A program made the translations under genes and the position numbers. The notes under the pieces are model-generated. The model did not search any database. It was not told where the DNA came from and saw only the letters and a list, made by a program, of their open reading frames with translations. Positions 1 to 64,000 of a stretch of DNA of 64,000 bases are shown piece after piece (within the stretch, counting starts at the first letter, position 1; the number at the start of each line of letters is the position of its first letter). Source of the stretch: Lacinutrix mariniflava (GTDB taxonomy: Bacteria > Bacteroidota > Bacteroidia > Flavobacteriales > Flavobacteriaceae); assembly GCF_001418015.1 (NCBI RefSeq), contig NZ_LIQG01000028.1:1-64000 (forward strand). The letters run 5' to 3'.

Positions 1-1843
1 ACTAGTGTAGATGTAATTATTCCAATTACAGATGACACAATAGGAGAGTAGACTAGAAACGTTTACAGTAGAAGGAACGGTAACAAGTGGAAATGCCACT
101 GATCCAGCAGATGGAACAGTAACAATCACAGATAACGATCCAGTAGCGACAACCATCGCCGATGTAACAGTAGACGAAGGAGCGGGAACAGTAACAGTTC
201 CAGTAACAATCGATACACCAAGTTCAGTAGATACAGTAATAGATATTGTAACAACAACTGGAACAGCAGGAACATCAGATTACACAACAACAACGACTAC
301 AGTAACAATTCCAGCAGGACAGACTAGTGTAGATGTAATTATTCCAATTACAGATGACACAATAGGAGAGCCAACAGAAACGTTTACAGTAGAAGGAACG
401 GTAACAAGTGGAAATGCCACTGATCCAGCAGATGGAACAGTAACAATCACAGATAACGATCCAGTAGCGACAACCATCGCCGATGTAACAGTAGACGAAG
501 GAGCGGGAACAGTAACAGTTCCAGTAACAATCGATACACCAAGTTCAGTAGATACAGTAATAGATATTGTAACAACAACTGGAACAGCAGGAACATCAGA
601 TTACACAACAACAACGACTACAGTAACAATTCCAGCAGGACAGACTAGTGTAGATGTAATTATTCCAATTACAGATGACACAATAGGAGAGCCAACAGAA
701 ACGTTTACAGTAGAAGGAACGGTAACAAGTGGAAATGCCACTGATCCAGCAGATGGAACAGTAACAATCACAGATAACGATCCAGTAGCGACAACCATCG
801 CCGATGTAACAGTAGACGAAGGAGCCGGAACAGTAACAGTTCCAGTAACAATCGATACACCAAGTTCAGTAGATACAGTAATAGATATTGTAACAACAAC
901 TGGAACAGCAGGAACATCAGATTACACAACAACAACGACTACAGTAACAATTCCAGCAGGAACAACAAGTGTAGATGTTATCATTCCAATCTTAGAAGAT
1001 ACAGAGGTTGAAGGGAATGAAGAGTTTACAGTAGAAGGAACGGTAACAAGTGGAAATGCAACTGATCCAGTAGATGGAACAGTAACAATTACAGATAACG
1101 ATGTACCAACGGTAACAATCGCAGATGTAACAGTAGATGAAGGCGCCGGAACAGTAACAGTTCCAGTAACAATCGATACGCCAAGTACAGAAGATATCAT
1201 AGTTGATATCGTAACAACAACTGGAACAGCAGGAACATCAGATTACACCACAACAACGACTACAGTAACAATTCCAGCAGGACAGACTAGTGTAGATGTA
1301 ATTATTCCAATCATAGAAGATACAGAGGTTGAAGGGAATGAAGAGTTTACAGTAGAAGGAACGGTAACAAGTGGAAATGCAACTGATCCAGTAGATGGAA
1401 CAGTAACAATTACCGATAACGATGTACCAGTTGTAACAATCGCAGATGTAACAGTAGATGAAGGAGCCGGAACAGTAACAGTTCCAGTAACAATCGATAC
1501 GCCAAGTACAGAAGATATCATAGTTGATATCGTAACAACAACTGGAACAGCAGGAACATCAGATTACACAACAACAACGACTACAGTAACAATTCCAGCA
1601 GGACAGACTAGTGTAGATGTAATTATTCCAATTACAGATGACACAATAGGAGAGCCAACAGAAACGTTTACAGTAGAAGGAACGGTAACAAGTGGAAATG
1701 CCACTGATCCAGCAGATGGAACAGTAACAATCACAGATAACGATCCAGTAGCAACAACCATCGCCGATGTAACAGTAGACGAAGGAGCCGGAACAGTAAC
1801 AGTTCCAGTAACAATCGATACACCAAGTTCAGTAGATACATAA
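1..1843 (+). pseudogene. 5' in-window part of giant Calx-beta adhesin, out of frame
   Basis: This stretch encodes Calx-beta repeats of about 107 residues with the motifs VDEGAGTVTV, AGTSDYT and TITDNDP. The protein frame starts in frame 1 at base 1, hits TAG at 49-51 beside a one-base length change relative to the other copies, and then runs in frame 2 until TAA at 1841-1843. There a missing G (GATACATAATAG where other copies have GATACAGTAATAG) puts it back into frame 1. Calx-beta domains are calcium-binding beta-sandwiches common in surface adhesins. No in-frame start codon is visible, and the gene begins before the window. The two opposite one-base changes could be true lesions or consensus errors in a near-identical repeat. 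I infer one long gene with 1843-4761. Confidence 0.6.
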
Positions 1844-3663
1844 TAGATATCGTAACAACAACTGGAACAGCAGGAACATCAGATTACACAACAACAACGA
1901 CTACAGTAACAATTCCAGCAGGAACAACAAGTGTAGATGTTATCATCCCAATCTTAGAAGATACAGAGGTTGAAGGGAATGAAGAGTTTACAGTAGAAGG
2001 AACGGTAACAAGTGGTAATGCAACTGATCCAGTAGATGGAACAGTAACAATTACCGATAACGATGTACCAGTTGTAACAATCGCAGATGTAACAGTAGAT
2101 GAAGGAGCCGGAACAGTAACAGTTCCAGTAACAATCGATACGCCAAGTACAGAAGATATCATAGTTGATATCGTAACAACAACTGGAACAGCAGGAACAT
2201 CAGATTACACAACAACAACGACTACAGTAACAATTCCAGCAGGACAGACTAGTGTAGATGTAATTATTCCAATTACAGATGACACAATAGGAGAGCCAAC
2301 AGAAACGTTTACAGTAGAAGGAACGGTAACAAGTGGAAATGCCACTGATCCAGCAGATGGAACAGTAACAATCACAGATAACGATCCAGTAGCGACAACC
2401 ATCGCCGATGTAACAGTAGACGAAGGAGCCGGAACAGTAACAGTTCCAGTAACAATCGATACACCAAGTACAGAAGATATCATAGTAGATATCGTAACAA
2501 CAACTGGAACAGCAGGAACATCAGATTATACAACAACAACGACTACAGTAACAATTCCAGCAGGATCAACATCAGTAGATGTTATCATCCCAATCTTAGA
2601 AGATACAGAGGTTGAAGGGAATGAAGAGTTTACAGTAGAAGGAACGGTAACGAGTGGAAATGCAACTGATCCAGTAGATGGAACAGTAACAATTACAGAT
2701 AACGATGTACCAGTTGTAACAATCGAAGATGTAACAGTAGACGAAGGAGCCGGAACAGTAACAGTTCCAGTAACAATCGATACGCCAAGTACAGAAGATA
2801 CAGTAATAGATATTGTAACAACAACTGGAACAGCAGGAACATCAGATTACACAACAACAACGATTACAGTAACAATTCCAGCAGGATCAACATCAGTAGA
2901 TGTTATCATCCCAATCTTAGAAGATACAGAAGTTGAAGGGAATGAAGAGTTTACAGTAGAAGGAACGGTAACGAGTGGAAATGCAACTGATCCAGTAGAT
3001 GGAACAGTAACAATTACAGATAATGATGTACCAACGGTAACAATCGCAGATGTAACAGTAGATGAAGGGGCCGGAACAGTAACAGTTCCAGTAACAATCG
3101 ATACACCAAGTACAGAAGATATTATAGTAGATATCGTAACAACAACTGGAACAGCAGGAACATCAGATTACACAACAACAACGACTACAGTAACAATTCC
3201 AGCAGGACAGACTAGTGTAGATGTAATTATTCCAATTACAGATGACACGATAGGAGAACCAACAGAAACGTTTACAGTTGAAGGAACGGTAACAAGTGGT
3301 AATGCAACTGATCCAGTAGATGGAACAGTAACAATCACTGATAACGATCCAGTAACAGTAACCATCGCAGATGTAACAGTAGACGAAGGAGACGGAACAG
3401 TAACAGTTCCAGTAACAATCGATACACCAAGTTCAGTAGATACAGTAATAGATATTGTAACAACAACAGGAACAGCAGGAACATCAGATTACACTGAAAC
3501 AATAATAACAGTAATAATCCCGGCAGGAGAAACGAGTGTTGATGTTGTTATACCAATATCAATTGATACTGAAGCTGAAGGAGACGAAGTATTTACAGTT
3601 GATGGCACAGTAACAAGTGGTAATACAACAAACACAGATCCAAGTGGTACTATAACAATTACA
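1..3663 (+). repeat. Tandem 321-bp Calx-beta coding repeats
   Basis: About eleven units with a 321-bp (107-codon) period follow one another; a GATAAYGAT ending recurs about every 321 bp from roughly 131 to 3340. Two unit types alternate irregularly. Type A reads PITDDTIGEPTETF and has DPVAT linkers. Type B reads PILEDTEVEGNEEF and has DVPVVT or DVPTVT linkers. Several type A copies look almost identical at the DNA level, while the last units before 3663 are more diverged. Such identity fits unequal exchange or gene conversion, and it is hard for assemblers. Confidence 0.9.
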
Positions 3664-4761
3664 GATTGTTTATCTGATTTAACAGCAGATTGTGATGGTG
3701 ATGGTGTATCAAACGGAGATGAGTTAACACCTCCAGATGGTGAAGATCCAACGGATCCTACTGAGCCATGTGATTTTAATACTGATGACATCACAGTAAC
3801 ACCTAACACTAGTTGGTTAGAATCAGATTGTGATGGAGATGGTGTAACAAATGGAGATGAGTTAACACCTCCAGATGGTGAAGAGGCAACAGATCCTAAT
3901 GATCAATGTATGTTTATTTCTGATGACTTTTCAGTAACACCATCTATGGATTGGTTGGCAGCAGATTGTGATGGTGATGGAGTAACAAATGGAACTGAAG
4001 TTTCTGTAGGTACAGATCCATTAAGCCCTTGTGATTTTATGTTACCATTAGATACAGCGCAATCTGCAGCTTGGTTCATGGGAGATTGTGATAACGATAA
4101 TGTGCCAAATGGTATTGAATTTCCTTTAGGAGATACAGATGGAGACGGAGTTCCAAACTGGTTAGATAGTGACGATGATAATGATGGTGTTGATACTATT
4201 AATGAAGATTATGCAGATGTTGATGTTTCTGACGGAGAAGTTGATCCTACTGGAAATGATGATCCAACGGATAATGATACTGATGGAGATGGAACACCAG
4301 ATTACTTAGATGACGATGATGATAATGATGGTATATTAACTATTCATGAAAACGCAGATCCAAATGGAGATGGTGTTGGATTTGGAGATGATGCTTTTGA
4401 CAGTGATGGAGATGGTCTTCCTGATTACTTAGAGGTTGATAATGGAATACTTCCTGGTGATGATTTAGAAGTTTTCCAAGCGGTAACACCAAACGGAGAT
4501 AATGATAATGATGTATTTGTTATTAAAAATATTGAGTTATTCCCAGAGAATACTGTAGAGATTTATAACAGATGGGGAGTTATTGTTTATGAAACTGAAG
4601 GTTACGGACAAAATGGTAAGTACTTTAAAGGTGAATCTAATGGTAGAGTAACTATTAAGCAGGACGAACAATTACCAGTTGGAACATATTACTATATTGT
4701 TAAATACAAAAAAGGAAATGAAACCAAATCTAAAGCTGGTTACTTATACATTCAACGTTAA
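1843..4761 (+). CDS. Giant adhesin C-terminal part: Calx-beta repeats, TSP3-like calcium repeats, T9SS type B sorting domain
   Basis: The frame is open from 1843 to TAA at 4761. In order it encodes Calx-beta repeats (to about 3663), three Cys-containing units of about 45 residues with DCDGDGVTNG-type loops, several aspartate-rich thrombospondin type 3-like segments (DTDGDGVPNW, DSDGDGLPDY), and a final gliding motility-associated C-terminal domain (VTPNGDNDNDVF, EIYNRWGVIVYE, LPVGTYYYIVKYK, GYLYIQR). That last domain is the type B sorting signal of the type IX secretion system, so the protein should cross the outer membrane and act at the cell surface in adhesion or gliding, like SprB. The only in-frame ATG in this part is at 3910, so a gene caller may report only 3910-4761. 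The PorP/SprF gene downstream supports the assignment. Confidence 0.85.
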   Translation: MDIVTTTGTAGTSDYTTTTTTVTIPAGTTSVDVIIPILEDTEVEGNEEFTVEGTVTSGNATDPVDGTVTITDNDVPVVTIADVTVDEGAGTVTVPVTIDTPSTEDIIVDIVTTTGTAGTSDYTTTTTTVTIPAGQTSVDVIIPITDDTIGEPTETFTVEGTVTSGNATDPADGTVTITDNDPVATTIADVTVDEGAGTVTVPVTIDTPSTEDIIVDIVTTTGTAGTSDYTTTTTTVTIPAGSTSVDVIIPILEDTEVEGNEEFTVEGTVTSGNATDPVDGTVTITDNDVPVVTIEDVTVDEGAGTVTVPVTIDTPSTEDTVIDIVTTTGTAGTSDYTTTTITVTIPAGSTSVDVIIPILEDTEVEGNEEFTVEGTVTSGNATDPVDGTVTITDNDVPTVTIADVTVDEGAGTVTVPVTIDTPSTEDIIVDIVTTTGTAGTSDYTTTTTTVTIPAGQTSVDVIIPITDDTIGEPTETFTVEGTVTSGNATDPVDGTVTITDNDPVTVTIADVTVDEGDGTVTVPVTIDTPSSVDTVIDIVTTTGTAGTSDYTETIITVIIPAGETSVDVVIPISIDTEAEGDEVFTVDGTVTSGNTTNTDPSGTITITDCLSDLTADCDGDGVSNGDELTPPDGEDPTDPTEPCDFNTDDITVTPNTSWLESDCDGDGVTNGDELTPPDGEEATDPNDQCMFISDDFSVTPSMDWLAADCDGDGVTNGTEVSVGTDPLSPCDFMLPLDTAQSAAWFMGDCDNDNVPNGIEFPLGDTDGDGVPNWLDSDDDNDGVDTINEDYADVDVSDGEVDPTGNDDPTDNDTDGDGTPDYLDDDDDNDGILTIHENADPNGDGVGFGDDAFDSDGDGLPDYLEVDNGILPGDDLEVFQAVTPNGDNDNDVFVIKNIELFPENTVEIYNRWGVIVYETEGYGQNGKYFKGESNGRVTIKQDEQLPVGTYYYIVKYKKGNETKSKAGYLYIQR

Positions 4762-4774
4762 TCAAAATCAATAA

Positions 4775-4799
4775 TGAAGGCAGAGCAGTTCTGCCTTCA
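4775..4799 (+). terminator. Hairpin after the adhesin gene
   Basis: A perfect 10-bp stem (TGAAGGCAGA with TCTGCCTTCA) closes a 5-nt loop 14 bp after the adhesin stop codon. The downstream tract is A/T mixed rather than pure T, so it may attenuate transcription or process the mRNA instead of fully terminating before the porP-like gene. Confidence 0.5.
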
Positions 4800-4821
4800 A
4801 AATTAAATTATACCTTTTATA

Positions 4822-5754
4822 ATGAAAAATAGAATATTAATTTTAGTAATCCTTATCAGTTCTATCTTTGCCGTAGAAAGTACTGCGCAACAGGACGCTC
4901 AATACACACAGTATATGTATAATACAATGAGTGTAAATCCGGCTTATGCAGGATCTAGACAAGGTATTAGCATGACAGGACTGTATAGAACACAATGGGT
5001 AGGATTAGATGGTGCTCCAGATACACAAACCTTTAATATTCATTCTCCAATTGGTGACAATGAAAAAGTTGGTTTAGGTTTATCTATTATTAATGATAAC
5101 ATAGGTCCAACTCACGAAACTTATTTTGATATAGATTTCTCATATTCGATTAATACGTCGGAAGAAGGAAAGTTAGCTTTCGGTTTAAAGGCGGGAGGTC
5201 ACTTATTGGATGTTGCTTATTCTGAATTAAGTCAGTTTAACGGAGGAGATCAATTATTACAATCTGATATCGAAAATAAATTTTCTCCAAACATAGGAGC
5301 AGGTCTTTATTATACAAAAGGAGATAGATGGTATGTTGGGCTATCTGCACCAAATCTATTAGAAACTAAACATTTTGATGAATCTTCTTTATCAGTAGCA
5401 AAAGAGAAAGTTAATCTTTATCTTATTGGTGGATATGTGTTTGACATTAATGAAGATTTAAAACTAAAACCAGCTGTTTTAGTTAAAGGAGTCGCAGGAG
5501 CGCCATTACAAGCAGATTTAACTGTTAATGCTCTTTTAAGAGATAAATTGACATTAGGTTTAGCTTATAGATGGAGTGCAGCAGTAAGTGCTTTAGTTGG
5601 TTACCAATTATCAGATAGGCTTATGTTAGGTCTTGCATACGACAGAGAAACAACAGATTTAGGAAAGACACAATATGAGCAAGGTTCATATGAAGTATTT
5701 ATGAGATTTGAGATTTTCAACGAGCAAAAAATATTATCACCAAGATTCTTCTAA
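4822..5754 (+). CDS. PorP/SprF family type IX secretion membrane protein
   Basis: This 310-residue outer-membrane beta-barrel has a signal peptide (about residues 1-22, ending STAQ) and the family's N-terminal signature QDAQYTQYMYNTMSVNPAYAGSR. Proteins of the PorP/SprF family work with the T9SS, and SprF is needed for secretion of the type B cargo SprB in Flavobacterium. The gene lies 60 bp after a type B cargo gene and 17 bp before a PorE-like gene, the usual genetic linkage, so it is probably the dedicated partner of the upstream adhesin. ATG at 4822 directly starts the signal peptide. Which cargo it serves is inferred from position. Confidence 0.93.
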   Translation: MKNRILILVILISSIFAVESTAQQDAQYTQYMYNTMSVNPAYAGSRQGISMTGLYRTQWVGLDGAPDTQTFNIHSPIGDNEKVGLGLSIINDNIGPTHETYFDIDFSYSINTSEEGKLAFGLKAGGHLLDVAYSELSQFNGGDQLLQSDIENKFSPNIGAGLYYTKGDRWYVGLSAPNLLETKHFDESSLSVAKEKVNLYLIGGYVFDINEDLKLKPAVLVKGVAGAPLQADLTVNALLRDKLTLGLAYRWSAAVSALVGYQLSDRLMLGLAYDRETTDLGKTQYEQGSYEVFMRFEIFNEQKILSPRFF

Positions 5755-5771
5755 TATAGAAAATAGTAATT

Positions 5772-7694
5772 ATGAAAAACAAAATATATATAATACTTTC
5801 CATTTTGGCTATTACCTTTAATACTGCTTTTTCACAAGAAGACGGTAAGGTAAATACTGGTGTAGATAAAGAGTATAAGACGTTAAAATACAAAGAGGTT
5901 ATTAGAGATCTCAATAAGTTAGTTAAATCAGGGAATAATAGTCCAGAGGTTTTAACAAAGCTTGCAAATGCTTACTATTTTAATGTTGAAATGGAGGAAG
6001 CTGCTAAATGGTACGGAGAGCTTATAGCCCAAGATGCACCATTAGATTTTGAGTATTATTACAGATATGCAATGGCTCTTAAAGCTACAGGTAAATATGA
6101 AGTTGCTAATAAGTATTTAAAGAAATTTGCAGTTCTTAAACCTAACGATTCAAGATCAATAAAATATTTAGAGTCACCAGATTATTTGACAACAATCGAT
6201 AGACTATCAGGGAATTTTACAATTGAAAATTTAGATTCTAATTCAAGATTTTCAGACTTTGGGACTTCTTTCTATAAAGACGGAATTGTATTTGCTTCGT
6301 CTAGAGGTGAAGGGAGATTGTATAAATGGAACGAGCAGCCTTTTCTTGATTTGTTTTTTGTAAAAGAAGGAGAGGAACCTACAAAGTTTTCAAGTAAATT
6401 AAATACGAAATTTCATGAATCATCTACCTCATTCACAGATGATGGAAAGACTATTTACTTTACTCGTAATAACTATTACAATGGTAAAAAAAGAAAGAGT
6501 AGTGATAAAGTTGTTGGATTAAAAATATATAAAGCAACATTAAATGATGATGGTGAATGGGATAACTTAACTTCAATGCCTTTTAATAATGATGAGTATA
6601 ACGTTGCACATCCAGCATTAAGTCTAGACAATAAGAAGCTTTACTTTGCTTCGGATATGCCAGGAACAAGAGGACAGTCTGATATTTTTGTAGTAGATAT
6701 CCTAGAAGATGGAAATTATGGAGAACCTACTAATCTTGGAGATGTAGTAAATACAGAGGGACGTGAAAATTTTCCTTATGTAAGTAATAATGGAACATTA
6801 TACTTTTCTTCAAATGGGCATCAAGGTCTAGGTGGTTTAGATATTTTCTACGCAAATCTTAATGAGAATATAGAAAAGATAGAAAATTTAGGTAAACCAA
6901 TTAACAGTCCTCGTGATGATTTTGAATTTATCATTGACGAATTCACGAACACAGGATATCTTACATCTAATAGATATAATGGTAAAGGAGATGATGATAT
7001 TTATAAATTCCAACGTGAAATTTGTAATCAATTAGTTGCAGGTACAGTTGTAGATAAGAATACAAATATTGTAATATCAGAAGCTAATGTAATTGTTTAT
7101 AATGATAGTAAGGAGAAAGTATATCGTTTTACTACAGATGTTAATGGTGCATTTAGCTATAATACAGATTGTAAAAAAGGAACTTTTAAAGCTGTTGCTA
7201 GTAAAGAAGGATACGAACCAGAGGAGTTAACTTATACTATTGATCCTGAAATTAAATTAGATTTAGCACTTAAACTTAATTTAACACCAAAAACTACTAT
7301 TGAAGAACCCGCATCAATTGGAGAAGATTTATTTGTACTACTAGATTTAGATCCAATCTATTTTAACTTTGATAAGTCTAACATAAGACCAGACGCACAA
7401 ATAGAGTTGCAGAAAGTTATTAATTACTTAAAGCAATATCCGTCTGTTAATATTGATGTACAATCTCATACAGATTCTCGAGCTACTTATTCATACAATG
7501 AAGCATTGTCTCAACGTAGAAACGTTTCAACTAAAAACTGGATAATTAAAAAAGGAGGAATTTCAGCAAGTCGTCTAACAGGTAGAGGCTATGGTGAAAC
7601 ACAACTTGTAAATGGTTGTTCAGATGGCGTAAAATGTAGTGAAGAGGAACACCAACAGAATAGACGTAGTATGTTTATTGTGACTAAAAATTAG
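5772..7694 (+). CDS. PorE-like OmpA family protein (TPR, PD40 propeller, CarboxypepD_reg, OmpA)
   Basis: This 640-residue exported protein has a signal peptide (residues 1-21, ending AFSQ), TPR-like helices (about 30-130), WD40-like PD40 repeats (about 150-420; TSFTDDGKTIYFTRN, HPALSLDNKKLYFASD, FPYVSNNGTLYFSSNG), a carboxypeptidase regulatory-like domain (about 425-500) and a C-terminal OmpA peptidoglycan-binding domain (about 520-640; YFNFDKSNIRPDA, NRRSMFIV). This domain order is that described for PorE of Porphyromonas gingivalis, which links the T9SS to peptidoglycan. The gene is 17 bp downstream of the PorP/SprF gene and probably in the same transcript. It is likely periplasmic and associated with the outer membrane, and may anchor the adhesin-PorP complex. 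Orthology to PorE itself is not claimed, because Bacteroidota have many paralogues of this type. Confidence 0.88.
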   Translation: MKNKIYIILSILAITFNTAFSQEDGKVNTGVDKEYKTLKYKEVIRDLNKLVKSGNNSPEVLTKLANAYYFNVEMEEAAKWYGELIAQDAPLDFEYYYRYAMALKATGKYEVANKYLKKFAVLKPNDSRSIKYLESPDYLTTIDRLSGNFTIENLDSNSRFSDFGTSFYKDGIVFASSRGEGRLYKWNEQPFLDLFFVKEGEEPTKFSSKLNTKFHESSTSFTDDGKTIYFTRNNYYNGKKRKSSDKVVGLKIYKATLNDDGEWDNLTSMPFNNDEYNVAHPALSLDNKKLYFASDMPGTRGQSDIFVVDILEDGNYGEPTNLGDVVNTEGRENFPYVSNNGTLYFSSNGHQGLGGLDIFYANLNENIEKIENLGKPINSPRDDFEFIIDEFTNTGYLTSNRYNGKGDDDIYKFQREICNQLVAGTVVDKNTNIVISEANVIVYNDSKEKVYRFTTDVNGAFSYNTDCKKGTFKAVASKEGYEPEELTYTIDPEIKLDLALKLNLTPKTTIEEPASIGEDLFVLLDLDPIYFNFDKSNIRPDAQIELQKVINYLKQYPSVNIDVQSHTDSRATYSYNEALSQRRNVSTKNWIIKKGGISASRLTGRGYGETQLVNGCSDGVKCSEEEHQQNRRSMFIVTKN

Positions 7695-7738
7695 AATTTT
7701 TTAATCTCTATAATTTATAAAGATTGTCAATTAAAATG

Positions 7739-7765
7739 AGTGCCATAGAGATATGGCACTTTTTT
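7739..7765 (+). terminator. Rho-independent terminator after the PorE-like gene
   Basis: A 9-bp stem AGTGCCATA / TATGGCACT with loop GAGA is followed by a run of T. It closes the adhesin-porP-porE-like transcription unit. Confidence 0.85.
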
Positions 7766-7824
7766 ATGCTGTATAGTCAATATTAAAATAAACTAAAAAG
7801 CCTTAAGTTATACAGTCTATTTTG

Positions 7825-7832
7825 TAAATTTG
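7825..7832 (+). promoter_or_regulatory. Flavobacterial -7 box (TAAATTTG) before idi
   Basis: TAAATTTG matches the Bacteroidota TAnnTTTG minus-7 element. No clear TTTG lies at -33. It overlaps the possible TTG start at 7830 and so supports the ATG at 7851 as the start of idi. Confidence 0.5.
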
Positions 7833-7850
7833 TTCTCCTCTATCAAAAAT

Positions 7851-8387
7851 ATGGCTGAAGAAAAAGTAATTTTAGTAAACGAAAAAGACGAGCAAATAGG
7901 CTTAATGCCTAAAATGGAAGCACATGAAAAAGGTGTTTTACATCGGGCCTTTTCAGTTTTTATTTTTAATAGTAAAAATGAATTAATGCTTCAGCAACGA
8001 GCTTTAAGCAAATATCATTCTCCAGGTCTATGGACTAACACGTGTTGTAGTCATCAAAGAGATGGAGAGAGCAATCTAGAAGCAGGAGCAAGACGTTTAG
8101 AAGAAGAAATGGGATTCGTTGCACCATTAGATGAGAAAATGTCTTTTATCTATAAAGCGCCTTTCGATAATGGTTTAACCGAACATGAATTAGACCATAT
8201 CATGGTTGGTTCTTTTAACGACCTACCTAAGATTAATCCAGATGAAGTTGAAGCGTGGAAATGGATGCCTTTAGAAAGCGTAAAAGAAGATATAAAAGAG
8301 CAGCCACAACTATATACAGCTTGGTTTAAAATTATTTTTGATAAATTCTATAAATACATAAATATAACTCATGAAAGTAACAGTTAG
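7851..8387 (+). CDS. idi: Isopentenyl-diphosphate delta-isomerase, type I
   Basis: This 178-residue Nudix-fold enzyme interconverts isopentenyl and dimethylallyl diphosphate in the cytoplasm for isoprenoid synthesis. Visible motifs are the metal-binding HEKGVLHRAFSVF, TNTCCSHQ with the catalytic Cys region, and the Nudix-like GARRLEEEMGF. Length is typical for bacterial type I Idi. I chose ATG 7851 over the in-frame TTG at 7830 because the latter falls inside a TAnnTTTG promoter box. The 3' end overlaps the next gene by 17 bp, suggesting translational coupling in an idi-queD-manA operon. Confidence 0.93.
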   Translation: MAEEKVILVNEKDEQIGLMPKMEAHEKGVLHRAFSVFIFNSKNELMLQQRALSKYHSPGLWTNTCCSHQRDGESNLEAGARRLEEEMGFVAPLDEKMSFIYKAPFDNGLTEHELDHIMVGSFNDLPKINPDEVEAWKWMPLESVKEDIKEQPQLYTAWFKIIFDKFYKYINITHESNS

Positions 8388-8778
8388 TAGGCGAGCGCAT
8401 TTTAATGCAGCACATAGACTGTATCGAAAAGATTGGAGCAATGAAAAAAATGATTCTATTTTTGGAAAGTGTAATAATCCTAACTTTCATGGACATAATT
8501 ATGAATTGATAGCAAGTGTGACTGGAGAAATTGATGAAGAAACAGGATTTGTTATAGACATGAAAATTTTGAAAGATATTATTAAAAACGAAGTCGAAGA
8601 TGCCTTCGATCATAAAAATCTAAACTTAGATGTTCCCGAATTTCAAGATTTGAATCCTACAGCCGAGAATATTGTTGTGGTGATTCATAAAAAAATCAAA
8701 GCTAAGCTAGAACCACATTTAGATTTAGAAATTATTTTATACGAAACACCTAGGAACTTCGTAAGTTATTCAGGTTAA
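8371..8778 (+). CDS. queD: 6-carboxytetrahydropterin synthase / 6-pyruvoyl-tetrahydropterin synthase family
   Basis: This 135-residue protein has zinc-binding histidines at H15 (NAAHRL) and H40/H42 (FHGHNY), and the active-site Cys34 in GKCNNPNFHGH. The CxxxxxHGHNY pattern is that of QueD-like enzymes, which convert dihydroneopterin triphosphate to 6-carboxytetrahydropterin for queuosine synthesis; eukaryote-type PTPS enzymes make 6-pyruvoyl-tetrahydropterin instead. Sequence alone does not settle which, and no other queuosine gene is nearby. It overlaps idi by 17 bp and ends 2 bp before manA. Confidence 0.85.
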   Translation: MKVTVSRRAHFNAAHRLYRKDWSNEKNDSIFGKCNNPNFHGHNYELIASVTGEIDEETGFVIDMKILKDIIKNEVEDAFDHKNLNLDVPEFQDLNPTAENIVVVIHKKIKAKLEPHLDLEIILYETPRNFVSYSG

Positions 8779-8780
8779 GA

Positions 8781-9758
8781 ATGGTATTAAAAAAGCACTA
8801 TCCAATTAAGTTTCAACCCATATTTAAAGAAAAAATTTGGGGAGGAAATAAATTAAAATCTGTTTTAAATAAAGAAACAGAACTTAATAATATAGGAGAA
8901 AGTTGGGAAATAAGCGACGTAGATAGCGATGTTTCGATCGTAATAAATGGAGAATTAAAAGGCCAATCACTTCAAAGTCTTTTAAAAGAATATAAGTCAG
9001 ATTTAATAGGGATTAAAAACTATGAGAGCTTCGGATTAAAATTTCCACTATTAATAAAATTTATAGATGCAAAGAAAGATTTATCGATTCAGTTGCATCC
9101 TAATAATGAATTAGCGGCAAAACGACATAATTCTTTTGGTAAAACGGAAATGTGGTATGTAATGCAAGCGGAAGATGATGCTAATTTAATTATAGGTTTT
9201 AATCAAGTTATTAATTCAGAAAAATACCTTAAACATTTAGATAACAAAACACTTCCGAATATATTAAATTTTGATAAGGTAAAAGCAGGAGATGCTTATT
9301 TTATAGATGTTGGACGTATTCATGCTATTGGTGCAGGAGTAATGATTGCCGAAATACAACAAACCAGTGATATTACCTATAGAGTTTACGATTGGGATAG
9401 AGTAGATGGCAATGGTAATTCTCGTGAATTACATAATGATTTAGCAATCGATGCTATTAATTTTAATTTGAAAGATGATTTCAGGATAGACTATTCTAAA
9501 AAACAGAACATTTCAAATAACCTGGTAGACTGTGCTTATTTTACAACCAATTATCTAACTATTAAATCTAAAACACTTCAGAAAATAAATACTTTCGATT
9601 CTTTTATTATCTATATGTGTGTTGGAGGAGAAGCTACAATACTTGTAGATGGTATTCCTGAGGCACTAAAAAAAGGAGAAACACTACTTATACCTGCTGT
9701 CATTAAGTCTTTTCAAATTAAAGCTGAATCGGTAGAACTCTTAGAAATTTACATTTAA
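8781..9758 (+). CDS. manA: Type I mannose-6-phosphate isomerase
   Basis: This 325-residue cupin isomerase interconverts mannose 6-phosphate and fructose 6-phosphate in the cytoplasm, feeding GDP-mannose or mannose use. Family features are FKEKIWGGNKL at the N-terminus, the zinc-site segment LSIQLHPNNELA with GKTEMWYV, and DVGRIHAIGAGVMIAEIQQ. Length fits the short bacterial type I enzymes. It follows the queD-like gene after 2 bp, so it is probably the last gene of that operon. Confidence 0.93.
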   Translation: MVLKKHYPIKFQPIFKEKIWGGNKLKSVLNKETELNNIGESWEISDVDSDVSIVINGELKGQSLQSLLKEYKSDLIGIKNYESFGLKFPLLIKFIDAKKDLSIQLHPNNELAAKRHNSFGKTEMWYVMQAEDDANLIIGFNQVINSEKYLKHLDNKTLPNILNFDKVKAGDAYFIDVGRIHAIGAGVMIAEIQQTSDITYRVYDWDRVDGNGNSRELHNDLAIDAINFNLKDDFRIDYSKKQNISNNLVDCAYFTTNYLTIKSKTLQKINTFDSFIIYMCVGGEATILVDGIPEALKKGETLLIPAVIKSFQIKAESVELLEIYI

Positions 9759-9814
9759 TTTTTTTTATCTAAAACAGTTCATTCTTTTCAATCAGTTATT
9801 CCAAATTAATTCTT

Positions 9815-9822
9815 TACTTTTG
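9815..9822 (+). promoter_or_regulatory. -7 box (TACTTTTG)
   Basis: A TAnnTTTG match lies 22 bp upstream of the small gene starting at 9845. No clear -33 TTTG is present. Confidence 0.45.
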
Positions 9823-9844
9823 TCGCTTAAATAAATTTAAAATT

Positions 9845-10111
9845 ATGGCAAATAAAAGAGACCTAAAAAAAGACATTAATTACGTCTTAGGTGACATTAT
9901 TGAAGCAGTTTATGTTTGGGAATATAGTAACTCTAGCAAGGACACAAAGCAAAGTGAAGCAGTTATTGATGATGCAATCAAGATTTTTGATGATTTAATA
10001 GCAAGAGTTAATGCTAAAGATGTAGAAAATAAAAAAGCACACTTTAAGTCAATTAGTTCAGAATTAGAGACTAAAGGTCTTGAATTAATAGAGAGAATAA
10101 ATAAACTGTAA
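9845..10111 (+). CDS. Small conserved flavobacterial protein
   Basis: This is an 88-residue, Lys/Asp/Glu-rich, soluble and probably all-helical protein (MANKRDLKKDINYVLGDII at the start). I recognise it only as a conserved short hypothetical of Flavobacteriaceae and know no function. It has its own TAnnTTTG box, no signal peptide and no cysteine. The tRNA-Thr gene follows 57 bp later under a separate promoter. Confidence 0.8.
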   Translation: MANKRDLKKDINYVLGDIIEAVYVWEYSNSSKDTKQSEAVIDDAIKIFDDLIARVNAKDVENKKAHFKSISSELETKGLELIERINKL

Positions 10112-10127
10112 AAAGTTTAAAAAAAGC

Positions 10128-10158
10128 TTTGCAGATACAAAATACCAATATATATTTG
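10128..10158 (+). promoter_or_regulatory. Consensus flavobacterial promoter of tRNA-Thr
   Basis: TTTG at 10128-10131 and TATATTTG at 10151-10158 are separated by exactly 19 nt, the optimal Bacteroidota sigma-A arrangement. Predicted initiation near 10164 is about 5 nt before the mature tRNA end. It is the best promoter match in the window. Confidence 0.75.
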
Positions 10159-10168
10159 CAACCGTTTG

Positions 10169-10242
10169 GCCGATGTAGCTCAGCTGGCTAGAGCAGCTGA
10201 TTTGTAATCAGCAGGTCGTGGGTTCGAGTCCCTCCATCGGCT
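10169..10242 (+). tRNA. tRNA-Thr (anticodon TGT)
   Basis: This 74-nt cloverleaf has acceptor arms GCCGATG / CATCGGC with discriminator T, D-arm GCTC..GAGC, anticodon stem GCTGA / TCAGC with loop TTTGTAA (TGT at 10203-10205), and T-arm GTGGGTTCGAGTCCCTC. CCA is not encoded. It reads ACA and probably other ACN threonine codons. It is a single-gene unit with its own promoter and terminator. Confidence 0.97.
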
Positions 10243-10248
10243 CTTTGT

Positions 10249-10282
10249 AAACCTCAATCATTTTTATGATTGAGGTTTTTTA
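10249..10282 (+). terminator. Terminator of tRNA-Thr
   Basis: A perfect 12-bp stem (10249-10260 with 10267-10278) with a T/A loop is followed by T-rich sequence. Confidence 0.9.
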
Positions 10283-10330
10283 TTTTTTAAGAGTATTTTA
10301 GAAGACCATAATTGATGTTAGACTTCCTTA

Positions 10331-10350
10331 AATTGAGATACAAGGTAAAA
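10331..10350 (+). repeat. Imperfect direct repeat flanking the IS, left copy
   Basis: AATTGAGATACAAGGTAAAA lies 2 bp outside the left inverted repeat. The right copy at 11780-11799 matches at 18 of 20 positions and starts 1 bp outside the right inverted repeat. Confidence 0.6.
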
Positions 10351-10352
10351 TA

Positions 10353-10377
10353 GGATCAATACCAAAAGTTGTGGGAT
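10353..10377 (+). repeat. IS left inverted repeat
   Basis: The 25-bp terminal repeat is identical to the reverse complement of 11754-11778. Confidence 0.92.
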
Positions 10378-10413
10378 AGCAAAAAATAAGTGAACTTTGG
10401 ATTAAAAATTTCG

Positions 10414-10767
10414 ATGTCCTCAGAAAGATTCTTAGCTATAGCGAATTTATTACTTCCAGAAGTACTTGTAAAGTATTTTGAGATGACTAAACATTATACT
10501 AAAGGTGAAGATATTGATTTTTACTTTACCGAATTAAATGAAACTCCAGAAGAATTTAAAAGTATTACTCTTCATTCTAAAGGCTTCTTTCCCGAAGCCA
10601 CTGTTCAAGATTTTCCTATACGTGGAAAGAATGTATTTCTACACATAACAAGGCGTAGATGGCTGAACAAAGCTACAGGAAAAGTAGTTACAAGAGATTG
10701 GCAATTAGTAGCAAAAGGAACTAGAATAACTAGTGATTTTGCTGCTTTTTTAAAAGAACTCTATTAG
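10414..10767 (+). CDS. ISAon1-type transposase N-terminal region (orfA)
   Basis: The protein has 117 residues from ATG 10414; an in-frame GTG at 10390 would add 8. It contains FYFTELNETP and RRRWLNKATGKVV and matches the short N-terminal ORF of ISAon1-type elements, probably the DNA-binding part of the transposase. It ends in TAG at 10765-10767 while the DDE part continues in the +1 frame, with an overlap of 14 nt (10754-10767). The stretch GCTTTTTTAAAAGAAC just before the stop is a possible slippage site. Confidence 0.8.
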   Translation: MSSERFLAIANLLLPEVLVKYFEMTKHYTKGEDIDFYFTELNETPEEFKSITLHSKGFFPEATVQDFPIRGKNVFLHITRRRWLNKATGKVVTRDWQLVAKGTRITSDFAAFLKELY

Positions 10768-11746
10768 TAATAACGCTTCTAACACAACAGTTATAGCTAA
10801 ATTCTACGGTGTAAATTCGAGAAATTTACAAAGGCAATACAAAGATTATTTAAGTGATTTCAAGCAGTGGAATCAAAAAGTACATGCAAAGCAATGGCTA
10901 CTATTTCCAAAGAATATAGGAAGCTATCTTTCGTTAGATGAAACAGCTTTTTCAAATGGCGATTTATACACTATACTAACTAATAAAAAAGCAAAAGGTA
11001 AAAAAGGAGCTATAGTGTGTATTGTTAAAGGAACTAAAGCTGATACTGTTATAGAAATACTCAGTAAAATTCCATTAAAACAAAGACGAAAAGTAAAAGA
11101 AGTGACCTTAGATATGGCTGGAAACATGGGATTAATAGTTAAAAAATCATTTATAGAAGCAACATTAGTTATTGATAGATTTCATGTTCAAAAGCTTGCG
11201 TTAGATGCATTACAAGACATTAGAATTAAGCATAGATGGGATGCACTTGATGCTGAGAACAGTGCTATAGAAAAGGCAAGAAATAATAATGAAAAATATA
11301 CTCCAATACTGTTTAGTAATGGAGATACACTAAAACAATTATTGGCTAGAAGCCGCTACTTGCTATACAAATCAAATAGTAAATGGACTAAAAATCAGCA
11401 AAAAAGAGCAAAAATACTTTTTGAACATTATCCAGATTTAGAAAAAGCATATAAGCTGTGTCAAAACTTATCTTGGATATTTAATAATACTAAAGGAAAA
11501 ACTTCTGCTTTAATACGTTTAGCTAAATGGGATGAAAAAGTAAGACAAGCAGCATTTAAAAGCTTCAATACCATTGCTAGAACAATGTCAATACACTATA
11601 AAAATATACTCAACTATTTTAATAACAGAAGTACTAACGCTTCTGCTGAATCTTTCAATGCTAAAATAAAAGCCTTTAGAGCACAATTTAGAGGTGTTAG
11701 AAACGTAGAATTCTTCTTATTTAGACTAACAACTATTTTTGCTTAA
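10754..11746 (+). CDS. ISL3/ISAon1-type DDE transposase (orfB)
   Basis: The frame is open from 10754 to the stop at 11746 (330 codons). Catalytic residues are visible: D in LSLDETAFSNGD (codon 10937-10939), D in VTLDMAGN with the following VIDRFHVQKL, and E in NASAESFNAKIKAFR near the C-terminus. No ATG, GTG or TTG occurs in frame before GTG 11015, which lies after the first catalytic Asp. A functional enzyme therefore needs fusion to orfA by frameshift or slippage. A caller may report only 11015-11746. Confidence 0.82.
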   Translation, partial: KNSISNNASNTTVIAKFYGVNSRNLQRQYKDYLSDFKQWNQKVHAKQWLLFPKNIGSYLSLDETAFSNGDLYTILTNKKAKGKKGAIVCIVKGTKADTVIEILSKIPLKQRRKVKEVTLDMAGNMGLIVKKSFIEATLVIDRFHVQKLALDALQDIRIKHRWDALDAENSAIEKARNNNEKYTPILFSNGDTLKQLLARSRYLLYKSNSKWTKNQQKRAKILFEHYPDLEKAYKLCQNLSWIFNNTKGKTSALIRLAKWDEKVRQAAFKSFNTIARTMSIHYKNILNYFNNRSTNASAESFNAKIKAFRAQFRGVRNVEFFLFRLTTIFA

Positions 11747-11753
11747 TTTTTAA

Positions 11754-11778
11754 ATCCCACAACTTTTGGTATTGATCC
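11754..11778 (+). repeat. IS right inverted repeat
   Basis: The 25-bp terminal repeat perfectly mirrors 10353-10377. Confidence 0.92.
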
Positions 11779-12313
11779 CAATTTAGATACTAGGTAAAAG
11801 CTCTTATTAAGCGCTCAAATCGTTTCTTTTTATTCAGATATACTATCATGTAAAAGAAATAAGGTATGAGCTAAGAATAATCAATGTGTATAAAACTAAA
11901 TTTAATTTATTGAGGATAGGTAGAACAGAGATAAACCATAAAGGATACGAAGTTAATAATTTATGCATTATGCAATCAACGTCTTAACTTAGTCTTCTAT
12001 TACGTAAATATGTCTAAAGTTAAGGCTCTAGTCCATTTACTAAGATAAAGAGCATATAGTGTCATCTTTAGCGGTTAAATAACACTTTTAAAGCCTTGGG
12101 ATATTTTAATATTTTTGATAGACTGCGCTAAGCCTATTTCTTCATTTTCAATAGTAACTTTATCTTTTGTTTCGGTGATAAATAATTTTAAGGATGGTGA
12201 CTTTTTTTTCTTCTAGATTAACCTTTGTATTTTTATTAAAAAGTTAGCATCTAAATAGGGCTATAAATTGGTTATCATAAGTAATTGTTTTTACTAGATA
12301 TTACTTCTAATAA
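11779..12313. other. Gene-poor stretch right of the IS
   Basis: No intact gene is seen on either strand. It holds the right-hand direct repeat (11780-11799) and one short decayed minus-strand coding remnant (12075-12243). The rest looks like unremarkable AT-rich DNA. Confidence 0.5.
12075..12243 (-). pseudogene. Possible decayed gene fragment
   Basis: On the minus strand the frame from 12212 to the stop at 12075-12077 reads as a protein-like C-terminus (SPSLKLFITETKDKVTIE and on to FKSVI). Joining it across an A8 run at 12202-12209 to the neighbouring frame adds KNTKVNLEEKK before a stop upstream. The composition resembles real flavobacterial protein with one frameshift. No family was recognised. 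Confidence 0.25.
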
Positions 12314-12353
12314 AAACAGGTTACAGTAATAATAGAATTACTGTAACCTGTTT
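12314..12353 (-). terminator. Terminator of the DUF4369 gene
   Basis: A 17-bp perfect stem (12314-12330 with 12337-12353) has a 6-nt loop. Read on the minus strand it is followed by a T5 tract. It ends the minus-strand unit starting upstream at DUF819/DUF4369. Confidence 0.88.
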
Positions 12354-12383
12354 AGATGTTTTTTAAAGTGGAATATATGTCTG

Positions 12384-13085
12384 CTATTCTTCGCCCTTCT
12401 TTATCTTATCAATAAAGCGTTGTAACTCTTTTCCGTAATTAGAGGCTTTAACACTAGTCGTTAATGTATCGTTTACCATATCTAATAACTTAATATTTGC
12501 ATTATATAATTCTGTTAATGCTAAATATGGAGCAACCTCACTATCTCTATTCGTAATTGAGAAATTTACAGTGTAGAGATACTTGCGCTTTTCAAGATTT
12601 TTGTAATTTTTTTCAGTTGCATTAATTAGAGCAGTGTCATTCTCTTTAATAGCATCAAAATTTTCTTTTATTAATTCTAAATTTTTATTATTAAATTTTG
12701 ATGCCATATCTAAATAGGCTTCAAAAACCTCTTGTTGTTTAGAACCATTAATTTTTGCATCGTAACTAAATCGTTTTCTTGAGGTATTAATTTCAGTAGT
12801 TCCTTTATCTCCAAAAAATGTAATTATATTTTCTTTAGTATCATTTTTATCAAGATACAAATAGAAAAGTTCAGGACTCTCTATTGGACTTTGTAATTGG
12901 AAATTAGAACTACCATTAACAACCATAGAGTCTACAGTTATAAAAGTAGAGTCACTTGCTTTTTTTAAGTAGACCGTACCTTTTTTTAGACCTTTAATAT
13001 TTCCTTTTACAATTAACTTATCAGAAGCATTATCTCCGCAAGAAAATAAAAAACATAAACTTAATATAATTAATAATTTTTGCAT
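12384..13085 (-). CDS. DUF4369 domain lipoprotein
   Basis: This 233-residue protein has a lipoprotein signal (hydrophobic segment then FSCGD, Cys16) and a beta-rich N-terminal part (LIVKGNIKGLKKGTVYLKK, about residues 24-120) typical of DUF4369. In other proteins that domain precedes a thioredoxin-like domain. Here the C-terminal half is helical and Lys/Asn-rich, with no CxxC, so it is not a complete thiol-disulfide oxidoreductase. It is probably attached to the cell envelope. It lies 54 bp downstream of the DUF819 gene on the same strand and may be co-transcribed. Confidence 0.75.
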   Translation of the reverse strand: MQKLLIILSLCFLFSCGDNASDKLIVKGNIKGLKKGTVYLKKASDSTFITVDSMVVNGSSNFQLQSPIESPELFYLYLDKNDTKENIITFFGDKGTTEINTSRKRFSYDAKINGSKQQEVFEAYLDMASKFNNKNLELIKENFDAIKENDTALINATEKNYKNLEKRKYLYTVNFSITNRDSEVAPYLALTELYNANIKLLDMVNDTLTTSVKASNYGKELQRFIDKIKKGEE

Positions 13086-13139
13086 GTGTGATTTTTTGGT
13101 TTTTAAGAGGGCAAATATGATATAAAAAATAATTAAATA

Positions 13140-14405
13140 CTAACCAACGGCAGCTATTCTCATTAATTCTGCACATAGTATAGCACCATAAGTTCCCACT
13201 ACATAACCAAAGACTGCTAAAAGGGCTCCTACTGTAGCTAAAGACGGATGAAAGGCAGCAGCAACTATTGGAGCAGAAGCAGCTCCACCAACATTAGCTT
13301 GACTTCCTACAGCTAAGAAGAAATAAGGAGCTCGAATTAGTTTAGCAACTAATACTAATAATCCAGCGTGTATTGTCATCCAAACAAGACCAATCATTAT
13401 TAATCCGGGTTTTTCTAGAATACCTCCTAAATCCATTTTCATACCTATTGTAGCCACTAAAATGTAAATAAAAATACTTCCTATTTTACTTGCTCCAGCA
13501 CCTTCATATTTTTTTGCTTTTGTAAACGAAAGTAAAACACCAATTAAAGTAGAGATTGAGATTAACCAAAAGAAACCACTACCAAAAGAAGATAATGCAC
13601 TTTTAGGATCGCTAACGGCTTCAAAGTTATTCTTAAGAAAGGCAGTAATTTGTTCAGATCCAAAATGGGCGGCACCAACAGCTGTAAATGCAATCATAAG
13701 TATTACCATATAATCGTTTAAAGTTGGATTTCTTACTGTTTTATTAGCAAAATTTTCCATTTTTGCTTGAAGCGCATCTATGGCAGTATTATCTGCTTTT
13801 AACCACTTATCTATCTTTTCTCTTTTTCCAATTCCTAATAATAAAATAGCCATCCAAACATTGGCTACAAAAATATCTACTATAACCATTCCTCCATATT
13901 TCTCTGGATTGTATTGGTATATTTCTAGCATTGCTGCCTGGTTTGCACCACCACCAATCCAACTACCTGCTAAAGTAGATAAGCCTCGCCAAACGGCATC
14001 AAAATCGGCTCCTCCAACAGTTTCTGGAGAGAAAATTGATATTAATAAAATGGCTAACGGTCCACCAATAATTATACCTACGGTTCCAGTTAAAAACATT
14101 ATAAGTGCTTTTGGGCCTAAATTAAAAACAGCTTTTAAATCTATACTTAATGTAAATAAAACTAATGAAGCTGGAAGAAAATAACGGCTGGCAACAAAGT
14201 ATGCTTGAGATGTGGCAGGATCTACCCAACCAAATAGACTAAATAATGAAGGAATAAAGTAGCACATAAGTAGTGCTGGTACAAACTTGTAAAACGTTTT
14301 CCAAAATCCAGTTTTTTTATTTTCTGTATAGAACACAAAGCCCAAGGCTAGAAATAATAAGCCAAAAACAATGGCGTCATTTGTAAAAGGTAACGTAATA
14401 TCCAT
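13140..14405 (-). CDS. DUF819 family integral membrane protein
   Basis: This 421-residue polytopic membrane protein has about eleven hydrophobic segments (for example LLFLALGFVFYTE, ALIMFLTGTVGIIIGGPLAI) and glycine-rich stretches (GSWIGGGANQAAML, QANVGGAASAPIVAAAFHPSLA) characteristic of DUF819/YjcL-type proteins. The repeated GG(G)AN / NVGGAA motifs in two halves suggest a pseudo-symmetric transporter, but the substrate is unknown. The gene reads away from the six-copy small-RNA array, whose first promoter starts about 65 bp upstream of its start codon on the other strand. Confidence 0.85.
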   Translation of the reverse strand: MDITLPFTNDAIVFGLLFLALGFVFYTENKKTGFWKTFYKFVPALLMCYFIPSLFSLFGWVDPATSQAYFVASRYFLPASLVLFTLSIDLKAVFNLGPKALIMFLTGTVGIIIGGPLAILLISIFSPETVGGADFDAVWRGLSTLAGSWIGGGANQAAMLEIYQYNPEKYGGMVIVDIFVANVWMAILLLGIGKREKIDKWLKADNTAIDALQAKMENFANKTVRNPTLNDYMVILMIAFTAVGAAHFGSEQITAFLKNNFEAVSDPKSALSSFGSGFFWLISISTLIGVLLSFTKAKKYEGAGASKIGSIFIYILVATIGMKMDLGGILEKPGLIMIGLVWMTIHAGLLVLVAKLIRAPYFFLAVGSQANVGGAASAPIVAAAFHPSLATVGALLAVFGYVVGTYGAILCAELMRIAAVG

Positions 14406-14471
14406 ATTTAGTTTAATTAGTTATCGCAAAATACCAAATAAAAACAGGATAAAAAAAGTAAAAAATAAACT

Positions 14472-14488
14472 TTGGCATGTAAATTGAA
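14472..14488 (+). promoter_or_regulatory. Sigma-54-like promoter, copy 1
   Basis: TTGGCATG-TAAA-TTGAA has GG at 14474-14475 and GA at 14486-14487 with N10 between. It is the most diverged copy and has no upstream activator palindrome. Confidence 0.5.
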
Positions 14489-14498
14489 ATACGGAAAT

Positions 14499-14612
14499 AG
14501 AGATTGCTTACAGAGACTAATTTAAAGTGTGGTTACTTTAGATTAAGAGTAAGTAGTTATCATATTTTTGGTTGGTTAGTATGAAAAAGCGTCTTTTATA
14601 AGACGCTTTTTC
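14499..14612 (+). ncRNA. Predicted small RNA, copy 1 (diverged)
   Basis: Start is placed 12 nt after the -12 element. The 5' half differs clearly from the other copies, but the block GTGTGGTTACTTTA, the block TTTTTGGTTGGTTAGTATG and the 13-bp terminator stem (14583-14595 with 14600-14612) are conserved. The 5' stem appears to be kept by different bases (GCTTAC with GTAAGT). About 114 nt. Expression is unproven. Confidence 0.5.
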
Positions 14613-14624
14613 TATTTAACAAAG

Positions 14625-14642
14625 TGTCAGTTTAATGAGACA
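14625..14642 (+). promoter_or_regulatory. Candidate activator site TGTC-N10-GACA
   Basis: This inverted repeat lies about 130-150 nt upstream of the predicted start of copy 2. The same site recurs at 14897-14914, 15169-15186, 15441-15458 and 15713-15730. A second palindrome, TGAAATGTTTCA, lies at 14702-14713 and every 272 bp after. Position and symmetry fit enhancer sites for a sigma-54 activator. This role is inferred. Confidence 0.45.
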
Positions 14643-14747
14643 TATTGTGCAGCAAATAAGCTAAGCAGAAAAAGAGCATTTATAATTAAGTCAGGTAAAT
14701 GTGAAATGTTTCATAAAATAAGATACCATAAATACTACATAATAAGA

Positions 14748-14764
14748 TTGGCACGTTAATTGAA
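14748..14764 (+). promoter_or_regulatory. Sigma-54-like promoter, copy 2
   Basis: TTGGCACG-TTAA-TTGAA has GG at 14750-14751, ten bases, then GA at 14762-14763. The -24 half matches the TGGCACG consensus exactly. The -12 half has TTGA where TTGC is canonical. Confidence 0.6.
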
Positions 14765-14774
14765 ATGTAAATAG

Positions 14775-14884
14775 TAATTACTACAGCGACTATTTTAGAG
14801 TGTGGTTACTTTAAATTAAGAGTGGTAATTACCATATTTTTGGTTGGTTAGTATGAAAAAGCGTCTTTTATAAGACGCTTTTTC
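14775..14884 (+). ncRNA. Predicted small RNA, copy 2
   Basis: This is a predicted transcript of about 110 nt. The 5' segment TAGTAATTACTAC can pair with GTGGTAATTACCA further on (12 of 13 positions, one of them U-G). It is followed by an unpaired U/G-rich stretch TTTTTGGTTGGTTAGTATG and the terminator hairpin 14855-14884 (13-bp stem, loop TTAT). The sequence is identical to copies 3, 4 and 5 over this span. Function is unknown, and trans-acting pairing by the U/G stretch is plausible. Confidence 0.6.
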
Positions 14885-15019
14885 TATTTAACAAAGTGTC
14901 AGTTTAATGAGACATATTTTGCGGAAAATAAGTTAAGCAGAGAAAGAGCATTTATAATTAAGTCAGGTAAATGTGAAATGTTTCATAAAATAAGATACCA
15001 TAAATGCTACATAATAAGA

Positions 15020-15036
15020 TTGGCACGTTAATTGAG
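15020..15036 (+). promoter_or_regulatory. Sigma-54-like promoter, copy 3
   Basis: TTGGCACG-TTAA-TTGAG has GG at 15022-15023 and GA at 15034-15035. Confidence 0.6.
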
Positions 15037-15046
15037 ATATAAATAG

Positions 15047-15156
15047 TAATTACTACAGCGACTATTTTAGAGTGTGGTTACTTTAAATTAAGAGTGGTAA
15101 TTACCATATTTTTGGTTGGTTAGTATGAAAAAGCGTCTTTTATAAGACGCTTTTTC
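15047..15156 (+). ncRNA. Predicted small RNA, copy 3
   Basis: It has the same sequence and fold as copy 2; terminator hairpin 15127-15156. Activator-like site at 14897-14914. Confidence 0.6.
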
Positions 15157-15291
15157 TATTTAACAAAGTGTCAGTTTAATGAGACATATTTTGCGGAAAA
15201 TAAGTTAAGTAGAGAAAGAGTATTTATAATTAAGTAAGGTAAATGTGAAATGTTTCATAAAATAAGATACCATAAATACTACGTAACACGA

Positions 15292-15308
15292 TTGGCACGT
15301 TAATTGAA
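15292..15308 (+). promoter_or_regulatory. Sigma-54-like promoter, copy 4
   Basis: TTGGCACG-TTAA-TTGAA has GG at 15294-15295 and GA at 15306-15307. The bases just upstream (ACGTAACACG) differ from other copies while the element itself is kept. Confidence 0.6.
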
Positions 15309-15318
15309 ATGTAAATAG

Positions 15319-15428
15319 TAATTACTACAGCGACTATTTTAGAGTGTGGTTACTTTAAATTAAGAGTGGTAATTACCATATTTTTGGTTGGTTAGTATGA
15401 AAAAGCGTCTTTTATAAGACGCTTTTTC
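15319..15428 (+). ncRNA. Predicted small RNA, copy 4
   Basis: It has the same sequence and fold as copy 2; terminator hairpin 15399-15428. Activator-like site at 15169-15186. Confidence 0.6.
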
Positions 15429-15563
15429 TATTTAACAAAGTGTCAGTTTAGTGAGACATGTTTTGCAGTAAATAAACTAAGCAGAGAAAGAGCATTTATA
15501 ATTAAGTAAGGTAAATGTGAAATGTTTCATAAAATAAGATATCATAAATACTACAAAAGAATA

Positions 15564-15580
15564 TTGGCACGCTAATTGAA
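15564..15580 (+). promoter_or_regulatory. Sigma-54-like promoter, copy 5
   Basis: TTGGCACG-CTAA-TTGAA has GG at 15566-15567 and GA at 15578-15579. Only the non-critical N4 and upstream bases changed. Confidence 0.6.
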
Positions 15581-15590
15581 ATACAAATAG

Positions 15591-15700
15591 TAATTACTAC
15601 AGCGACTATTTTAGAGTGTGGTTACTTTAAATTAAGAGTGGTAATTACCATATTTTTGGTTGGTTAGTATGAAAAAGCGTCTTTTATAAGACGCTTTTTC
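15591..15700 (+). ncRNA. Predicted small RNA, copy 5
   Basis: It has the same sequence and fold as copy 2; terminator hairpin 15671-15700. The activator-like site at 15441-15458 has one change inside the N10 spacer (AGTTTAGTGA). Confidence 0.6.
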
Positions 15701-15835
15701 TATTTAACAAAGTGTCAGTTTAATGAGACATGTTTTGTTGCAAATAAGTTAAGCAGAGAAAGAGTATTTATAATTAAGTAGGGTAAATGTGAAATGTTTC
15801 ATAAAATAAGATGCCATAAATACTACATAATAAGA

Positions 15836-15852
15836 TTGGCACGTTAATTGAA
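15836..15852 (+). promoter_or_regulatory. Sigma-54-like promoter, copy 6
   Basis: TTGGCACG-TTAA-TTGAA has GG at 15838-15839 and GA at 15850-15851. Confidence 0.6.
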
Positions 15853-15862
15853 ATATAAATAG

Positions 15863-15972
15863 TAATTACTACAGCGACTATTTTAGAGTGTGGTTACTTT
15901 AAATTAAGAGTAGTAATTACCATATTTTTGGTTGGTTAGTATGAAAAAGCGTCTTTTATAAGACGCTTTTTC
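15863..15972 (+). ncRNA. Predicted small RNA, copy 6
   Basis: One substitution relative to copies 2-5 (GTGGTAATT to GTAGTAATT) turns the U-G pair of the 5' stem into U-A, so the predicted pairing is preserved. Terminator hairpin 15943-15972. The array stops here, and no further activator palindrome follows. Confidence 0.6.
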
Positions 15973-15996
15973 TATTTGTATAACTTATACTAAAAA

Positions 15997-16024
15997 AAAA
16001 GACTCACTAATTTGTGAGTCTTTT
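15997..16024 (-). terminator. Terminator between array and hydrolase gene
   Basis: An 11-bp stem AAAAGACTCAC / GTGAGTCTTTT closes a 6-nt loop. T-rich flanks on both strands make it bidirectional. It serves the minus-strand hydrolase gene. Confidence 0.85.
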
Positions 16025-16046
16025 CTATTCCGTAAACATTCAATAG

Positions 16047-16970
16047 CTATTTTATAAATTCAATAATTACTTCAAGTAGCTCTGGAGCTAGTTTTCTGGA
16101 TGTTTCATTATAAGATTTAGAATTTTCCAAATCATCACCTTCTATAGGAACTAGAATATGATTCATTTTATCTATAATTTTTAATTCAGCTTTCGGCGCT
16201 GCTTCATTTAAAAGTCTCGCTTCAGCCTCAGAGACTTGTAAATCTTTTGTGCCATTAATAATAAGTATTGGCATATTTAATTTTTTAATTTCATCTTGAG
16301 GATTGTAAGACATCCAATTAGCAATAAAAGGTTGTACATCTAGATTAAATATAGAGGCTAGAGCAGGAGGAAAGTCTGCTGTTGTTTTTCCTTCTTTTAA
16401 AACATTAAATACACGTTTAGTATCTTCTAGAAACATTGGTGCTGTTTTTTCCACTTGTTCAGTAATAACCATATCTATAGATTGTCCTGCTCCAGCAAGA
16501 GATATAAAACCATCGGCGTTATTTTGTGCTGCTAACATGCCAACCAAACTACCTTGACTGTGTCCTGCAATGTATATTTTGTTATAACTTTTAGTGTTTT
16601 TAAAATAAGTGAGCACAGATTTTGCATCTACTACAAAATCATCAAACATCATGTCTTTATCTACGTTTCCTTTTCTTATTTGCTTTACTATACGTTTATC
16701 GAAACGAAAGGTTGCTATGTTTTGGTTAGACAGTCCTATTGCTAATTTTTTAAGCGAATTTCCTTTTAAAAAATTTTGATTCCCATCGCGATCAGTAGGT
16801 CCAGAACCAGCAATAATAATAACTAAATTAGGTTTTTCTATTGTAGTGGGAAGTAATAGAGTACCATCAATTAATTTATTTACCGCAATGTCTTGCATTG
16901 TGTAGTTTTTTTCTTGAGCATAACCAAAACTCCCGACAAATAATAAAACAATAAGAACTTTTATTTTCAT
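16047..16970 (-). CDS. Exported alpha/beta hydrolase
   Basis: This 307-residue protein has a signal peptide (MKIKVLIVLLFVGSFGYAQ) and an alpha/beta-hydrolase fold. The nucleophile elbow is GHSQG, the acid is probably Asp in NGTKDLQV, and the catalytic His is in KMNHILVP. The oxyanion-region motif is IIAGSGPTDRDGN, as in periplasmic serine esterases or peptidases of Bacteroidota. I start at ATG 16970 rather than the in-frame start at 17033, because the former begins a canonical signal peptide. Substrate unknown. Confidence 0.85.
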   Translation of the reverse strand: MKIKVLIVLLFVGSFGYAQEKNYTMQDIAVNKLIDGTLLLPTTIEKPNLVIIIAGSGPTDRDGNQNFLKGNSLKKLAIGLSNQNIATFRFDKRIVKQIRKGNVDKDMMFDDFVVDAKSVLTYFKNTKSYNKIYIAGHSQGSLVGMLAAQNNADGFISLAGAGQSIDMVITEQVEKTAPMFLEDTKRVFNVLKEGKTTADFPPALASIFNLDVQPFIANWMSYNPQDEIKKLNMPILIINGTKDLQVSEAEARLLNEAAPKAELKIIDKMNHILVPIEGDDLENSKSYNETSRKLAPELLEVIIEFIK

Positions 16971-17353
16971 GATATAATTATTTAAATCTATGGTATTACA
17001 AAACGAATGCCATTTATAATATTTACAAAGCAAATTTACTGTTTAATTTTGAACAAAAATTGATTTTTTAGTGTCAGCAAAAGATGCGTTTCATCGATTT
17101 TATGTTTTATTTCATCGTTAAATGTTAAAATTTAATGTATTTCGTCGAAATATGACGCCTTTAAACGTCCGAAAAGAAATAACTACCCTACATTTGTGTT
17201 GTACTAAGAGACATAATTTTTAGTCAATGGATTAATTAATTAATATTTGCATATCACTTTAAATTGATATAGTAACCCTAAATCTAACCAAAGAATAAAA
17301 CGCAAATACAGAAAACCAAAGTTGAGGGACTTTGGTTTTTTTGTGCCCTAAAT
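16971..17353. other. Intergenic region with direct repeats and a possible small transcript
   Basis: No protein gene is seen. Three octamers TTTCATCG (17089-17096, 17110-17117) and TTTCGTCG (17140-17147) are spaced 21 and 30 bp apart. A TAnnTTTG box (TACATTTG, 17189-17196) follows, and a strong hairpin ends at 17339. It could hold a regulated small RNA of about 140 nt on the plus strand. Confidence 0.4.
17312..17346 (+). terminator. Strong hairpin, T-tract on plus strand
   Basis: An 11-bp stem AAAACCAAAGT / ACTTTGGTTTT with loop TGAGGG is followed by T on the plus strand. It also lies at the 3' end of the minus-strand alkB-like gene, so it may serve both strands. Confidence 0.8.
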
Positions 17354-17947
17354 TTAGCGAATAACTCTAAAGGTTAGGTTAATTCTAGGTTTTACCTCTT
17401 TTTTTGTCTTTGCTATTTGGTGTAGCCAATGGTGTTGTGTTTCACCTTGCATTAATAATAGACTGCCATTTTCAAGTAAAAGTTTTTGCTTTAAAGTCTT
17501 GTCATTTTTATGCTTTAAATTAAAATAACGTGCTGCTCCCAGAGTTATAGAGGCTATAACAGGATTTTCACCTAACTCTTTTTCGTTATCTGCATGCCAA
17601 CCATTACTATCATTGCCATCTCGGTATAAATTAGCTAAACAAGTTGTAAATTTTGTGTCTGTTTTTGTTTCAATTTTAGATTTAATTTTTAATAAAATAT
17701 CAGTAAAAAATTCTGGATATATTGTAATATTTGAATAACTGTACGGTTTATTGTTATTCCCAAAAAGGCATGTTAACCGTGGTTGCTCGTAAGTTTTTCC
17801 ATAGACTGTAATATTGTCTTGTTTCCAATTGGTGTCATTTAGAATTGAATTGTAAAACGCAAGCGCATCTACATCAGATAAGAAATTTGGAAAATAACTA
17901 ATGTCTGAGTCTGGTAGATTAAGTTTTATTTCTTCAGAAGAAAACAT
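17354..17947 (-). CDS. alkB: AlkB-like 2-oxoglutarate/Fe(II) dioxygenase
   Basis: This 197-residue protein resembles AlkB/ALKBH2-type DNA repair enzymes that remove methyl groups from 1-methyladenine and 3-methylcytosine. The iron ligands HxD are in NGWHADNEKE and the distal His in QHHWLHQI. The 2-oxoglutarate-binding Arg lies in KPRINLTFR. The nucleotide-lid-like YEQPRLTCLFG is present. It starts 4 bp after the end of the DoxX-like gene on the same strand. Confidence 0.9.
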   Translation of the reverse strand: MFSSEEIKLNLPDSDISYFPNFLSDVDALAFYNSILNDTNWKQDNITVYGKTYEQPRLTCLFGNNNKPYSYSNITIYPEFFTDILLKIKSKIETKTDTKFTTCLANLYRDGNDSNGWHADNEKELGENPVIASITLGAARYFNLKHKNDKTLKQKLLLENGSLLLMQGETQHHWLHQIAKTKKEVKPRINLTFRVIR

Positions 17948-17951
17948 AATT

Positions 17952-18314
17952 TTAATTTATTTGAAGGTACCAATAGGCCCAATATACTAATCCTAATTGC
18001 AATGGAATACGTAATAATAAAATCCATTTAGGAATTCCAACAGCAGCTTTTTCTCCACTTAGCATATAAAAGTGAACTAATAGAAATAGGGATAACATTA
18101 CTATAATGCCATATATGGATGTGTTTTTAAGTATTGGAATGCATAAGCCAATGCCTAATACAATTTCTGATACTCCGCTAAGTGCTATAAGTAATTTATG
18201 TTGTGGCAAATAGCGAGGCATAATACGTAAATATGCTTTAGGTTTTATAAAATGCATGAGGCCGGCAAAAATATACATAAAAGCCATTGCATAAAGATGC
18301 CAAGGAAATACCAT
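17952..18314 (-). CDS. DoxX family membrane protein
   Basis: This 120-residue protein has four predicted transmembrane helices (YAMAFMYIFAGLMHFI; LLIALSGVSEIVLGIGLCI; IYGIIVMLSLFLLVHFYML; LLRIPLQLGLVYWAYWYL). It belongs to the small DoxX/DoxD-like superfamily of unknown biochemical role. The N-terminal FAGLMHFIKPKAYLRIMP is typical. It is likely translated from one mRNA with alkB, and nothing in the sequence fixes its function. Confidence 0.82.
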   Translation of the reverse strand: MVFPWHLYAMAFMYIFAGLMHFIKPKAYLRIMPRYLPQHKLLIALSGVSEIVLGIGLCIPILKNTSIYGIIVMLSLFLLVHFYMLSGEKAAVGIPKWILLLRIPLQLGLVYWAYWYLQIN

Positions 18315-18358
18315 AGATAAATTATTATTTCTCTAAATTAGCGTATAAATTCTGTACT

Positions 18359-19024
18359 ATGAAATGTGTCTTTAGCTTTTTACTAACATTATATTCTCTT
18401 ATAGGCTATGCACAATTACCTAAAGGTTTTGTGTATGCTAAAATAGAAATTCCAACCATACAAGTGGAGTTACAATATTGTGGAGACAATAATTTTGTTG
18501 GTGACATTATAGACGGTTATAATGCTAATGTGTCTATTATGACTAAGCAAACAGCGGTTGCTTTAAAAAAGGTACAAGCTGAGTTAGCTAAACAAAATTT
18601 ATCTATTAAAATTTACGATTCTTATAGACCACAACGTGCTGTAAACCATTTTGTGCGTTGGGCAAAAGTGGTTAACGATACTTTAATGAAGCAAGAGTTT
18701 TATCCAAGAGTACGAAAAAAGAATTTGTTTAAATCGGGATACATAGCTTCAAAATCTAGACACAGTAGTGGTAGTACATTAGATATTACTTTGGCACATT
18801 TAAAAACAGGTGAAGCTCTTGATATGGGATCGCCTTTCGATTTTTTTGGTAGTGAATCTTGGGTTGCAAATACTAATTTAACAGTAGATCAAGCTAAAAA
18901 CCGTAAATTATTACAAACGGTAATGCTTAGTAATGGTTTTAGAAACTACCCAAAGGAATGGTGGCATTTTACTTTACGTGGAGAGCCCTATCGTAATCAG
19001 TATTTTGACTTTTTGGTGGAGTAA
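18359..19024 (+). CDS. VanX-like D-alanyl-D-alanine dipeptidase (M15D)
   Basis: This 221-residue exported zinc peptidase has a signal peptide to about residue 18 (GYAQ). Metal ligands are His135 and Asp142 in SRHSSGSTLD and His203 in EWWHF, with catalytic Glu200. The SYRP motif (about residue 88) is the conserved arginine loop. Family members cleave D-Ala-D-Ala; in non-resistant bacteria they are thought to recycle periplasmic wall peptides. It diverges from the doxX/alkB pair with 44 bp between starts. Confidence 0.9.
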   Translation: MKCVFSFLLTLYSLIGYAQLPKGFVYAKIEIPTIQVELQYCGDNNFVGDIIDGYNANVSIMTKQTAVALKKVQAELAKQNLSIKIYDSYRPQRAVNHFVRWAKVVNDTLMKQEFYPRVRKKNLFKSGYIASKSRHSSGSTLDITLAHLKTGEALDMGSPFDFFGSESWVANTNLTVDQAKNRKLLQTVMLSNGFRNYPKEWWHFTLRGEPYRNQYFDFLVE

Positions 19025-19051
19025 TTTAGGTCGTTTTGTTTAATATGATAA

Positions 19052-19078
19052 GTAAACGAAGTTTAACTATTTTTTTAG
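19052..19078 (+). repeat. Short dispersed boundary repeat
   Basis: The stretch with TAAACGAAGTTTAACTATTT resembles segments at 22467-22502 and 39891-39929 (TAAACGAAG, then an ATTTTTT run). It may be an end of the palindromic cassette-like elements described elsewhere in the window. Confidence 0.4.
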
Positions 19079-19133
19079 AATAGTAGTTTTGGTTTATACC
19101 TCTATTTAATAGTCAAATAATTTTTATAAAAAC

Positions 19134-19167
19134 AATAGCGGTTAGAGTTAAAACTCGTACCGCTATT
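19134..19167 (-). terminator. Terminator of the DoxDA gene
   Basis: AATAGCGGT pairs with ACCGCTATT, with an inner AGAGTT/AACTC extension. On the minus strand a T5 run follows. Confidence 0.8.
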
Positions 19168-19190
19168 ACTCTTTAAATAATTAATCTTTA

Positions 19191-20207
19191 CTATTTTTTA
19201 ATTTTGTGTTCCCAATAAGCACCACTTATATCTGTTATTTTTAGATTATAAGCACCTATAGGTAAAGTGGATAAAACTTCATTTTTGAAACTCAATTTAG
19301 CTTTAGCTCCTAAAGGAATAATTAAACTGTGTTTGCCTGGTTTTATTTTGGCAACATAGTAATTTGAGATATCTTCTTTATTCAAGATAGCCAAATCGTC
19401 TTGAGTATATTCTAAAATGGTATTGTTGTTATTATCTAATAATTCAATAGCAATAACCCAAGAGCCATAAACATCAACACCTTCGGTTCTAAAAACATTA
19501 AAACTTACTGTGTTATTGGTTATTTGTCCTTCGCTAATTTCTAGTTTTGGCCTTATAGATTTATTATGAAGTGTTCCCCAAAGACCACCATGAAAGACTT
19601 GGTTTGTCATTAACGTTATTCCTAAAATAAATAAAGAACCTGTTAAAACAACTTTTGGAAAAACACTTTCCTTTATTGGTAAAATACCAGAAGCCAACCA
19701 AGCAAACCATTTCTTTTTTGTAATTGCAAAATTGTTTTTTATCAAGTAATTATCCAACGAGTATTTTCCGCTACCAGTTAAGAATAATACAAAACCTGTT
19801 GCAATTCCTAGCACGCCTATTTGCCATTCGTCTAGACAAGTTGTACCAATCCAACCGGAACCTAAAAGGATTCCCATAGCCAGACCAAAAACACCTATAC
19901 TCATTATTCTGGTAAACAAACCAAACATAATAAACAAACCTACAATTCCTTCTACAATAGTAAAAATTACCATATTTATCCAAAGTGCATCTGGATTTTC
20001 TACTAGATATTGAATGATTGGTTTTATACCTAAGGCATTAGGTAAAAAAGCATTAAATTTTTCGCCAATATAACCGGCAACTTCAGGATCAAGTTTGTTA
20101 GCTAACGTAGTTCTTCTCCAAAAGGCTGAAAAATAAGTCCAACCTACCACTAATCTTAATGCTAAAGCCAATAGTCCAGCATCGTTTTTTATACTAATAT
20201 TCTTCAT
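19191..20207 (-). CDS. DoxD-DoxA fusion (thiosulfate:quinone oxidoreductase-like)
   Basis: This 338-residue protein has an N-terminal DoxD membrane region (about 1-150; LALALRLVVGWTYFSAFWRR and VFGLAMGILLGSGWIGTTCLDEWQ), a helix near 185-200, and a C-terminal periplasmic-type beta domain (about 210-338) resembling DoxA. In archaea DoxD and DoxA are the two subunits of thiosulfate:quinone oxidoreductase, here fused as is common in Bacteroidota. It follows a DsrE-like gene after 4 bp, suggesting a sulfur-compound role at the inner membrane. Activity is inferred only. Confidence 0.88.
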   Translation of the reverse strand: MKNISIKNDAGLLALALRLVVGWTYFSAFWRRTTLANKLDPEVAGYIGEKFNAFLPNALGIKPIIQYLVENPDALWINMVIFTIVEGIVGLFIMFGLFTRIMSIGVFGLAMGILLGSGWIGTTCLDEWQIGVLGIATGFVLFLTGSGKYSLDNYLIKNNFAITKKKWFAWLASGILPIKESVFPKVVLTGSLFILGITLMTNQVFHGGLWGTLHNKSIRPKLEISEGQITNNTVSFNVFRTEGVDVYGSWVIAIELLDNNNNTILEYTQDDLAILNKEDISNYYVAKIKPGKHSLIIPLGAKAKLSFKNEVLSTLPIGAYNLKITDISGAYWEHKIKK

Positions 20208-20211
20208 TTTT

Positions 20212-20634
20212 TTAAATAGTTAAAGCAATAAAGCCTTGTTTTGTTAATTGGAAACCGTGTAATATACCATTAGGAGTTACTTCTAAATTTTTCGGCATTG
20301 TGTTATGGTCTATATTAAATTTGTTAAGTGATATGCCACAAACAAAGACTTTTACATTTTGAGATTTAGCCTTTTCTAAAAGCGTATTAAAATCGGAATT
20401 ATTTGCAATATCATTAACTGTTTTACCACAGATAATGACATAAAACGCTCCATAATTTTTACCATCCTCTTTTGCCAATTCATTAGCAGTTAGTAAAACA
20501 GGTTTAAGTTGTTTTATGTTTTTTGAAAGCACTAAATAATTATTGCTTTTAAGGTTAATGTCTTGAGCTTGTAATTGGGAAGTCCCAAATAGTAAAATGA
20601 ATAATGTTGTTATAAATAAGATTGAATTTTTCAT
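20212..20634 (-). CDS. Exported DsrE family protein
   Basis: This 140-residue protein has a signal peptide (to about residue 23, QLQAQ) and a DsrE/DsrF-like fold (YGAFYVIICGKTV; LLEKAKSQNVKVFVCGISLNKF). DsrE proteins carry or transfer sulfur via a Cys near the end of a beta strand; CGKTV (about residue 69) and VCGIS (about 97) are candidates. The signal peptide makes it periplasmic, unlike cytoplasmic TusD/DsrE. It is directly upstream of DoxDA. Confidence 0.85.
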   Translation of the reverse strand: MKNSILFITTLFILLFGTSQLQAQDINLKSNNYLVLSKNIKQLKPVLLTANELAKEDGKNYGAFYVIICGKTVNDIANNSDFNTLLEKAKSQNVKVFVCGISLNKFNIDHNTMPKNLEVTPNGILHGFQLTKQGFIALTI

Positions 20635-20694
20635 TGTTTTTATTTTAAGTTTGAATTAATACTAAAAAAAAGTAGCGCTAGCGTTATTACTTTT

Positions 20695-20886
20695 TCAACC
20701 TGTATAGTTAATGTAATAGGAATTAAAATGACTATTAATACTAGTGAAGCTACTCTTGTTTTTAAAGTAAATAAGTAATAGAATGCCCGCAACTAGCATT
20801 ACAATTCCAGATAGAATTACGGCTATTTCTGGTGTTCCAAGAATATTCACTATAAAGCCCATTGATGAGTTTTCTATTCTACTCAT
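20695..20886 (-). CDS. Small single-helix membrane protein
   Basis: This 63-residue protein has one transmembrane segment (AVILSGIVMLVAGILLLIYF) and a Ser/Asn-rich tail. I do not recognise it. It lies 60 bp upstream of the DsrE-like gene on the same strand, so it may be the first gene of the DsrE-DoxDA unit. Confidence 0.5.
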   Translation of the reverse strand: MSRIENSSMGFIVNILGTPEIAVILSGIVMLVAGILLLIYFKNKSSFTSINSHFNSYYINYTG

Positions 20887-21076
20887 GGCTTTTTTTAGTA
20901 TTTAATAAATGATTTGTGCTCGCTATTATAACAATTAGGCTAAGCATAATGCGAAGTATAACTACAGACTTGTAGCTAACCTCAAGCGTTTTTAGTGAAA
21001 TTTCATTTTTTAATATTTGTAATTGATATATAGCAGAAATAGTAACTGCTTTAAACTTTCTTGTTTAAAAAATCAA
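20887..21076. other. Intergenic region with nested inverted repeats
   Basis: AACCTCAAG (20978-20986) can pair with CTTGAGGTT (21089-21097, inside the end of the next gene), and GTAATTGAT (21019-21027) with ATCAATTAC (21072-21080), nested inside. AGCAG/CTGCT lies in the middle. Meaning unknown; no gene is seen. Confidence 0.35.
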
Positions 21077-21454
21077 TTACGAGTAGACCTTGAGGTTACG
21101 GTATAAAATATACAGAGGAACATTAGCAACCTCGTGATTTCTTGACGCATTGAGGTTAAAAGAATGCTTAAGTAAATAGGTTGTAAAATGAATAGAAAAA
21201 ACTTCCGGAATTAGAAAGACAGGTTGATTAAAACTTGGCTTTGAAACAGATTGAATGTTTTCTGAAACCTCTAAAGTCTGACAATTTGTTTGAGAAATTG
21301 TAGTTTGACTCTTGTTTAAAACAGTAGTTTGAGGAATCTCTAATTCAGCTTGAATAAAATTTCTAACCTTACAAGGCGAAAGCAATAGCAACAATACAAG
21401 TCCGAAAATGGACAAGATTGAGTTTATTCTATTTGTTTTAAAATTTGCTTTCAT
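21077..21454 (-). CDS. Conserved hypothetical with one membrane anchor
   Basis: This 125-residue protein has an N-terminal hydrophobic segment (ILSIFGLVLLLLLSPCKVRNFIQ) and a Thr/Ser/Gln-rich middle (PQTTVLNKSQTTISQTNCQ). The PCKVRNFIQ-type segment recurs in uncharacterised flavobacterial proteins. I start at ATG 21454 because a TAnnTTTG box at 21460-21467 lies between it and the earlier in-frame start at 21481. Function unknown. Confidence 0.65.
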   Translation of the reverse strand: MKANFKTNRINSILSIFGLVLLLLLSPCKVRNFIQAELEIPQTTVLNKSQTTISQTNCQTLEVSENIQSVSKPSFNQPVFLIPEVFSIHFTTYLLKHSFNLNASRNHEVANVPLYILYRNLKVYS

Positions 21455-21459
21455 CTTTA

Positions 21460-21467
21460 CAAATATA
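21460..21467 (-). promoter_or_regulatory. -7 box (TATATTTG, minus strand)
   Basis: The box is only 5 bp from the ATG at 21454, predicting a nearly leaderless mRNA. Confidence 0.45.
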
Positions 21468-21595
21468 GATACAATTTTCACGAGAATATGTTATTGTTTT
21501 CTTAATGAAATCTTTAGTTGTAGTGAATACTTGTGTTTATTCTTAATAAATAGATGTTTTCAGAAAGTAATATTTTGAAAAGGTTTGTTTGAGTG

Positions 21596-21720
21596 GTTGT
21601 GTATGAAAAGTTGCGGTTTTGTCAGCGAGGAATTTCCTTAGGAAAATCAGATGTAGCAAAATCACAGCGGCCTTTGGTTTAGACTAACACCAGCAATTTT
21701 TGATGTACGGTATGGCAGTA
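21596..21720. repeat. Long palindromic element, copy A
   Basis: This about 125-bp element begins GTGTATGAAAAGTTGCGG and ends near TGTACGGTATGG, with an internal hairpin around TTTCCTTAGGAAA. It is clearly related (roughly three quarters identical by eye) to copy B at 39250-39386, including GCGAGGAWTTTCC and AGGAAAATCAGAYG. Both copies lie directly at the 3' end of an orphan minus-strand gene. Confidence 0.65.
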
Positions 21721-21721
21721 G

Positions 21722-22396
21722 TTATTTAATTTCTTTATTTATGGTAGACTCTATTTTATGGATTGTTTCTGTAGCTTGTAATATTGAATCAGTAAATTCC
21801 TCACTTAATGCGCCTTCACTTGTGTGAGTGTCGTTAGTTTTAATAATATTAACAATTTCTTTCAACTTTAAAGTCAGTGTCAAAATTTCTGAAGTTATAG
21901 ATGACATACCCAATATCGGTATTTCATTAAGTTCAGCGGTCTTCGTTTCTATTTTACTTGATAATGGTTTGATATTATTTCTAAGAGATTGAATTTCATC
22001 GTCGAGAAATTTCGTTGATTCTATGTGTTTTTTACTTAAATAGTTAACAATCTCATTCTGCTTCTTTATAAGTGCTTTTTTTTCTACACTTGAATCTTTT
22101 AAGTTTTCAAGTTTTTTACTAATTTCTTCTAAAGCTTTTATTTTTGTATTTGTCTCTAATTCATAACCTATCAGTTTAGTATTTAATATTCTTGTGGATT
22201 TAGTTATCTCTGAATGAGGTTCGATCAAGACATACCTTAATTCATTTAATTTAGATTGAAGTTTGTCAAAATATTTTATGCGTTCTGTTCTACGAGATTC
22301 AGTTTTTTCAATCTTTTTTTTATCAAAATATTGATAAATACCCCAAATAAAAACTAGTATAGCTAAAGGAGAAAAGTACTTTAAAAAATCAATCAT
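21722..22396 (-). CDS. Orphan coiled-coil protein with N-terminal anchor
   Basis: This 224-residue protein has a transmembrane segment (LKYFSPLAILVFIWGIYQYF, about residues 4-23). A long charged helical region follows (about 25-160; many Lys/Glu, KLENLKDSSVEKKALIKKQ), likely coiled coil. I recognise no family. It is bounded by the palindromic element at 21596-21720 and a dispersed boundary repeat at 22467-22502, which suggests a mobile or exchanged single-gene unit. Confidence 0.7.
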   Translation of the reverse strand: MIDFLKYFSPLAILVFIWGIYQYFDKKKIEKTESRRTERIKYFDKLQSKLNELRYVLIEPHSEITKSTRILNTKLIGYELETNTKIKALEEISKKLENLKDSSVEKKALIKKQNEIVNYLSKKHIESTKFLDDEIQSLRNNIKPLSSKIETKTAELNEIPILGMSSITSEILTLTLKLKEIVNIIKTNDTHTSEGALSEEFTDSILQATETIHKIESTINKEIK

Positions 22397-22466
22397 TATA
22401 TTGTGTTTGGGTTAATTATTGTAAATGACTTGTTGATAAAAAATCAATTCAATATTTTACATGTTA

Positions 22467-22502
22467 CGTAAACGAAGTTCGACTATTTTTTACAAAATCA
22501 AG
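22467..22502 (+). repeat. Dispersed boundary repeat
   Basis: The segment contains GTAAACGAAG, then TATTTTTTACAAAATCAAG. The stretch at 39891-39929 has TTAAACGAAG, then TATTTTTTACAAAGTCAAG. Each lies upstream of an orphan minus-strand gene. Confidence 0.55.
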
Positions 22503-22508
22503 TTAATA

Positions 22509-23741
22509 TCACTTCTTCAAATTACTAAAACGCTCTAACAACGTAGGATGAGAATAATGCATAAAAACATAAGCAGGATGCGGTGTTAAATTACTCAAAC
22601 TATTTTTAGATAATTTTTTAAGCGACGTAATTAAAGGTTCGGCTTTGAATGTGTTTTTTGCATAATCATCGGCCTGGTATTCAAATTTACGGGAAAACCA
22701 ATTCATAATTAAACCTGTAATTGTAGAGATTGGAGAATATAAAATACCAAAAGCAATTAAGCCAATATGAAAACTAGGTTTCGAGACTCCTAAAGCTTCA
22801 GATAATAATGGATTAGAAATTAAAAGAGATAAAATGTATAAAGTAAAACCAGTTAATAGTAAAGAGGCTACAAGATTAAAAATAATGTGTTTCTTTTTAT
22901 AATGGCCAACTTCGTGAGCTAGCACGGCAACTATTTCTTCTTCTTCAAGATCGTTAATTAAAGTATCGTAAAGTGTTACGCGTTTTTCGCTTCCAAATCC
23001 AGAAAAATAAGCATTTGCTTTAGTACTACGTTTAGAGCCATCGATAACAAAAATTTTGTCTAAATTAAAACCTACGGTTTGTGCATAGTTAGAAATAGCA
23101 TCTCGTAAACTTCCAGATTCTAATGGTGTTTGCTTGTTAAATAAAGGTACAATTAGTCTTGAGTAAAAGAGATTCATAAATAAGGTGAATACCGTAATTA
23201 ATGCCCAAGCATACATCCAGAATGTGTTTCCTGTAGTTTGATAAAACCATGTTAGTAAAGCCAATATTGCACCGCCAACAACAACCATCATTAACCAACC
23301 TTTTAATTTATCTGCTATAAAAAGTTTTTTTGTGGTCTTGTTAAAACCAAACTTTTCTTCTATTACAAAGGTTTTGTAATAGCTAAAAGGTGTCGTTAAT
23401 ATATCGCTACCTAGCATAATAATACCAAAGAATATAAGTGTAATTACTATTTCGTTAGTACTAAGACTTCTTGCTAATTCGTCTATAAAAGCAAAACCAT
23501 CTAAAAAGAAAAAAGCCAAGGTTGATGCCAAAGAAAAAGCAGAGGTTAATAAGGAAAACTTATAATTAGTTTTCTTATAATCCTGAGATTTCTGATATTC
23601 ATTTTTATCGTAAACATCGTTTAAAACTTCGGGTATAGTATCGTTATAATGTTTTGCATTTAGTGAATCTAATAGCTGGTCGACACAAAAACTGATAAGT
23701 AAAATGGCAATAAGTATATAGAATAAAGTAGTTGAGGTCAT
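22509..23741 (-). CDS. M48 family metallopeptidase (Ste24/CAAX prenyl protease 1-like)
   Basis: This 410-residue integral membrane zinc protease has HEVGH at residues 276-280 with the downstream EYQADDYA segment providing the Glu ligand. The Ste24-type N-terminal region is present (SYYKTFVIEEKFGFNKTT). Several hydrophobic helices surround the active site. In bacteria, which lack CAAX prenylation, such proteases probably act in membrane-protein quality control. A TAnnTTTG box (TACCTTTG, minus strand 23776-23783) lies upstream. Confidence 0.92.
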   Translation of the reverse strand: MTSTTLFYILIAILLISFCVDQLLDSLNAKHYNDTIPEVLNDVYDKNEYQKSQDYKKTNYKFSLLTSAFSLASTLAFFFLDGFAFIDELARSLSTNEIVITLIFFGIIMLGSDILTTPFSYYKTFVIEEKFGFNKTTKKLFIADKLKGWLMMVVVGGAILALLTWFYQTTGNTFWMYAWALITVFTLFMNLFYSRLIVPLFNKQTPLESGSLRDAISNYAQTVGFNLDKIFVIDGSKRSTKANAYFSGFGSEKRVTLYDTLINDLEEEEIVAVLAHEVGHYKKKHIIFNLVASLLLTGFTLYILSLLISNPLLSEALGVSKPSFHIGLIAFGILYSPISTITGLIMNWFSRKFEYQADDYAKNTFKAEPLITSLKKLSKNSLSNLTPHPAYVFMHYSHPTLLERFSNLKK

Positions 23742-23775
23742 TTAATAGAATTAGATATTAATTTTAAAATCTAAG

Positions 23776-23783
23776 CAAAGGTA
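23776..23783 (-). promoter_or_regulatory. -7 box (TACCTTTG, minus strand)
   Basis: The box is 35 bp upstream of the M48 protease ATG and has no clear -33 partner. Confidence 0.4.
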
Positions 23784-23825
23784 ATCAATAAGATTTTTTT
23801 ATATTTATGTTCTAAACCACACAAT

Positions 23826-25208
23826 ATGAGAAAACTACTACTTTTAGCAATATTAATTGCATTTAATTATTCTTTTGCACAAATTACAATAAACGAAAGT
23901 TATACAACACAACAGCTTATTGAAGATGAGTTAATAGGAAACCCTAATTTTCCAGCTTCTAATTTTATTTCAAGTTCTGGATTAGATTTTGGGAGTAATA
24001 ATGGACTTGCAGCTTTTAATTCTAATGGTACCGATTTAGATTTTACTCAAGGTATTGTATTAAGTACAGGAAATGTTATGTCCATTCCAGGTCCAAATAC
24101 TACTACTATGAGCTTTGGTAGTTCGGCATGGCCAGGAGATACTGATTTAGAATTTCATACTGCTGTTTCGAGTACAAATAATGCATCTTTTATTCTATTC
24201 GATTTTGAAGCGCAAGTACCAACAGTGAGTTTGGATTTTATACTAGCTTCTGAAGAGTATGGTGCATTTGAGTGTAACTTTCCAGATACTTTTGCTTTTA
24301 TCTTAACAAATATTGTTACCGGAACATCACAAAATATTGCATTGGTGCCAGGTACTAGCGATCCTATTTCTATATTAAACGTTCGCGGTGGCGGAAGCGA
24401 CTCTTGTGCACCAACAAACCAAGTGTATTTTAATAGATATAATTATGATGTATCTGCCGCTACAGCAAATCCAGATTATGTTTTACCTCAAGATTCGCCA
24501 ATAAATTTTAACGGACAAACAAAGGCTTTTATGCTTTTAGGAGATTTAGTGATTGGAGATATTTATTCTATAAAAATTGTTATTGCCGATGCAGGAGATA
24601 CCGCTTACGATAGTGCTTTGTTTATTAGAAAAAGCTCTTTTGGTGCTATGCCACTTATGGAACAAGAACCAGGCGATGTAGTAATTGATGATACAGATAA
24701 TAACGGAACATCTGTTTTTAATTTACGTGTTAACGAAACACAAATGTTGGGAGCAGTGGATACCACGATTTATACTTTCGATTTTAAATACTATTTAACT
24801 TTAGCAGATGCTGAAACCGAAACTAATGAGGTTACTAATCCAGAAGCGTATACAAATACAATGGATCCAGAGACTATTTATGTAAATATGAGAAATAGTT
24901 TTACAGGTAGTTTTATAACTAATAACTTTAAAATAGCAACAGATCCCGCATTATTAAGTGTGGATAATTTTGAGTTGAAAGAAGTGAAAGTTTATCCTAA
25001 TCCTGTAAAAGATATTTTATTTATTGAAGATGGTAATAGTAGTGTTTTAAAAGTAGAAATTTATAACATGCAAGGCCAATTGATAACGTCTAAAGCAAAA
25101 AAAGAAAGTAATAATTTAGAAATAAATTTCAAGAATTATAATGATGGAATTTATCTCGTTAAATTAATTTCTAACGAGGGTATTAGCTATAAAAGAATAA
25201 TTAAATAG
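23826..25208 (+). CDS. Choice-of-anchor L domain protein with T9SS type A sorting domain
   Basis: This 460-residue secreted protein has a signal peptide (to about residue 19, SFAQ) and a choice-of-anchor L domain (about 25-275; TDLDFTQGIVLSTGNV, LDFILASEEYGAFECNFPDTFAFILT, SALFIRKSSF). A short linker follows. The T9SS type A C-terminal domain covers about residues 385-460 (VYPNPVKDILFIE, VEIYNMQGQLI, DGIYLVKLIS, YKRIIK). It is expected on the cell surface or released. The partner or ligand is unknown. It stands alone, diverging from the M48 gene. Confidence 0.92.
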   Translation: MRKLLLLAILIAFNYSFAQITINESYTTQQLIEDELIGNPNFPASNFISSSGLDFGSNNGLAAFNSNGTDLDFTQGIVLSTGNVMSIPGPNTTTMSFGSSAWPGDTDLEFHTAVSSTNNASFILFDFEAQVPTVSLDFILASEEYGAFECNFPDTFAFILTNIVTGTSQNIALVPGTSDPISILNVRGGGSDSCAPTNQVYFNRYNYDVSAATANPDYVLPQDSPINFNGQTKAFMLLGDLVIGDIYSIKIVIADAGDTAYDSALFIRKSSFGAMPLMEQEPGDVVIDDTDNNGTSVFNLRVNETQMLGAVDTTIYTFDFKYYLTLADAETETNEVTNPEAYTNTMDPETIYVNMRNSFTGSFITNNFKIATDPALLSVDNFELKEVKVYPNPVKDILFIEDGNSSVLKVEIYNMQGQLITSKAKKESNNLEINFKNYNDGIYLVKLISNEGISYKRIIK

Positions 25209-25265
25209 ATTTTTAAGTCTTTAAAATTAATAGCTTTAGTGTTCTAAAAGCTATTTTTTTTGCTC

Positions 25266-26066
25266 CTATTTAAAATCACGCTGTCTCTTAGCTTCAAAAA
25301 CTAAAATACCAGCAGCTACAGATACATTCATAGAATCTATTGCACCTTGCATAGGAATACTAATGTTTTGTTTAGCAGCCTTGCGCCAAGGATCACTTAA
25401 TCCTGTAGCTTCTGTACCAACAACAATTGCAGTTGGTTCTGTATAGTCTTGTTTATGGTAATCTTGAGATTCTTGAAGAATAGCAGAATAGATATTGATG
25501 TTTTTAGACTTTAAAAACGCAATAATGTCTTCGGTAGAACCAGTTGCAATTTGGTTAGTAAAAATACAACCAACGCTAGAACGTATAATGTTTGGGTTAT
25601 ATAAATCGGTTTTAGGATTTGCAATAATTACAGCATCTACATTTGCAGCATCTGCGGTACGTAAAATAGCACCAATGTTTCCTGGTTTTTCGGGAGCTTC
25701 GGCAATTAAAATTAACGGATTATCATTTTTTAAATTTAACGCTTCAATAGTATTTTGTTTACTTTCTGCAATAGCAATAATACCTTCGGTAGTTTCTCTA
25801 TATGCTATTTTTTGGTAAACATCTTTGTTAACTTCAATGACCTCCGTAGTATCTAAATTAAGCGCTTTAAGGTTTTCATGAGAAAATAATTCAGCATAAA
25901 ACAAAACAGTTTTTAATGTATAGTTTCCTTTTGTTGCCAATTCAATTTCACGAGCACCTTCTATTAAAAATAAACCTGTTTTTTTACGCTCGCGAGATTT
26001 CTCTTTTAATAAAACAATTTGTTTTACTAATGCATTTTGAGTACTGTTTATTTGTTTATTAATCAT
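25266..26066 (-). CDS. TrmH/SpoU family RNA 2'-O-methyltransferase
   Basis: This 266-residue SPOUT methyltransferase has an N-terminal substrate-binding region (LKEKSRERKKTGLFLIEGARE, about residues 17-37) and the three SpoU motifs (PGNIGAILRTADAA; VVGTEATGLS; IPMQGAIDSMNVSVAAGIL). These form the trefoil knot and SAM site. It probably methylates rRNA, as RlmB/TrmH-type enzymes do, but the target base is not readable from sequence. TAAATTTG on the minus strand (26102-26109) is a candidate promoter box. Confidence 0.92.
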   Translation of the reverse strand: MINKQINSTQNALVKQIVLLKEKSRERKKTGLFLIEGAREIELATKGNYTLKTVLFYAELFSHENLKALNLDTTEVIEVNKDVYQKIAYRETTEGIIAIAESKQNTIEALNLKNDNPLILIAEAPEKPGNIGAILRTADAANVDAVIIANPKTDLYNPNIIRSSVGCIFTNQIATGSTEDIIAFLKSKNINIYSAILQESQDYHKQDYTEPTAIVVGTEATGLSDPWRKAAKQNISIPMQGAIDSMNVSVAAGILVFEAKRQRDFK

Positions 26067-26258
26067 TTAACTAAAAGAAAAGCTTATATTTAATATTGAA
26101 ACAAATTTACGCTAAATCTATTGTTTGTAACTAAAATTACTCACGATTTTCACGCAACCTTTTTTGTTTTTTAGTATCTATTAATAAACTAGGAAGTAAG
26201 AATATTTGTTTTTTATTCGCCATACTATCTATTAACCAATTAACTAAACCAAACCGTT

Positions 26259-27737
26259 ATGAAAAAACAATTACTTTTATTAAGTGCTTTTCTCTTTACA
26301 TTTTTAAGTTATTCTCAAGTAGCAAATATGCCAACACCTTTAGAGGTTTGTGATGATGCTTCGTCAGATGGTATCGTTGACTTTGATTTAACTATAAGTA
26401 ATGCTGAGGTTTTAGGAAGTCAGAATTCTAATGATTTTGCAGTAGCGTATTACGGAACTCAAATGGATGCAGATGCAGACATGAATCCGTTACCAAGTCC
26501 ATATGCAAATACATCAAACCCACAAACGGTTTATGTAAGAGTAGAGGAGTTGAGTTCAGGTGGTTATGATACAACTACTTTAAATTTAGTAGTAGAACCA
26601 ACTCCAATTGCCTATAATGCAACACTAGAATATTGCGATGATGATAACGATGGATTTAGAACGTTTATATTAACGGATGCCGACATTGAAATAACACAAG
26701 GAGCACCTGGTTATACTGTTACTTATTATGAGACAATGGCAGATGCTCAAAATAGTGTTAATGCGGTTTCTAGCCCGTACAGTAATATTATTTCAAGTAT
26801 TCAAACTGTTTATGCTAGAGTTGAAGACGCTACTTCAACAGCAAATTGTGCTAGTTTTGCAGCATTAACTCTTATTGTAAATACAACTCCTACAGTGACA
26901 CTAGATAGCGAATACAGTTTTTGTGCAGGAGAATCGGTTATTATAGATTCTGGTTTCGATGGGTCAACAGGTAATTATTCTTTTGATTGGTATATGAATG
27001 GTATAATTATGACAGGAGAAACTGGACCAACGCTTACTGTAGTTATGGCAGATTTTTATGATTTATATGTGATTGACAATAATACCGGATGCTATTCAGG
27101 ACTCACTTCGTTTACAGTTACCGAAGTAAGTTGTGTCGATAGTGATTCAGATGGTGTAACAGATACAGATGAAGACATAAATGGAAACGGGAATTTAGAC
27201 GATGATGATACGGATATGGATACCATTCCTAATTATTTAGATGATGATGACGATGGTGATAATGTACCTACAATAGATGAGATTGCCATAGCTTCAGGAA
27301 AAACAGCACAGCACACTTTCGTGGATACAGATAATGATTTAATTGAAAACTATCTCGACGATGACGACGATGGTGATGGTGTTTTAACTATAAATGAAGA
27401 TTACAATACTAATGGTGATCCAACAGACGATGATACAGATGCAAGCGGAACACCAGATTATTTAGAAGTAAATGTAGCTTTAAGTACAACAGAATTTAAG
27501 ACTATAGATTTTGCTTTTTACCCAAATCCTGCAACAAGCATTTTAAATATTAAATTAAATAACGCTTTACGCGGAAATGCCACTGTTGAGGTTATAGACA
27601 TTCAAGGAAAAACGGTAATAACTACAACTATAAACCAAATATTACAGCTTGATGTAAAAAGCCTAATGTCTGGACTATACTTTGTAAAACTGAAATACGA
27701 AAATACTCAAACTGTTAAAAAGCTAATAATAGAATAA
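26259..27737 (+). CDS. Secreted protein with calcium-binding aspartate repeats and T9SS type A domain
   Basis: This 492-residue protein has a signal peptide (to residue 19, SYSQ) and two related segments of about 90 residues (PLEVCDDASSDGIVDFDLT; ATLEYCDDDNDGFRTFILT). An Ig-like segment follows (VTLDSEYSFCAGESVIIDSG), then TSP3-like Asp-rich repeats (DSDSDGVTDTDEDINGNGN, DDDDDGDNVPT), and a type A sorting domain at the end (YPNPATSILNIK, GLYFVKLKY). It is likely displayed at the cell surface. The Asp-rich repeats resemble those of the adhesin at 1-4.8 kb, but the sorting signal is of the other type. Confidence 0.9.
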   Translation: MKKQLLLLSAFLFTFLSYSQVANMPTPLEVCDDASSDGIVDFDLTISNAEVLGSQNSNDFAVAYYGTQMDADADMNPLPSPYANTSNPQTVYVRVEELSSGGYDTTTLNLVVEPTPIAYNATLEYCDDDNDGFRTFILTDADIEITQGAPGYTVTYYETMADAQNSVNAVSSPYSNIISSIQTVYARVEDATSTANCASFAALTLIVNTTPTVTLDSEYSFCAGESVIIDSGFDGSTGNYSFDWYMNGIIMTGETGPTLTVVMADFYDLYVIDNNTGCYSGLTSFTVTEVSCVDSDSDGVTDTDEDINGNGNLDDDDTDMDTIPNYLDDDDDGDNVPTIDEIAIASGKTAQHTFVDTDNDLIENYLDDDDDGDGVLTINEDYNTNGDPTDDDTDASGTPDYLEVNVALSTTEFKTIDFAFYPNPATSILNIKLNNALRGNATVEVIDIQGKTVITTTINQILQLDVKSLMSGLYFVKLKYENTQTVKKLIIE

Positions 27738-27755
27738 TACTTATAAAATTAAGTT

Positions 27756-27787
27756 AAAAAGCTTCAGTTAACGCTGAAGCTTTTTTT
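27756..27787 (+). terminator. Terminator after the secreted T9SS protein gene
   Basis: A 12-bp stem AAAAAGCTTCAG / CTGAAGCTTTTT with a 6-nt loop is followed by T. Confidence 0.9.
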
Positions 27788-27836
27788 GTAAGCGTTAAAT
27801 TTACGTTTCATAAAACCAAAAATATAAACACAACAA

Positions 27837-28646
27837 ATGAAAAATCAATTATTCCTTTTTGCATTACTAATTACAGTATTTGCATGTAAGCAAGAAAAAG
27901 AAGTGGTATTAGAAAAAGAGGCTATTGTGGAATCTGCTAAAACAGAAGTAGCAACACCTGCTTATCCAGAAAACCTGACTAAAGTTTTTAATGCACATGG
28001 TGGAATAGATGCTTGGGAATCTATGAAATCACTTTCTTTTACTCAAGAAAAGGAATCTGGTAAAGAAGTAACTTTAACAAATTTAAAGTCAAGAGAAGCT
28101 TTAATAGATAGCCCAAATGCAACAATTGGTTTCGATGGTGAAACACCTTGGTTTGTAAATAAAACCGATGGAGATTATAAAGGTTATGATCCTAAGTTTG
28201 GTTATAACTTAATGTTTTATTTCTATGCGATGCCTTTTGTATTAGCAGACGATGGTATTAATTATGCAGATGCAGAACCTCTTGTTATAGATGGTGTAAC
28301 GTATCCAGGAATACAAGTAACTTATAACGCAGGAGTTGGCGAAACACCAGAAGATCGTTATGTTATGTATTACAATCCAGAAACATATGTAATGGAGTGG
28401 TTAGGTTATACCGTTTCTTTTGTTGAAGGTATAGATAAAAAAGAATTACATTTTAGAAAATACGGCGATTGGCAAGACGTAAATGGTTTACAACTTCCAA
28501 AATCGATAACAGGTTATGGTTTTAAAAACGATAAGCCTACAGATAAAGCAAAAACTCCAAATGTATTTACAGATGTTAAGTTGTCTTTAAAAGCAACAGA
28601 CTCTAAAGTATTTGAAAAGCCAGAAGCAGGAACATTTGTAGAATAA
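27837..28646 (+). CDS. DUF6503 family lipoprotein, copy 1
   Basis: This 269-residue protein has a lipoprotein signal (FALLITVFACKQ, Cys17). The conserved core has FNAHGGIDAWESMKSLSF, NLMFYFYAMPFVLADDGINY and YADAEPLVIDGVTYPGIQV, then a beta-rich C-terminal half, as in DUF6503 / LolA-like outer-membrane lipoprotein sensors. Function is not established. A paralogue follows 118 bp later with its own terminator, so this is a tandem duplication. Both probably sit in the envelope. Confidence 0.88.
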   Translation: MKNQLFLFALLITVFACKQEKEVVLEKEAIVESAKTEVATPAYPENLTKVFNAHGGIDAWESMKSLSFTQEKESGKEVTLTNLKSREALIDSPNATIGFDGETPWFVNKTDGDYKGYDPKFGYNLMFYFYAMPFVLADDGINYADAEPLVIDGVTYPGIQVTYNAGVGETPEDRYVMYYNPETYVMEWLGYTVSFVEGIDKKELHFRKYGDWQDVNGLQLPKSITGYGFKNDKPTDKAKTPNVFTDVKLSLKATDSKVFEKPEAGTFVE

Positions 28647-28667
28647 ATATAAGTTTAAATAAATTTT

Positions 28668-28700
28668 AAAAAAGCTTCAGTAAATTACTGAAGCTTTTTT
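28668..28700 (+). terminator. Terminator between the DUF6503 genes
   Basis: The stem AAAAAAGCTTCAGT / ACTGAAGCTTTTTT shares the GCTTCAG core with the terminator at 27756-27787, suggesting the terminators duplicated or converged. Confidence 0.88.
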
Positions 28701-28764
28701 GTAATGATAAGTTTCGGGTTACGACAAAATACTCTTAAACAATAAAAACTAAACAACATATTTT

Positions 28765-29556
28765 ATGAAAAATTACCTAATGTTAGCCGCTGTTGCTATC
28801 CTATTTGCATCTTGTAAGCAAGAAACAAAACCAGTTGAGAGTATCGATTATGCTGAAGAAACACTAGAGGTTACAACTTCTGTATATCCAGAAAATGTGT
28901 CTAAAGTATTTAATGCACATGGTAGTGTAGAGGCTTGGAATAGCTTTAAAACATTAGAGTTTACAATGAAAAAACCTACTGGTGATGAAAAAACAACAGT
29001 AGATTTACAAAACAGACGTTCTTTAATAGAAACTGATGCTTTTAAGTTAGGTTTCGATGGTACTGAGGCTTGGGTCATAGATAAAGGAGATAATAAATAC
29101 GAAGGAAAACCTGAGTTTTACTACAACTTAATGTTTTATTTCTATGGTATGCCTTTTGTTTTTGCAGATAACGGTATCTCTTATTCTGATGTAGAGCCTT
29201 TAGTTTATAACGGTAAAGAGTATCCAGGAATAAAAATTAGCTACGATGCTGGTATTGGACAATCGTCAGACGATGAATACATTTTATTTTACGATGCTGA
29301 TACAAACAAAATGGCTTGGTTAGGTTACACAGTTACTTATTTCTCTAAAGAGAAAGCTACTAGTTTTAACTTTGTACGTTATGCAGATTGGCAAACGGTT
29401 AATGGTATAGCGTTACCATCTAAATTAGAGTGGTATAACGCTGAAGGTTTCACAATTGGTGAAATGAAAAACGATCTATTGTTTACAGATGTTAAGTTAA
29501 CAAAAACGACTCAAGAAGATTCTTTTTACAAGAAACCAGCAGTTACTGTTGAGTAA
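28765..29556 (+). CDS. DUF6503 family lipoprotein, copy 2
   Basis: This 263-residue paralogue of the preceding gene has a lipoprotein signal (AVAILFASCKQE, Cys17) and the conserved blocks FNAHGSVEAWNSFKTLEF, NLMFYFYGMPFVFADNGISY and VNGIALPSKLEWY. The two differ throughout but align without large gaps, so the duplication is old. Function unknown. Confidence 0.88.
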   Translation: MKNYLMLAAVAILFASCKQETKPVESIDYAEETLEVTTSVYPENVSKVFNAHGSVEAWNSFKTLEFTMKKPTGDEKTTVDLQNRRSLIETDAFKLGFDGTEAWVIDKGDNKYEGKPEFYYNLMFYFYGMPFVFADNGISYSDVEPLVYNGKEYPGIKISYDAGIGQSSDDEYILFYDADTNKMAWLGYTVTYFSKEKATSFNFVRYADWQTVNGIALPSKLEWYNAEGFTIGEMKNDLLFTDVKLTKTTQEDSFYKKPAVTVE

Positions 29557-29572
29557 TAAAATATAAAGGAAT

Positions 29573-29604
29573 AAAAAAAAGCGAGCGTTGGTCTCGCTTT
29601 TTTT
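29573..29604 (+). terminator. Terminator after DUF6503 copy 2
   Basis: GCGAG / CTCGC stem with flanking A8 and T tracts and a 7-nt loop. It is bidirectional and also serves the minus-strand gene at 29620. Confidence 0.85.
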
Positions 29605-29619
29605 GTTTGTAACATTTTG

Positions 29620-29985
29620 TTATTCTTTATATAGTGCCGAGTAATGGGTTTCTACCGGATTGAAAAAATTACCAGAAAACATGACGTTATCTAATGCTAC
29701 ATTTAAATTAGGCTTAGAATTAAAATCTGAATACTTATAGATTTTATTAATATCTTTTGTTAGTGACACTAGGTTACGATTATCAATCTTGTCTAACTTT
29801 ACTAGAGTAGAGGAGGTTGTTTTTATACTTTCTGAAATAGCTTCTAAATTTGTATGCGTAAAATAAGAACCATCTATATTTATGGTAGATAAAAATAGAG
29901 GCTGTGTTTTAGCAGGTGCTTCCTTTTCTTGAGAAAAAGATAGAGAAACGACTAAAAGAGAGATTGTAAATAATAAGTTTTTCAT
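29620..29985 (-). CDS. Exported hypothetical protein
   Basis: This 121-residue protein has a clean signal peptide (MKNLLFTISLLVVSLSFSQ) and a mature part of about 100 residues without cysteine or recognisable motif. The end contains FSGNFFNPVETHYSALYKE. It converges with the DUF6503 genes and is probably monocistronic. I do not recognise the family. Confidence 0.65.
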   Translation of the reverse strand: MKNLLFTISLLVVSLSFSQEKEAPAKTQPLFLSTINIDGSYFTHTNLEAISESIKTTSSTLVKLDKIDNRNLVSLTKDINKIYKYSDFNSKPNLNVALDNVMFSGNFFNPVETHYSALYKE

Positions 29986-30061
29986 AATATTTAAGTTTAT
30001 TTTACTAAATACTGCTAAGTCTTCAATATCATAGTAATAATTGTTTAACTTTTAGCTCTAT

Positions 30062-30086
30062 GTCACACTGAGCGCAGTCGAAGTGC
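30062..30086 (+). repeat. REP-like repeat, left
   Basis: The core ACTGAGCGCAGTCGAAG lies 10 bp past the 3' end of the GIY-YIG gene and is inverted relative to 30433-30456. This motif is common in flavobacterial intergenic DNA. Confidence 0.75.
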
Positions 30087-30095
30087 TTTCTAATT

Positions 30096-30410
30096 CTAAA
30101 TACCAAGGTACTTAAAATGGGTTGCATTTCTACATTCTGATAAAATTTGAAGCATTTCAAAATCATCATTAATCAAAGCTTTTTTCTTAGCTCTAGTCCA
30201 ACCTTTAATTTTCTTTTCAAAATAGATAGCTTGTAAAACATCATTAAACTCTTGCTGAAACATAAGTGTTAAAGGTCTCCTTTTGTATGTATAGCAATTA
30301 GAATGTTTTCCGTATTGATGCTCATTAATGCTTCGATCTATAGTATTTGTTATTCCTGTATAATAGAAGTTATCTGAGCATTCTAAAATGTATACATAAT
30401 ATAAAAACAT
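30096..30410 (-). CDS. GIY-YIG nuclease family protein
   Basis: This 104-residue single-domain GIY-YIG protein of the UPF0213/SLX1-like type has YYVYILECSDNFYYTGIT with the GIT variant of the motif. R at about residue 27 follows, then EFNDVLQAIYFEKKIKGWTRAKKKALI with the catalytic Glu. The family cuts DNA as homing, repair or recombination nucleases, but small solo members have no known role. It sits between inverted REP-like repeats and its C-terminus (ECRNATHFKYLGI) runs up to the left repeat, suggesting a small selfish unit. Confidence 0.88.
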   Translation of the reverse strand: MFLYYVYILECSDNFYYTGITNTIDRSINEHQYGKHSNCYTYKRRPLTLMFQQEFNDVLQAIYFEKKIKGWTRAKKKALINDDFEMLQILSECRNATHFKYLGI

Positions 30411-30432
30411 AATTTATTTATAGAATATTAGG

Positions 30433-30456
30433 TCTTCGACTGCGCTCAGACTGACA
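30433..30456 (-). repeat. REP-like repeat, right
   Basis: CTTCGACTGCGCTCAG is the reverse complement of the core at 30062-30086. It lies 22 bp upstream of the GIY-YIG start codon. Confidence 0.75.
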
Positions 30457-30480
30457 TGCGAAATAGCAATAAACCAGTAA

Positions 30481-31779
30481 CTATTCTTTATACTTTTTAC
30501 TATAACGCTTATATAACTCAGTCTGGTGAGATTCTAAACTAATATCTCTACCTTGAATATACGCTTTTTCTAGCTTATTTGTTCTCATGTCTAAAGCATC
30601 GCCTTCACTTATAAAAAGTGTAGCATCTTTTCCAACTTCTAAAGAACCTACTTTATCGTCCACACCTAAAATTTTTGCAGTATTTAAAGTAATTAAACTT
30701 AAAGCTTGTTCTTTATCTAAACCGTAAGCAGCACAAGTTCCTGCTAAAAAAGGAAGATTTCTAGCATTCATACGTTCCATATCTCCAGCATTTTCTAAAC
30801 CTACTAAAACACCAGATTTCACTAATTCGTTGGCTAATTTAAAAGGTAAATCGTAATCATCATCATCGTTTTTTGGTCTGCTGTGTACACGTTGTAATAA
30901 CACAGGAATGTTGTTTTGTACTAATAACGGACTAACTTTAATAGCTTCATAGCCACCAACAATTACTAGGTGTTTAATACTATTTGCTTTTGTAAAGTTA
31001 ATAGCATCTGTAATACCTCTTTCTCCATCTACGTGTATGTATAGTTTTTGAGAACCATTAATGACACCTTGTAAAGCTTCAAAAGGTAAATGCTTTGGAG
31101 ATTTATTACTTGCTTGGTAGGCTTTACTTTCAGCAAAGTAAGACGTTAATTCTTGAACTTGTTTTTTGTACTCTTTATTTTCTTTAAGCATTTTAGGTTC
31201 TCCTCTCCACCAGCGACCGCGAGAAAACGGATTTGGCCAATTCATGTGAATACCGTCATCTGCCTTAATAACTGCATCTTCCCAATTCCAAGCATCAAAC
31301 TGTACCACAGATGAGGTTCCCGAAATACGTCCACCACGAGGTGTTATTTGTCCCATTAAAACACCATTAGGTCTCATGGATTCCACAACTTTAGATTCGG
31401 TGTTATAGGCTATTAAACTTCTAATGTGTGGATTCATAGCACCAACTTCATCCGCATCGTCGCTGGCTCTTACAGCATCTACTTCTACTAAACCTAAAGT
31501 AGAGTTTGGTGCAATAAAACCTGGATAAATGTGCTTGCCTTGTGCTTGAATTGTTTTGCCTTGACGTGCAATTTTCATCATAGCACTACCAACAAAAGTA
31601 ATTTTACCTTCGTTAAACATAATAAGTGAATTCTCTATCACTTCTCCATTTCCTAAATGTGCTGTAGCACCTTCAATAGAAATAGCGTTTGATTGCTTAG
31701 AGGCCGGTGTTTGTTGTGCTATTGCAATTGCCGAAAGTAATAAGGCAAAAGCTAATATGTTATATTTTAATTTTTTCAT
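30481..31779 (-). CDS. Amidohydrolase-like exported protein lacking the HxH metal motif
   Basis: This 432-residue protein has a signal peptide (ALLLSAIAIAQQ) and the amidohydrolase composite beta-sandwich flanks (NGEVIENSLIMFNEGKITFVGS at the start; GVDDKVGSLEVGKDATLFISEGD at the end). Where the family has GFIDxHxH, this protein reads HIYPGFIAPNSTLGLVEVD, so the binuclear metal site is missing. It may be a non-catalytic partner of the 998-residue amidohydrolase encoded 97 bp upstream on the same strand. ATG 31779 begins the signal peptide; an earlier start at 31827 is less likely. Confidence 0.85.
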   Translation of the reverse strand: MKKLKYNILAFALLLSAIAIAQQTPASKQSNAISIEGATAHLGNGEVIENSLIMFNEGKITFVGSAMMKIARQGKTIQAQGKHIYPGFIAPNSTLGLVEVDAVRASDDADEVGAMNPHIRSLIAYNTESKVVESMRPNGVLMGQITPRGGRISGTSSVVQFDAWNWEDAVIKADDGIHMNWPNPFSRGRWWRGEPKMLKENKEYKKQVQELTSYFAESKAYQASNKSPKHLPFEALQGVINGSQKLYIHVDGERGITDAINFTKANSIKHLVIVGGYEAIKVSPLLVQNNIPVLLQRVHSRPKNDDDDYDLPFKLANELVKSGVLVGLENAGDMERMNARNLPFLAGTCAAYGLDKEQALSLITLNTAKILGVDDKVGSLEVGKDATLFISEGDALDMRTNKLEKAYIQGRDISLESHQTELYKRYSKKYKE

Positions 31780-31835
31780 TTTGAAAATATTTTTATTTAA
31801 AATTGATTGAATTGATGAGTAAACCATTCGAGTAT

Positions 31836-31863
31836 GACTGCCAATTGAAGACTGCCAACTGAA
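31836..31863. repeat. 14-bp tandem repeat, two copies
   Basis: GACTGCCAAYTGAA occurs twice in tandem between the two amidohydrolase genes. Such CTGAAGACTGCC-type repeats recur in intergenic DNA of this family. Confidence 0.5.
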
Positions 31864-31875
31864 GACTAATTCATA

Positions 31876-34872
31876 CTAAAACTCACTGTCACAGTGAAAA
31901 TGAGCTTTTTCTTTCTTCTCAATTGGCTTCGTTTTTAATCCTTTATTTTTAGCCTGAAGCATTAACGATGTTAATTCATTTTTCTCTTTCTTAATAGATG
32001 CTCGTAATTGTGTGTCACGATCTATATCAAAATACGTTACACCTTCAATAATGGTTTTTTCCGCTTTAGCGTAAATAGACATTGGATGATCGCTCCATAA
32101 TACAACATCGGCATCTTTACCAACTTTAATACTACCAACACGATTATCGATATGTAATAATTTTGCAGGATTTAGTGTTACAAATTTCCATGCCTCTTCT
32201 TCGCTAACGTTACCATATTTAACAGACTTTGCCGCTTCTTGGTTTAAACGTCTAGACATTTCGCCATCATCACTATTTATAGCTACAGTAACACCTGCAT
32301 TATGCATAATGGCAGCATTAAACGGTATGGCATCATTAACTTCGTATTTATAAGCCCACCAATCGCTAAAGGTAGAACCTCCAACACCATGTGCTTTCAT
32401 TTTGTCGGCTAATTTGTAACCTTCAAGAATATGTGTAAACGTGTTAATGTTAAAGTCGAATTTCTCTGCAACTTTCATTAACATATTAATTTCACTTTGT
32501 ATGTAAGAGTGGCAACTAACAAAACGTTCTTTGTTTAAAATTTCGGCAATCACTTCCATTTCAACATCTTTTCTATACGGTTGTCCACTTTTCTTTTTAG
32601 CATCGTATTCTTTAGCACGCTGAAAATAATCGGTATAAACCTGCTCAACTCCCATTCTTGTTTGCGGAAAACGAACAGTATTATCACTTCCCCAATTACT
32701 CTGTTTTACGTTTTCGCCTAAAGCAAATTTTATAAATTTTGGCGAATTTTTATAGATAAGGTTATTAGCTGTTTCTCCCCATTTAAGTTTAATAATAGCA
32801 GAGCGTCCACCAATTGGGTTTGCAGAACCATGTAACACTTGTGCAGAGGTAACACCTCCAGAAAGATTATAATAGATATTTATGTCTTCTGGATTAATAA
32901 CATCTTCTTGTGTTACTTCTGCTGTAGAGTTATGTCCAGCTTCATTAACCGAAGAAGTAGCAATATGCGTATGTTCGTCTATAATTCCAGCAGTTAAATG
33001 CTTGCCTTTTCCATCTATTACTTGAGCGTTCGATGCGTTGAGGTTTTGTCCTATTTTAGAAATTTTACCATCTTTAATTAGTACATCTGTATTTTTTAAA
33101 ATGCCATCTTTCTCGTTTGTCCAAACCGTTACATTTTTAAATAAAAGTGTTTCTTGTTTAGGTAAAGTTTCAAAACCATAAGCCATGTTAGGATAGGTTA
33201 CAGGAAATAGCTTTTCAACTTTAGCAACCGCATCTTTTTTGTCTTTGGCATCCTCTTTTTTATCTTTCTTATCTTCAGCTGTTTTAGAGTCTGTTTTCTT
33301 TTTAGCATAGAAAGTCGTTTCGTTTCCGTTAGAAAAAATAACTTTTCCATTAAAAGCAGAAGCATTATCTATGTTAGCAACCAAACGCATAAACTCTTGT
33401 TTAGTAGTATCTACCGTAGAGAACGTTAAATTCATCCAATCGTCTTTAAAACTAATTTTAGAACCTAGTTTTTTGTCGTTCGCTTTAACTTCAGACTTTA
33501 GTTTTTCAAGTTCGCCTTTAATCGTTAATTCGTAATCTGTATTACCTAAATTAAAAGTGTAATCACCACGAATATCTGTAATATCCATAGGCTTTAAGTC
33601 ATGTTTTACACCAGTAACCCAATTTTGATAAATTGTAGTTTTCTTTTCGAATACATCTCCAGAAGTTACTAAAAAGTTAGCATAAGCTCCTGTTTTTAAA
33701 CTTCCTATTTCGTTACTCTTACCAAGAATTTGAGCAGGAATAGTAGTTAATGCAGCCAATGCTTTTTCTTTAGATAAACCAGCTTCAATCGCTTTTAAAA
33801 GGTTTGGCATAAACGCTTTTGCTTCTTTTAACTTGTAAGTTGATAAAGCGAAATTAACATTGTTTTCTGCTAGAATTTTTGGGTTGTATGGTTTTTGGTT
33901 CCATTCGCGCAATTCGGCTAAATCGACAGAGTTTCCTAAAAACGGATTCTCCATATCGTAAGCATCTGGAAAGTTAAGTGGTAGAATAAAAGTACCATTA
34001 GTGGCTTTTATGTCTTTTATATATTCGTACTCATCGCCACCACCAACAAAAACATATTGTGTATTAAATTGATCTCCAATGTTGTCTAAACGTAAAGCAT
34101 TCAATTTGCTTCCAGCTTCAATAATTTGAACCTGATTTTTATTTCTGTTAAAGGCTTCTAAAGTTCTATCAGTGTCCTTTGCAGCTCCAGACGCATACCA
34201 TTTGGCATCCATATTTACTTGACGAAGCAATGCAAAAGCTCCCATAATAGAAGTTGGATACGCTTGTCTAGAGGTCGCACTTTTGCCGGTACCTAAATAT
34301 TGTACAGACTGTTCTTTTAATATTCTATTAGCATCACTGCCTTCAGAATTTAAAGCAATTAAGGTTCCTGTTCCACGAATAATTCCGTCTTCAATATGTG
34401 TGTTTACAACTCCAAAACCAGCTTCCATTAATTTTTTAGCTTCTTTATCGTCGTACTTAAAGTGGTCGATAGCATTTTGGTCTGCTCTAATATGGTCGTT
34501 CCAATAATAACCTTCACGTGCTGCATCATATTGTGGTTTACGCGAATTACTCTCTGCTCTTTCAGGCTTTTTTACTCCAAAAGTAGAATAGATATCTATA
34601 AACGAAGGATAAATACTTTTTCCAGATAAATCTGTTACAACTGCATTTTTAGGTATCGATACATTACTACCAACAGAAACAATTTTACCATCTTTAATAA
34701 CTAGTGTTCCATTCTCAATAACTTGAGTAGGAGAGACGTGAATTTTAGCATTGGTAACTGCTGTGTAATTAGAACTGATGGTCTTTACACCATCGTTTTT
34801 TGGGATGTTTTCTTGTGCAAATAGATTTAAATTGCATGCTAGAAAAGCAAATAGAAGCGTTTTTTTAATCAT
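31876..34872 (-). CDS. Exported double amidohydrolase
   Basis: This 998-residue protein has a signal peptide (MIKKTLLFAFLACNLNLFAQ) and two amidohydrolase halves. The N-terminal half (about 30-430) has the family's start and end signatures but reads IYPSFIDIYSTFGV at the metal site, so it is probably inactive. The C-terminal half (about 560-960) has GIIDEHTHIATSS (HxH), the catalytic-Asp segment AINSDDGEM, and the closing NRVGSIKVGKDADVVLWS. A Lys/Asp-rich linker (about 515-535) separates them. It probably hydrolyses a peptide or amide in the periplasm; substrate unknown. The start is ATG 34872. Confidence 0.88.
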   Translation of the reverse strand: MIKKTLLFAFLACNLNLFAQENIPKNDGVKTISSNYTAVTNAKIHVSPTQVIENGTLVIKDGKIVSVGSNVSIPKNAVVTDLSGKSIYPSFIDIYSTFGVKKPERAESNSRKPQYDAAREGYYWNDHIRADQNAIDHFKYDDKEAKKLMEAGFGVVNTHIEDGIIRGTGTLIALNSEGSDANRILKEQSVQYLGTGKSATSRQAYPTSIMGAFALLRQVNMDAKWYASGAAKDTDRTLEAFNRNKNQVQIIEAGSKLNALRLDNIGDQFNTQYVFVGGGDEYEYIKDIKATNGTFILPLNFPDAYDMENPFLGNSVDLAELREWNQKPYNPKILAENNVNFALSTYKLKEAKAFMPNLLKAIEAGLSKEKALAALTTIPAQILGKSNEIGSLKTGAYANFLVTSGDVFEKKTTIYQNWVTGVKHDLKPMDITDIRGDYTFNLGNTDYELTIKGELEKLKSEVKANDKKLGSKISFKDDWMNLTFSTVDTTKQEFMRLVANIDNASAFNGKVIFSNGNETTFYAKKKTDSKTAEDKKDKKEDAKDKKDAVAKVEKLFPVTYPNMAYGFETLPKQETLLFKNVTVWTNEKDGILKNTDVLIKDGKISKIGQNLNASNAQVIDGKGKHLTAGIIDEHTHIATSSVNEAGHNSTAEVTQEDVINPEDINIYYNLSGGVTSAQVLHGSANPIGGRSAIIKLKWGETANNLIYKNSPKFIKFALGENVKQSNWGSDNTVRFPQTRMGVEQVYTDYFQRAKEYDAKKKSGQPYRKDVEMEVIAEILNKERFVSCHSYIQSEINMLMKVAEKFDFNINTFTHILEGYKLADKMKAHGVGGSTFSDWWAYKYEVNDAIPFNAAIMHNAGVTVAINSDDGEMSRRLNQEAAKSVKYGNVSEEEAWKFVTLNPAKLLHIDNRVGSIKVGKDADVVLWSDHPMSIYAKAEKTIIEGVTYFDIDRDTQLRASIKKEKNELTSLMLQAKNKGLKTKPIEKKEKAHFHCDSEF

Positions 34873-34941
34873 AAAAAGGTTTAAAAAGAGATTAGACACT
34901 AAATATAATAATTAGAGTCCCTTTAAAACAAATGATTATTG

Positions 34942-36009
34942 TTAAAGTGTTTTGTCTTGTAGGTAATTTACTAAAAGAGCAACAACGTAACTGTAGCTTT
35001 TCATGCCTCCTTTTTGATTATTTGCTTCCAAAAAAGTACTATAAGTTGAATGAAATAAAGGTTCTATTGGGTTTTTATGTGCATTCCAAAAATCGCGGAC
35101 TTCTTGATAGTTTTTTAAAATCCCAGGATTAATGGTTTGTAACAATGTTTCGTATTGTTCTGGATTTCTTCTATAGATTTCATGAAGACAATGACGTAAT
35201 CCAAAAGTATAGCCAGAATATTTAAAATAAAGATCTTCATTATTTGTAGCCGCCAAGAATCCTATAAAATTAGCTTCGTTTTCTGCAGCATAACCTAATT
35301 GATGCGCCACTTCGTGAGATGCTGTTGTTGGAAATTTAAACACAGGAATCATACTATTTACTTGTGCTTCGTTAGATAACGGATTTAAATATCCACTAAA
35401 ACCCATATACGTTAATGGGAAACTTAATAACGATTTTTTTATACTCTTTCCTTTATATTCTAACTGCGGAAATGTTTTTTGTAATGCTGAATAACCTTCG
35501 GGTACTTTAGACATTACCTGAGATTTAGAATAAGGAAATGCTACTTTTATAGTATCATTTTTTACTATCTTAAGATGAATAGCGTTAGATTTTGCGATGA
35601 GGTTTTCTGTAACTTTTAATAGTTCTTCAGTAGTATAATCTGCTTTTAAGTTTAGATTTTCATGAAGCGGTAAACGGTAATAATTCATTGCCCAAAACAA
35701 ATGAAACGCAATGTAAATAATAGATAGTGCCGAAAACACATCTATCAACCAATTTCTAAAATCTTTAACAATGCGTTTTCTATTAATAATAAGCCATCTT
35801 ATACTATAGATAATAGCAAAGGCATAAATAAAATCGCCAAAAGAAAATGGTAACCAACCTAAAGTATAACGAAACAGTTTCGATGTTAATGGATATAAAC
35901 CTTTGCTGTAATAAGCTTCAATACATTCTGGGAATTTAGCTAATAATTTTACTAATAGAAAAGCAGGAACTATAGAAAAGGCAATTAATATTTTTTTGTT
36001 TTTCAGCAT
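34942..36009 (-). CDS. DUF3810 family membrane metalloprotease-like protein
   Basis: This 355-residue protein has N-terminal membrane helices (about residues 8-25, 50-70, 90-110) and a zinc-protease-like segment HEVAHQLGYAAENEANFIGFL (HExxH and downstream EAN), with GFSGYLNPLSNEAQVNS before it. This is the DUF3810 family of Bacteroidota. A gluzincin-type peptidase activity is plausible but unproven. It diverges from pepD with 96 bp between starts. Confidence 0.87.
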   Translation of the reverse strand: MLKNKKILIAFSIVPAFLLVKLLAKFPECIEAYYSKGLYPLTSKLFRYTLGWLPFSFGDFIYAFAIIYSIRWLIINRKRIVKDFRNWLIDVFSALSIIYIAFHLFWAMNYYRLPLHENLNLKADYTTEELLKVTENLIAKSNAIHLKIVKNDTIKVAFPYSKSQVMSKVPEGYSALQKTFPQLEYKGKSIKKSLLSFPLTYMGFSGYLNPLSNEAQVNSMIPVFKFPTTASHEVAHQLGYAAENEANFIGFLAATNNEDLYFKYSGYTFGLRHCLHEIYRRNPEQYETLLQTINPGILKNYQEVRDFWNAHKNPIEPLFHSTYSTFLEANNQKGGMKSYSYVVALLVNYLQDKTL

Positions 36010-36074
36010 AATTCAAAAATAGTTAATTTTCTGTTAGATGACTTTCCTTTTAACACCACCACAAGTCTTTTTTG

Positions 36075-36082
36075 TACTTTTG
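36075..36082 (+). promoter_or_regulatory. -7 box (TACTTTTG) of pepD
   Basis: The box is 23 bp upstream of the pepD ATG; no clear -33 TTTG. Confidence 0.45.
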
Positions 36083-36105
36083 CAATTCATAAAATAAAAT
36101 AATAG

Positions 36106-37566
36106 ATGAATTCAGAAATAAGAGCTTTAGAACCAAAAGAATTGTGGAACAAATTTGCGGATTTAAATGCAGTGCCAAGACCTTCTAAAAAAGAAGAACG
36201 TGTGATTGCTTTTATGAAGGATTTTGGAGCAAAATTAGGTTTTGAAACGATAGAAGATGAAGTTGGAAACGTTATTATTAAAAAGCCAGCGACAAAAGGA
36301 ATGGAAGATCGTGTAACTATTGTTATGCAATCTCATTTAGATATGGTACACCAAAAAAATGGTGATACTACTTTCGATTTCGATACACAAGGTATCGAGA
36401 TGCATGTTGAAGGTGATTGGGTAAAAGCTAAAGGCACAACATTAGGTGCAGATAATGGCTTAGGAGTAGCAACTATTATGGCTATTTTAGAAAGTACAAC
36501 TATCGAACATCCTGCAATTGAAGCGTTGTTTACTATAGATGAAGAAACTGGAATGACAGGTGCAATGGGTTTAAAAGGTGGTCTGCTTTCTGGTGGTATT
36601 CTTTTAAATTTAGATACAGAAGAAGACGATGAAATTGGAGTAGGTTGTGCAGGAGGAATAGATGTTACTGCTACAAGAACGTACGAAGAAGAGGAAACAC
36701 CAGAATTTAAAATAGGATACCATATTGTTGTAAAAGGATTACAAGGCGGACACTCAGGAATGCAAATTCATGAAGGTTTAGGTAATGCAAACAAGATCAT
36801 GAACCGTTTGCTTTTTGATGGTTTCGAAAACTTTGGTTTACGAATTTCAGAAATTGATGGCGGTAGTTTACGTAACGCAATACCAAGAGAAAGTAATGCT
36901 GTAGTTGCTATAGATGCTATCCATGAAGAGGCTTTTAATGTAGAAATGAGTTTGTTGGTAAAAGCCATTCAAACAGAAATGAAAACTATGGAGCCAGATT
37001 TAGAGGTTGTTATTTCTAAAGTGAATACTCCAGAAAAAATAATGGACTTAGGTGTTCAAGAAGGTATTACTCGTGCTTTATACGCAGCTTTAAATGGTGT
37101 GTTTAGAATGAGTGCAGATATTCCAGGTTTAGTAGAAACGTCTAATAATGTTGCAAGAGTAATTATTAAAGAAGGTGCAATTAAAATTGGTTGTTTAACA
37201 CGTTCTTCGGTAGAGAGTTCTAAAGACGATTTAGCAAACACTTTACGTGCAACTTTTGAGCTTACAGGTTGTGAGGTTGAGTTGTCTGGAGATTATCCTG
37301 GTTGGACTCCAAATATGGAGTCTTCAATATTAAAAGTGTTAAGTGGTTTATACGAAAAAATAAATGGTGAGAAAGCACACGTTGCTGCTTGTCATGCAGG
37401 ATTAGAATGTGGTATTCTTGGTCAAAACTATCCAGAGATGGAAATGATTAGTTTTGGACCAACTATTAAAGGAGCACATTCTCCTGATGAAAGAGCAAGT
37501 ATTTCTTCAGCTAAAAAATATTGGAACTTTGTTTTAGAGATTCTAAAGGAAATTCCTAAAAAGTAA
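36106..37566 (+). CDS. pepD: Aminoacyl-histidine dipeptidase (M20, PepD)
   Basis: This 486-residue cytoplasmic zinc dipeptidase cleaves Xaa-His and similar dipeptides. Metal-site motifs are MQSHLDMVHQKN, KGTTLGADNGLGVA, TIDEETGMTGAMG and, at the end, GAHSPDERASI. The dimerisation or lid segment with GGHSGMQIHEG and RNAIPRES is present. It has no signal peptide. Remarkably, a decayed copy of its last 120 bp lies at 39047-39172, beyond the next gene. Confidence 0.95.
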   Translation: MNSEIRALEPKELWNKFADLNAVPRPSKKEERVIAFMKDFGAKLGFETIEDEVGNVIIKKPATKGMEDRVTIVMQSHLDMVHQKNGDTTFDFDTQGIEMHVEGDWVKAKGTTLGADNGLGVATIMAILESTTIEHPAIEALFTIDEETGMTGAMGLKGGLLSGGILLNLDTEEDDEIGVGCAGGIDVTATRTYEEEETPEFKIGYHIVVKGLQGGHSGMQIHEGLGNANKIMNRLLFDGFENFGLRISEIDGGSLRNAIPRESNAVVAIDAIHEEAFNVEMSLLVKAIQTEMKTMEPDLEVVISKVNTPEKIMDLGVQEGITRALYAALNGVFRMSADIPGLVETSNNVARVIIKEGAIKIGCLTRSSVESSKDDLANTLRATFELTGCEVELSGDYPGWTPNMESSILKVLSGLYEKINGEKAHVAACHAGLECGILGQNYPEMEMISFGPTIKGAHSPDERASISSAKKYWNFVLEILKEIPKK

Positions 37567-37594
37567 TTCTTATATTAGTTAAATACAGTAAGTT

Positions 37595-37630
37595 TAATCC
37601 TAAGTAGTTTATATTAATTACTTAGGATTA
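37595..37630 (+). terminator. Hairpin after pepD
   Basis: A 12-bp stem TAATCCTAAGTA / TACTTAGGATTA with a 12-nt loop is followed by TTAATTTT. It is a weak terminator at best. Confidence 0.55.
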
Positions 37631-37653
37631 TTAATTTTAATTCAGATATAAAA

Positions 37654-38958
37654 ATGAAAAAATATTTATTATTACTAGTTATCGTTATGCAGTCGGTTGT
37701 TTCTTTTGGACAAACTGATATAGAAAGGCTTCCCAAAACAGAAAATAGAATTACAGATTTAGTAATTAAAAATGTAGGTGTTATTACAATGAAAACAAAT
37801 GAGGTTATTAAAAACCAAGATGTTGTTATTAAAGATGGTAAAATAATTACTATTGCTAAGACTAGTAAAAGAAACTATAAAAATAGTGTTGTAATAGATG
37901 GGAGTAATAAATATATAATGCCATCGCTTTCTGATGCTCACGTGCATTTACCAAAGGATGAAAATGATTTAGAGAAAGTGCTAACCTTAAATTTAATTAA
38001 TGGTGTAACTAAGCTGCGTTCTATGCGAGGTGAATGGAATCATTTAGAATGGCGTAAAAAATATAATACAGCGTATTCTTTTTATCCAAAATTATATTTA
38101 TCTGCACCTCCAGTATCTAGTAGGTACGATTTTAGTAGCGAACAGTTATCAGCATTTGTAAAAGCAGCTAAAGGCTTCGATTTTATTAAAATTTTAAGTA
38201 TAAGAAACGAAGCGGTGTTTAAGGATTTAGATAGCTTGTGTAAGATTAATAATATTAAAATTGGAGGACACTTTCTTAGTAACGTTTCAGACGATTTATT
38301 ATTTAAATCTAATTTTGCTGCTTTCGAGCATTTAGGTGGTTTAACAGCTGATCCAGAGTTGGTAGAAAGTAGATTACAAGCAATTAAAAACAATAAAATT
38401 TTTATTTGTCCAACGTTAAGTTGGTATAGTGTTGGGTCTGGAAGATATACTTATGATGAGTTACGTAATCAATCGGGAATGGAATATGTTTCAAAAGATG
38501 AAATTGATGGATGGATTGAAAAAACGAAAGCGTATAGAGCAAAAATTGGACTAGAAGCTTATAAAGAAGAGGTTGTTAATGAACTTAAAAAATTAGACGA
38601 TAAATACCGAGTTATTAAAATATTAAATGACTTAGATGTAAAAATGATTTTAAGTCCAGATAGTTCTTCTAAATATATGGTAGCTGGTTTTGGAGTACTT
38701 GATGAAATGAAATTATTGAAAAATGCCGACTTAAGTAATTATGATATTCTTAAAATGACGACCGTTAATTTCGCTAGCTTTTTTAATGAAAGTTACGGAA
38801 CAATAGAAGAGGGAAAAGAAGCAGATTTTATTCTATTGAATAATAATCCATTAGAGAACCTTGGAACTTTAAAGTCTATTCAAGGTGTTTTTTACAATAA
38901 AAACTATTTAGATGACAAGGCTTTAAATAAATTATCTAAAGCGATACTGGCTAATTAA
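37654..38958 (+). CDS. Exported amidohydrolase family protein
   Basis: This 434-residue protein has a signal peptide (LLLVIVMQSVVSFGQ) and the amidohydrolase fold: VITMKTNEVIKNQDVVIKDGK near the start, YIMPSLSDAHVHLP with the HxH metal motif, GGHFLS and AAFEHLGG as further His ligands, SPDSSS as the Asp region, and GTIEEGKEADFILLNN at the end. Likely a periplasmic metal-dependent hydrolase, substrate unknown. It lies between pepD and the decayed pepD fragment, so it was probably placed there by a duplication or insertion. Confidence 0.88.
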   Translation: MKKYLLLLVIVMQSVVSFGQTDIERLPKTENRITDLVIKNVGVITMKTNEVIKNQDVVIKDGKIITIAKTSKRNYKNSVVIDGSNKYIMPSLSDAHVHLPKDENDLEKVLTLNLINGVTKLRSMRGEWNHLEWRKKYNTAYSFYPKLYLSAPPVSSRYDFSSEQLSAFVKAAKGFDFIKILSIRNEAVFKDLDSLCKINNIKIGGHFLSNVSDDLLFKSNFAAFEHLGGLTADPELVESRLQAIKNNKIFICPTLSWYSVGSGRYTYDELRNQSGMEYVSKDEIDGWIEKTKAYRAKIGLEAYKEEVVNELKKLDDKYRVIKILNDLDVKMILSPDSSSKYMVAGFGVLDEMKLLKNADLSNYDILKMTTVNFASFFNESYGTIEEGKEADFILLNNNPLENLGTLKSIQGVFYNKNYLDDKALNKLSKAILAN

Positions 38959-39019
38959 CTAGACTTTTTAATTATTATAATATTCTGGTAATTACTTGCT
39001 AGTTTGTATTATAAAGTGA

Positions 39020-39033
39020 TTTTTTTTTTTTTT
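39020..39033 (+). repeat. Homopolymer T14
   Basis: A run of 14 T just before the pepD fragment. It may be length-variable or a sequencing risk. Confidence 0.7.
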
Positions 39034-39046
39034 GAAATTATTTAAA

Positions 39047-39172
39047 GATGGATAGAGATTAGTTTTAGACCAACTATTAAAGGAGCGCATTCTTTAGATG
39101 AAAGAGTAAGTATTTATTCAGCTAAAAATAATAGAACTTTGTTTTAGAGGCTTTGAAGGAAGTTTGTTAAAA
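39047..39172 (+). pseudogene. Decayed duplicate of the pepD 3' end
   Basis: The stretch matches the end of pepD (about 37436-37560): TTTTAGACCAACTATTAAAG against TTTTGGACCAACTATTAAAG, then shared GATGAAAGAG, TCAGCTAAAAA and GAACTTTGTTTTAGAG blocks. It carries substitutions and a one-base deletion and has no start. It is not translated usefully. It is followed by a strong terminator, probably the original end of the duplicated copy. Confidence 0.85.
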
Positions 39173-39194
39173 GGAATCTCTTTATATAAAAATG

Positions 39195-39228
39195 AAAAGC
39201 ACAATCTTTGGATTGTGCTTTTTTTTTG
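39195..39228 (+). terminator. Terminator after the pepD fragment
   Basis: A 12-bp perfect stem AAAAGCACAATC / GATTGTGCTTTT with tetraloop TTTG is followed by a long T run. Confidence 0.92.
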
Positions 39229-39249
39229 TTTTATGTGTTTTGGGAAAGG

Positions 39250-39386
39250 TTCGTTTAACGTTTATGTATAAGAATAGTTGCGGGTTTGTATGCGAGGATT
39301 TTCCGGAGGAAAATCAGACGTTACAAACACACAACGACCTTTGATTAAGCACTAAACCGCAATTATTTTTATACGGTGTTATGTGC
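39250..39386. repeat. Long attC-like palindromic element, copy B
   Basis: It is bounded by TTCGTTTAACGT (39250-39261) and GTTATGTGC (39378-39386). The outer stem GTATAAGAATAGTTGCGG pairs with CCGCAATTATTTTTATAC (16 of 18). Inner stems are GTTTGTA/TACAAAC and GATTTTCC/GGAAAATC. It is homologous to copy A at 21596-21720 and sits at the 3' end of an orphan gene. Ends resemble integron attC R-boxes (RYYYAAC, GTTRRRY-like), but identity as attC is unproven. Confidence 0.65.
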
Positions 39387-39392
39387 TGACTT

Positions 39393-39833
39393 TTATTTCA
39401 GTTTACTATAATAACAACGGATTTCTCCTTCGATTTCGGCGTAAATTATTGTCACTAATTCAGTTTCGGTTAATGACAATATTGTTCCGTGACTTTCTCC
39501 CAAGTCATCAGTTCCGAGTTCTTTTTTCCAGTATTCGTTGTCAATATCGTAATGTATAATTAAATCTTTATTTTCAGAAAATTTCCATTTTCCCGTTTCA
39601 TTCCAAACGCATTGTTCAGATTTATAATTTCCGTTTTGGAAGTATTGAATAGTATCTTTGCATTTCAATCCGAAATACTCTTTTCCGTCTTCAGTTTTGT
39701 TTATTTTTTTAACCCACTTTCCAACAATTAATTTGTCCCAATCGGCTTTTGAGGTTTCATTTTGTCCGAATGCCTGATTTAAACATAGAATGCTTACAAA
39801 TATAAATCCAAATGTTAGTTTAAAGTTCCTCAT
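39393..39833 (-). CDS. Exported lipocalin-like orphan protein
   Basis: This 146-residue protein has a signal peptide (about 1-23, NQAFGQ) and a small beta-barrel-like mature part (WDKLIVGKWVKKINKTEDG, GKWKFSENKDLIIHYDI, ELVTIIYAEIEGEIRCYY). This resembles the lipocalin-like domains common in Bacteroidota. I start at ATG 39833; the upstream in-frame GTG at 39845 lies inside a palindromic repeat. The gene is enclosed by inverted palindromes at 39250-39386 and 39842-39901, with perfect 12-bp outer ends. Confidence 0.7.
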   Translation of the reverse strand: MRNFKLTFGFIFVSILCLNQAFGQNETSKADWDKLIVGKWVKKINKTEDGKEYFGLKCKDTIQYFQNGNYKSEQCVWNETGKWKFSENKDLIIHYDIDNEYWKKELGTDDLGESHGTILSLTETELVTIIYAEIEGEIRCYYSKLK

Positions 39834-39841
39834 TTCAGTTT

Positions 39842-39901
39842 GCACATAATGTCTAGCTGATATAAAAGCGTTTCAATGTTTTATATCATACGTTAAACGA
39901 A
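39842..39901. repeat. Short attC-like palindromic element
   Basis: This 60-bp element is bounded by GCACATAAT and ACGTTAAACGAA, the latter the exact reverse complement of the outer end of the 39250 element. The internal stem is GATATAAAA/TTTTATATC. With copy B it brackets the lipocalin-like gene in inverted orientation. Confidence 0.6.
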
Positions 39902-39929
39902 GCTAGTGTTTATTTTTTACAAAGTCAAG
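39891..39929 (+). repeat. Dispersed boundary repeat
   Basis: It shares AAACGAAG and TATTTTTTACAAARTCAAG with 22467-22502. Confidence 0.55.
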
Positions 39930-39991
39930 GTGGTTATTGGTTGTTTAAATAAAGGTGTACGATCATTTTTTATTATTTAAGAAAACCAAAA

Positions 39992-40021
39992 AAAGCCTTT
40001 CAAAATAAATTGAAAGGCTTT
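39992..40021 (-). terminator. Terminator of the nrnA-gldI-PPIase operon
   Basis: A 12-bp stem AAAGCCTTTCAA / TTGAAAGGCTTT with a 6-nt loop; on the minus strand a T7 run follows. Confidence 0.92.
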
Positions 40022-40047
40022 CCTATTATAGGTAAATCAATATTTAA

Positions 40048-41259
40048 TTATTCAATACCAGAAATTTCAATATCGAAATATAAATCTGTATTTCCAGGAA
40101 CACGTGGTGGACGTCCACCAGCACCATAACCTAAATAACTAGGTACAAAAACTCTTGCTTTGTCTCCAACATTCATTCTTAGCATTGCTTCTCTAAATCC
40201 AGCAACTAAACCAGCAGATTCGTTATAAATTACAGATAATGGCTTGTAAGCACCTCCTTTATCTTGTTTCTCGTCGTATTGGTTCATTTTCTTAGCAACA
40301 TCTACATAAGTAGTGTAAAGTAAGTTGTCATTCATAAAGTAAGCACTGCAATTAACGAGTACATTATCTGTACTCTTTGGAGTCGCTCCATTTTTAGCTT
40401 TGTTTAAAATCATTGCCATTCCAGTTGGAGATTCAAAAATTTCACCTTCTAATTCAGCATTTGCTGCTATAAAATCTTTTGCAGCAGCCATAGATTTTTC
40501 TTTAGCAAGTTCTTCTTGTTTTGTTTGCATATCTTTTAAGCGTTGAGGTAAAAGAGGTTCTAATTCTGTAAATACTTTAGCAGCATCAAAAGCTTTTGCA
40601 TCTTTTCCTTTACGAATAATTGTAACTTTATTCATAACGACGTCTTCTAATGGTCTATTTACTTTACCACGTTCTTTCGAAACAGCTACATTAGAAATAG
40701 AGTCTTGTACCTCTAGACCTATTACTAACTCACCAAAAACAGGATGACAACTCACACGTGATCCGTTACAGTTTTTTAAGCTACCATCTGCTGTAAAAGC
40801 ATCTAGCTTTGTAAAAGGAACTTCGGTAATAAAAAACTGAGAACCGTTAGTTGTTACGCCTCCAGAATTTGCCATAGATAAAATACCAGCTTTGTCATGA
40901 CTTAAACTTGTGTCAAACTCACTATGAAATTTAAAACCAGCACTTCCAGTTCCTGTTCCAGTTGGATCTCCACCTTGAATCATGAATTGATCCATAACAC
41001 GATGAAAAATAATACCATCGTAAAAAGGTTTTCCTTTTAAAGAATCGTCCAAGCTTGGGTGAGTACCTTCTGCTAAACCAACAAAATTGGCAACAGTTAC
41101 AGGTGCTTTTTTATAAAATAATCTTGCGACCATTATACCTTTATTGGTGTTAATCTCTGCATATAACCCATCTTCTAAATCTGGATATTGATTTTGATCT
41201 TGACAAGAAGAAGCACTCATGCTTACTAGCGCTATTAAAACAAGGCTAAAAAATTTCAT
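40048..41259 (-). CDS. Cyclophilin-FKBP fusion peptidylprolyl isomerase lipoprotein
   Basis: This 403-residue envelope lipoprotein (LIALVSMSASSCQDQ) has an N-terminal cyclophilin domain (about 30-220; FHRVMDQFMIQGGDPTGTG, MANSGGVTTNGSQFFIT). A helical linker rich in Lys/Glu follows (about 225-280). The C-terminal FKBP domain covers about 300-403 (GFREAMLRMNVGDKARVFVP, YGAGGRPPRVPGNTDLYF). It probably catalyses proline isomerisation during folding of exported proteins. Start chosen at ATG 41259; ATG 41280 in frame is possible. It is last in an operon after nrnA and gldI. Confidence 0.9.
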   Translation of the reverse strand: MKFFSLVLIALVSMSASSCQDQNQYPDLEDGLYAEINTNKGIMVARLFYKKAPVTVANFVGLAEGTHPSLDDSLKGKPFYDGIIFHRVMDQFMIQGGDPTGTGTGSAGFKFHSEFDTSLSHDKAGILSMANSGGVTTNGSQFFITEVPFTKLDAFTADGSLKNCNGSRVSCHPVFGELVIGLEVQDSISNVAVSKERGKVNRPLEDVVMNKVTIIRKGKDAKAFDAAKVFTELEPLLPQRLKDMQTKQEELAKEKSMAAAKDFIAANAELEGEIFESPTGMAMILNKAKNGATPKSTDNVLVNCSAYFMNDNLLYTTYVDVAKKMNQYDEKQDKGGAYKPLSVIYNESAGLVAGFREAMLRMNVGDKARVFVPSYLGYGAGGRPPRVPGNTDLYFDIEISGIE

Positions 41260-41290
41260 AGTGTGTTTGATGTTGTTCATTTTTAATGTA

Positions 41291-41833
41291 TTATTTTTTT
41301 GTGATTGAATTTACTGTTACTCGACTAATTAAAGGTGTGTTTCTGCCAATTTTATTTTCATCTCCATAATAGCCATAGGCTTTTTGAGAAGGGAATATAA
41401 AGGTATAGGTTTCTCCGGATTTCATTAGTTTTAGACCTTCTCGCAGACCTGTAAAAAGCTCCTCTTGGTCCATGGCATAGTTTCTGTTTTTTAATTCTGA
41501 AGCTGTGTATATTGTTTGGCCATTTAGAGCTGAAATGTTGTAGTCGAAATTTACAATGTCACTAAATTCTGGTACTTTAGAATCATTGCTTTCACCAACT
41601 ATTGAATCTTTAGCAAGCCAAAAACCAAATTCTGAAGCCGTAAATTGCTTAGTATCTTGACCGTTAATGTAGGCTTCGATAGCTTTTTTTTCGGTTTCGT
41701 AAAGTTTTTTGTTACGTATTACAGAGGCTTCGATTAAAGATCCTGTTTTTACAGTTTCTGGCTTTCGAGCTTCGGGCGTTTTACAAGCCAATAGGCAAGT
41801 AAAAGTAAAGAGTAAAACTGTAAGTTTATTCAT
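41291..41833 (-). CDS. gldI: Gliding motility-associated FKBP-type PPIase GldI
   Basis: This 180-residue lipoprotein (LLFTFTCLLACKTPE) has an FKBP-type domain (about 85-180; FDYNISALNGQTIYT, GLREGLKLMKSGETYTFIFP, KAYGYYGDENKIGRNTPLI). GldI is required for gliding in Flavobacterium johnsoniae and probably helps fold periplasmic or secreted motility proteins. ATG 41833 overlaps the end of nrnA by 8 bp, implying translational coupling; an upstream in-frame start at 41881 would lie deep in nrnA. Confidence 0.9.
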   Translation of the reverse strand: MNKLTVLLFTFTCLLACKTPEARKPETVKTGSLIEASVIRNKKLYETEKKAIEAYINGQDTKQFTASEFGFWLAKDSIVGESNDSKVPEFSDIVNFDYNISALNGQTIYTASELKNRNYAMDQEELFTGLREGLKLMKSGETYTFIFPSQKAYGYYGDENKIGRNTPLISRVTVNSITKK

Positions 41834-42845
41834 TATTAAGGGCTTTACTATAAGCGGGTAATATACTAATAAATTTTTCAATTGTAGATTCTAGAGATGT
41901 GTCGCTTTTTCCTCCAGCGGCATTTGTGTGTCCTCCGCCTTCAAAGTGAGCACGAGACAATTCGTTTACAGAAAAATCACCTTTAGAGCGTAACGATATT
42001 TTAATAATACCTTGCTTTTTATCTTCTATAAAAATAGCAGCCAACACAGTGTTATTTAAAGATAGTGCGTAGTTTACAAAACCTTCGGTGTCTCCTTTTT
42101 TATAATCTAAATCGCGTAATTCTTTTTGAGAAAGCGTAATGTATGCAGCTTTGTATTCTGGTAATACTTTTAAATTACTTAGTGCGCAGCCTAATAATTG
42201 TAGTCTATTATAGCTGTTTGTATCGTAAACTTTGTTGTGTATTTCTGTGTTATCTGCACCTTTGTCTATTAAACTGGCAATAATGCGGTGTGTTGTACTT
42301 GTTGTAGATCGAAATCTAAAAGAACCGGTATCTGTCATAATACCAACATAGAGACAAGTTGCAAGTTGTGCATTCACTTTATCTAAAGCATCTAACTTGT
42401 CTAAAAAATGATATACCATTTCGCAAGTAGAGCTCATTGTTACATCGCTAAACATGTATTTGGCATAATCGTCTGGTTGTTGGTGGTGGTCTATCATTAT
42501 TTTTAAACCTTTACTGTTTGCTAAAACAGATTCCATATGTCCTGTGCGATGGAAAGCATTAAAGTCTAAAGTAAAAACAATATCAGCGGTATTAATAAAA
42601 GCTTCGGTTGTTTCTTTTTCAGTTTCATGAATTTCTACAGTTTCTACTTTTGGTAGCCATTTTAAAAAATCAGGAAAATCGTTTGGTGCAATTATTTTTG
42701 CATCATGATTAAGTTGCAGTAAGTAGTGTAAAAGACCAAGAGTAGAGCCAATAGCATCTCCATCTGGATTTTTGTGTGGTATAATTGCAATTTTTTTAGG
42801 AGTCGCTAAAAGCGCTTTAATTTCCTCGATATCTTGTGTGTTCAT
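41826..42845 (-). CDS. nrnA: NrnA-like DHH phosphoesterase (nanoRNase/pAp phosphatase)
   Basis: This 339-residue cytoplasmic enzyme has DHH motifs: IIPHKNPDGDAIGSTLG (I), FTLDFNAFHRTG (II), MIDHHQQPDDYA (III) and TDTGSFRF (IV). The DHHA1 C-terminal RNA-binding motif GGGHTNAAGG is present. NrnA removes short oligoribonucleotides and dephosphorylates pAp. First gene of the nrnA-gldI-PPIase operon, a conserved flavobacterial linkage. The start is ATG 42845, just below a TATATTTG box. Confidence 0.93.
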   Translation of the reverse strand: MNTQDIEEIKALLATPKKIAIIPHKNPDGDAIGSTLGLLHYLLQLNHDAKIIAPNDFPDFLKWLPKVETVEIHETEKETTEAFINTADIVFTLDFNAFHRTGHMESVLANSKGLKIMIDHHQQPDDYAKYMFSDVTMSSTCEMVYHFLDKLDALDKVNAQLATCLYVGIMTDTGSFRFRSTTSTTHRIIASLIDKGADNTEIHNKVYDTNSYNRLQLLGCALSNLKVLPEYKAAYITLSQKELRDLDYKKGDTEGFVNYALSLNNTVLAAIFIEDKKQGIIKISLRSKGDFSVNELSRAHFEGGGHTNAAGGKSDTSLESTIEKFISILPAYSKALNNE

Positions 42846-42851
42846 AGGTAG

Positions 42852-42859
42852 CAAATATA
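42852..42859 (-). promoter_or_regulatory. -7 box (TATATTTG, minus strand) of nrnA
   Basis: The box ends 6 bp before the ATG, giving a very short leader. Confidence 0.5.
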
Positions 42860-43044
42860 CAGTTTTTTAAAATTTATAAGTACTATATCTACTTTGTAAA
42901 TTACTTTAAAATAAAACAATTATTATTTATTTAACAAAACATAAAGTTAGTATTAGTAATAGCTACCGATTCTTTCTGCTAAGAATTAATAGAGTTGAGA
43001 TTGTATTTAATTGGAGCTTTTTTTAATCCGAAAAATGGATGGTA

Positions 43045-43074
43045 TTGTTTATATGAAGAAAAATACTATTTTTG
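43045..43074 (+). promoter_or_regulatory. Consensus promoter of ndk
   Basis: TTG at 43045-43047, 19 nt, then TATTTTTG at 43067-43074. A TTG at 43072 that could be read as a start codon is part of the -7 box, fixing the ndk start at 43096. Confidence 0.7.
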
Positions 43075-43095
43075 CACAAAATTAAAAAAAATACA

Positions 43096-43515
43096 ATGGC
43101 AACAAATAGAACATTTACAATGCTTAAGCCTGATTCTGTTGAAAAAGGAAATATTGGAGCAATTTTAGAAAAAATTAATGCTTCAGGTTTTAGAATCGTA
43201 GCAATGAAATTAACACAAATGACTAAAGCTGACGCTGAAGCATTTTACGCAGTTCATAACGAAAGACCTTTCTTTGGTGAATTAGTAGAATACATGACTC
43301 GTGGACCTATAGTTGCTGCTGTGTTAGAAAAAGATAACGCTGTTGAAGATTTTAGAACTTTAATTGGTGCTACAAATCCTGCAGATGCTGCAGAAGGTAC
43401 TATCCGTAAATTATATGCTGCTTCAATAGGAGAAAATGCTGTACACGGAAGTGATAGTGATGAGAACGCTGCAATTGAAGGTGCTTTTCATTTCTCAGGA
43501 AGAGAGATGTTTTAA
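43096..43515 (+). CDS. ndk: Nucleoside-diphosphate kinase
   Basis: This 139-residue enzyme exchanges phosphate between NTPs and NDPs via a phospho-histidine. The active-site His is in [13 protein letters not shown], with the Kpn-loop region GPIVAAVLE and [15 protein letters not shown]. The N-terminal [16 protein letters not shown] is canonical. The start at ATG 43096 gives the standard length of about 140. Confidence 0.97.
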
Positions 43516-43542
43516 GCATTTAAGCGATAAAAACATACGTTT

Positions 43543-43575
43543 AAGCCTAACTTTAACAAGTTAGGCTTTTTTTGT
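43543..43575 (+). terminator. Terminator of ndk
   Basis: An 11-bp stem AAGCCTAACTT / AAGTTAGGCTT is followed by T7. Confidence 0.92.
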
Positions 43576-43625
43576 GCCTGAGAATCAAGTAAATTAGCAA
43601 CACTTTAACAAAAAAAAATAGTCCT

Positions 43626-46196
43626 ATGAAGAGTATTAAAAATGCATTTTTAGTTTGTTTTTTATTTTCAGTTTTTTCTCAAGCGCAAAATACAGAAAGA
43701 GCAATTGAAAACTTTAAACAAAAAACAAATGCGTCAATTACAATTAACAAAGATTCTAAAGTCCCAGAATTTATTAAATTTTCAAACAACAACGCTTTAA
43801 AACTTAGCGGTGGTTCTCTTACTGAAAAAGCTTTTAGTTTTTTAGAAATTAATAAAGGGCTTTATAATATCGACGAAGTAAATAGTGCATTTAAATTAAA
43901 AGAAGAAACGGTTGATAATATCGGCTTTCACCGTGTTGTTTTAAATCAAGAATATAATGGTATACCTATATATGATGGGAAGTTATTATTTCATTTTAAT
44001 ACTGAAAACAATTTAACAGCAATAAACGGTAATTATATTACAGATATAAAACTGAATCCTATTGCTACTTTATCTATAACGGAAGCTAATACAATTGCTA
44101 TTGAAACGATAGAAAATCAAAACCTTAATAACTCTGGAGAAGCATTAATTGCACATGATAGTAAATTATACGTTTTCCAAAAAGGATTGGCACAAGGCTT
44201 TAAAGGAGCTAATTATTTGGTTTATGAGATTGAGGTAAGAAATAACAACGATGTTAGAGAGTTTGTATTCGTAAATGCGCATACAGGTACTATTGTAGAA
44301 CAATTTACTGGTATGGCACATGTTTTAGATCGTGTGGTTTATGAAGGCAATACATCAAACCCAGTGTGGCAAGAAGGAGATGCTTTTCCAGGAGCGTTAA
44401 CTATTTGGCAGAGAAACGAGGTTGAAGCTTCGGAACATACTTATAACTTTTTTAATAATGCTTTTGGTTATGTTTCTTACGATGGAGCAGATGCGCAAAT
44501 GCGAACAATAAATAATAATCCAAATATTAATTGTCCAAATGCAAACTGGAATGGAGCAACTGCTAACTATTGTGATGGAACAGCAGCCGATGATGTAATC
44601 TCGCATGAATGGGGACACGCTTACACAGAGTATACTAGTGATTTAATTTACCAATGGCAGTCTGGAGCTATAAACGAGTCTTTTTCAGATATTTGGGGAG
44701 AAACAGTAGATCTTTTAAATAACTATGAAGATGCAGATGATAATAATGCTTTAAGAACGGGATGTAATACAAGCGACCGCTGGACGATTGGTGAAGATGC
44801 TTCTGCTTTTGCAGGCGCAATTAGAGATATGTGGAACCCTACGTGTCAAGGCGATCCTGGTAAAGTTACAGATGGGCAGTATTGGTGTAGTACAGATGAT
44901 TCTGGAGGTGTGCACATAAATTCGGGTATTCCAAATCATGCTTATGCTTTATTGGTAGACGGAGGGAGTTATAATGGACAAGTTATTGTTGGTATAGGTT
45001 TTACAAAAGCAGCACATATTTTTTGGAGAGTACAGAGTCAATATTTAACCGCTACAAGTGATTTTACAGATTTAGCAAATGCTTTAGAGTCTTCTGCAAA
45101 TGATTTGATAGGAACTAACCTAGAAGGTTTATCCACCACAAGTACGCCTTCTGGAGTATCTGGAGAGATTATTACTGCTTTCGATGTGCAACAAGTTATA
45201 AATGCTGTATTAGCAGTAGAGCTACGTATAGAACCGGTACAATGTGGTTTTATGCCCGTTTTAGGTGATGCACCAGCAATTTGCGATGCAGGAATGAATA
45301 ATCCAATCTATTTTGAGGATTGGGAAACAGGTACAGATGGTTGGTCTTTTGGACAAGTAGCATCAACATCTACATGGAGTCCTAGAGATTGGCAATTAGA
45401 AGCAACTTTACCTAACGATAGAGCTGGCAATGGTATTTATGCAGTAAATGCTCAAATTGGTGAAACTTTTGGAGGTGACTGTAGTACAGATTTTCAAAAC
45501 GGAAGTATGCAATTAGAGAGTCCAATAATAACAATGCCCGATGTTACTACTGGTACTTTCGAATTGGCTTTTAATCATTATGTCGCTACAGAACTTAATT
45601 GGGATGGTGGAAATATTAAGTACAAATTAGATACAGGAGTATGGACAGTTTTACCTTTGGCAGCTTTTACTAGTAATGGGTATAATGGTGCTATAAATAC
45701 AGCAGGAGCAGGAAATGATAATCCTATGGAGAGTCAGGTGGCTTTTACAGGAGCTAATGAAGGTTCTAATAAAGGCAGTTGGGGAACTAGTATTGTAGAT
45801 TTATCTTCTCTTGGAGTAACAGCTAATAGTGAAGTGCAATTTAGATTCGATTTTGGAACAGATGGTTGTAACGGTATTGATGGCTGGTATTTAGACGAAT
45901 TTACGGTTTATAACTGTTCGAATGCTTTATCTGTTTCAGATTTTGATGCGCTAAGTAACTTGGTAAAAGTATATCCTAACCCATCGAATGGAACTTTTAA
46001 TTTGAAGAGAACAGGGACAGTAAATTTAGTCAAAGCTGAGATTTATGATATTAACGGTCGTTTTATTAAAGTTATAGATTTGTCTAATATGAATGAAACA
46101 AAAGCAATAGACCTGTCGGATGCTGCTTCTGGTTTGTATTTTATGACTATTACTTCTCAAGATGCTAAAGGTGTTATAAAATTAATGAAGCAATAA
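43626..46196 (+). CDS. Thermolysin-like (M4) metalloprotease with T9SS type A domain
   Basis: This 856-residue secreted protease has a signal peptide (to about residue 21, SQAQ) and an FTP/PepSY-type propeptide (about 25-230). The catalytic domain has zinc ligands His327 and His331 in HEWGHAY and Glu351 in NESFSDIWGE, 20 residues on as in thermolysin. An extra beta-sandwich-like domain covers about 560-760 (YFEDWETGTDGWSF; EVQFRFDFGTDGCNGIDGWYLDEF), and a type A sorting domain ends the protein (VYPNPSNGTFNLK, ASGLYFMTI). Likely released or surface-bound for protein digestion. Monocistronic between two terminators. Confidence 0.93.
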   Translation: MKSIKNAFLVCFLFSVFSQAQNTERAIENFKQKTNASITINKDSKVPEFIKFSNNNALKLSGGSLTEKAFSFLEINKGLYNIDEVNSAFKLKEETVDNIGFHRVVLNQEYNGIPIYDGKLLFHFNTENNLTAINGNYITDIKLNPIATLSITEANTIAIETIENQNLNNSGEALIAHDSKLYVFQKGLAQGFKGANYLVYEIEVRNNNDVREFVFVNAHTGTIVEQFTGMAHVLDRVVYEGNTSNPVWQEGDAFPGALTIWQRNEVEASEHTYNFFNNAFGYVSYDGADAQMRTINNNPNINCPNANWNGATANYCDGTAADDVISHEWGHAYTEYTSDLIYQWQSGAINESFSDIWGETVDLLNNYEDADDNNALRTGCNTSDRWTIGEDASAFAGAIRDMWNPTCQGDPGKVTDGQYWCSTDDSGGVHINSGIPNHAYALLVDGGSYNGQVIVGIGFTKAAHIFWRVQSQYLTATSDFTDLANALESSANDLIGTNLEGLSTTSTPSGVSGEIITAFDVQQVINAVLAVELRIEPVQCGFMPVLGDAPAICDAGMNNPIYFEDWETGTDGWSFGQVASTSTWSPRDWQLEATLPNDRAGNGIYAVNAQIGETFGGDCSTDFQNGSMQLESPIITMPDVTTGTFELAFNHYVATELNWDGGNIKYKLDTGVWTVLPLAAFTSNGYNGAINTAGAGNDNPMESQVAFTGANEGSNKGSWGTSIVDLSSLGVTANSEVQFRFDFGTDGCNGIDGWYLDEFTVYNCSNALSVSDFDALSNLVKVYPNPSNGTFNLKRTGTVNLVKAEIYDINGRFIKVIDLSNMNETKAIDLSDAASGLYFMTITSQDAKGVIKLMKQ

Positions 46197-46214
46197 AAAA
46201 GAGTATAGAATATT

Positions 46215-46245
46215 AAAGCGCAACTATTAGTTGCGCTTTTTTTTG
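46215..46245 (+). terminator. Terminator of the M4 protease gene
   Basis: An 11-bp stem AAAGCGCAACT / AGTTGCGCTTT with a 3-nt loop and a long T run. Confidence 0.92.
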
Positions 46246-46264
46246 TTTAAAGAATTTAATGACA

Positions 46265-46296
46265 TAAAAAAAGCCCACTAAATAAATAGTGAGCTT
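46265..46296 (-). terminator. Terminator of the cold-shock gene
   Basis: On the minus strand AAGCTCACTA pairs with TAGTGGGCTT (one G-U pair), followed by T7. Confidence 0.85.
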
Positions 46297-46326
46297 AACT
46301 TGTAATAAAGTAAATTGAATATATAA

Positions 46327-46518
46327 TTATACTACTTTTACGTTTACTGCATTCATACCTTTTTTACCTTCTTGAAGGTCAAATTCTACTACGTCTCCTT
46401 CACGAACTTCGTCGATTAATCCAGAAATGTGTACGAAATGGTCGCTTTCTGATCCATCTTCAGTTATAAAACCGAATCCTTTAGAATCATTGAAAAATTT
46501 TACTGTGCCTTGAGCCAT
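46327..46518 (-). CDS. Cold-shock domain protein (CspA family)
   Basis: This 63-residue single OB-fold protein has RNP1 (KGFGFI, about residues 13-18) and RNP2 (DHFVH) for single-stranded nucleic acid binding. It acts as an RNA chaperone in the cytoplasm. The gene is short and monocistronic, with its own promoter box and terminator. Whether it is cold-induced is not readable here. Confidence 0.96.
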   Translation of the reverse strand: MAQGTVKFFNDSKGFGFITEDGSESDHFVHISGLIDEVREGDVVEFDLQEGKKGMNAVNVKVV

Positions 46519-46829
46519 TTTAAAAAAAATTTAATTTATAATAAGTAACAAATATAATATTTTTTATTAAGGAATCTCTGTTTATTTTTTTTGATTACAA
46601 TTTGATAATATTGGCTATTTTAATTGTATCTATCTTAATTATAGCTTTATAACCGCTGTAATTCAATTTAGTAAATTGTGTAATTAGATTATGTTCTTTA
46701 AAAATATACGTAGTAAAATAGTATTATTGATTTGGTTGTTACTGAAGCTTTAATGTGTTTTATGTTGAAAATAAATTATGAATAAAGGCGAATTGTGTAG
46801 GTTTTTTTTGTGTGCTTATTTAGCCCAAA
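46519..46829. other. Intergenic region upstream of csp
   Basis: It holds the csp promoter box on the minus strand (46549-46556) and otherwise AT-rich sequence in which I see no gene or clear structure. Confidence 0.4.
46549..46556 (-). promoter_or_regulatory. -7 box (TATATTTG, minus strand) of csp
   Basis: The box is about 30 bp upstream of the csp ATG, giving a short leader rather than a long cold-shock UTR. Confidence 0.5.
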
Positions 46830-47126
46830 CTATCTCAATACTATTTTCTTGATTATATTTTTACCCAATTCTTCGTTAAGCATTGTTGTAATTTTATCTT
46901 TCCCGTAGCTTAATTCCTCCCTTAGGGCGCTTGAACTTAATTGTATGTAAAGCGTTTCGTTTTTTAAATCTACAGCAGTTGTGTAATTATTTACACCATT
47001 TCCCATTAATTTGGCCCATGCATCTCGAACATTAACCTTATCTAAACCTTTTTCTAGTTTATTGCTTTCTACAAAGTCTTGTAAAGCGTCTTGAATATTT
47101 AATATGCTATTGTTTCTTTTTGCCAT
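46830..47126 (-). CDS. DUF721 / DciA-like protein
   Basis: This 98-residue protein has the DUF721 core (VNVRDAWAKLMGNGVNNYT; LYIQLSSSALREELSYGKDKI). DciA proteins load the DnaB helicase in bacteria without DnaC/DnaI. The fold resembles a KH domain. It is close to recF on the same strand with one lipoprotein gene between, consistent with replication-linked genes near the origin in this phylum. Assignment to DciA rests on the domain only. Confidence 0.85.
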   Translation of the reverse strand: MAKRNNSILNIQDALQDFVESNKLEKGLDKVNVRDAWAKLMGNGVNNYTTAVDLKNETLYIQLSSSALREELSYGKDKITTMLNEELGKNIIKKIVLR

Positions 47127-47167
47127 GTTTAATTATCGAGATTTTGAAATTTTGGAAGTTTTTTTAA

Positions 47168-47584
47168 TTAATTTACTATAATAGGAGTAAAGCGTTTGTA
47201 TAAATATACAGCGTTATTTTGGTTGACAATTTTTAAGTGACTTTTATTTGCCATTAAAACGGTTTCTTTCCAATTAGAAAATTCGGTAGAATAATATAAA
47301 TTTAAACTATCATTTTCTATTTTTAATTGAAGCAGTTCTGCATCCTTCGACGTTTCATATTTGCCATCAAAACGAGGATTCATTTTTTTTCTAAAACCTT
47401 TTAAACTATCTCCAATAGAAATGTAATCTATGGTTTGGTTTACTTTATAATCTTTTTTCTCGCCATTAGATAAAGACACACTTTCAATCTCCCAGTAACC
47501 ATCAATATGTTCTATTAATGTTTCAGGGTTTTTAGAGCAGCTGGTTGTTATGATTATTGTTAATATGAATAAAATTCTTTTCAT
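47168..47584 (-). CDS. Lipocalin-like lipoprotein
   Basis: This 138-residue lipoprotein (FILTIIITTSCSK, Cys16) has a short beta-barrel-like part (IDGYWEIESVSLSNGEKKDY, FDGKYETSKDAELLQLKIE, NNAVYLYKRF). The GYWEIESV start is typical of lipocalin-like domains in Bacteroidota. It lies between recF and the DUF721 gene on the same strand. Function unknown. Confidence 0.78.
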   Translation of the reverse strand: MKRILFILTIIITTSCSKNPETLIEHIDGYWEIESVSLSNGEKKDYKVNQTIDYISIGDSLKGFRKKMNPRFDGKYETSKDAELLQLKIENDSLNLYYSTEFSNWKETVLMANKSHLKIVNQNNAVYLYKRFTPIIVN

Positions 47585-47665
47585 AGATTTAGTTTTGATT
47601 GTAAGATTAATACGTTATTTATGTGCAGTCTCTCGTTATAAAGAGTCTAATTGTGAGGCTAAGTT

Positions 47666-48745
47666 TTACAATTTAAATATCTCATAAGATTGATGCACTT
47701 GCTTTATCGCTTTTTCCGTTCTTTCTGCGTGTGTGTCGCTAATAAATAATTGTCCGAAATTTTCGTCGTCCACCAGCTTAATTATTTGGGTAACGCGTTC
47801 TTCATCTAACTTATCGAAAATATCATCTAACAGTAATATAGGGTTAAAACCACTTTGTTGCTTTATAAAATCAAATTGTGCCAATTTTAAAGCTATTAAA
47901 AATGATTTTTGCTGCCCTTGACTTCCAAATTTCTTAATAGGATGGTCGTCTATATTAAAGATTAAATCGTCTTTATGTACACCAACACTTGTATACTGTA
48001 TCATTTTATCTTTATTAATAACTTGCATTAGCAATGTGTTTAAATCTGTTTCAAACAAGTCACTCTTGTACACTAAATCTACGGTTTCGTTCCCATTACT
48101 AATGGCTTGATATCTAGATTTAAAAATAGGGATAAAGGTTTTTAAAAAGGCTTCTCTTTTATTAAAAACCTTAGTGCCAAAGTCTGTTAATTGACTATTA
48201 TATACCTCTAGCGTATCAATATTAAAAGTATTATTAAGCGCGAAATACTTTAATAAGCTATTGCGTTGGGCTAATATTTTATTATATTTAATTAAATCGT
48301 CTAAATAAGTTTTGTCGCTTTGCGAAATAACACTGTCTATAAACTTTCTTCGTGTATCGCTACCTTCTGTAATTAGGTCTCTATCGGCTGGAGAAATTAT
48401 AACCAAAGGCAAGAAGCCAATATGCTCACTAAACTTATTATAAGCCTTTCCGTTGCGTTTAATGACCTTTTTTTGTCCTCGTTTTAGGCTAACTACAATT
48501 TTTTCGGATTTATTTTCCTTATTATAATCACCATTAACGACAAAAAATTCCTCGTCATGTTTAATGTTTTGAGACGCCACAGGATTAAAATAACTCTTAC
48601 CAAAAGATAAGTGATAAATAGCATCCAATATGTTTGTTTTTCCTACGCCATTGTTGCCAACAAAGCAATTTATGGTGTCGTTGAAAGTAAGTGTTTTACT
48701 CTCGAAATTTTTGTAATTTATTAAAGAAAGAGACTTTAAAATCAT
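47666..48745 (-). CDS. recF: DNA replication/repair protein RecF
   Basis: This 359-residue SMC-like ATPase has Walker [15 protein letters not shown], the signature segment [15 protein letters not shown] and Walker [14 protein letters not shown]. RecF loads RecA at single-strand gaps together with RecO and RecR. It diverges from the TPR gene at 48871 and heads a short minus-strand run with the lipocalin-like and DUF721 genes. Confidence 0.96.
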
Positions 48746-48841
48746 AGGCTATTTTCACAAATGTAGTAGCTGTTATTTTTGCAATTATCTGTGGCTTGCA
48801 AAATAACAAATAAATAAGCTTTTATATATGAAGAAATATTT

Positions 48842-48849
48842 TATTTTTG
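48842..48849 (+). promoter_or_regulatory. -7 box (TATTTTTG)
   Basis: The box is 21 bp upstream of the TPR gene start at 48871. Confidence 0.5.
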
Positions 48850-48870
48850 CGACCATAAATAAAACGATAC

Positions 48871-49647
48871 ATGGCAACTTATAAGAAAAGAGGTTACAAA
48901 CCAAAAACAGAAAAAGAAAAAGAAGTTATCGACGAGAACTTAGGAGAAAACTCAACTACTGCAGAAGTATTTGATGCCTTAGACGAGACGGCTTCTAAAA
49001 CGGAAGACTTTGTTGCTGCTAACCAGAAATATATTTTTATTATTATAGCAGTAGTAGCTGCTTTAGTTTTAGGATACTTAGGATATAAAAAATTAGTTCA
49101 AGAGCCTGCAAATGAAGAAGGAATGAACGAAATGTACCACGCACAAAAGCAATTTAATGATGCTGTTAGCGGTATTTCTAGCGATTCTCTTTTTAACGTA
49201 GCACTAAAAGGAAGTGAAGGTAAATACGGTATGTTAGAGATTATTAAAGAATATAGCGGAACACCTGCTTCTAATTTAGCTAACTATTATGCTGGAATGG
49301 CTTACTTAAACTTGAAGGATTATAAAAATGCAATTACGCATTTAGATAATTTTGAAAGTGAAGATCAGGCTGCTGGACCAATGGCAAAAGGATCTATTGG
49401 AGATGCTTTTATGCAATTAGAGCAACCAGAACAAGCTTTAAAGTATTACTTACAAGCTGCAAAAATGAGAACGAATGAGTTAACTGCTCCTACATATTAC
49501 TACAAAGCTGGAATAACAGCTTTAAACTTAGGAAAAGCTTCTGAAGCTTTAGGTTATTTCAATACGATTAAAGATATGTATCCTAGCTCACCTGAAGCTT
49601 CATCTGTAGAAGTATTTATAGGGAAGGCGAAAGCAATGTCAAACTAG
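48871..49647 (+). CDS. TPR membrane protein (YfgM-like)
   Basis: This 258-residue protein has a charged N-terminal tail, one transmembrane helix (about 57-75; YIFIIIAVVAALVLGYLGY) and TPR repeats in the rest (NLANYYAGMAYLNLKDYKNA; ALKYYLQAAKMRTN; GITALNLGKASEALGYFNT). Similar proteins of the YfgM type act in periplasmic chaperone networks at the Sec translocon, but here this is inference. It precedes ribH by 28 bp and may share a transcript. Confidence 0.87.
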   Translation: MATYKKRGYKPKTEKEKEVIDENLGENSTTAEVFDALDETASKTEDFVAANQKYIFIIIAVVAALVLGYLGYKKLVQEPANEEGMNEMYHAQKQFNDAVSGISSDSLFNVALKGSEGKYGMLEIIKEYSGTPASNLANYYAGMAYLNLKDYKNAITHLDNFESEDQAAGPMAKGSIGDAFMQLEQPEQALKYYLQAAKMRTNELTAPTYYYKAGITALNLGKASEALGYFNTIKDMYPSSPEASSVEVFIGKAKAMSN

Positions 49648-49652
49648 TAATT

Positions 49653-49662
49653 TATCGCGATA
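49653..49662. promoter_or_regulatory. 10-bp palindrome TATCGCGATA
   Basis: It lies between the TPR gene and ribH and stands out in AT-rich DNA. It could be an operator or a dispersed small repeat. Function unknown. Confidence 0.25.
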
Positions 49663-49675
49663 GCGGAAAATAAAT

Positions 49676-50158
49676 ATGGCAACAGTAAATAACAATTTAT
49701 CGGAATACGATAAAGCATCAATCCCAAACGCGAAAGATTTTCGGTTTGGGATTGTTGTTTCAGAATGGAATGATAATATAACGGAAGGCTTATATAAAGG
49801 TGCTTACGAAACCTTAATAGAGCATAACGTATTACCAGAGAACATAACACGTTGGAATGTTCCAGGAAGCTTTGAACTAATCTATGGTTGTAAAAAAATG
49901 CAACAATATAATGTAGATGCTGTTATAGCAATTGGAAGTGTAATTCAAGGTGAAACTAAACATTTCGATTTTGTTTGTGAAGGTGTTTCTCAAGGAATTA
50001 AAGATCTAAATATACTTAATGATGTTCCAGTGATTTTCTGTGTTTTAACAGATAATAACGAGCAACAAGGTATTGAGCGTTCTGGTGGTATTCATGGAAA
50101 TAAAGGAACAGAAGCTGCTGTTGCTGCTATTAAAATGGCTGTTATTAGTAAGTTGTAA
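49676..50158 (+). CDS. ribH: 6,7-dimethyl-8-ribityllumazine synthase
   Basis: This 160-residue enzyme makes the riboflavin precursor lumazine from the ribityl-aminopyrimidinedione and butanone phosphate. Motifs are FGIVVSEWND, VPGSFELIYGCK, AIGSVIQGETKHFDFVCE with the catalytic His, and SGGIHGNKGTEAAVAAIKM. It forms icosahedral or pentameric shells in other bacteria. Start at ATG 49676. Confidence 0.96.
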   Translation: MATVNNNLSEYDKASIPNAKDFRFGIVVSEWNDNITEGLYKGAYETLIEHNVLPENITRWNVPGSFELIYGCKKMQQYNVDAVIAIGSVIQGETKHFDFVCEGVSQGIKDLNILNDVPVIFCVLTDNNEQQGIERSGGIHGNKGTEAAVAAIKMAVISKL

Positions 50159-50317
50159 TTCTAGTATACAGTAAACCTTTTAGTTTTTAATTTTAGGATT
50201 TCATTTTAAAAAAAATAACCACCTTTAATAGTGGACTTTACCTCTTCTCGTAGAAACGAGAAATATATCTGTTAACAATTTTAGCATTTCATTATATAAT
50301 TTCTTCTGTATTTTCAG

Positions 50318-50325
50318 TACTTTTG
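50318..50325 (+). promoter_or_regulatory. -7 box (TACTTTTG)
   Basis: The box is 29 bp upstream of the GTG start at 50355; possible promoter of the small-protein/mutL/rhomboid operon. Confidence 0.45.
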
Positions 50326-50354
50326 AGTGTATTTCAATAGTATAATATAACACT

Positions 50355-50579
50355 GTGTTTGATAAAAGAAAAAACAAAACGTTTAATTATAATTCTAGGT
50401 TTTCTAAAGACGAAATCAAGGATGTAAAAACGGAATTTGATGCTAAACGGGAGATAACTTCAGAGTGGAAACGCACTAGAAAAACGGGTGCTGGAAAACG
50501 TAAAATTGGCTTACCGCTATTACTTTTGTTATTAGGCATTATTATTGCAATCATGTACTATCTAGAATATAAACTATAA
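50355..50579 (+). CDS. Small C-tail-anchored protein upstream of mutL
   Basis: This 74-residue protein starts at GTG 50355. It is basic at the N-terminus (FDKRKNKTFNYNSRF) and ends in one transmembrane helix (IGLPLLLLLLGIIIAIMYYL). Related short proteins occur beside ribH in Flavobacteriaceae and are sometimes mislabelled as riboflavin synthase subunits, though it has no such domain. It shares the NKxxNYxxRF motif and the C-tail topology with the next gene, 5 bp downstream. Function unknown. Confidence 0.7.
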   Translation: MFDKRKNKTFNYNSRFSKDEIKDVKTEFDAKREITSEWKRTRKTGAGKRKIGLPLLLLLLGIIIAIMYYLEYKL

Positions 50580-50584
50580 TAGTT

Positions 50585-50857
50585 ATGGGATTAAAACTAA
50601 AACAAAATAAGCGTTATAATTATAAGCCTCGTTTTTATAAAGGAGACGGTAGTCCGTTTGCCATGAAAGGTAAGTTTGACGGAGAACGTTCCACTTTAGA
50701 AGCATCAGGTAATGTTAAAAATAGATTTTTAAAAGCTGTAGATGAACTTCAAAACTCACCTGACAAAGCAGTTAATAGACGTGTATTAATTATTATTTCT
50801 ATTCTAGTCCTTGTTTTTCTTTTTATAATCGATTTCGATCTCACTATATTTTTCTAA
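50585..50857 (+). CDS. Small C-tail-anchored protein, second
   Basis: This 90-residue protein has N-terminal LKQNKRYNYKPRFYKGDGSPF and a C-terminal membrane helix (VLIIISILVLVFLFIIDF). Its NKRYNYKPRF matches NKTFNYNSRF of the preceding gene, so both may bind the same partner or membrane surface. It lies 7 bp before mutL and is probably co-transcribed. Function unknown. Confidence 0.75.
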   Translation: MGLKLKQNKRYNYKPRFYKGDGSPFAMKGKFDGERSTLEASGNVKNRFLKAVDELQNSPDKAVNRRVLIIISILVLVFLFIIDFDLTIFF

Positions 50858-50864
50858 GCTGTAA

Positions 50865-52721
50865 ATGGCAGATATCATACAATTATTACCAGACCATGTT
50901 GCGAACCAAATTGCTGCAGGAGAAGTTGTACAACGACCAGCTTCTGTAGTCAAAGAATTACTGGAAAACGCAATAGATGCTGGAGCATCCTCAATAAAAC
51001 TTATAATTAAAGACGCAGGAAAAACACTTGTACAAGTTATCGATAATGGTAAAGGTATGAGCGTTACAGATGCGAGATTAAGTTTCGAACGTCATGCGAC
51101 TTCTAAAATTAGAACTGCAGACGATCTTTTTAAGCTTAACACCAAGGGTTTTAGAGGAGAAGCATTAGCAAGTATCGCAGCAATTGCACATGTAGAATTA
51201 AAAACAAAGCAAGGAAACGAAGATGTTGGTACTTGCATAGAAATTGAAGGTAGTACTGTAAACAGCCAAGAGGTTGTGGTAACACCAACAGGCACATCAA
51301 TTTCAGTAAAGAATTTGTTTTATAATATTCCTGCTAGACGTAATTTTTTAAAATCTAATACTGTAGAAACGCGTCATATTATAGACGAATTTCATCGTGT
51401 AGCATTAGCGCATCCTAATATTGGATTTGTTATGTTTCACAACGGTAGTGAATCTTTTAACCTTCCAGAAAGTAATTACAGACAACGAATTGTAAATATT
51501 TTCGGAACAAAAACAAACGAAAAACTAGTTCCTGTAGATGAAGATACCGAGGTGCTAAAAATTTCTGGTTTTGTTGGTAAACCTGAGTTTGCAAAGAAAT
51601 CTAGAGGAGAACAATTCTTTTTTGTTAACGATAGATTTATTAAAAGTGCGTATTTAAACCATGCCATTGGCTCCGCGTTTGAAGGGCTTTTAAAAGATGG
51701 AGCACATGCAATTTATTTTCTAAACTTAACAGTGAATCCACAAACTATAGATATAAATATTCATCCAACCAAAACGGAGATTAAATTTGATGATGAGCAT
51801 ACACTGTATGCCATTTTGCGTTCAGCAGTAAAACATAGTTTAGGTCAGTTTAATATTGCACCCGTTCTAGATTTTGATCGCGATGCAAATTTAGATACGC
51901 CGTATAGCTATCAACAAAAAGGTGAGCCTTCTGTAGAAATTGATAGAAGCTTTAATCCGTTTAGAGAGGAAAAACAATCTAGTAATAGTGGAACTGTAAG
52001 TAGCGGTTCTTATAAAAAACCTTCAAGTTCAAATTGGGAAAGTTCATATGTAGGTCTAGAATCTAAAGGCACACAGACACAACAAGATTTTAGCGAGGTG
52101 CATTTTGAAAGTGCAGCTAAAAATGAATCTATTTTTGATAACGATAATCAAGTAGAGAAGAAGCAAAGTACGTATCAGTTTCATAATAAATATATTGTAA
52201 GTACTATAAAATCTGGTATGTTGTTAATAGATCAACATCGTGCACACCAACGTGTTTTGTATGAAGATTTTTTGAGGAATATGACGATTAAAGAAGCAAT
52301 GAGTCAGCAACTATTGTTTCCTTTACAGCTTCATTTTCCACCACAAGAAATTGAAATTATTAATCAGTTAAAAACAGATTTAGAACACACAGGTTTTATT
52401 TTTCAGACTATAAAAGGAGAGCTTGTTGAAATCTCAGGAGTGCCAGTAAGTGTTCCAGAAAGTGAAGTGTCTATTATTTTAGAACAACTTATTAATGATG
52501 TAGAAAATGAAGTGCCAGATAGTAATTTTAGCCCAACAGACTTGCTTGCGAAGTCTTTAGCTAAGAGTTTAGCTATAAAAACAGGTCAAAGTTTAACAAT
52601 AATGGAACAAGAGCATTTGGTAAACTCACTTTTCGCCTGTAAGGAACCGAATGTTTCACCAACCAATAGAACAACATTTGTAACCATGACTGTGGACGAG
52701 TTGGATAAAAAGTTTGTGTAA
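50865..52721 (+). CDS. mutL: DNA mismatch repair protein MutL
   Basis: This 618-residue GHKL ATPase has ELLENAIDAGASSI, DNGKGM, RHATSKI and GFRGEALASIAAI. The middle part ends around residue 335. A variable Ser-rich linker follows (about 365-420), then a C-terminal dimerisation domain. That domain contains LIDQHRAHQRVLYEDFL, in place of the DQHA(X)2E(X)4E endonuclease motif, and the ending is ACKEPNVSPTNR. The consensus A-x-x-E spacing is altered, so nuclease activity is uncertain. Its stop overlaps the next ATG by one base. Confidence 0.96.
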   Translation: MADIIQLLPDHVANQIAAGEVVQRPASVVKELLENAIDAGASSIKLIIKDAGKTLVQVIDNGKGMSVTDARLSFERHATSKIRTADDLFKLNTKGFRGEALASIAAIAHVELKTKQGNEDVGTCIEIEGSTVNSQEVVVTPTGTSISVKNLFYNIPARRNFLKSNTVETRHIIDEFHRVALAHPNIGFVMFHNGSESFNLPESNYRQRIVNIFGTKTNEKLVPVDEDTEVLKISGFVGKPEFAKKSRGEQFFFVNDRFIKSAYLNHAIGSAFEGLLKDGAHAIYFLNLTVNPQTIDINIHPTKTEIKFDDEHTLYAILRSAVKHSLGQFNIAPVLDFDRDANLDTPYSYQQKGEPSVEIDRSFNPFREEKQSSNSGTVSSGSYKKPSSSNWESSYVGLESKGTQTQQDFSEVHFESAAKNESIFDNDNQVEKKQSTYQFHNKYIVSTIKSGMLLIDQHRAHQRVLYEDFLRNMTIKEAMSQQLLFPLQLHFPPQEIEIINQLKTDLEHTGFIFQTIKGELVEISGVPVSVPESEVSIILEQLINDVENEVPDSNFSPTDLLAKSLAKSLAIKTGQSLTIMEQEHLVNSLFACKEPNVSPTNRTTFVTMTVDELDKKFV

Positions 52722-53476
52722 TGATTAAGTTAACAGAGGTAATAAAACATATTGTAATCATTAATGTTATATTTTTTGTAGCATCGATTACGCTTGGAAA
52801 TACAACTATGTTTAATCAATGGATGGTTATGCACTATCCATTAAATAAGGATTTCCATATTTGGCAAGTGGTAACGCATCTTTTTATGCATCTTGATTTC
52901 ATGCATATATTGTCTAATATGCTAATGCTTGTTTTTATTGGGTCTTTATTAGAAAGAGCAATAGGTAAAAATAAATTTTTAATTTTATATTTTTCGGCAG
53001 GACTTGGGGCAGTAATATTGAGTGTTTTAGTTGATTATGTGCAGATAGAATTAGCCATCAATACATTAACAAATAATGGGTTTGATAAAGCAAATATAAT
53101 GTCTACACTAAGTCAAGGAAAGTACTCTCCTTCGTGGCAGTCAGCTTTGACAGAGAATTCTTTTCAGAACTTAGTGACTAATTTTAATAAAATTAGTCTT
53201 GGTGCCTCAGGAGCTGTAATGGGTGTTGCGGTTGCAACAGCTTATTTATTTCCTAATGTCGAGTTTATGTTAATGTTTCCGCCAATTCCAATAAAATTAA
53301 AATATTTGGTAATGGCTTATGTAGCAGGAGATGTTATTTCTGCAGTCTTAACAGGTACTCCGTTATTAGGATCTACAAATGTTGGACATATGGCGCATAT
53401 TGGAGGAGCAATTACAGGATTTGTTATGATGTGGTATTGGAAGAGAGAACTAATCAAAAAAAATAGAGCTAATTAA
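52721..53476 (+). CDS. Rhomboid family intramembrane serine protease, first
   Basis: This 251-residue six-helix membrane protein has the catalytic Ser in LGASGAVMG and the His in NVGHMAHIGGAITGF. The N-terminal HLFMHLDFMHILSNMLML carries the oxyanion His/Asn loop. It cleaves transmembrane substrates, unknown here. The start overlaps mutL by 1 bp, and its end overlaps the second rhomboid by 1 bp. Confidence 0.94.
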   Translation: MIKLTEVIKHIVIINVIFFVASITLGNTTMFNQWMVMHYPLNKDFHIWQVVTHLFMHLDFMHILSNMLMLVFIGSLLERAIGKNKFLILYFSAGLGAVILSVLVDYVQIELAINTLTNNGFDKANIMSTLSQGKYSPSWQSALTENSFQNLVTNFNKISLGASGAVMGVAVATAYLFPNVEFMLMFPPIPIKLKYLVMAYVAGDVISAVLTGTPLLGSTNVGHMAHIGGAITGFVMMWYWKRELIKKNRAN

Positions 53477-54360
53477 TGAGTTTGCTTTCAGATTTAAAAT
53501 ACAAGTATAATTTAGCGCCAATTCACGAAAAAATTATTTTCGTAAACATTGGTGTATTTGCAGTTATAGCAATTATAAATACTATTTATTTTCTAGCAAC
53601 GAAATCGCATTTTTCTTTATTTCAAGATTATTTAGCACTTCCGGAAGATTTAAGTCAGCTAATATTTAAACCATGGACTTTTCTTACTTATGCGTTTATG
53701 CATAATAGCTTTTGGCATCTTTTAGGAAATATGATTGCTTTGTATTATTTCGGACGCATATTTTTGACGTTCTTTTCAGTAAAGCAGTTTATTAACTATT
53801 ACTTTGTTGGTGGATTGGTAGGCGGATTAATTTTTGTAATCTCGTATAACCTTTTACCTGCGTTGGTCGATGAATCTGCCGTATTATTAGGTGCTTCTGC
53901 TTCTGTTTTTTCAGTTTTGGTGGGTGCAACTACTAAATCTCCTAACTATGTGTTAAACTTATTTGGAGTGTTTCAGCTTAAACTTTGGGTGCTAACAGTA
54001 TTATATCTTATTTCATTTATTGCGCTAATACCTTATGCAAATGCTGGAGGAGAATTATCTCATTTGGGAGGTGCTATTTTTGGGTACATTTATACCAAGC
54101 AATTAGATAAAGGAAATGATATTGGTAGTTGGTTCGGTAACACCGTTAACGCTATTTTAAGTTGGTTTAAGGCTAGTAAAAAAGGAAATCTTAAAACAGT
54201 TTATAAAGATAAATCTAAAGTAGGAGGTTATACTAAAGGCGAGTTTAGTGAGTTTAATAACCAAAAGAAAATAGATATTATTCTAGATAAGATAAGCAAA
54301 AGCGGTTATGAGAGTCTTTCTACCGCAGAAAAAGAATTTCTATTTAAAGCTGGAAAGTAA
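53476..54360 (+). CDS. Rhomboid family intramembrane serine protease, second
   Basis: This 294-residue rhomboid has the catalytic Ser in LLGASASVFSVLVG and the His in ELSHLGGAIFGYI, with the loop YAFMHNSFWHLLGNMIALYYFGRIF. It has a C-terminal cytoplasmic extension of about 80 residues (from about 215) ending in a helical segment, which the first copy lacks. Coupled in tandem with the first; together they may share substrates or divide topology. Confidence 0.94.
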   Translation: MSLLSDLKYKYNLAPIHEKIIFVNIGVFAVIAIINTIYFLATKSHFSLFQDYLALPEDLSQLIFKPWTFLTYAFMHNSFWHLLGNMIALYYFGRIFLTFFSVKQFINYYFVGGLVGGLIFVISYNLLPALVDESAVLLGASASVFSVLVGATTKSPNYVLNLFGVFQLKLWVLTVLYLISFIALIPYANAGGELSHLGGAIFGYIYTKQLDKGNDIGSWFGNTVNAILSWFKASKKGNLKTVYKDKSKVGGYTKGEFSEFNNQKKIDIILDKISKSGYESLSTAEKEFLFKAGK

Positions 54361-54361
54361 A

Positions 54362-55384
54362 ATGCGAAAATTAAAGTTTTTCGAGAAAGTAATGTTCTTC
54401 TTCAACTCTGTTGTAGCTTTTGTTCTGCTACTATCTTATGTGCTACCATTACTACCTCCAAAAACATTTGCAGCTTTATCTGTGTTAGGTTTAGGTGTGC
54501 CAATTTTAATACTTTTAAATGCCTTATTTTTTGTTTATTGGTTAGTTAAAATAAAAAAACAACTATTATTATCACTGTTCGTTTTGGCTATTGGCTACTT
54601 TATTTTTGGCTCTTTATATAAATTCTCTGAGTCTAAGGCTATCGAAGACGAAAACAATATTTCTATTATGAATTATAATGTGAGATTGTTTAATCTCTAC
54701 AAATGGATTCCTAATGAAGATACTGAAGAAGAACTCGTTAGTTTTATAAAAAAAGAGGTTCCAGATATTCTTTCTGTACAAGAATACCATCCAAGAGAAA
54801 GTAATAAATTGTCTTTTTATAAGTATAAGTTTGAAAAGTTACTTGGTAAAAAGAAAAACTATGGACAGGCGATTTTTTCAAATTATCCAATAATAAATTC
54901 AGGTTCAATCGAGTTTCCAAATACGTTTAATAATGCTATTTATATTGATATCGTTAAAGCGAAGGATACTATTAGAATTTATAATCTACACTTACAGTCA
55001 TTACGTATTGATCCCAAGGTTGAAAACTTAACGACTAAAGAATCGGAAAAGTTATTTAATGGCATTGGTGAGTCTTTTAAAATGCAACAGTCTCAGGCAG
55101 CATTGTTTTTAAAGCATAAAAACCAATGTAATTATAAAACAATAATCTGTGGAGATTTTAATAACACCGCCTTCTCTTATGTTTATAAGCAAGTTAGAGC
55201 AGATTTTCAAGATACGTTTAAAGCCGCTGGAAATGGCTTTGGTAGAACGTATAACTTTAAGTTCTTTCCTATGCGAATCGATTTTATATTTGCAGATCCT
55301 GCATTTAACGTTAATGGTTTCAAAACCTATGATGTAGAATATTCAGATCATTATCCTATAATGACGAAGGTTAGTCTTCAATAA
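54362..55384 (+). CDS. Endonuclease/exonuclease/phosphatase (EEP) family membrane protein
   Basis: This 340-residue protein has three N-terminal membrane helices (about 10-95) and an EEP domain (about 105-340): SIMNYNVRLFN, SVQEYHPRES with the metal-binding Glu, CGDFNNTAFSYVYKQ, and YSDHYPIMTKV with catalytic Asp-His. The active site is on the outer face if the third helix exits. Substrate (nucleic acid, phospholipid or sugar phosphate) is open. The start is ATG 54362, 1 bp after the rhomboid stop. Confidence 0.88.
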   Translation: MRKLKFFEKVMFFFNSVVAFVLLLSYVLPLLPPKTFAALSVLGLGVPILILLNALFFVYWLVKIKKQLLLSLFVLAIGYFIFGSLYKFSESKAIEDENNISIMNYNVRLFNLYKWIPNEDTEEELVSFIKKEVPDILSVQEYHPRESNKLSFYKYKFEKLLGKKKNYGQAIFSNYPIINSGSIEFPNTFNNAIYIDIVKAKDTIRIYNLHLQSLRIDPKVENLTTKESEKLFNGIGESFKMQQSQAALFLKHKNQCNYKTIICGDFNNTAFSYVYKQVRADFQDTFKAAGNGFGRTYNFKFFPMRIDFIFADPAFNVNGFKTYDVEYSDHYPIMTKVSLQ

Positions 55385-55586
55385 GCAATCTTTAGGTTGC
55401 TAGTTTGAGCATTCGCTAGAATAATTCGTAAAAATCTATGAAATCCGTTTAAGAAATCGTTTTTAGTAAAGGCTATCTTAAATGATTTCAAACAAGTGTA
55501 AAGGTTAATTTAAGTTTAGTTATTTTCAATCTATTATCAAGGAATCTTCACTAAAGTGCTGTGCATTTTAATGTAAGTATTTTAGG

Positions 55587-55895
55587 TTACATCATCGAGC
55601 AATCGACAGCATCAGCTAAAATATGAACACATAATCCCAAGCCAATCCATCTTGTTTTCTTCGGAAAAACTAAAAATAAATACAACGGAATTAAATAATA
55701 ACTATGTAGCGGATGAAAATTAATGCTACAGCGATTGGCTTCAAATATTGGGTTTGCTAATAAGTGATCTAAGTCAATTAACATACCTAAAATCATTATT
55801 ATATAAGCCTTTTTCCACTGTGGTTTAAAAAAATATAAAGCTATTGCTAAAGGCAGAAGAAAATGAATACCGTAATGAATAAAGGACTGCATCAT
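55587..55895 (-). CDS. DUF6122 family small membrane protein
   Basis: This 102-residue protein has three to four membrane helices and conserved Asp/His residues (IHYGIHFLLPLAI; GMLIDLDHLLANPIFE; NFHPLHSYYLIPLYL; LCVHILADAVDCSM). These polar residues inside helices resemble metal-dependent membrane hydrolases, but no activity is known. It overlaps the end of the WbqC gene by 1 bp. Confidence 0.82.
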   Translation of the reverse strand: MMQSFIHYGIHFLLPLAIALYFFKPQWKKAYIIMILGMLIDLDHLLANPIFEANRCSINFHPLHSYYLIPLYLFLVFPKKTRWIGLGLCVHILADAVDCSMM

Positions 55896-56512
55896 TATAA
55901 AATAGTCTGAGATTCTAAATAACTAATAGCATTTGGTCCTTCGTTAAAAAGTAAGTCTAATATACTTAAGTTATTTATGTAGCCATGTTTGGTATAGAAA
56001 ACCTGATTGTAAGGCTCTAATGCAATTATGTTTTCTTTTTTAGCATTTACTAAACCTCTATAATCTTTTACATCTTGAGGTTCTCTTTCAAAAATCTCAG
56101 TTTTAGATGTGCTTATTTCAAGCTGAAGACATTCACAGATAACCTCAAAACATTTCAGGTTAAAATCTAAAATAGAATCAAAATTTTCAGTAAAAAGCGG
56201 TTGTAATTCGTCTATATAATATTCGTAAAAAGGAGATGTTCTATAGGCAGATTCTAAAGATTTAAAATGATTGTCTTGCCATTGGTAATCGTTTGCAATT
56301 TTTACTTCGCTGTATTTTTGTCTGTTTTTCTGACTAAAAATAACAGGTACACTTAATTGAAGTTTTCCATTGGCAGCATAAATATAGCATCGGTTTCTAT
56401 AAGTTTGCTTTTGGTAATTATCATGAACTTCCAAAACAGTAGTCTCTGCTTTTATAATAGCAACAAAAGTTGCTATACTTGGGAAATAGGTTGGGTGAAG
56501 TAGTATTGTCAT
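55895..56512 (-). CDS. WbqC family protein
   Basis: This 205-residue protein of the WbqC family (YFPSIATFVAIIKAETTVLEVHDNYQKQTYRNR; YAANGKLQLSVPV; WQDNHFKSLESAYRTSPFYEYY) is often found in polysaccharide or O-antigen loci, role undefined. Here it is between a TPR protein and DUF6122, with no glycan genes nearby. Start and stop each overlap the neighbouring gene by 1 bp. Confidence 0.9.
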   Translation of the reverse strand: MTILLHPTYFPSIATFVAIIKAETTVLEVHDNYQKQTYRNRCYIYAANGKLQLSVPVIFSQKNRQKYSEVKIANDYQWQDNHFKSLESAYRTSPFYEYYIDELQPLFTENFDSILDFNLKCFEVICECLQLEISTSKTEIFEREPQDVKDYRGLVNAKKENIIALEPYNQVFYTKHGYINNLSILDLLFNEGPNAISYLESQTIL

Positions 56513-57741
56513 TATTTTATTAAAAAGCTACCTAACCATGTGTAGGCAATAAATAGAACACCAACGGCTGTTGCAACCGTTCCAAATTCGAAGCCTAAAG
56601 AGGTTCCAAAAATGGCGATTAATATCATGGCTATGCCATAAATATAGTTAATAATTTCAGACTTTTCAGTATCTGATAATGCAGCACGTGTTAAAGGCAA
56701 AATTGCACCTAAACAAGCCGCACTAATTAGTGCGTAAAGCGGATTATTAATAATAAAATAAACTCCGAAAAATAATAAAGCGCTAGTTAAAAGACCAAAC
56801 ATAATTTGTCCGCTTAACTTGTCTTTTTTATCTAAAAGGTATTTTCCGAATTTATCGAACATTAAAATCATGTTAGATAAAGGATCCATAATCCAGCTAC
56901 CTAATGCAAATAATAAGTATGCAATTATTAATGGAATTACCATAATTGTTAGACCACTTGCCGATAATAATTTTAAAGAAATGCGGTAAGCAATATATAA
57001 ACCTATTATAAAAATATATTGGTTTTTTTGCGACTTGTTACTTATCCAAAAAGAATACCTTAAATAGAGATTGTAAATTTTGTTTTTAGATTTCATAGCA
57101 GTAAGCATACCGCTTCTGGCATAATCTAAATTTGGATCGAGCATTAACGCTTCCTTAAAATGCTTTAAAGCCTCCTTGGGCTTGTTACTTTCTAAATGAG
57201 ACCAACCAACATTAGCATGTGAGTATGCATTTTCAGGATTGTCATTAAGAAGGTTTTCTATTGAGTATGCAGCTTCTTCTTTACGGTTTAATTTTGTAAG
57301 AGCAGTTGTTCTTGCGTTTAGGCAAAATGTGTTTTTAGAATTGATTCTTAAACCTTCGTTAGCAAAGTCTAAAGCGCTTTCAAATTGCTTACTATTTATA
57401 AGTATATAGGCTTTTTGACCAAAATGATTTTCGTTATCTGGATCAATTTCTAATGCTTTATCTACATTTTCATTGGCATCCTTAATCTTGTCTTCGTGAA
57501 GATAAATTTGTGATAATAGAAAGTAAATTTCAGCTTCGTTAGGATAGTCTGTTCTTAAATCTTTAATGATAGCTAAAGATTTGCTAATCTCGTCTAACTG
57601 AAAATAGCTTTGGGCTAAAAAATATCTAGCACTAAACGTATCAGCATGCTCTGCTAGCGCATTTTTAAAATACGGAATAGATTCTTTAAACCGTCCTAGT
57701 TCAAATAATTGAAGACCTCTTTGTAGGTTAGGACTATCCAT
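56512..57741 (-). CDS. TPR protein with C-terminal membrane domain
   Basis: This 409-residue protein has about six TPR motifs (1-210; LQLFELGRFKESIPYFKNAL, EIYFLLSQIYLHEDKIKDAN) and a C-terminal region of four to six transmembrane helices (about 230-409). The TPR part would face the cytoplasm and the membrane part anchors it. It overlaps the AAA ATPase gene by 1 bp, suggesting a stable partnership. Function unknown. Confidence 0.82.
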   Translation of the reverse strand: MDSPNLQRGLQLFELGRFKESIPYFKNALAEHADTFSARYFLAQSYFQLDEISKSLAIIKDLRTDYPNEAEIYFLLSQIYLHEDKIKDANENVDKALEIDPDNENHFGQKAYILINSKQFESALDFANEGLRINSKNTFCLNARTTALTKLNRKEEAAYSIENLLNDNPENAYSHANVGWSHLESNKPKEALKHFKEALMLDPNLDYARSGMLTAMKSKNKIYNLYLRYSFWISNKSQKNQYIFIIGLYIAYRISLKLLSASGLTIMVIPLIIAYLLFALGSWIMDPLSNMILMFDKFGKYLLDKKDKLSGQIMFGLLTSALLFFGVYFIINNPLYALISAACLGAILPLTRAALSDTEKSEIINYIYGIAMILIAIFGTSLGFEFGTVATAVGVLFIAYTWLGSFLIK

Positions 57742-59045
57742 TATTTTTTTATGTTCAAATAAGTAAGAATATCGTCGTATAATCCAGAGTCGTTAGAGTA
57801 TAAAGCATAGTTTTTAGCCGAACCAAACCATTCTTTGGTAGAAGGTTTCATTTTACCAAAAGCTTGAATAATATCTTTTGTTTTTAAAGGTTTAGGAATA
57901 CCGTCTTTAAAAGAGTCTAATAATTTTTTTTCGATGGCAATATCAATACTAGAGCTAATGTCTGCACCAGAATATTCTTTACTTTTTTTAGCTAATTGCT
58001 TTAAATCTATAGCTTCTGTTGGTTTTCCTTCTAACTGAATTTTAAAAATAGACTCTCTAGCTTTTTCATCTGGAGGTGCTACAAAAATAATACGATCAAA
58101 ACGTCCTGGTCTTCTAAAGGCTGGATCTATATACCAAGGTGCATTTGTAGCTCCTAAAACAAGAATACCATCGTTGTTTGAATCTATACCATCCAATTCA
58201 GATAAAAACTGGTTAATAACTGTTCTTCCTGCAGTTTTATTAATGTCGTTTCTATTGGCACCTAAAGCATCAATTTCATCTATAAAAATAACACAAGGTT
58301 TATTTTCGCGTGCAGTTTCAAAAATTTCATGAAGATTCTTTTCAGAATTTCCCAACCACATATCTAATATATCATTAATACCAATATTTATAAAGTTGGC
58401 ATCAATTTCACCTGCTGTTGCTCTAGCAATATGTGTTTTTCCACAACCAGGAGGTCCATAAAGCAAAATGCCTCCTCCAATTTTTTTGCCGTAAGCTTTA
58501 TATAAATCTTTGTGGAGTAGTGGCTTAATTATCTTTAAATCTATTTCCTCTTTTATATGCTCCATACCACCAACATCACTAAAATTGACCGTTGGTTTTT
58601 TTAACATAGAGATAGCATCTTCATCAATATAATCGTCAGATTCACTTGTAACCGCAAGTTTAAAAACCGATTCGAAATCTGGATTGTAATAGCTATTGTC
58701 TATATCAAGTATGGTTTGATAAACAGATAATGCTTCGGCATGATTCTTAAGTTTAAGTAAAGCATCACAATATAATTCTAAGTAGTCAATATTGTTGCTG
58801 TTCTCTGTAAGTTCTTCTAGTATAACTTCGGTTAAATTATACTTTTCTTCATTGTAATAACACTTGGCTAATAAGTACTTGTATTCTTTCTTATTATCTC
58901 TGTCTAATAGTGAAATAAGATGTTTTTCAGCTTCAGTATAATTAAAACTATTAAGATAAATCTTTGCAATTTGAAAGCGTAGCTCGTTATTTTCCGGAGA
59001 AAATTCAAGTGCTTTCAATAAACTTTCTAATAAAGAATTATCCAT
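57741..59045 (-). CDS. TPR-AAA ATPase
   Basis: This 434-residue protein has TPR-like helices (about 1-130) and one classical AAA module (about 155-390): VGGMEHIKEEI linker, Walker A GPPGCGKT (197-204), Walker B CVIFIDEID (251-259), sensor-1 Asn301, and the second-region-of-homology arginines in DPAFRRPGRFDR. This resembles Vps4/p97/FtsH-type single-ring ATPases but without a protease domain. It likely remodels or extracts proteins, perhaps recruited to the membrane by the adjacent TPR membrane protein. Partner and substrate are unknown. Confidence 0.88.
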   Translation of the reverse strand: MDNSLLESLLKALEFSPENNELRFQIAKIYLNSFNYTEAEKHLISLLDRDNKKEYKYLLAKCYYNEEKYNLTEVILEELTENSNNIDYLELYCDALLKLKNHAEALSVYQTILDIDNSYYNPDFESVFKLAVTSESDDYIDEDAISMLKKPTVNFSDVGGMEHIKEEIDLKIIKPLLHKDLYKAYGKKIGGGILLYGPPGCGKTHIARATAGEIDANFINIGINDILDMWLGNSEKNLHEIFETARENKPCVIFIDEIDALGANRNDINKTAGRTVINQFLSELDGIDSNNDGILVLGATNAPWYIDPAFRRPGRFDRIIFVAPPDEKARESIFKIQLEGKPTEAIDLKQLAKKSKEYSGADISSSIDIAIEKKLLDSFKDGIPKPLKTKDIIQAFGKMKPSTKEWFGSAKNYALYSNDSGLYDDILTYLNIKK

Positions 59046-59048
59046 AAT

Positions 59049-60770
59049 TTATTTCTTCTTACGCTTTCTAAAACGATTAAATCCTATAAAGCCAGCAATT
59101 AAAACCAATACAGGAATTAAATAAGAGGTTGCTTTACCTGTTCCATGAACAGTAGTAAATAGTCTATCCCAACGTACTTTATTTTTAATAGTATCGAAAC
59201 TCATCCATACTAAAACAGGTTTCCCTACCACGTGATCGAAAGGTACAAATCCCCAATATCTAGAATCGATAGAGTTTTGTCTGTTATCACCCATCATCCA
59301 ATAATAATCTTGTTTAAAGGTATAGTTTGTTGCTACTTCACCATTTATTAAAATCTGATTTCCTCGAGAAGTAATTGTGTTTCTTTCGTACTCTCCAATA
59401 ACACGTTTGTATAACGGTAAATTTTCTATTGTTAAATCTAAAGACTCTCCTTTCTTCGGAATATAAATTGGTCCAAAATTATCTGCCGTAAAACTGTATT
59501 CAGAATCCTGAGGAAATAAACGAGCATCTGGAGTTTCAGAGTTTACTTTTTCTAAAGAAATTACACTTGGATCTTTGGCTACTTTAGCAGCAAGTTCTTC
59601 CGTCATGTTACCAATATAATTGGTCTTTGCTACAGACATTTTTAAACGATCGAAGAAACGCTGGTTTAACCTACCAGAGACTTCCGTTTTTAAAGAATCT
59701 CTTTTAATAATATTAAGATTTACTTCGGGACTAGCGCTAATAAAATCTTTTATTTTTGGGTCGTCTAGGTATTTGTTTTCTATGTAATAAGTCTCGTTTG
59801 CACTACTTTCGGTGATTTCGTATTTATTAAACAAATCACGAATATTCCCTTTAGTTTGTACGTTGTAAAAGAACTGCAGTCTTGCGCGATCTGGTAATAC
59901 GTTTTTTTCTCCATTAATATAAACGTGACCTTCTCTAAGTTCTAATTGATCTCCAGGGATACCTACACAACGTTTTACTAAATTCGTTTTCTTATCTATA
60001 GGTTTGTAGTAATTTCTGTCTGGTGTAAAATCATTCATATCCAACAAGGTATCTGCTGGCTGATTGAACACTACAATCTCATTACGTGTTATTTTTTGGA
60101 AACCAGGCAATCGCATATAAGGCAATTGTAGTTTGTTTTTCCATGAGGTATTACGTTCTTCATATTTATCATCAAAAATATAAGATTTCATTTTTGTCTT
60201 CGGCACAGAATCGTGTACCATTGGTAAAGCAACCGTAGTCATTGGAACTCTAGCACCATAATGAAATTTACTAACGAAAAGGAAATCACCAACCAACAAG
60301 GTTTTTTCTAGTGAAGATGAAGGAATAACAAAGGGTTGAATAAAATAAGTATGTACAATAGTTGCTGCTACTATAGCAAAAAGAATAGAACTTATCCAGT
60401 CTCCAGCGCTAGTTCTTGCTTTTAAACTTCTGTCTTCAATATAATTAACCTCTGCAACATAGTTTAAATAAAAGTTATAAAAACCTAAAGTTACTATTGC
60501 TAATATGGTGTCTAATCTAGAGTTTTTACCAAAACTTCTAGCTGTTTCTACCCAAATAACTGGAAACATAATAAGGTTTACAATAGGTAAAAAGAGTAGG
60601 ATAGTCCACCACCATTCTCTGTTAATTATTTTCATTAAAATAACAGAATTGTAAACAGGAACAAAGGCTTCCCATGCTTTACGACCTGCTTTTATGTATA
60701 ATTTCCAGGTGGCTAATCCATGAATTAATTGAATAATCAAGAAGAATATAATCCATTGTGTTCCGTTCAT
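59049..60770 (-). CDS. lepB: Signal peptidase I, long form
   Basis: This 573-residue protein has an N-terminal multi-helix membrane region (about 1-120, DUF5684-like: WKLYIKAGRKAWEAFVPVYNSVILMKI), then an S26 domain. The catalytic Ser153 is in IPSSSLEKTL, Lys266 in LVKRCVGIPGD, and the conserved end is WMMGDNRQNSIDSRYWGFVP (about 500). An insertion of roughly 200 residues separates the second and third conserved boxes. This is typical of Bacteroidota and about twice E. coli-type spacing. It removes Sec signal peptides at the inner membrane. It is 3 bp before the AAA gene. Confidence 0.93.
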   Translation of the reverse strand: MNGTQWIIFFLIIQLIHGLATWKLYIKAGRKAWEAFVPVYNSVILMKIINREWWWTILLFLPIVNLIMFPVIWVETARSFGKNSRLDTILAIVTLGFYNFYLNYVAEVNYIEDRSLKARTSAGDWISSILFAIVAATIVHTYFIQPFVIPSSSLEKTLLVGDFLFVSKFHYGARVPMTTVALPMVHDSVPKTKMKSYIFDDKYEERNTSWKNKLQLPYMRLPGFQKITRNEIVVFNQPADTLLDMNDFTPDRNYYKPIDKKTNLVKRCVGIPGDQLELREGHVYINGEKNVLPDRARLQFFYNVQTKGNIRDLFNKYEITESSANETYYIENKYLDDPKIKDFISASPEVNLNIIKRDSLKTEVSGRLNQRFFDRLKMSVAKTNYIGNMTEELAAKVAKDPSVISLEKVNSETPDARLFPQDSEYSFTADNFGPIYIPKKGESLDLTIENLPLYKRVIGEYERNTITSRGNQILINGEVATNYTFKQDYYWMMGDNRQNSIDSRYWGFVPFDHVVGKPVLVWMSFDTIKNKVRWDRLFTTVHGTGKATSYLIPVLVLIAGFIGFNRFRKRKKK

Positions 60771-60847
60771 AATCTATATTTTGTACTAATAGTTAATAAA
60801 ATCTATTAGTGTTTTTGCTTTCGCAAATGTTACATTTTTATTTTTAG

Positions 60848-61549
60848 TTAACCAATATTTAACACATCTTTCATGGTAAATATGCCCGTTTTTCCAACAA
60901 GCCATTCTGCCGCAACAACAGCACCTAAGGCAAAACCTTGACGACTGTGTGCAATGTGTTCTATTTTAATAGTATCGACTTCGCTTTTATAAGTAATATT
61001 GTGTGTTCCTGGTACATTCTCAATACGTTTAGCGGTAATAGGCAGTACTTTATCTTCGTTACCATCTAATTGCCATGCGTTAAAACTATTATGGTTTTCT
61101 ATAATGTCTTCGGCTAAAGAAATTGCTGTTCCACTTGGTGCATCGAGCTTTTGAGTGTGATGGATTTCTTCAAGATCAACATTATAATCTTCTAAAGCAG
61201 ACATCATTTTAGCTAAGTTTTTATTTAACTCAAAAAAGATGTTGACACCTAAACTAAAATTAGAGGCATATATAAAAGCTCCTTTTTTTTGTTCACAAAG
61301 TGCCACAATTTCATCGTAGCTATCTAGCCAACCAGTGGTTCCAGAGATAACCGGAATGTTATTATTAATACAGTTAGAGATATTACCAAAAGCAGCATTA
61401 GGAATACTAAAGTCTATTGCAATATCGGCCTTTGTTATTTCTGAAGATACAGTTTCCGAAGTTTTAATAACAATTTCATGTCCACGACTTAAAGCAATGG
61501 TTTCAATTGTTTTTCCCATTCTACCATAGCCTAGTAAAGCGATTTTCAT
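60848..61549 (-). CDS. dapB: 4-hydroxy-tetrahydrodipicolinate reductase
   Basis: This 233-residue enzyme has an N-terminal Rossmann fold (LLGYGRMGKTIETIA, about residues 4-18), SGTTGWLD, the catalytic HHTQKLDAPSGTA and the closing NITYKSEVDTIKIEH. It catalyses the second step of the diaminopimelate/lysine pathway with NAD(P)H, supplying peptidoglycan. The gene lies upstream of lepB in the same direction, with 77 bp between. Confidence 0.96.
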   Translation of the reverse strand: MKIALLGYGRMGKTIETIALSRGHEIVIKTSETVSSEITKADIAIDFSIPNAAFGNISNCINNNIPVISGTTGWLDSYDEIVALCEQKKGAFIYASNFSLGVNIFFELNKNLAKMMSALEDYNVDLEEIHHTQKLDAPSGTAISLAEDIIENHNSFNAWQLDGNEDKVLPITAKRIENVPGTHNITYKSEVDTIKIEHIAHSRQGFALGAVVAAEWLVGKTGIFTMKDVLNIG

Positions 61550-61625
61550 TAAAAATTAAAATTTTTGTTTCCGAGAGGTCGGAAATCTTATTAATATTTT
61601 ATAATTAACATTACGTATTCTAATG

Positions 61626-62240
61626 CTAATTTAACTTTAAACTCATTGTTAAGCCAACGGTTCCTGTTTTCTCGAACTCATCAATTTTATAATGTGGTTT
61701 AAAACTTAAATTTTCGTCTACATTATATTGCAGTAAATGCGCATCTACATTGGCATCAATAATATTTAAAGCATATAAACCTACTGTTATAAGTAGGGAC
61801 AATTCTTTATTAGATTTAAGCGTTTTTTGCGCTGCAATTAAACCATCACTTGTAAAGCGATCTTGAAACTCATCGTCTTCAAAACCTGCTAGTCTACGTT
61901 TGTAAGCATCTCGAACACGTTTATATTGGTTATTGTTGTCTATATAAAAATAAACACCAGTTCCAAGTGCAGCATAAATAATAGGAATTTTCCAATACTT
62001 CTTATTATAAGCCTGACCTAAACCAGGTAAAACAGCAGAGTAAAAAGCTGCTTTAGAGGGACGTAATGGATCGATTTCTTTACGTACCAAAGCAGAATCG
62101 AGAGGTACAATAACCAATTCTTCTAAGCTTTCTTTAGGCTGCTCTTTTTTATCTTCTGTTTTGTCTTCTTTTCCTTTTTGCGCTAAAGCGGAAAGACTAA
62201 GCAGTAAACAAAAGATTGATATAACTATTTTATTTGTCAC
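61626..62240 (-). CDS. DUF5683 family membrane protein
   Basis: This 204-residue protein has a signal peptide (ISIFCLLLSLSALAQ) and the DUF5683 core (DPLRPSKAAFYSAVLPGLGQAYNKKYWKIPIIY), where PGLGQ-N-K-W is a signature. Two hydrophobic helices follow. Probably in the envelope. The start overlaps the end of parB by 11 bp, so it is translationally coupled to the par operon. Function unknown. Confidence 0.88.
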   Translation of the reverse strand: MTNKIVISIFCLLLSLSALAQKGKEDKTEDKKEQPKESLEELVIVPLDSALVRKEIDPLRPSKAAFYSAVLPGLGQAYNKKYWKIPIIYAALGTGVYFYIDNNNQYKRVRDAYKRRLAGFEDDEFQDRFTSDGLIAAQKTLKSNKELSLLITVGLYALNIIDANVDAHLLQYNVDENLSFKPHYKIDEFEKTGTVGLTMSLKLN

Positions 62241-63138
62241 CTTCGACTAACTTTTTAATACGATTAAAATCTTCTTCAGAATGAAAAGGAATTGTTATTT
62301 TTCCCTTACCATTACTAGCTACTTTAACGTCTATTTTATGTCCAAAGTATTCAGAAAATGCTGTTATTCCTTTTTTTAGAAACTTTGGTAATTCTTCTTT
62401 TGCTTCTTTCTTAGGTACAACAACTTCATCAGTAGCATTATAATTTTTAACTAAAGCTTCTGTATCACGTACAGATAGTTTATTCGCTAATATTTTCTCG
62501 TAAATATCTAATTGTACCGTTTGGTCTTCAATATTAATAATAGCACGACCGTGGCCCATAGATAAAAAGCCATCACGCATACCAGTTTGAATAATTGGAT
62601 CTAACTTTAATAAACGTAAATAATTAGCAATTGTAGAACGTTTTTTACCAACACGTTCACTCATTTGTTCTTGTGTTAATTGAATTTCGTCAATTAAACG
62701 TTGGTAAGACATTGCAATTTCAATAGGATCTAAATCTTGACGTTGGATATTTTCTACCAATGCCATTTCTAAACTCTCTTGATCGTTTGCTATACGTATG
62801 TATGCAGGAATAGTCTCTAAACCTATAGACTTACTTGCACGAAAACGACGCTCTCCAGAAACCAATTGGTAACTTTCGAAACCTAACTTTCTAACCGTTA
62901 TAGGTTGTATTACACCAAGTTCTTTAATAGAAGAGGCTAATTCGCGTAGCGTTTCTTCATTAAAACTAGTACGTGGTTGAAACGGATTCATTTCAATAGA
63001 ATCCAATTCTAATTCCACAATATTACCAATCACTTTATCTGCATTTTTGTCTTGTACAGATTGTATGTCGTTACTTGGGTCTTTTAGTAAAGCTGAAAGT
63101 CCTCTACCTAAAGCTTGTTTTTTTGTAGCCTTCGCCAT
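62230..63138 (-). CDS. parB: ParB family chromosome partitioning protein
   Basis: This 302-residue protein has the N-terminal CTPase/ParB domain (MNPFQPRTSFNEETLRELA, VSGERRFRASKSIG, ENIQRQDLDPIEIA) and a central helix-turn-helix (LTQEQMSERVGKKRSTIANYLRLL). The C-terminal segment mediates dimerisation. It binds parS and spreads, directing chromosome segregation with ParA. It is 3 bp after parA. Confidence 0.96.
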   Translation of the reverse strand: MAKATKKQALGRGLSALLKDPSNDIQSVQDKNADKVIGNIVELELDSIEMNPFQPRTSFNEETLRELASSIKELGVIQPITVRKLGFESYQLVSGERRFRASKSIGLETIPAYIRIANDQESLEMALVENIQRQDLDPIEIAMSYQRLIDEIQLTQEQMSERVGKKRSTIANYLRLLKLDPIIQTGMRDGFLSMGHGRAIINIEDQTVQLDIYEKILANKLSVRDTEALVKNYNATDEVVVPKKEAKEELPKFLKKGITAFSEYFGHKIDVKVASNGKGKITIPFHSEEDFNRIKKLVEGDK

Positions 63139-63141
63139 TGC

Positions 63142-63906
63142 TTAGGAGTTTTTATTTATTACTTCTTTTGCTAAACTTAAATAATTTGCTGCACCTTTAC
63201 TAGAAGCATCATAATTAATAATGTCTTCACCAAAACTTGGTGCTTCACTAAGCTTAACATTTCGTTGTATTATGGTTTTAAAAACCATATCGTTAAAATG
63301 CTTTTGTACTTCTTCTACCACTTGGTTAGAGAGACGTAAACGCGAATCGTACATGGTTAACAATAAACCTTCGATGTCTAATTCTGTATTGTGTATTTTC
63401 TGTACACTTTTAATAGTGTTTAGTAATTTCCCTAAACCTTCCAATGCAAAATATTCACATTGTATAGGTATCATTACTGCATCTGCAGCAGTTAAAGCGT
63501 TTAGTGTTAGTAAACCAAGAGAAGGAGCACAGTCAATTATTATAAAATCGTAATCGTCTTTTATAGGCTCTAATGCTCTTTTAAGCATATATTCTCTATC
63601 CTCTTTATCTACAAGCTCAATTTCTATAGCAACTAAATCTATATGAGCAGGAATAATATCTAAATTTGGAGTATTGGTAGTTACTATGGCTTCTTTTGCA
63701 GTATTGGTATGCTCTAAAAGTTGGTAAGTTCCAATCTCTACAGTTTCTACATCTATGCCTAATCCAGAGGTAGAGTTCGCTTGTGGATCTGCATCGATAA
63801 GCAATACTCTTTTCTCTAAAACACCTAGAGAAGCTGCAAGATTAATTGAAGTTGTTGTTTTTCCAACACCTCCTTTTTGATTGGCAATGGCTATTATTTT
63901 ACCCAT
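63142..63906 (-). CDS. parA: ParA family chromosome partitioning ATPase
   Basis: This 254-residue deviant Walker ATPase has KGGVGKTTTSINLAASL at residues 11-27, LLIDADPQANSTSGLG and FIIIDCAPSLGLL. It moves ParB-parS complexes along the nucleoid. It heads the parA-parB-DUF5683 unit; the upstream 94 bp to the window end show no other gene. Confidence 0.97.
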   Translation of the reverse strand: MGKIIAIANQKGGVGKTTTSINLAASLGVLEKRVLLIDADPQANSTSGLGIDVETVEIGTYQLLEHTNTAKEAIVTTNTPNLDIIPAHIDLVAIEIELVDKEDREYMLKRALEPIKDDYDFIIIDCAPSLGLLTLNALTAADAVMIPIQCEYFALEGLGKLLNTIKSVQKIHNTELDIEGLLLTMYDSRLRLSNQVVEEVQKHFNDMVFKTIIQRNVKLSEAPSFGEDIINYDASSKGAANYLSLAKEVINKNS

Positions 63907-64000
63907 TAATTGATTTGGTTTTATTAGGGAACTTTCGTTTAAAAGTCTAGACGTAAAAATACAATTATTTATGGTTTTAGAAAACGGAAGTTGTTAACAG

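Follow-up and report, generated by a model that had tools for sequence, protein, structure and literature searches.

The question posed by this locus is what six closely similar noncoding units, lying head to tail in one intergenic region of Lacinutrix mariniflava and each preceded by what resembles a sigma-54 promoter, might be doing there. The region belongs to a stretch of 64,000 nucleotides (contig NZ_LIQG01000028.1, positions 1 to 64,000) that we analysed as a whole and hereafter call the window. It is bordered by a divergent gene for a DUF819 membrane protein (13140..14405, minus strand), whose start is about 67 bp from the promoter box of copy 1, and by a convergent gene for an alpha/beta hydrolase (16047..17033, minus strand), both of which adjoin the array in many relatives too. 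We consider it quite probable, judging from the sequence, that the array is a set of activator-controlled, sigma-54-dependent units for regulatory small RNAs (sRNAs), in which the conserved stretch UUGGUUGGUUAG would be the effector and whose expression, targets, and activator we infer.

The six units follow one another on the plus strand over positions 14472–15971, and all six were found to contain, as originally predicted, a box of the form TTGGCAYG-N4-TTGA (6/6 copies), a predicted RNA some 110 nt in length, and, as intrinsic terminator, a 13-bp hairpin with a U-run, the 13-bp stem being identical in 6/6 copies. The boxes, on the plus strand, occupy positions 14472..14488 (copy 1, TTGGCATGTAAATTGAA, which lacks the upstream dyad considered below), 14748..14764 (copy 2), 15020..15036 (copy 3, TTGGCACGTTAATTGAG), 15292..15308 (copy 4), 15564..15580 (copy 5), and 15836..15852 (copy 6). 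The predicted sRNAs on the same strand, with starts deduced from the –24/–12 spacing, would extend over 14499..14611 for the diverged copy 1 up to its own terminator and, for copies 2 through 6, over 14775..14883, 15047..15155, 15319..15427, 15591..15699, and 15863..15971, the last bearing one substitution. An exact period of 272 bp had been claimed for the array; that figure holds for copies 2–6, whereas the first interval is 276 bp (box to box: 276, 272, 272, 272, and 272 bp). Tandem Repeats Finder recovered the identical array.

When the copies were compared with a 114-nt query, copies 2–5 were identical, copy 6 agreed at 99%, and copy 1, the diverged copy of the array, at 93% over query positions 8–114. 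Within copies 2–6 a single column of the 110 in the RNA varied, exactly as first reported, against 21 of 135 in the spacer (Fisher p = 2e-5 for spacer versus RNA, with columns taken as independent), 2 of 17 in the promoter, and 2 of 10 in the linker. The description of the spacer as varying freely suits those 21 columns but not the 19-bp element TGTGAAATGTTTCATAAAA, which is the same in all of copies 2–6. The folding of the RNA surpassed that of 200/200 dinucleotide shuffles, with a z of –7.25, and the values for three copies ranged from –5.2 to –7.3.

We then asked how far the unit extends among relatives, with the 114-nt query and with a covariance model, R1, built from 37 units that begin just 3' of the –12 element, so that the model is blind to the promoter. 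The query gave strong unit matches in 13/13 of the genus genomes searched, that of the window included, and at E <= 0.001 R1 matched 217/397 genomes of the Flavobacteriaceae, which figure includes class II and weak matches; the search of related genomes that had been recommended at the outset thus gave a positive result at both levels. At the level of the order 25/395 genomes matched, and the one among them from outside the family, G039, we count as unsupported because its locus showed no seed in the central part. From the fetched loci 97 model matches were scored and 89 kept, the eight omitted being four of the window's copies 2–6 and four in a locus duplicating another; after removal of 8 training-locus matches, 13 class II matches, and 3 low-scoring odd matches, 65 class I matches at 55 loci were left. 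Upstream of these new matches, from which the training loci are excluded, TGGCA-N6-TTG was present in 62/65, the exceptions being two middle array copies and one locus with a mismatch; in mononucleotide-shuffled upstream DNA the rate of the box was 0.00044 per site, and among the class II matches the box was present in 0/13.

A simpler pattern, consisting of the box followed 50–80 bases downstream by GGTTRGTTAG, occurred in 104/397 genomes and 81/237 genera, while the reversed-pattern control occurred in 3 genomes. In the large genus g146, which to judge by its size is probably Flavobacterium, the same pattern appeared in 1/299 genomes and its control in 3, a point against the reading as a widespread family. 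A few of the box-plus-seed matches listed have no U-rich seed and are accidental in appearance. With respect to viruses, 48 viral stretches matched the promoter-plus-seed pattern; since 0/48 passed the check for a U-rich seed or a following terminator, these look like chance, and a phage origin finds no backing in them. A plasmid origin was rejected, there being no plasmid match.

In the genus, the best loci had both the DUF819 and the hydrolase genes in the fetched flanks in 11/13 genomes; of the other two loci, L007 and L008, the flanks held only the hydrolase, with DUF819 and a further unit lying on another contig (L051 and L052). A gene for the hydrolase, for DUF819, or for an SPFH protein was present in the short flanks of 44/61 class I loci and 0/13 class II loci. 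The number of copies differs among relatives, and units in tandem are found in other genera as well: three in each of the genomes G229, G316, and G103, four in G379, and two in G205, in addition to boxes with seeds spaced at 200–280 bp in G386 and at about 205 bp in G213. Because such multi-unit rows recur in other genera, the arrays probably expanded in several lineages.

The class II RNAs, for their part, are devoid of the sigma-54 box and have GTTAAAGTA-like repeats upstream; at the five loci inspected they precede an open reading frame (ORF) of one recurring type, which in the one tested contained DUF3108.

If, as one possibility, the units were a selfish or accidental tandem duplication whose identity is held by gene conversion, the RNA would be functionless, and both the great similarity of copies 2–6 and the variation in copy number between relatives could be so explained. 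We find this explanation hardly credible, for the spacer diverges and the RNA does not, the locus is the only one in this genome, and the promoter, the stem pairing, the seed, and the terminator are all kept across genera, at single-copy loci included. The related possibility named in the original prediction, namely that of a mobile repeat spread at many loci without promoter conservation, also failed to agree with what was found: the full units are confined to a single locus in this genome, on which ground a mobile-repeat origin was rejected, and outside the genus the promoter accompanies the RNA in nearly all the new class I matches.

As regards the anatomy of the RNA, an outer stem formed from the 5' end appears in the folds of many family members, in addition to an inner hairpin around GTGTGGTTAC. 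For the latter we counted the 45 distinct sequences with the exact GTGTGGTTAC, to the exclusion of the many other genera whose loop is of the TTGAGTGGTTAC type; 85.0% of cells were paired, compared with 72.9% after shuffling, and the covariation score was 0.339, compared with 0.151 in the shuffled alignments, a value that 0/500 shuffles reached, while versions of the hairpin slid along the alignment gave at most 0.187. Double-sided changes were present in 9/12 hairpin pairs, but 44/500 shuffles reached the same value, so that this one measure tells against the covariation. As regards tRNA mimicry, the sequence GUUGGUUAG, which resembles a tRNA D-arm, was absent from the single tRNA of the window. 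A small protein encoded in the unit was considered by eye and set aside.

The most conserved part of the RNA is located toward the 3' end. In the first alignment the element TTGGTTGGTTAG, 5' of the terminator, was nearly invariant, with all columns but one identical across 37 rows; within the array the candidate seed GGTTGGTTAG is found on the plus strand at 14570..14579 in copy 1 and again at 14842, 15114, 15386, 15658, and 15930, and variants (GGTTAGTTAG, GATTGGTTAG, or GGTTGGTTAA) occur in a few of the later loci. The mean unpaired probability was 0.60 for the seed element (73 sequences), 0.53 for the hairpin loop (68 sequences), and 0.38 for the 5' part. In copies 2–6, however, the seed lies within a stem of the minimum-energy fold (0.22 unpaired), which result counts against a free seed in those copies. 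The motif GGUU recurs, once in the hairpin loop and twice in the single-stranded 3' element, and the seed element is shared by the class II RNAs and by certain mRNAs, at whose 3' ends it stands ahead of hairpins resembling terminators.

We next consider whether sigma-54 could be the factor that reads the box. The genome contains one sigma-54 gene (rpoN), whose product is full-length with all three domains, as the prediction had asked to be verified; this presence is in itself uninformative because 394/397 genomes of the family carry rpoN. The accompanying check for an NtrC-type activator was likewise positive, with four strong PF00158 proteins, all encoded on contigs other than that of the array: an NtrX-like regulator in which no helix-turn-helix was found, an NtrC-like protein whose gene adjoins a histidine-kinase-like ORF, a protein that lacks a receiver, and a fourth containing PAS and GAF domains. 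Strict boxes of the form TTGGCAYRNNNNTTGMW numbered 9 in the genome, five of them within the array, against 0 for the reversed control. Of those outside the array, two stand before ORFs that have no Pfam match, one secreted-looking and the other lipoprotein-looking, one before a Lon gene, and one before a small ORF that is followed by a glutamate-dehydrogenase-type gene near the gene for the NtrC-like protein.

The –12 element usually reads TTGC. In nearly all the units of the genus it reads TTGA, which deviation would favor the view that TTGGCA-N6-TTG is conserved as the site of some other DNA-binding protein and that the RNAs arise from a housekeeping promoter instead of from one dependent on sigma-54. 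We judge that view very unlikely: the spacing and the bases fit a –24/–12 promoter in the great majority of the new class I matches, some of which do have TTGC, and the same box precedes both the Lon gene and the small ORF with the glutamate-dehydrogenase-type gene in the neighborhood of an NtrC-type activator. Furthermore, in Flavobacterium psychrophilum a –24/–12 motif with mapped starts is reported to cover genes for chaperones, lon, gliding genes, and Rfp36, a putative RNA (PMC9723704). A predicted –24/–12 promoter stands at the right distance from the predicted RNA and is conserved together with it, as would be expected of a sigma-54-dependent regulatory RNA, and the proposal of a sigma-54-dependent sRNA family is supported by the presence of the box upstream of the matches that a promoter-blind model gave outside the genus.

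Where an activator might bind is suggested by the conserved part of the spacer. The 19-bp TGTGAAATGTTTCATAAAA, a dyad of the form TGAAA-N2-TTTCA, is exact before copies 2–6 on the plus strand (14700..14718, 14972..14990, 15244..15262, 15516..15534, and 15788..15806, respectively), has its center some 68 bp ahead of the predicted start, and occurs nowhere else in the genome at <=1 mismatch. At the same fixed distance and with <=1 mismatch the dyad was present in 18/25 internal units of the genus; the remaining 7, from five more distant members, have it with 3 to 7 mismatches, and three of these keep TTAAATATTTC or CTAAATATTTC within one base of the dyad position. Before first copies the dyad was found in 0/12 cases in the genus, copy 1 of the present array being likewise without it, and in the class I loci examined outside the genus there was none, the sole occurrence in the 89 entries being the window's own. 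When 3 mismatches were allowed, the dyad gave 51/47 matches against 69/78 in the control; because it is no commoner than the control at that tolerance, its meaning is limited to the five exact sites of the array. The candidate activator site is, therefore, either specific to this lineage or unrecognisable elsewhere.

The sequence evidence shows the units, their conservation, the association with the promoter box, the covariation of the hairpin, and the genes for sigma-54 and activators; from these features we infer that the units are transcribed, that their transcription depends on sigma-54 and on an activator site, and that the RNAs act by base pairing on target mRNAs. Each copy would be a complete transcription unit, its sigma-54 –24/–12 promoter driving an RNA of some 110 nt up to an intrinsic terminator, and the dyad of copies 2–6 would be the binding site for one sigma-54 activator; once that activator was turned on by its signal, the copies would fire together and deliver a large and steep dose of one RNA, the tandem arrangement raising both the dose and the speed. 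The RNA itself would have a self-closed 5' stem, an inner hairpin exposing GGUU, and, beside the terminator, a mostly single-stranded AUAUUUUUGGUUGGUUAGU. This 3' element, in which the family is most conserved, would most likely be the effector, pairing with C/A-rich (AACCAACC-like) stretches of mRNA. Trans-acting sRNAs usually pair near start codons, and the pairing sites in the target mRNAs may be so placed. A trans-acting regulatory RNA is to our mind the best explanation because the units are small and complete, the sigma factor is one that depends on activators, and the conserved stretch is mostly single-stranded.

The searches for targets gave a negative outcome. The 13-nt core TTGGTTGGTTAGT had no opposite-strand match in the genome, and TAACCAACC-N0-30-ATG had 297 matches in the 13 genomes of the genus, the antisense strand of the array included, compared with 312 for the reversed control; with the former lacking a match and the latter not exceeding its control, no target is supported. 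Among the matches listed, one ORF had TAACCAACCAATG at its start in two genomes, an observation on which we base no claim.

The failure to find a base-pairing target is in keeping with an alternative in which the RNAs would serve as decoys, their GGUU motifs titrating an RNA-binding protein and the copy number setting the capacity for titration. RNAs of the CsrB/RsmZ type titrate CsrA in this manner, and the near-identical copies of the array would suit such a dosage effect. We assign this alternative a low probability, but not a negligible one, because GGUU is repeated in the loop and in the single-stranded 3' element, and because that element is shared with the class II RNAs and with some mRNA 3' ends. 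To our knowledge no GGUU-titrated protein of this kind has been described here. In addition, the conserved stretch UUGGUUGGUUAG exceeds a typical protein motif in length, and base pairing is therefore favored over a protein decoy.

Returning to the regulatory-RNA reading, the sharing of the 3' element prompts a broader and frankly speculative proposal, to which we would give limited credence: that certain RNAs of the Flavobacteriaceae form a network around a single 3' module, UUUGGUUGGUUAG followed by a terminator, and that the members of this network would be the sigma-54 sRNAs (single or in separately expanded arrays), the class II sRNAs with GTTAAAGTA-type upstream repeats, and some mRNA 3' ends. 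All of these might compete for a common partner, either a set of mRNAs or a GGUU-binding protein, and the firing of an array under stress might reset the network.

How the array relates to known systems was assessed both by search and by description. A scan of the whole window with Rfam 15 at the gathering cut-offs returned only the tRNA, and nine further loci returned nothing; a permissive scan of 14300–16100 listed no Qrr, and its weak matches, RsaA and sau-5949 among others, were far below the cut-offs and were rejected as chance. The Qrr RNAs of Vibrio are several short RNAs, each with a sigma-54 promoter of its own governed by an activator and with a terminal terminator, and their genes are dispersed, one of them beside luxO. 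The array resembles them in being multi-copy, in having a sigma-54-type promoter for every copy, and in ending each unit with a terminator, and differs from them in its tandem layout; moreover, no activator-like ORF was seen beside the array, the four strong activators being on other contigs. The comparison with Qrr made in the original prediction consequently stands as an analogy and not as membership.

The closest likeness in layout is with NsiR1 of Nostoc, for which 12 tandem sRNA copies with their own promoters are described, the central ones identical and the outer ones diverged (PMC9045159). The likeness to our array, whose individual promoters are predicted, is in that layout only: NsiR1 is an RNA of about 60 nt from cyanobacteria with HetR-dependent DIF1-motif promoters (PMC9045159), whereas the promoters of the array are of the sigma-54 type and the host belongs to the Flavobacteriaceae. 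Within that same bacterial family, Rfp36 of F. psychrophilum is entered in Table 2 of the respective report as a putative regulatory RNA whose mapped start follows a motif of the sigma-54 type (PMC9723704), and as described it shares with the units here that motif ahead of the RNA; the probable Flavobacterium genus, g146, has the box-plus-seed pattern in only 1/299 genomes. By description, too, the array may be likened to the FopS RNAs of Bacteroides thetaiotaomicron, a multi-copy sRNA family of the same phylum with a shared seed (PMC11697453). The 14 FopS members are driven from sigma-ABfr promoters and are associated with RbpB (PMC11697453); the conserved box of the array is of the sigma-54 type, beside which a housekeeping promoter might also exist.

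The statement that no such array had been described in the Flavobacteriaceae agrees with searches of an open-access library for sigma-54 or RpoN sRNAs in flavobacteria and for tandem noncoding RNAs in the family, which yielded no description of the present RNA family or array. It must be qualified in that Rfp36, a sigma-54-motif sRNA, is already listed for F. psychrophilum (PMC9723704), so that such sRNAs are not new as such in this family. On this evidence what is new is the combination, together with the RNA family and its spread, tandem arrays of sRNAs with their own promoters (NsiR1) and multi-copy sigma-54 sRNAs (Qrr) being already known.

Post-transcriptional control in the Flavobacteriaceae is poorly known, and a widespread sRNA family offers a direct entry into it, all the more as this family is marked by a promoter signature of its own and by a candidate seed that hardly varies, and as its copy number forms a natural series from 1 to 6. 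The multi-copy sigma-54-driven RNAs known from Vibrio would be extended to another phylum and in a different layout, and the sigma-54 regulon of the Flavobacteriaceae would gain an RNA arm, while arrays that had arisen in several lineages would permit asking what tandem dosage buys.

The TTTTGGTTGGTTA element, the conserved 3' stretch before the terminator that is the candidate seed of the array RNAs, was also observed by eye in several genomes directly 3' of apparent CDS ends and ahead of terminator-like hairpins: at the fetched loci L043 (position 1532, minus strand), L044:1456, L046:1419, L047:1451, L048:3497, and L042:~1505. In the L. mariniflava genome, the element behind an apparent CDS end is a one-base variant.

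In two other genera a secreted-looking gene lies directly downstream of a single sigma-54-type sRNA (L048:2230; L323:1711-1940), which gene carries a sigma-54-type box of its own besides that of the sRNA; a similar-looking gene in L. mariniflava (L215) likewise has such a box. In the three-unit arrays of L072 and L073, the middle copy retains the RNA and the terminator, with no recognisable sigma-54 box in that unit.

Within the window itself, positions 1-3557 hold 11 copies of a ~321 bp tandem repeat, which probably codes for a large repetitive surface protein. The stretch from the tRNA-Thr gene to the array contains an ISL3-type transposase ORF (11015-11746), of which a separate ORF without a Pfam match (10390-10767) may be the other piece.

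In the related class II RNAs, a GGGGTGGTTCCC hairpin, AAGTTTGGTTGGTTATTT, and a terminator form an architecture strongly conserved across 13 loci (L113, L114, L120, L122-L126, L128, L130, L131, L133, L134), from which loci the sigma-54 box is absent. Upstream of these RNAs are GTTAAGG..GTTAAAGTA.GTTAAA repeats, which look like direct repeats for a regulator.
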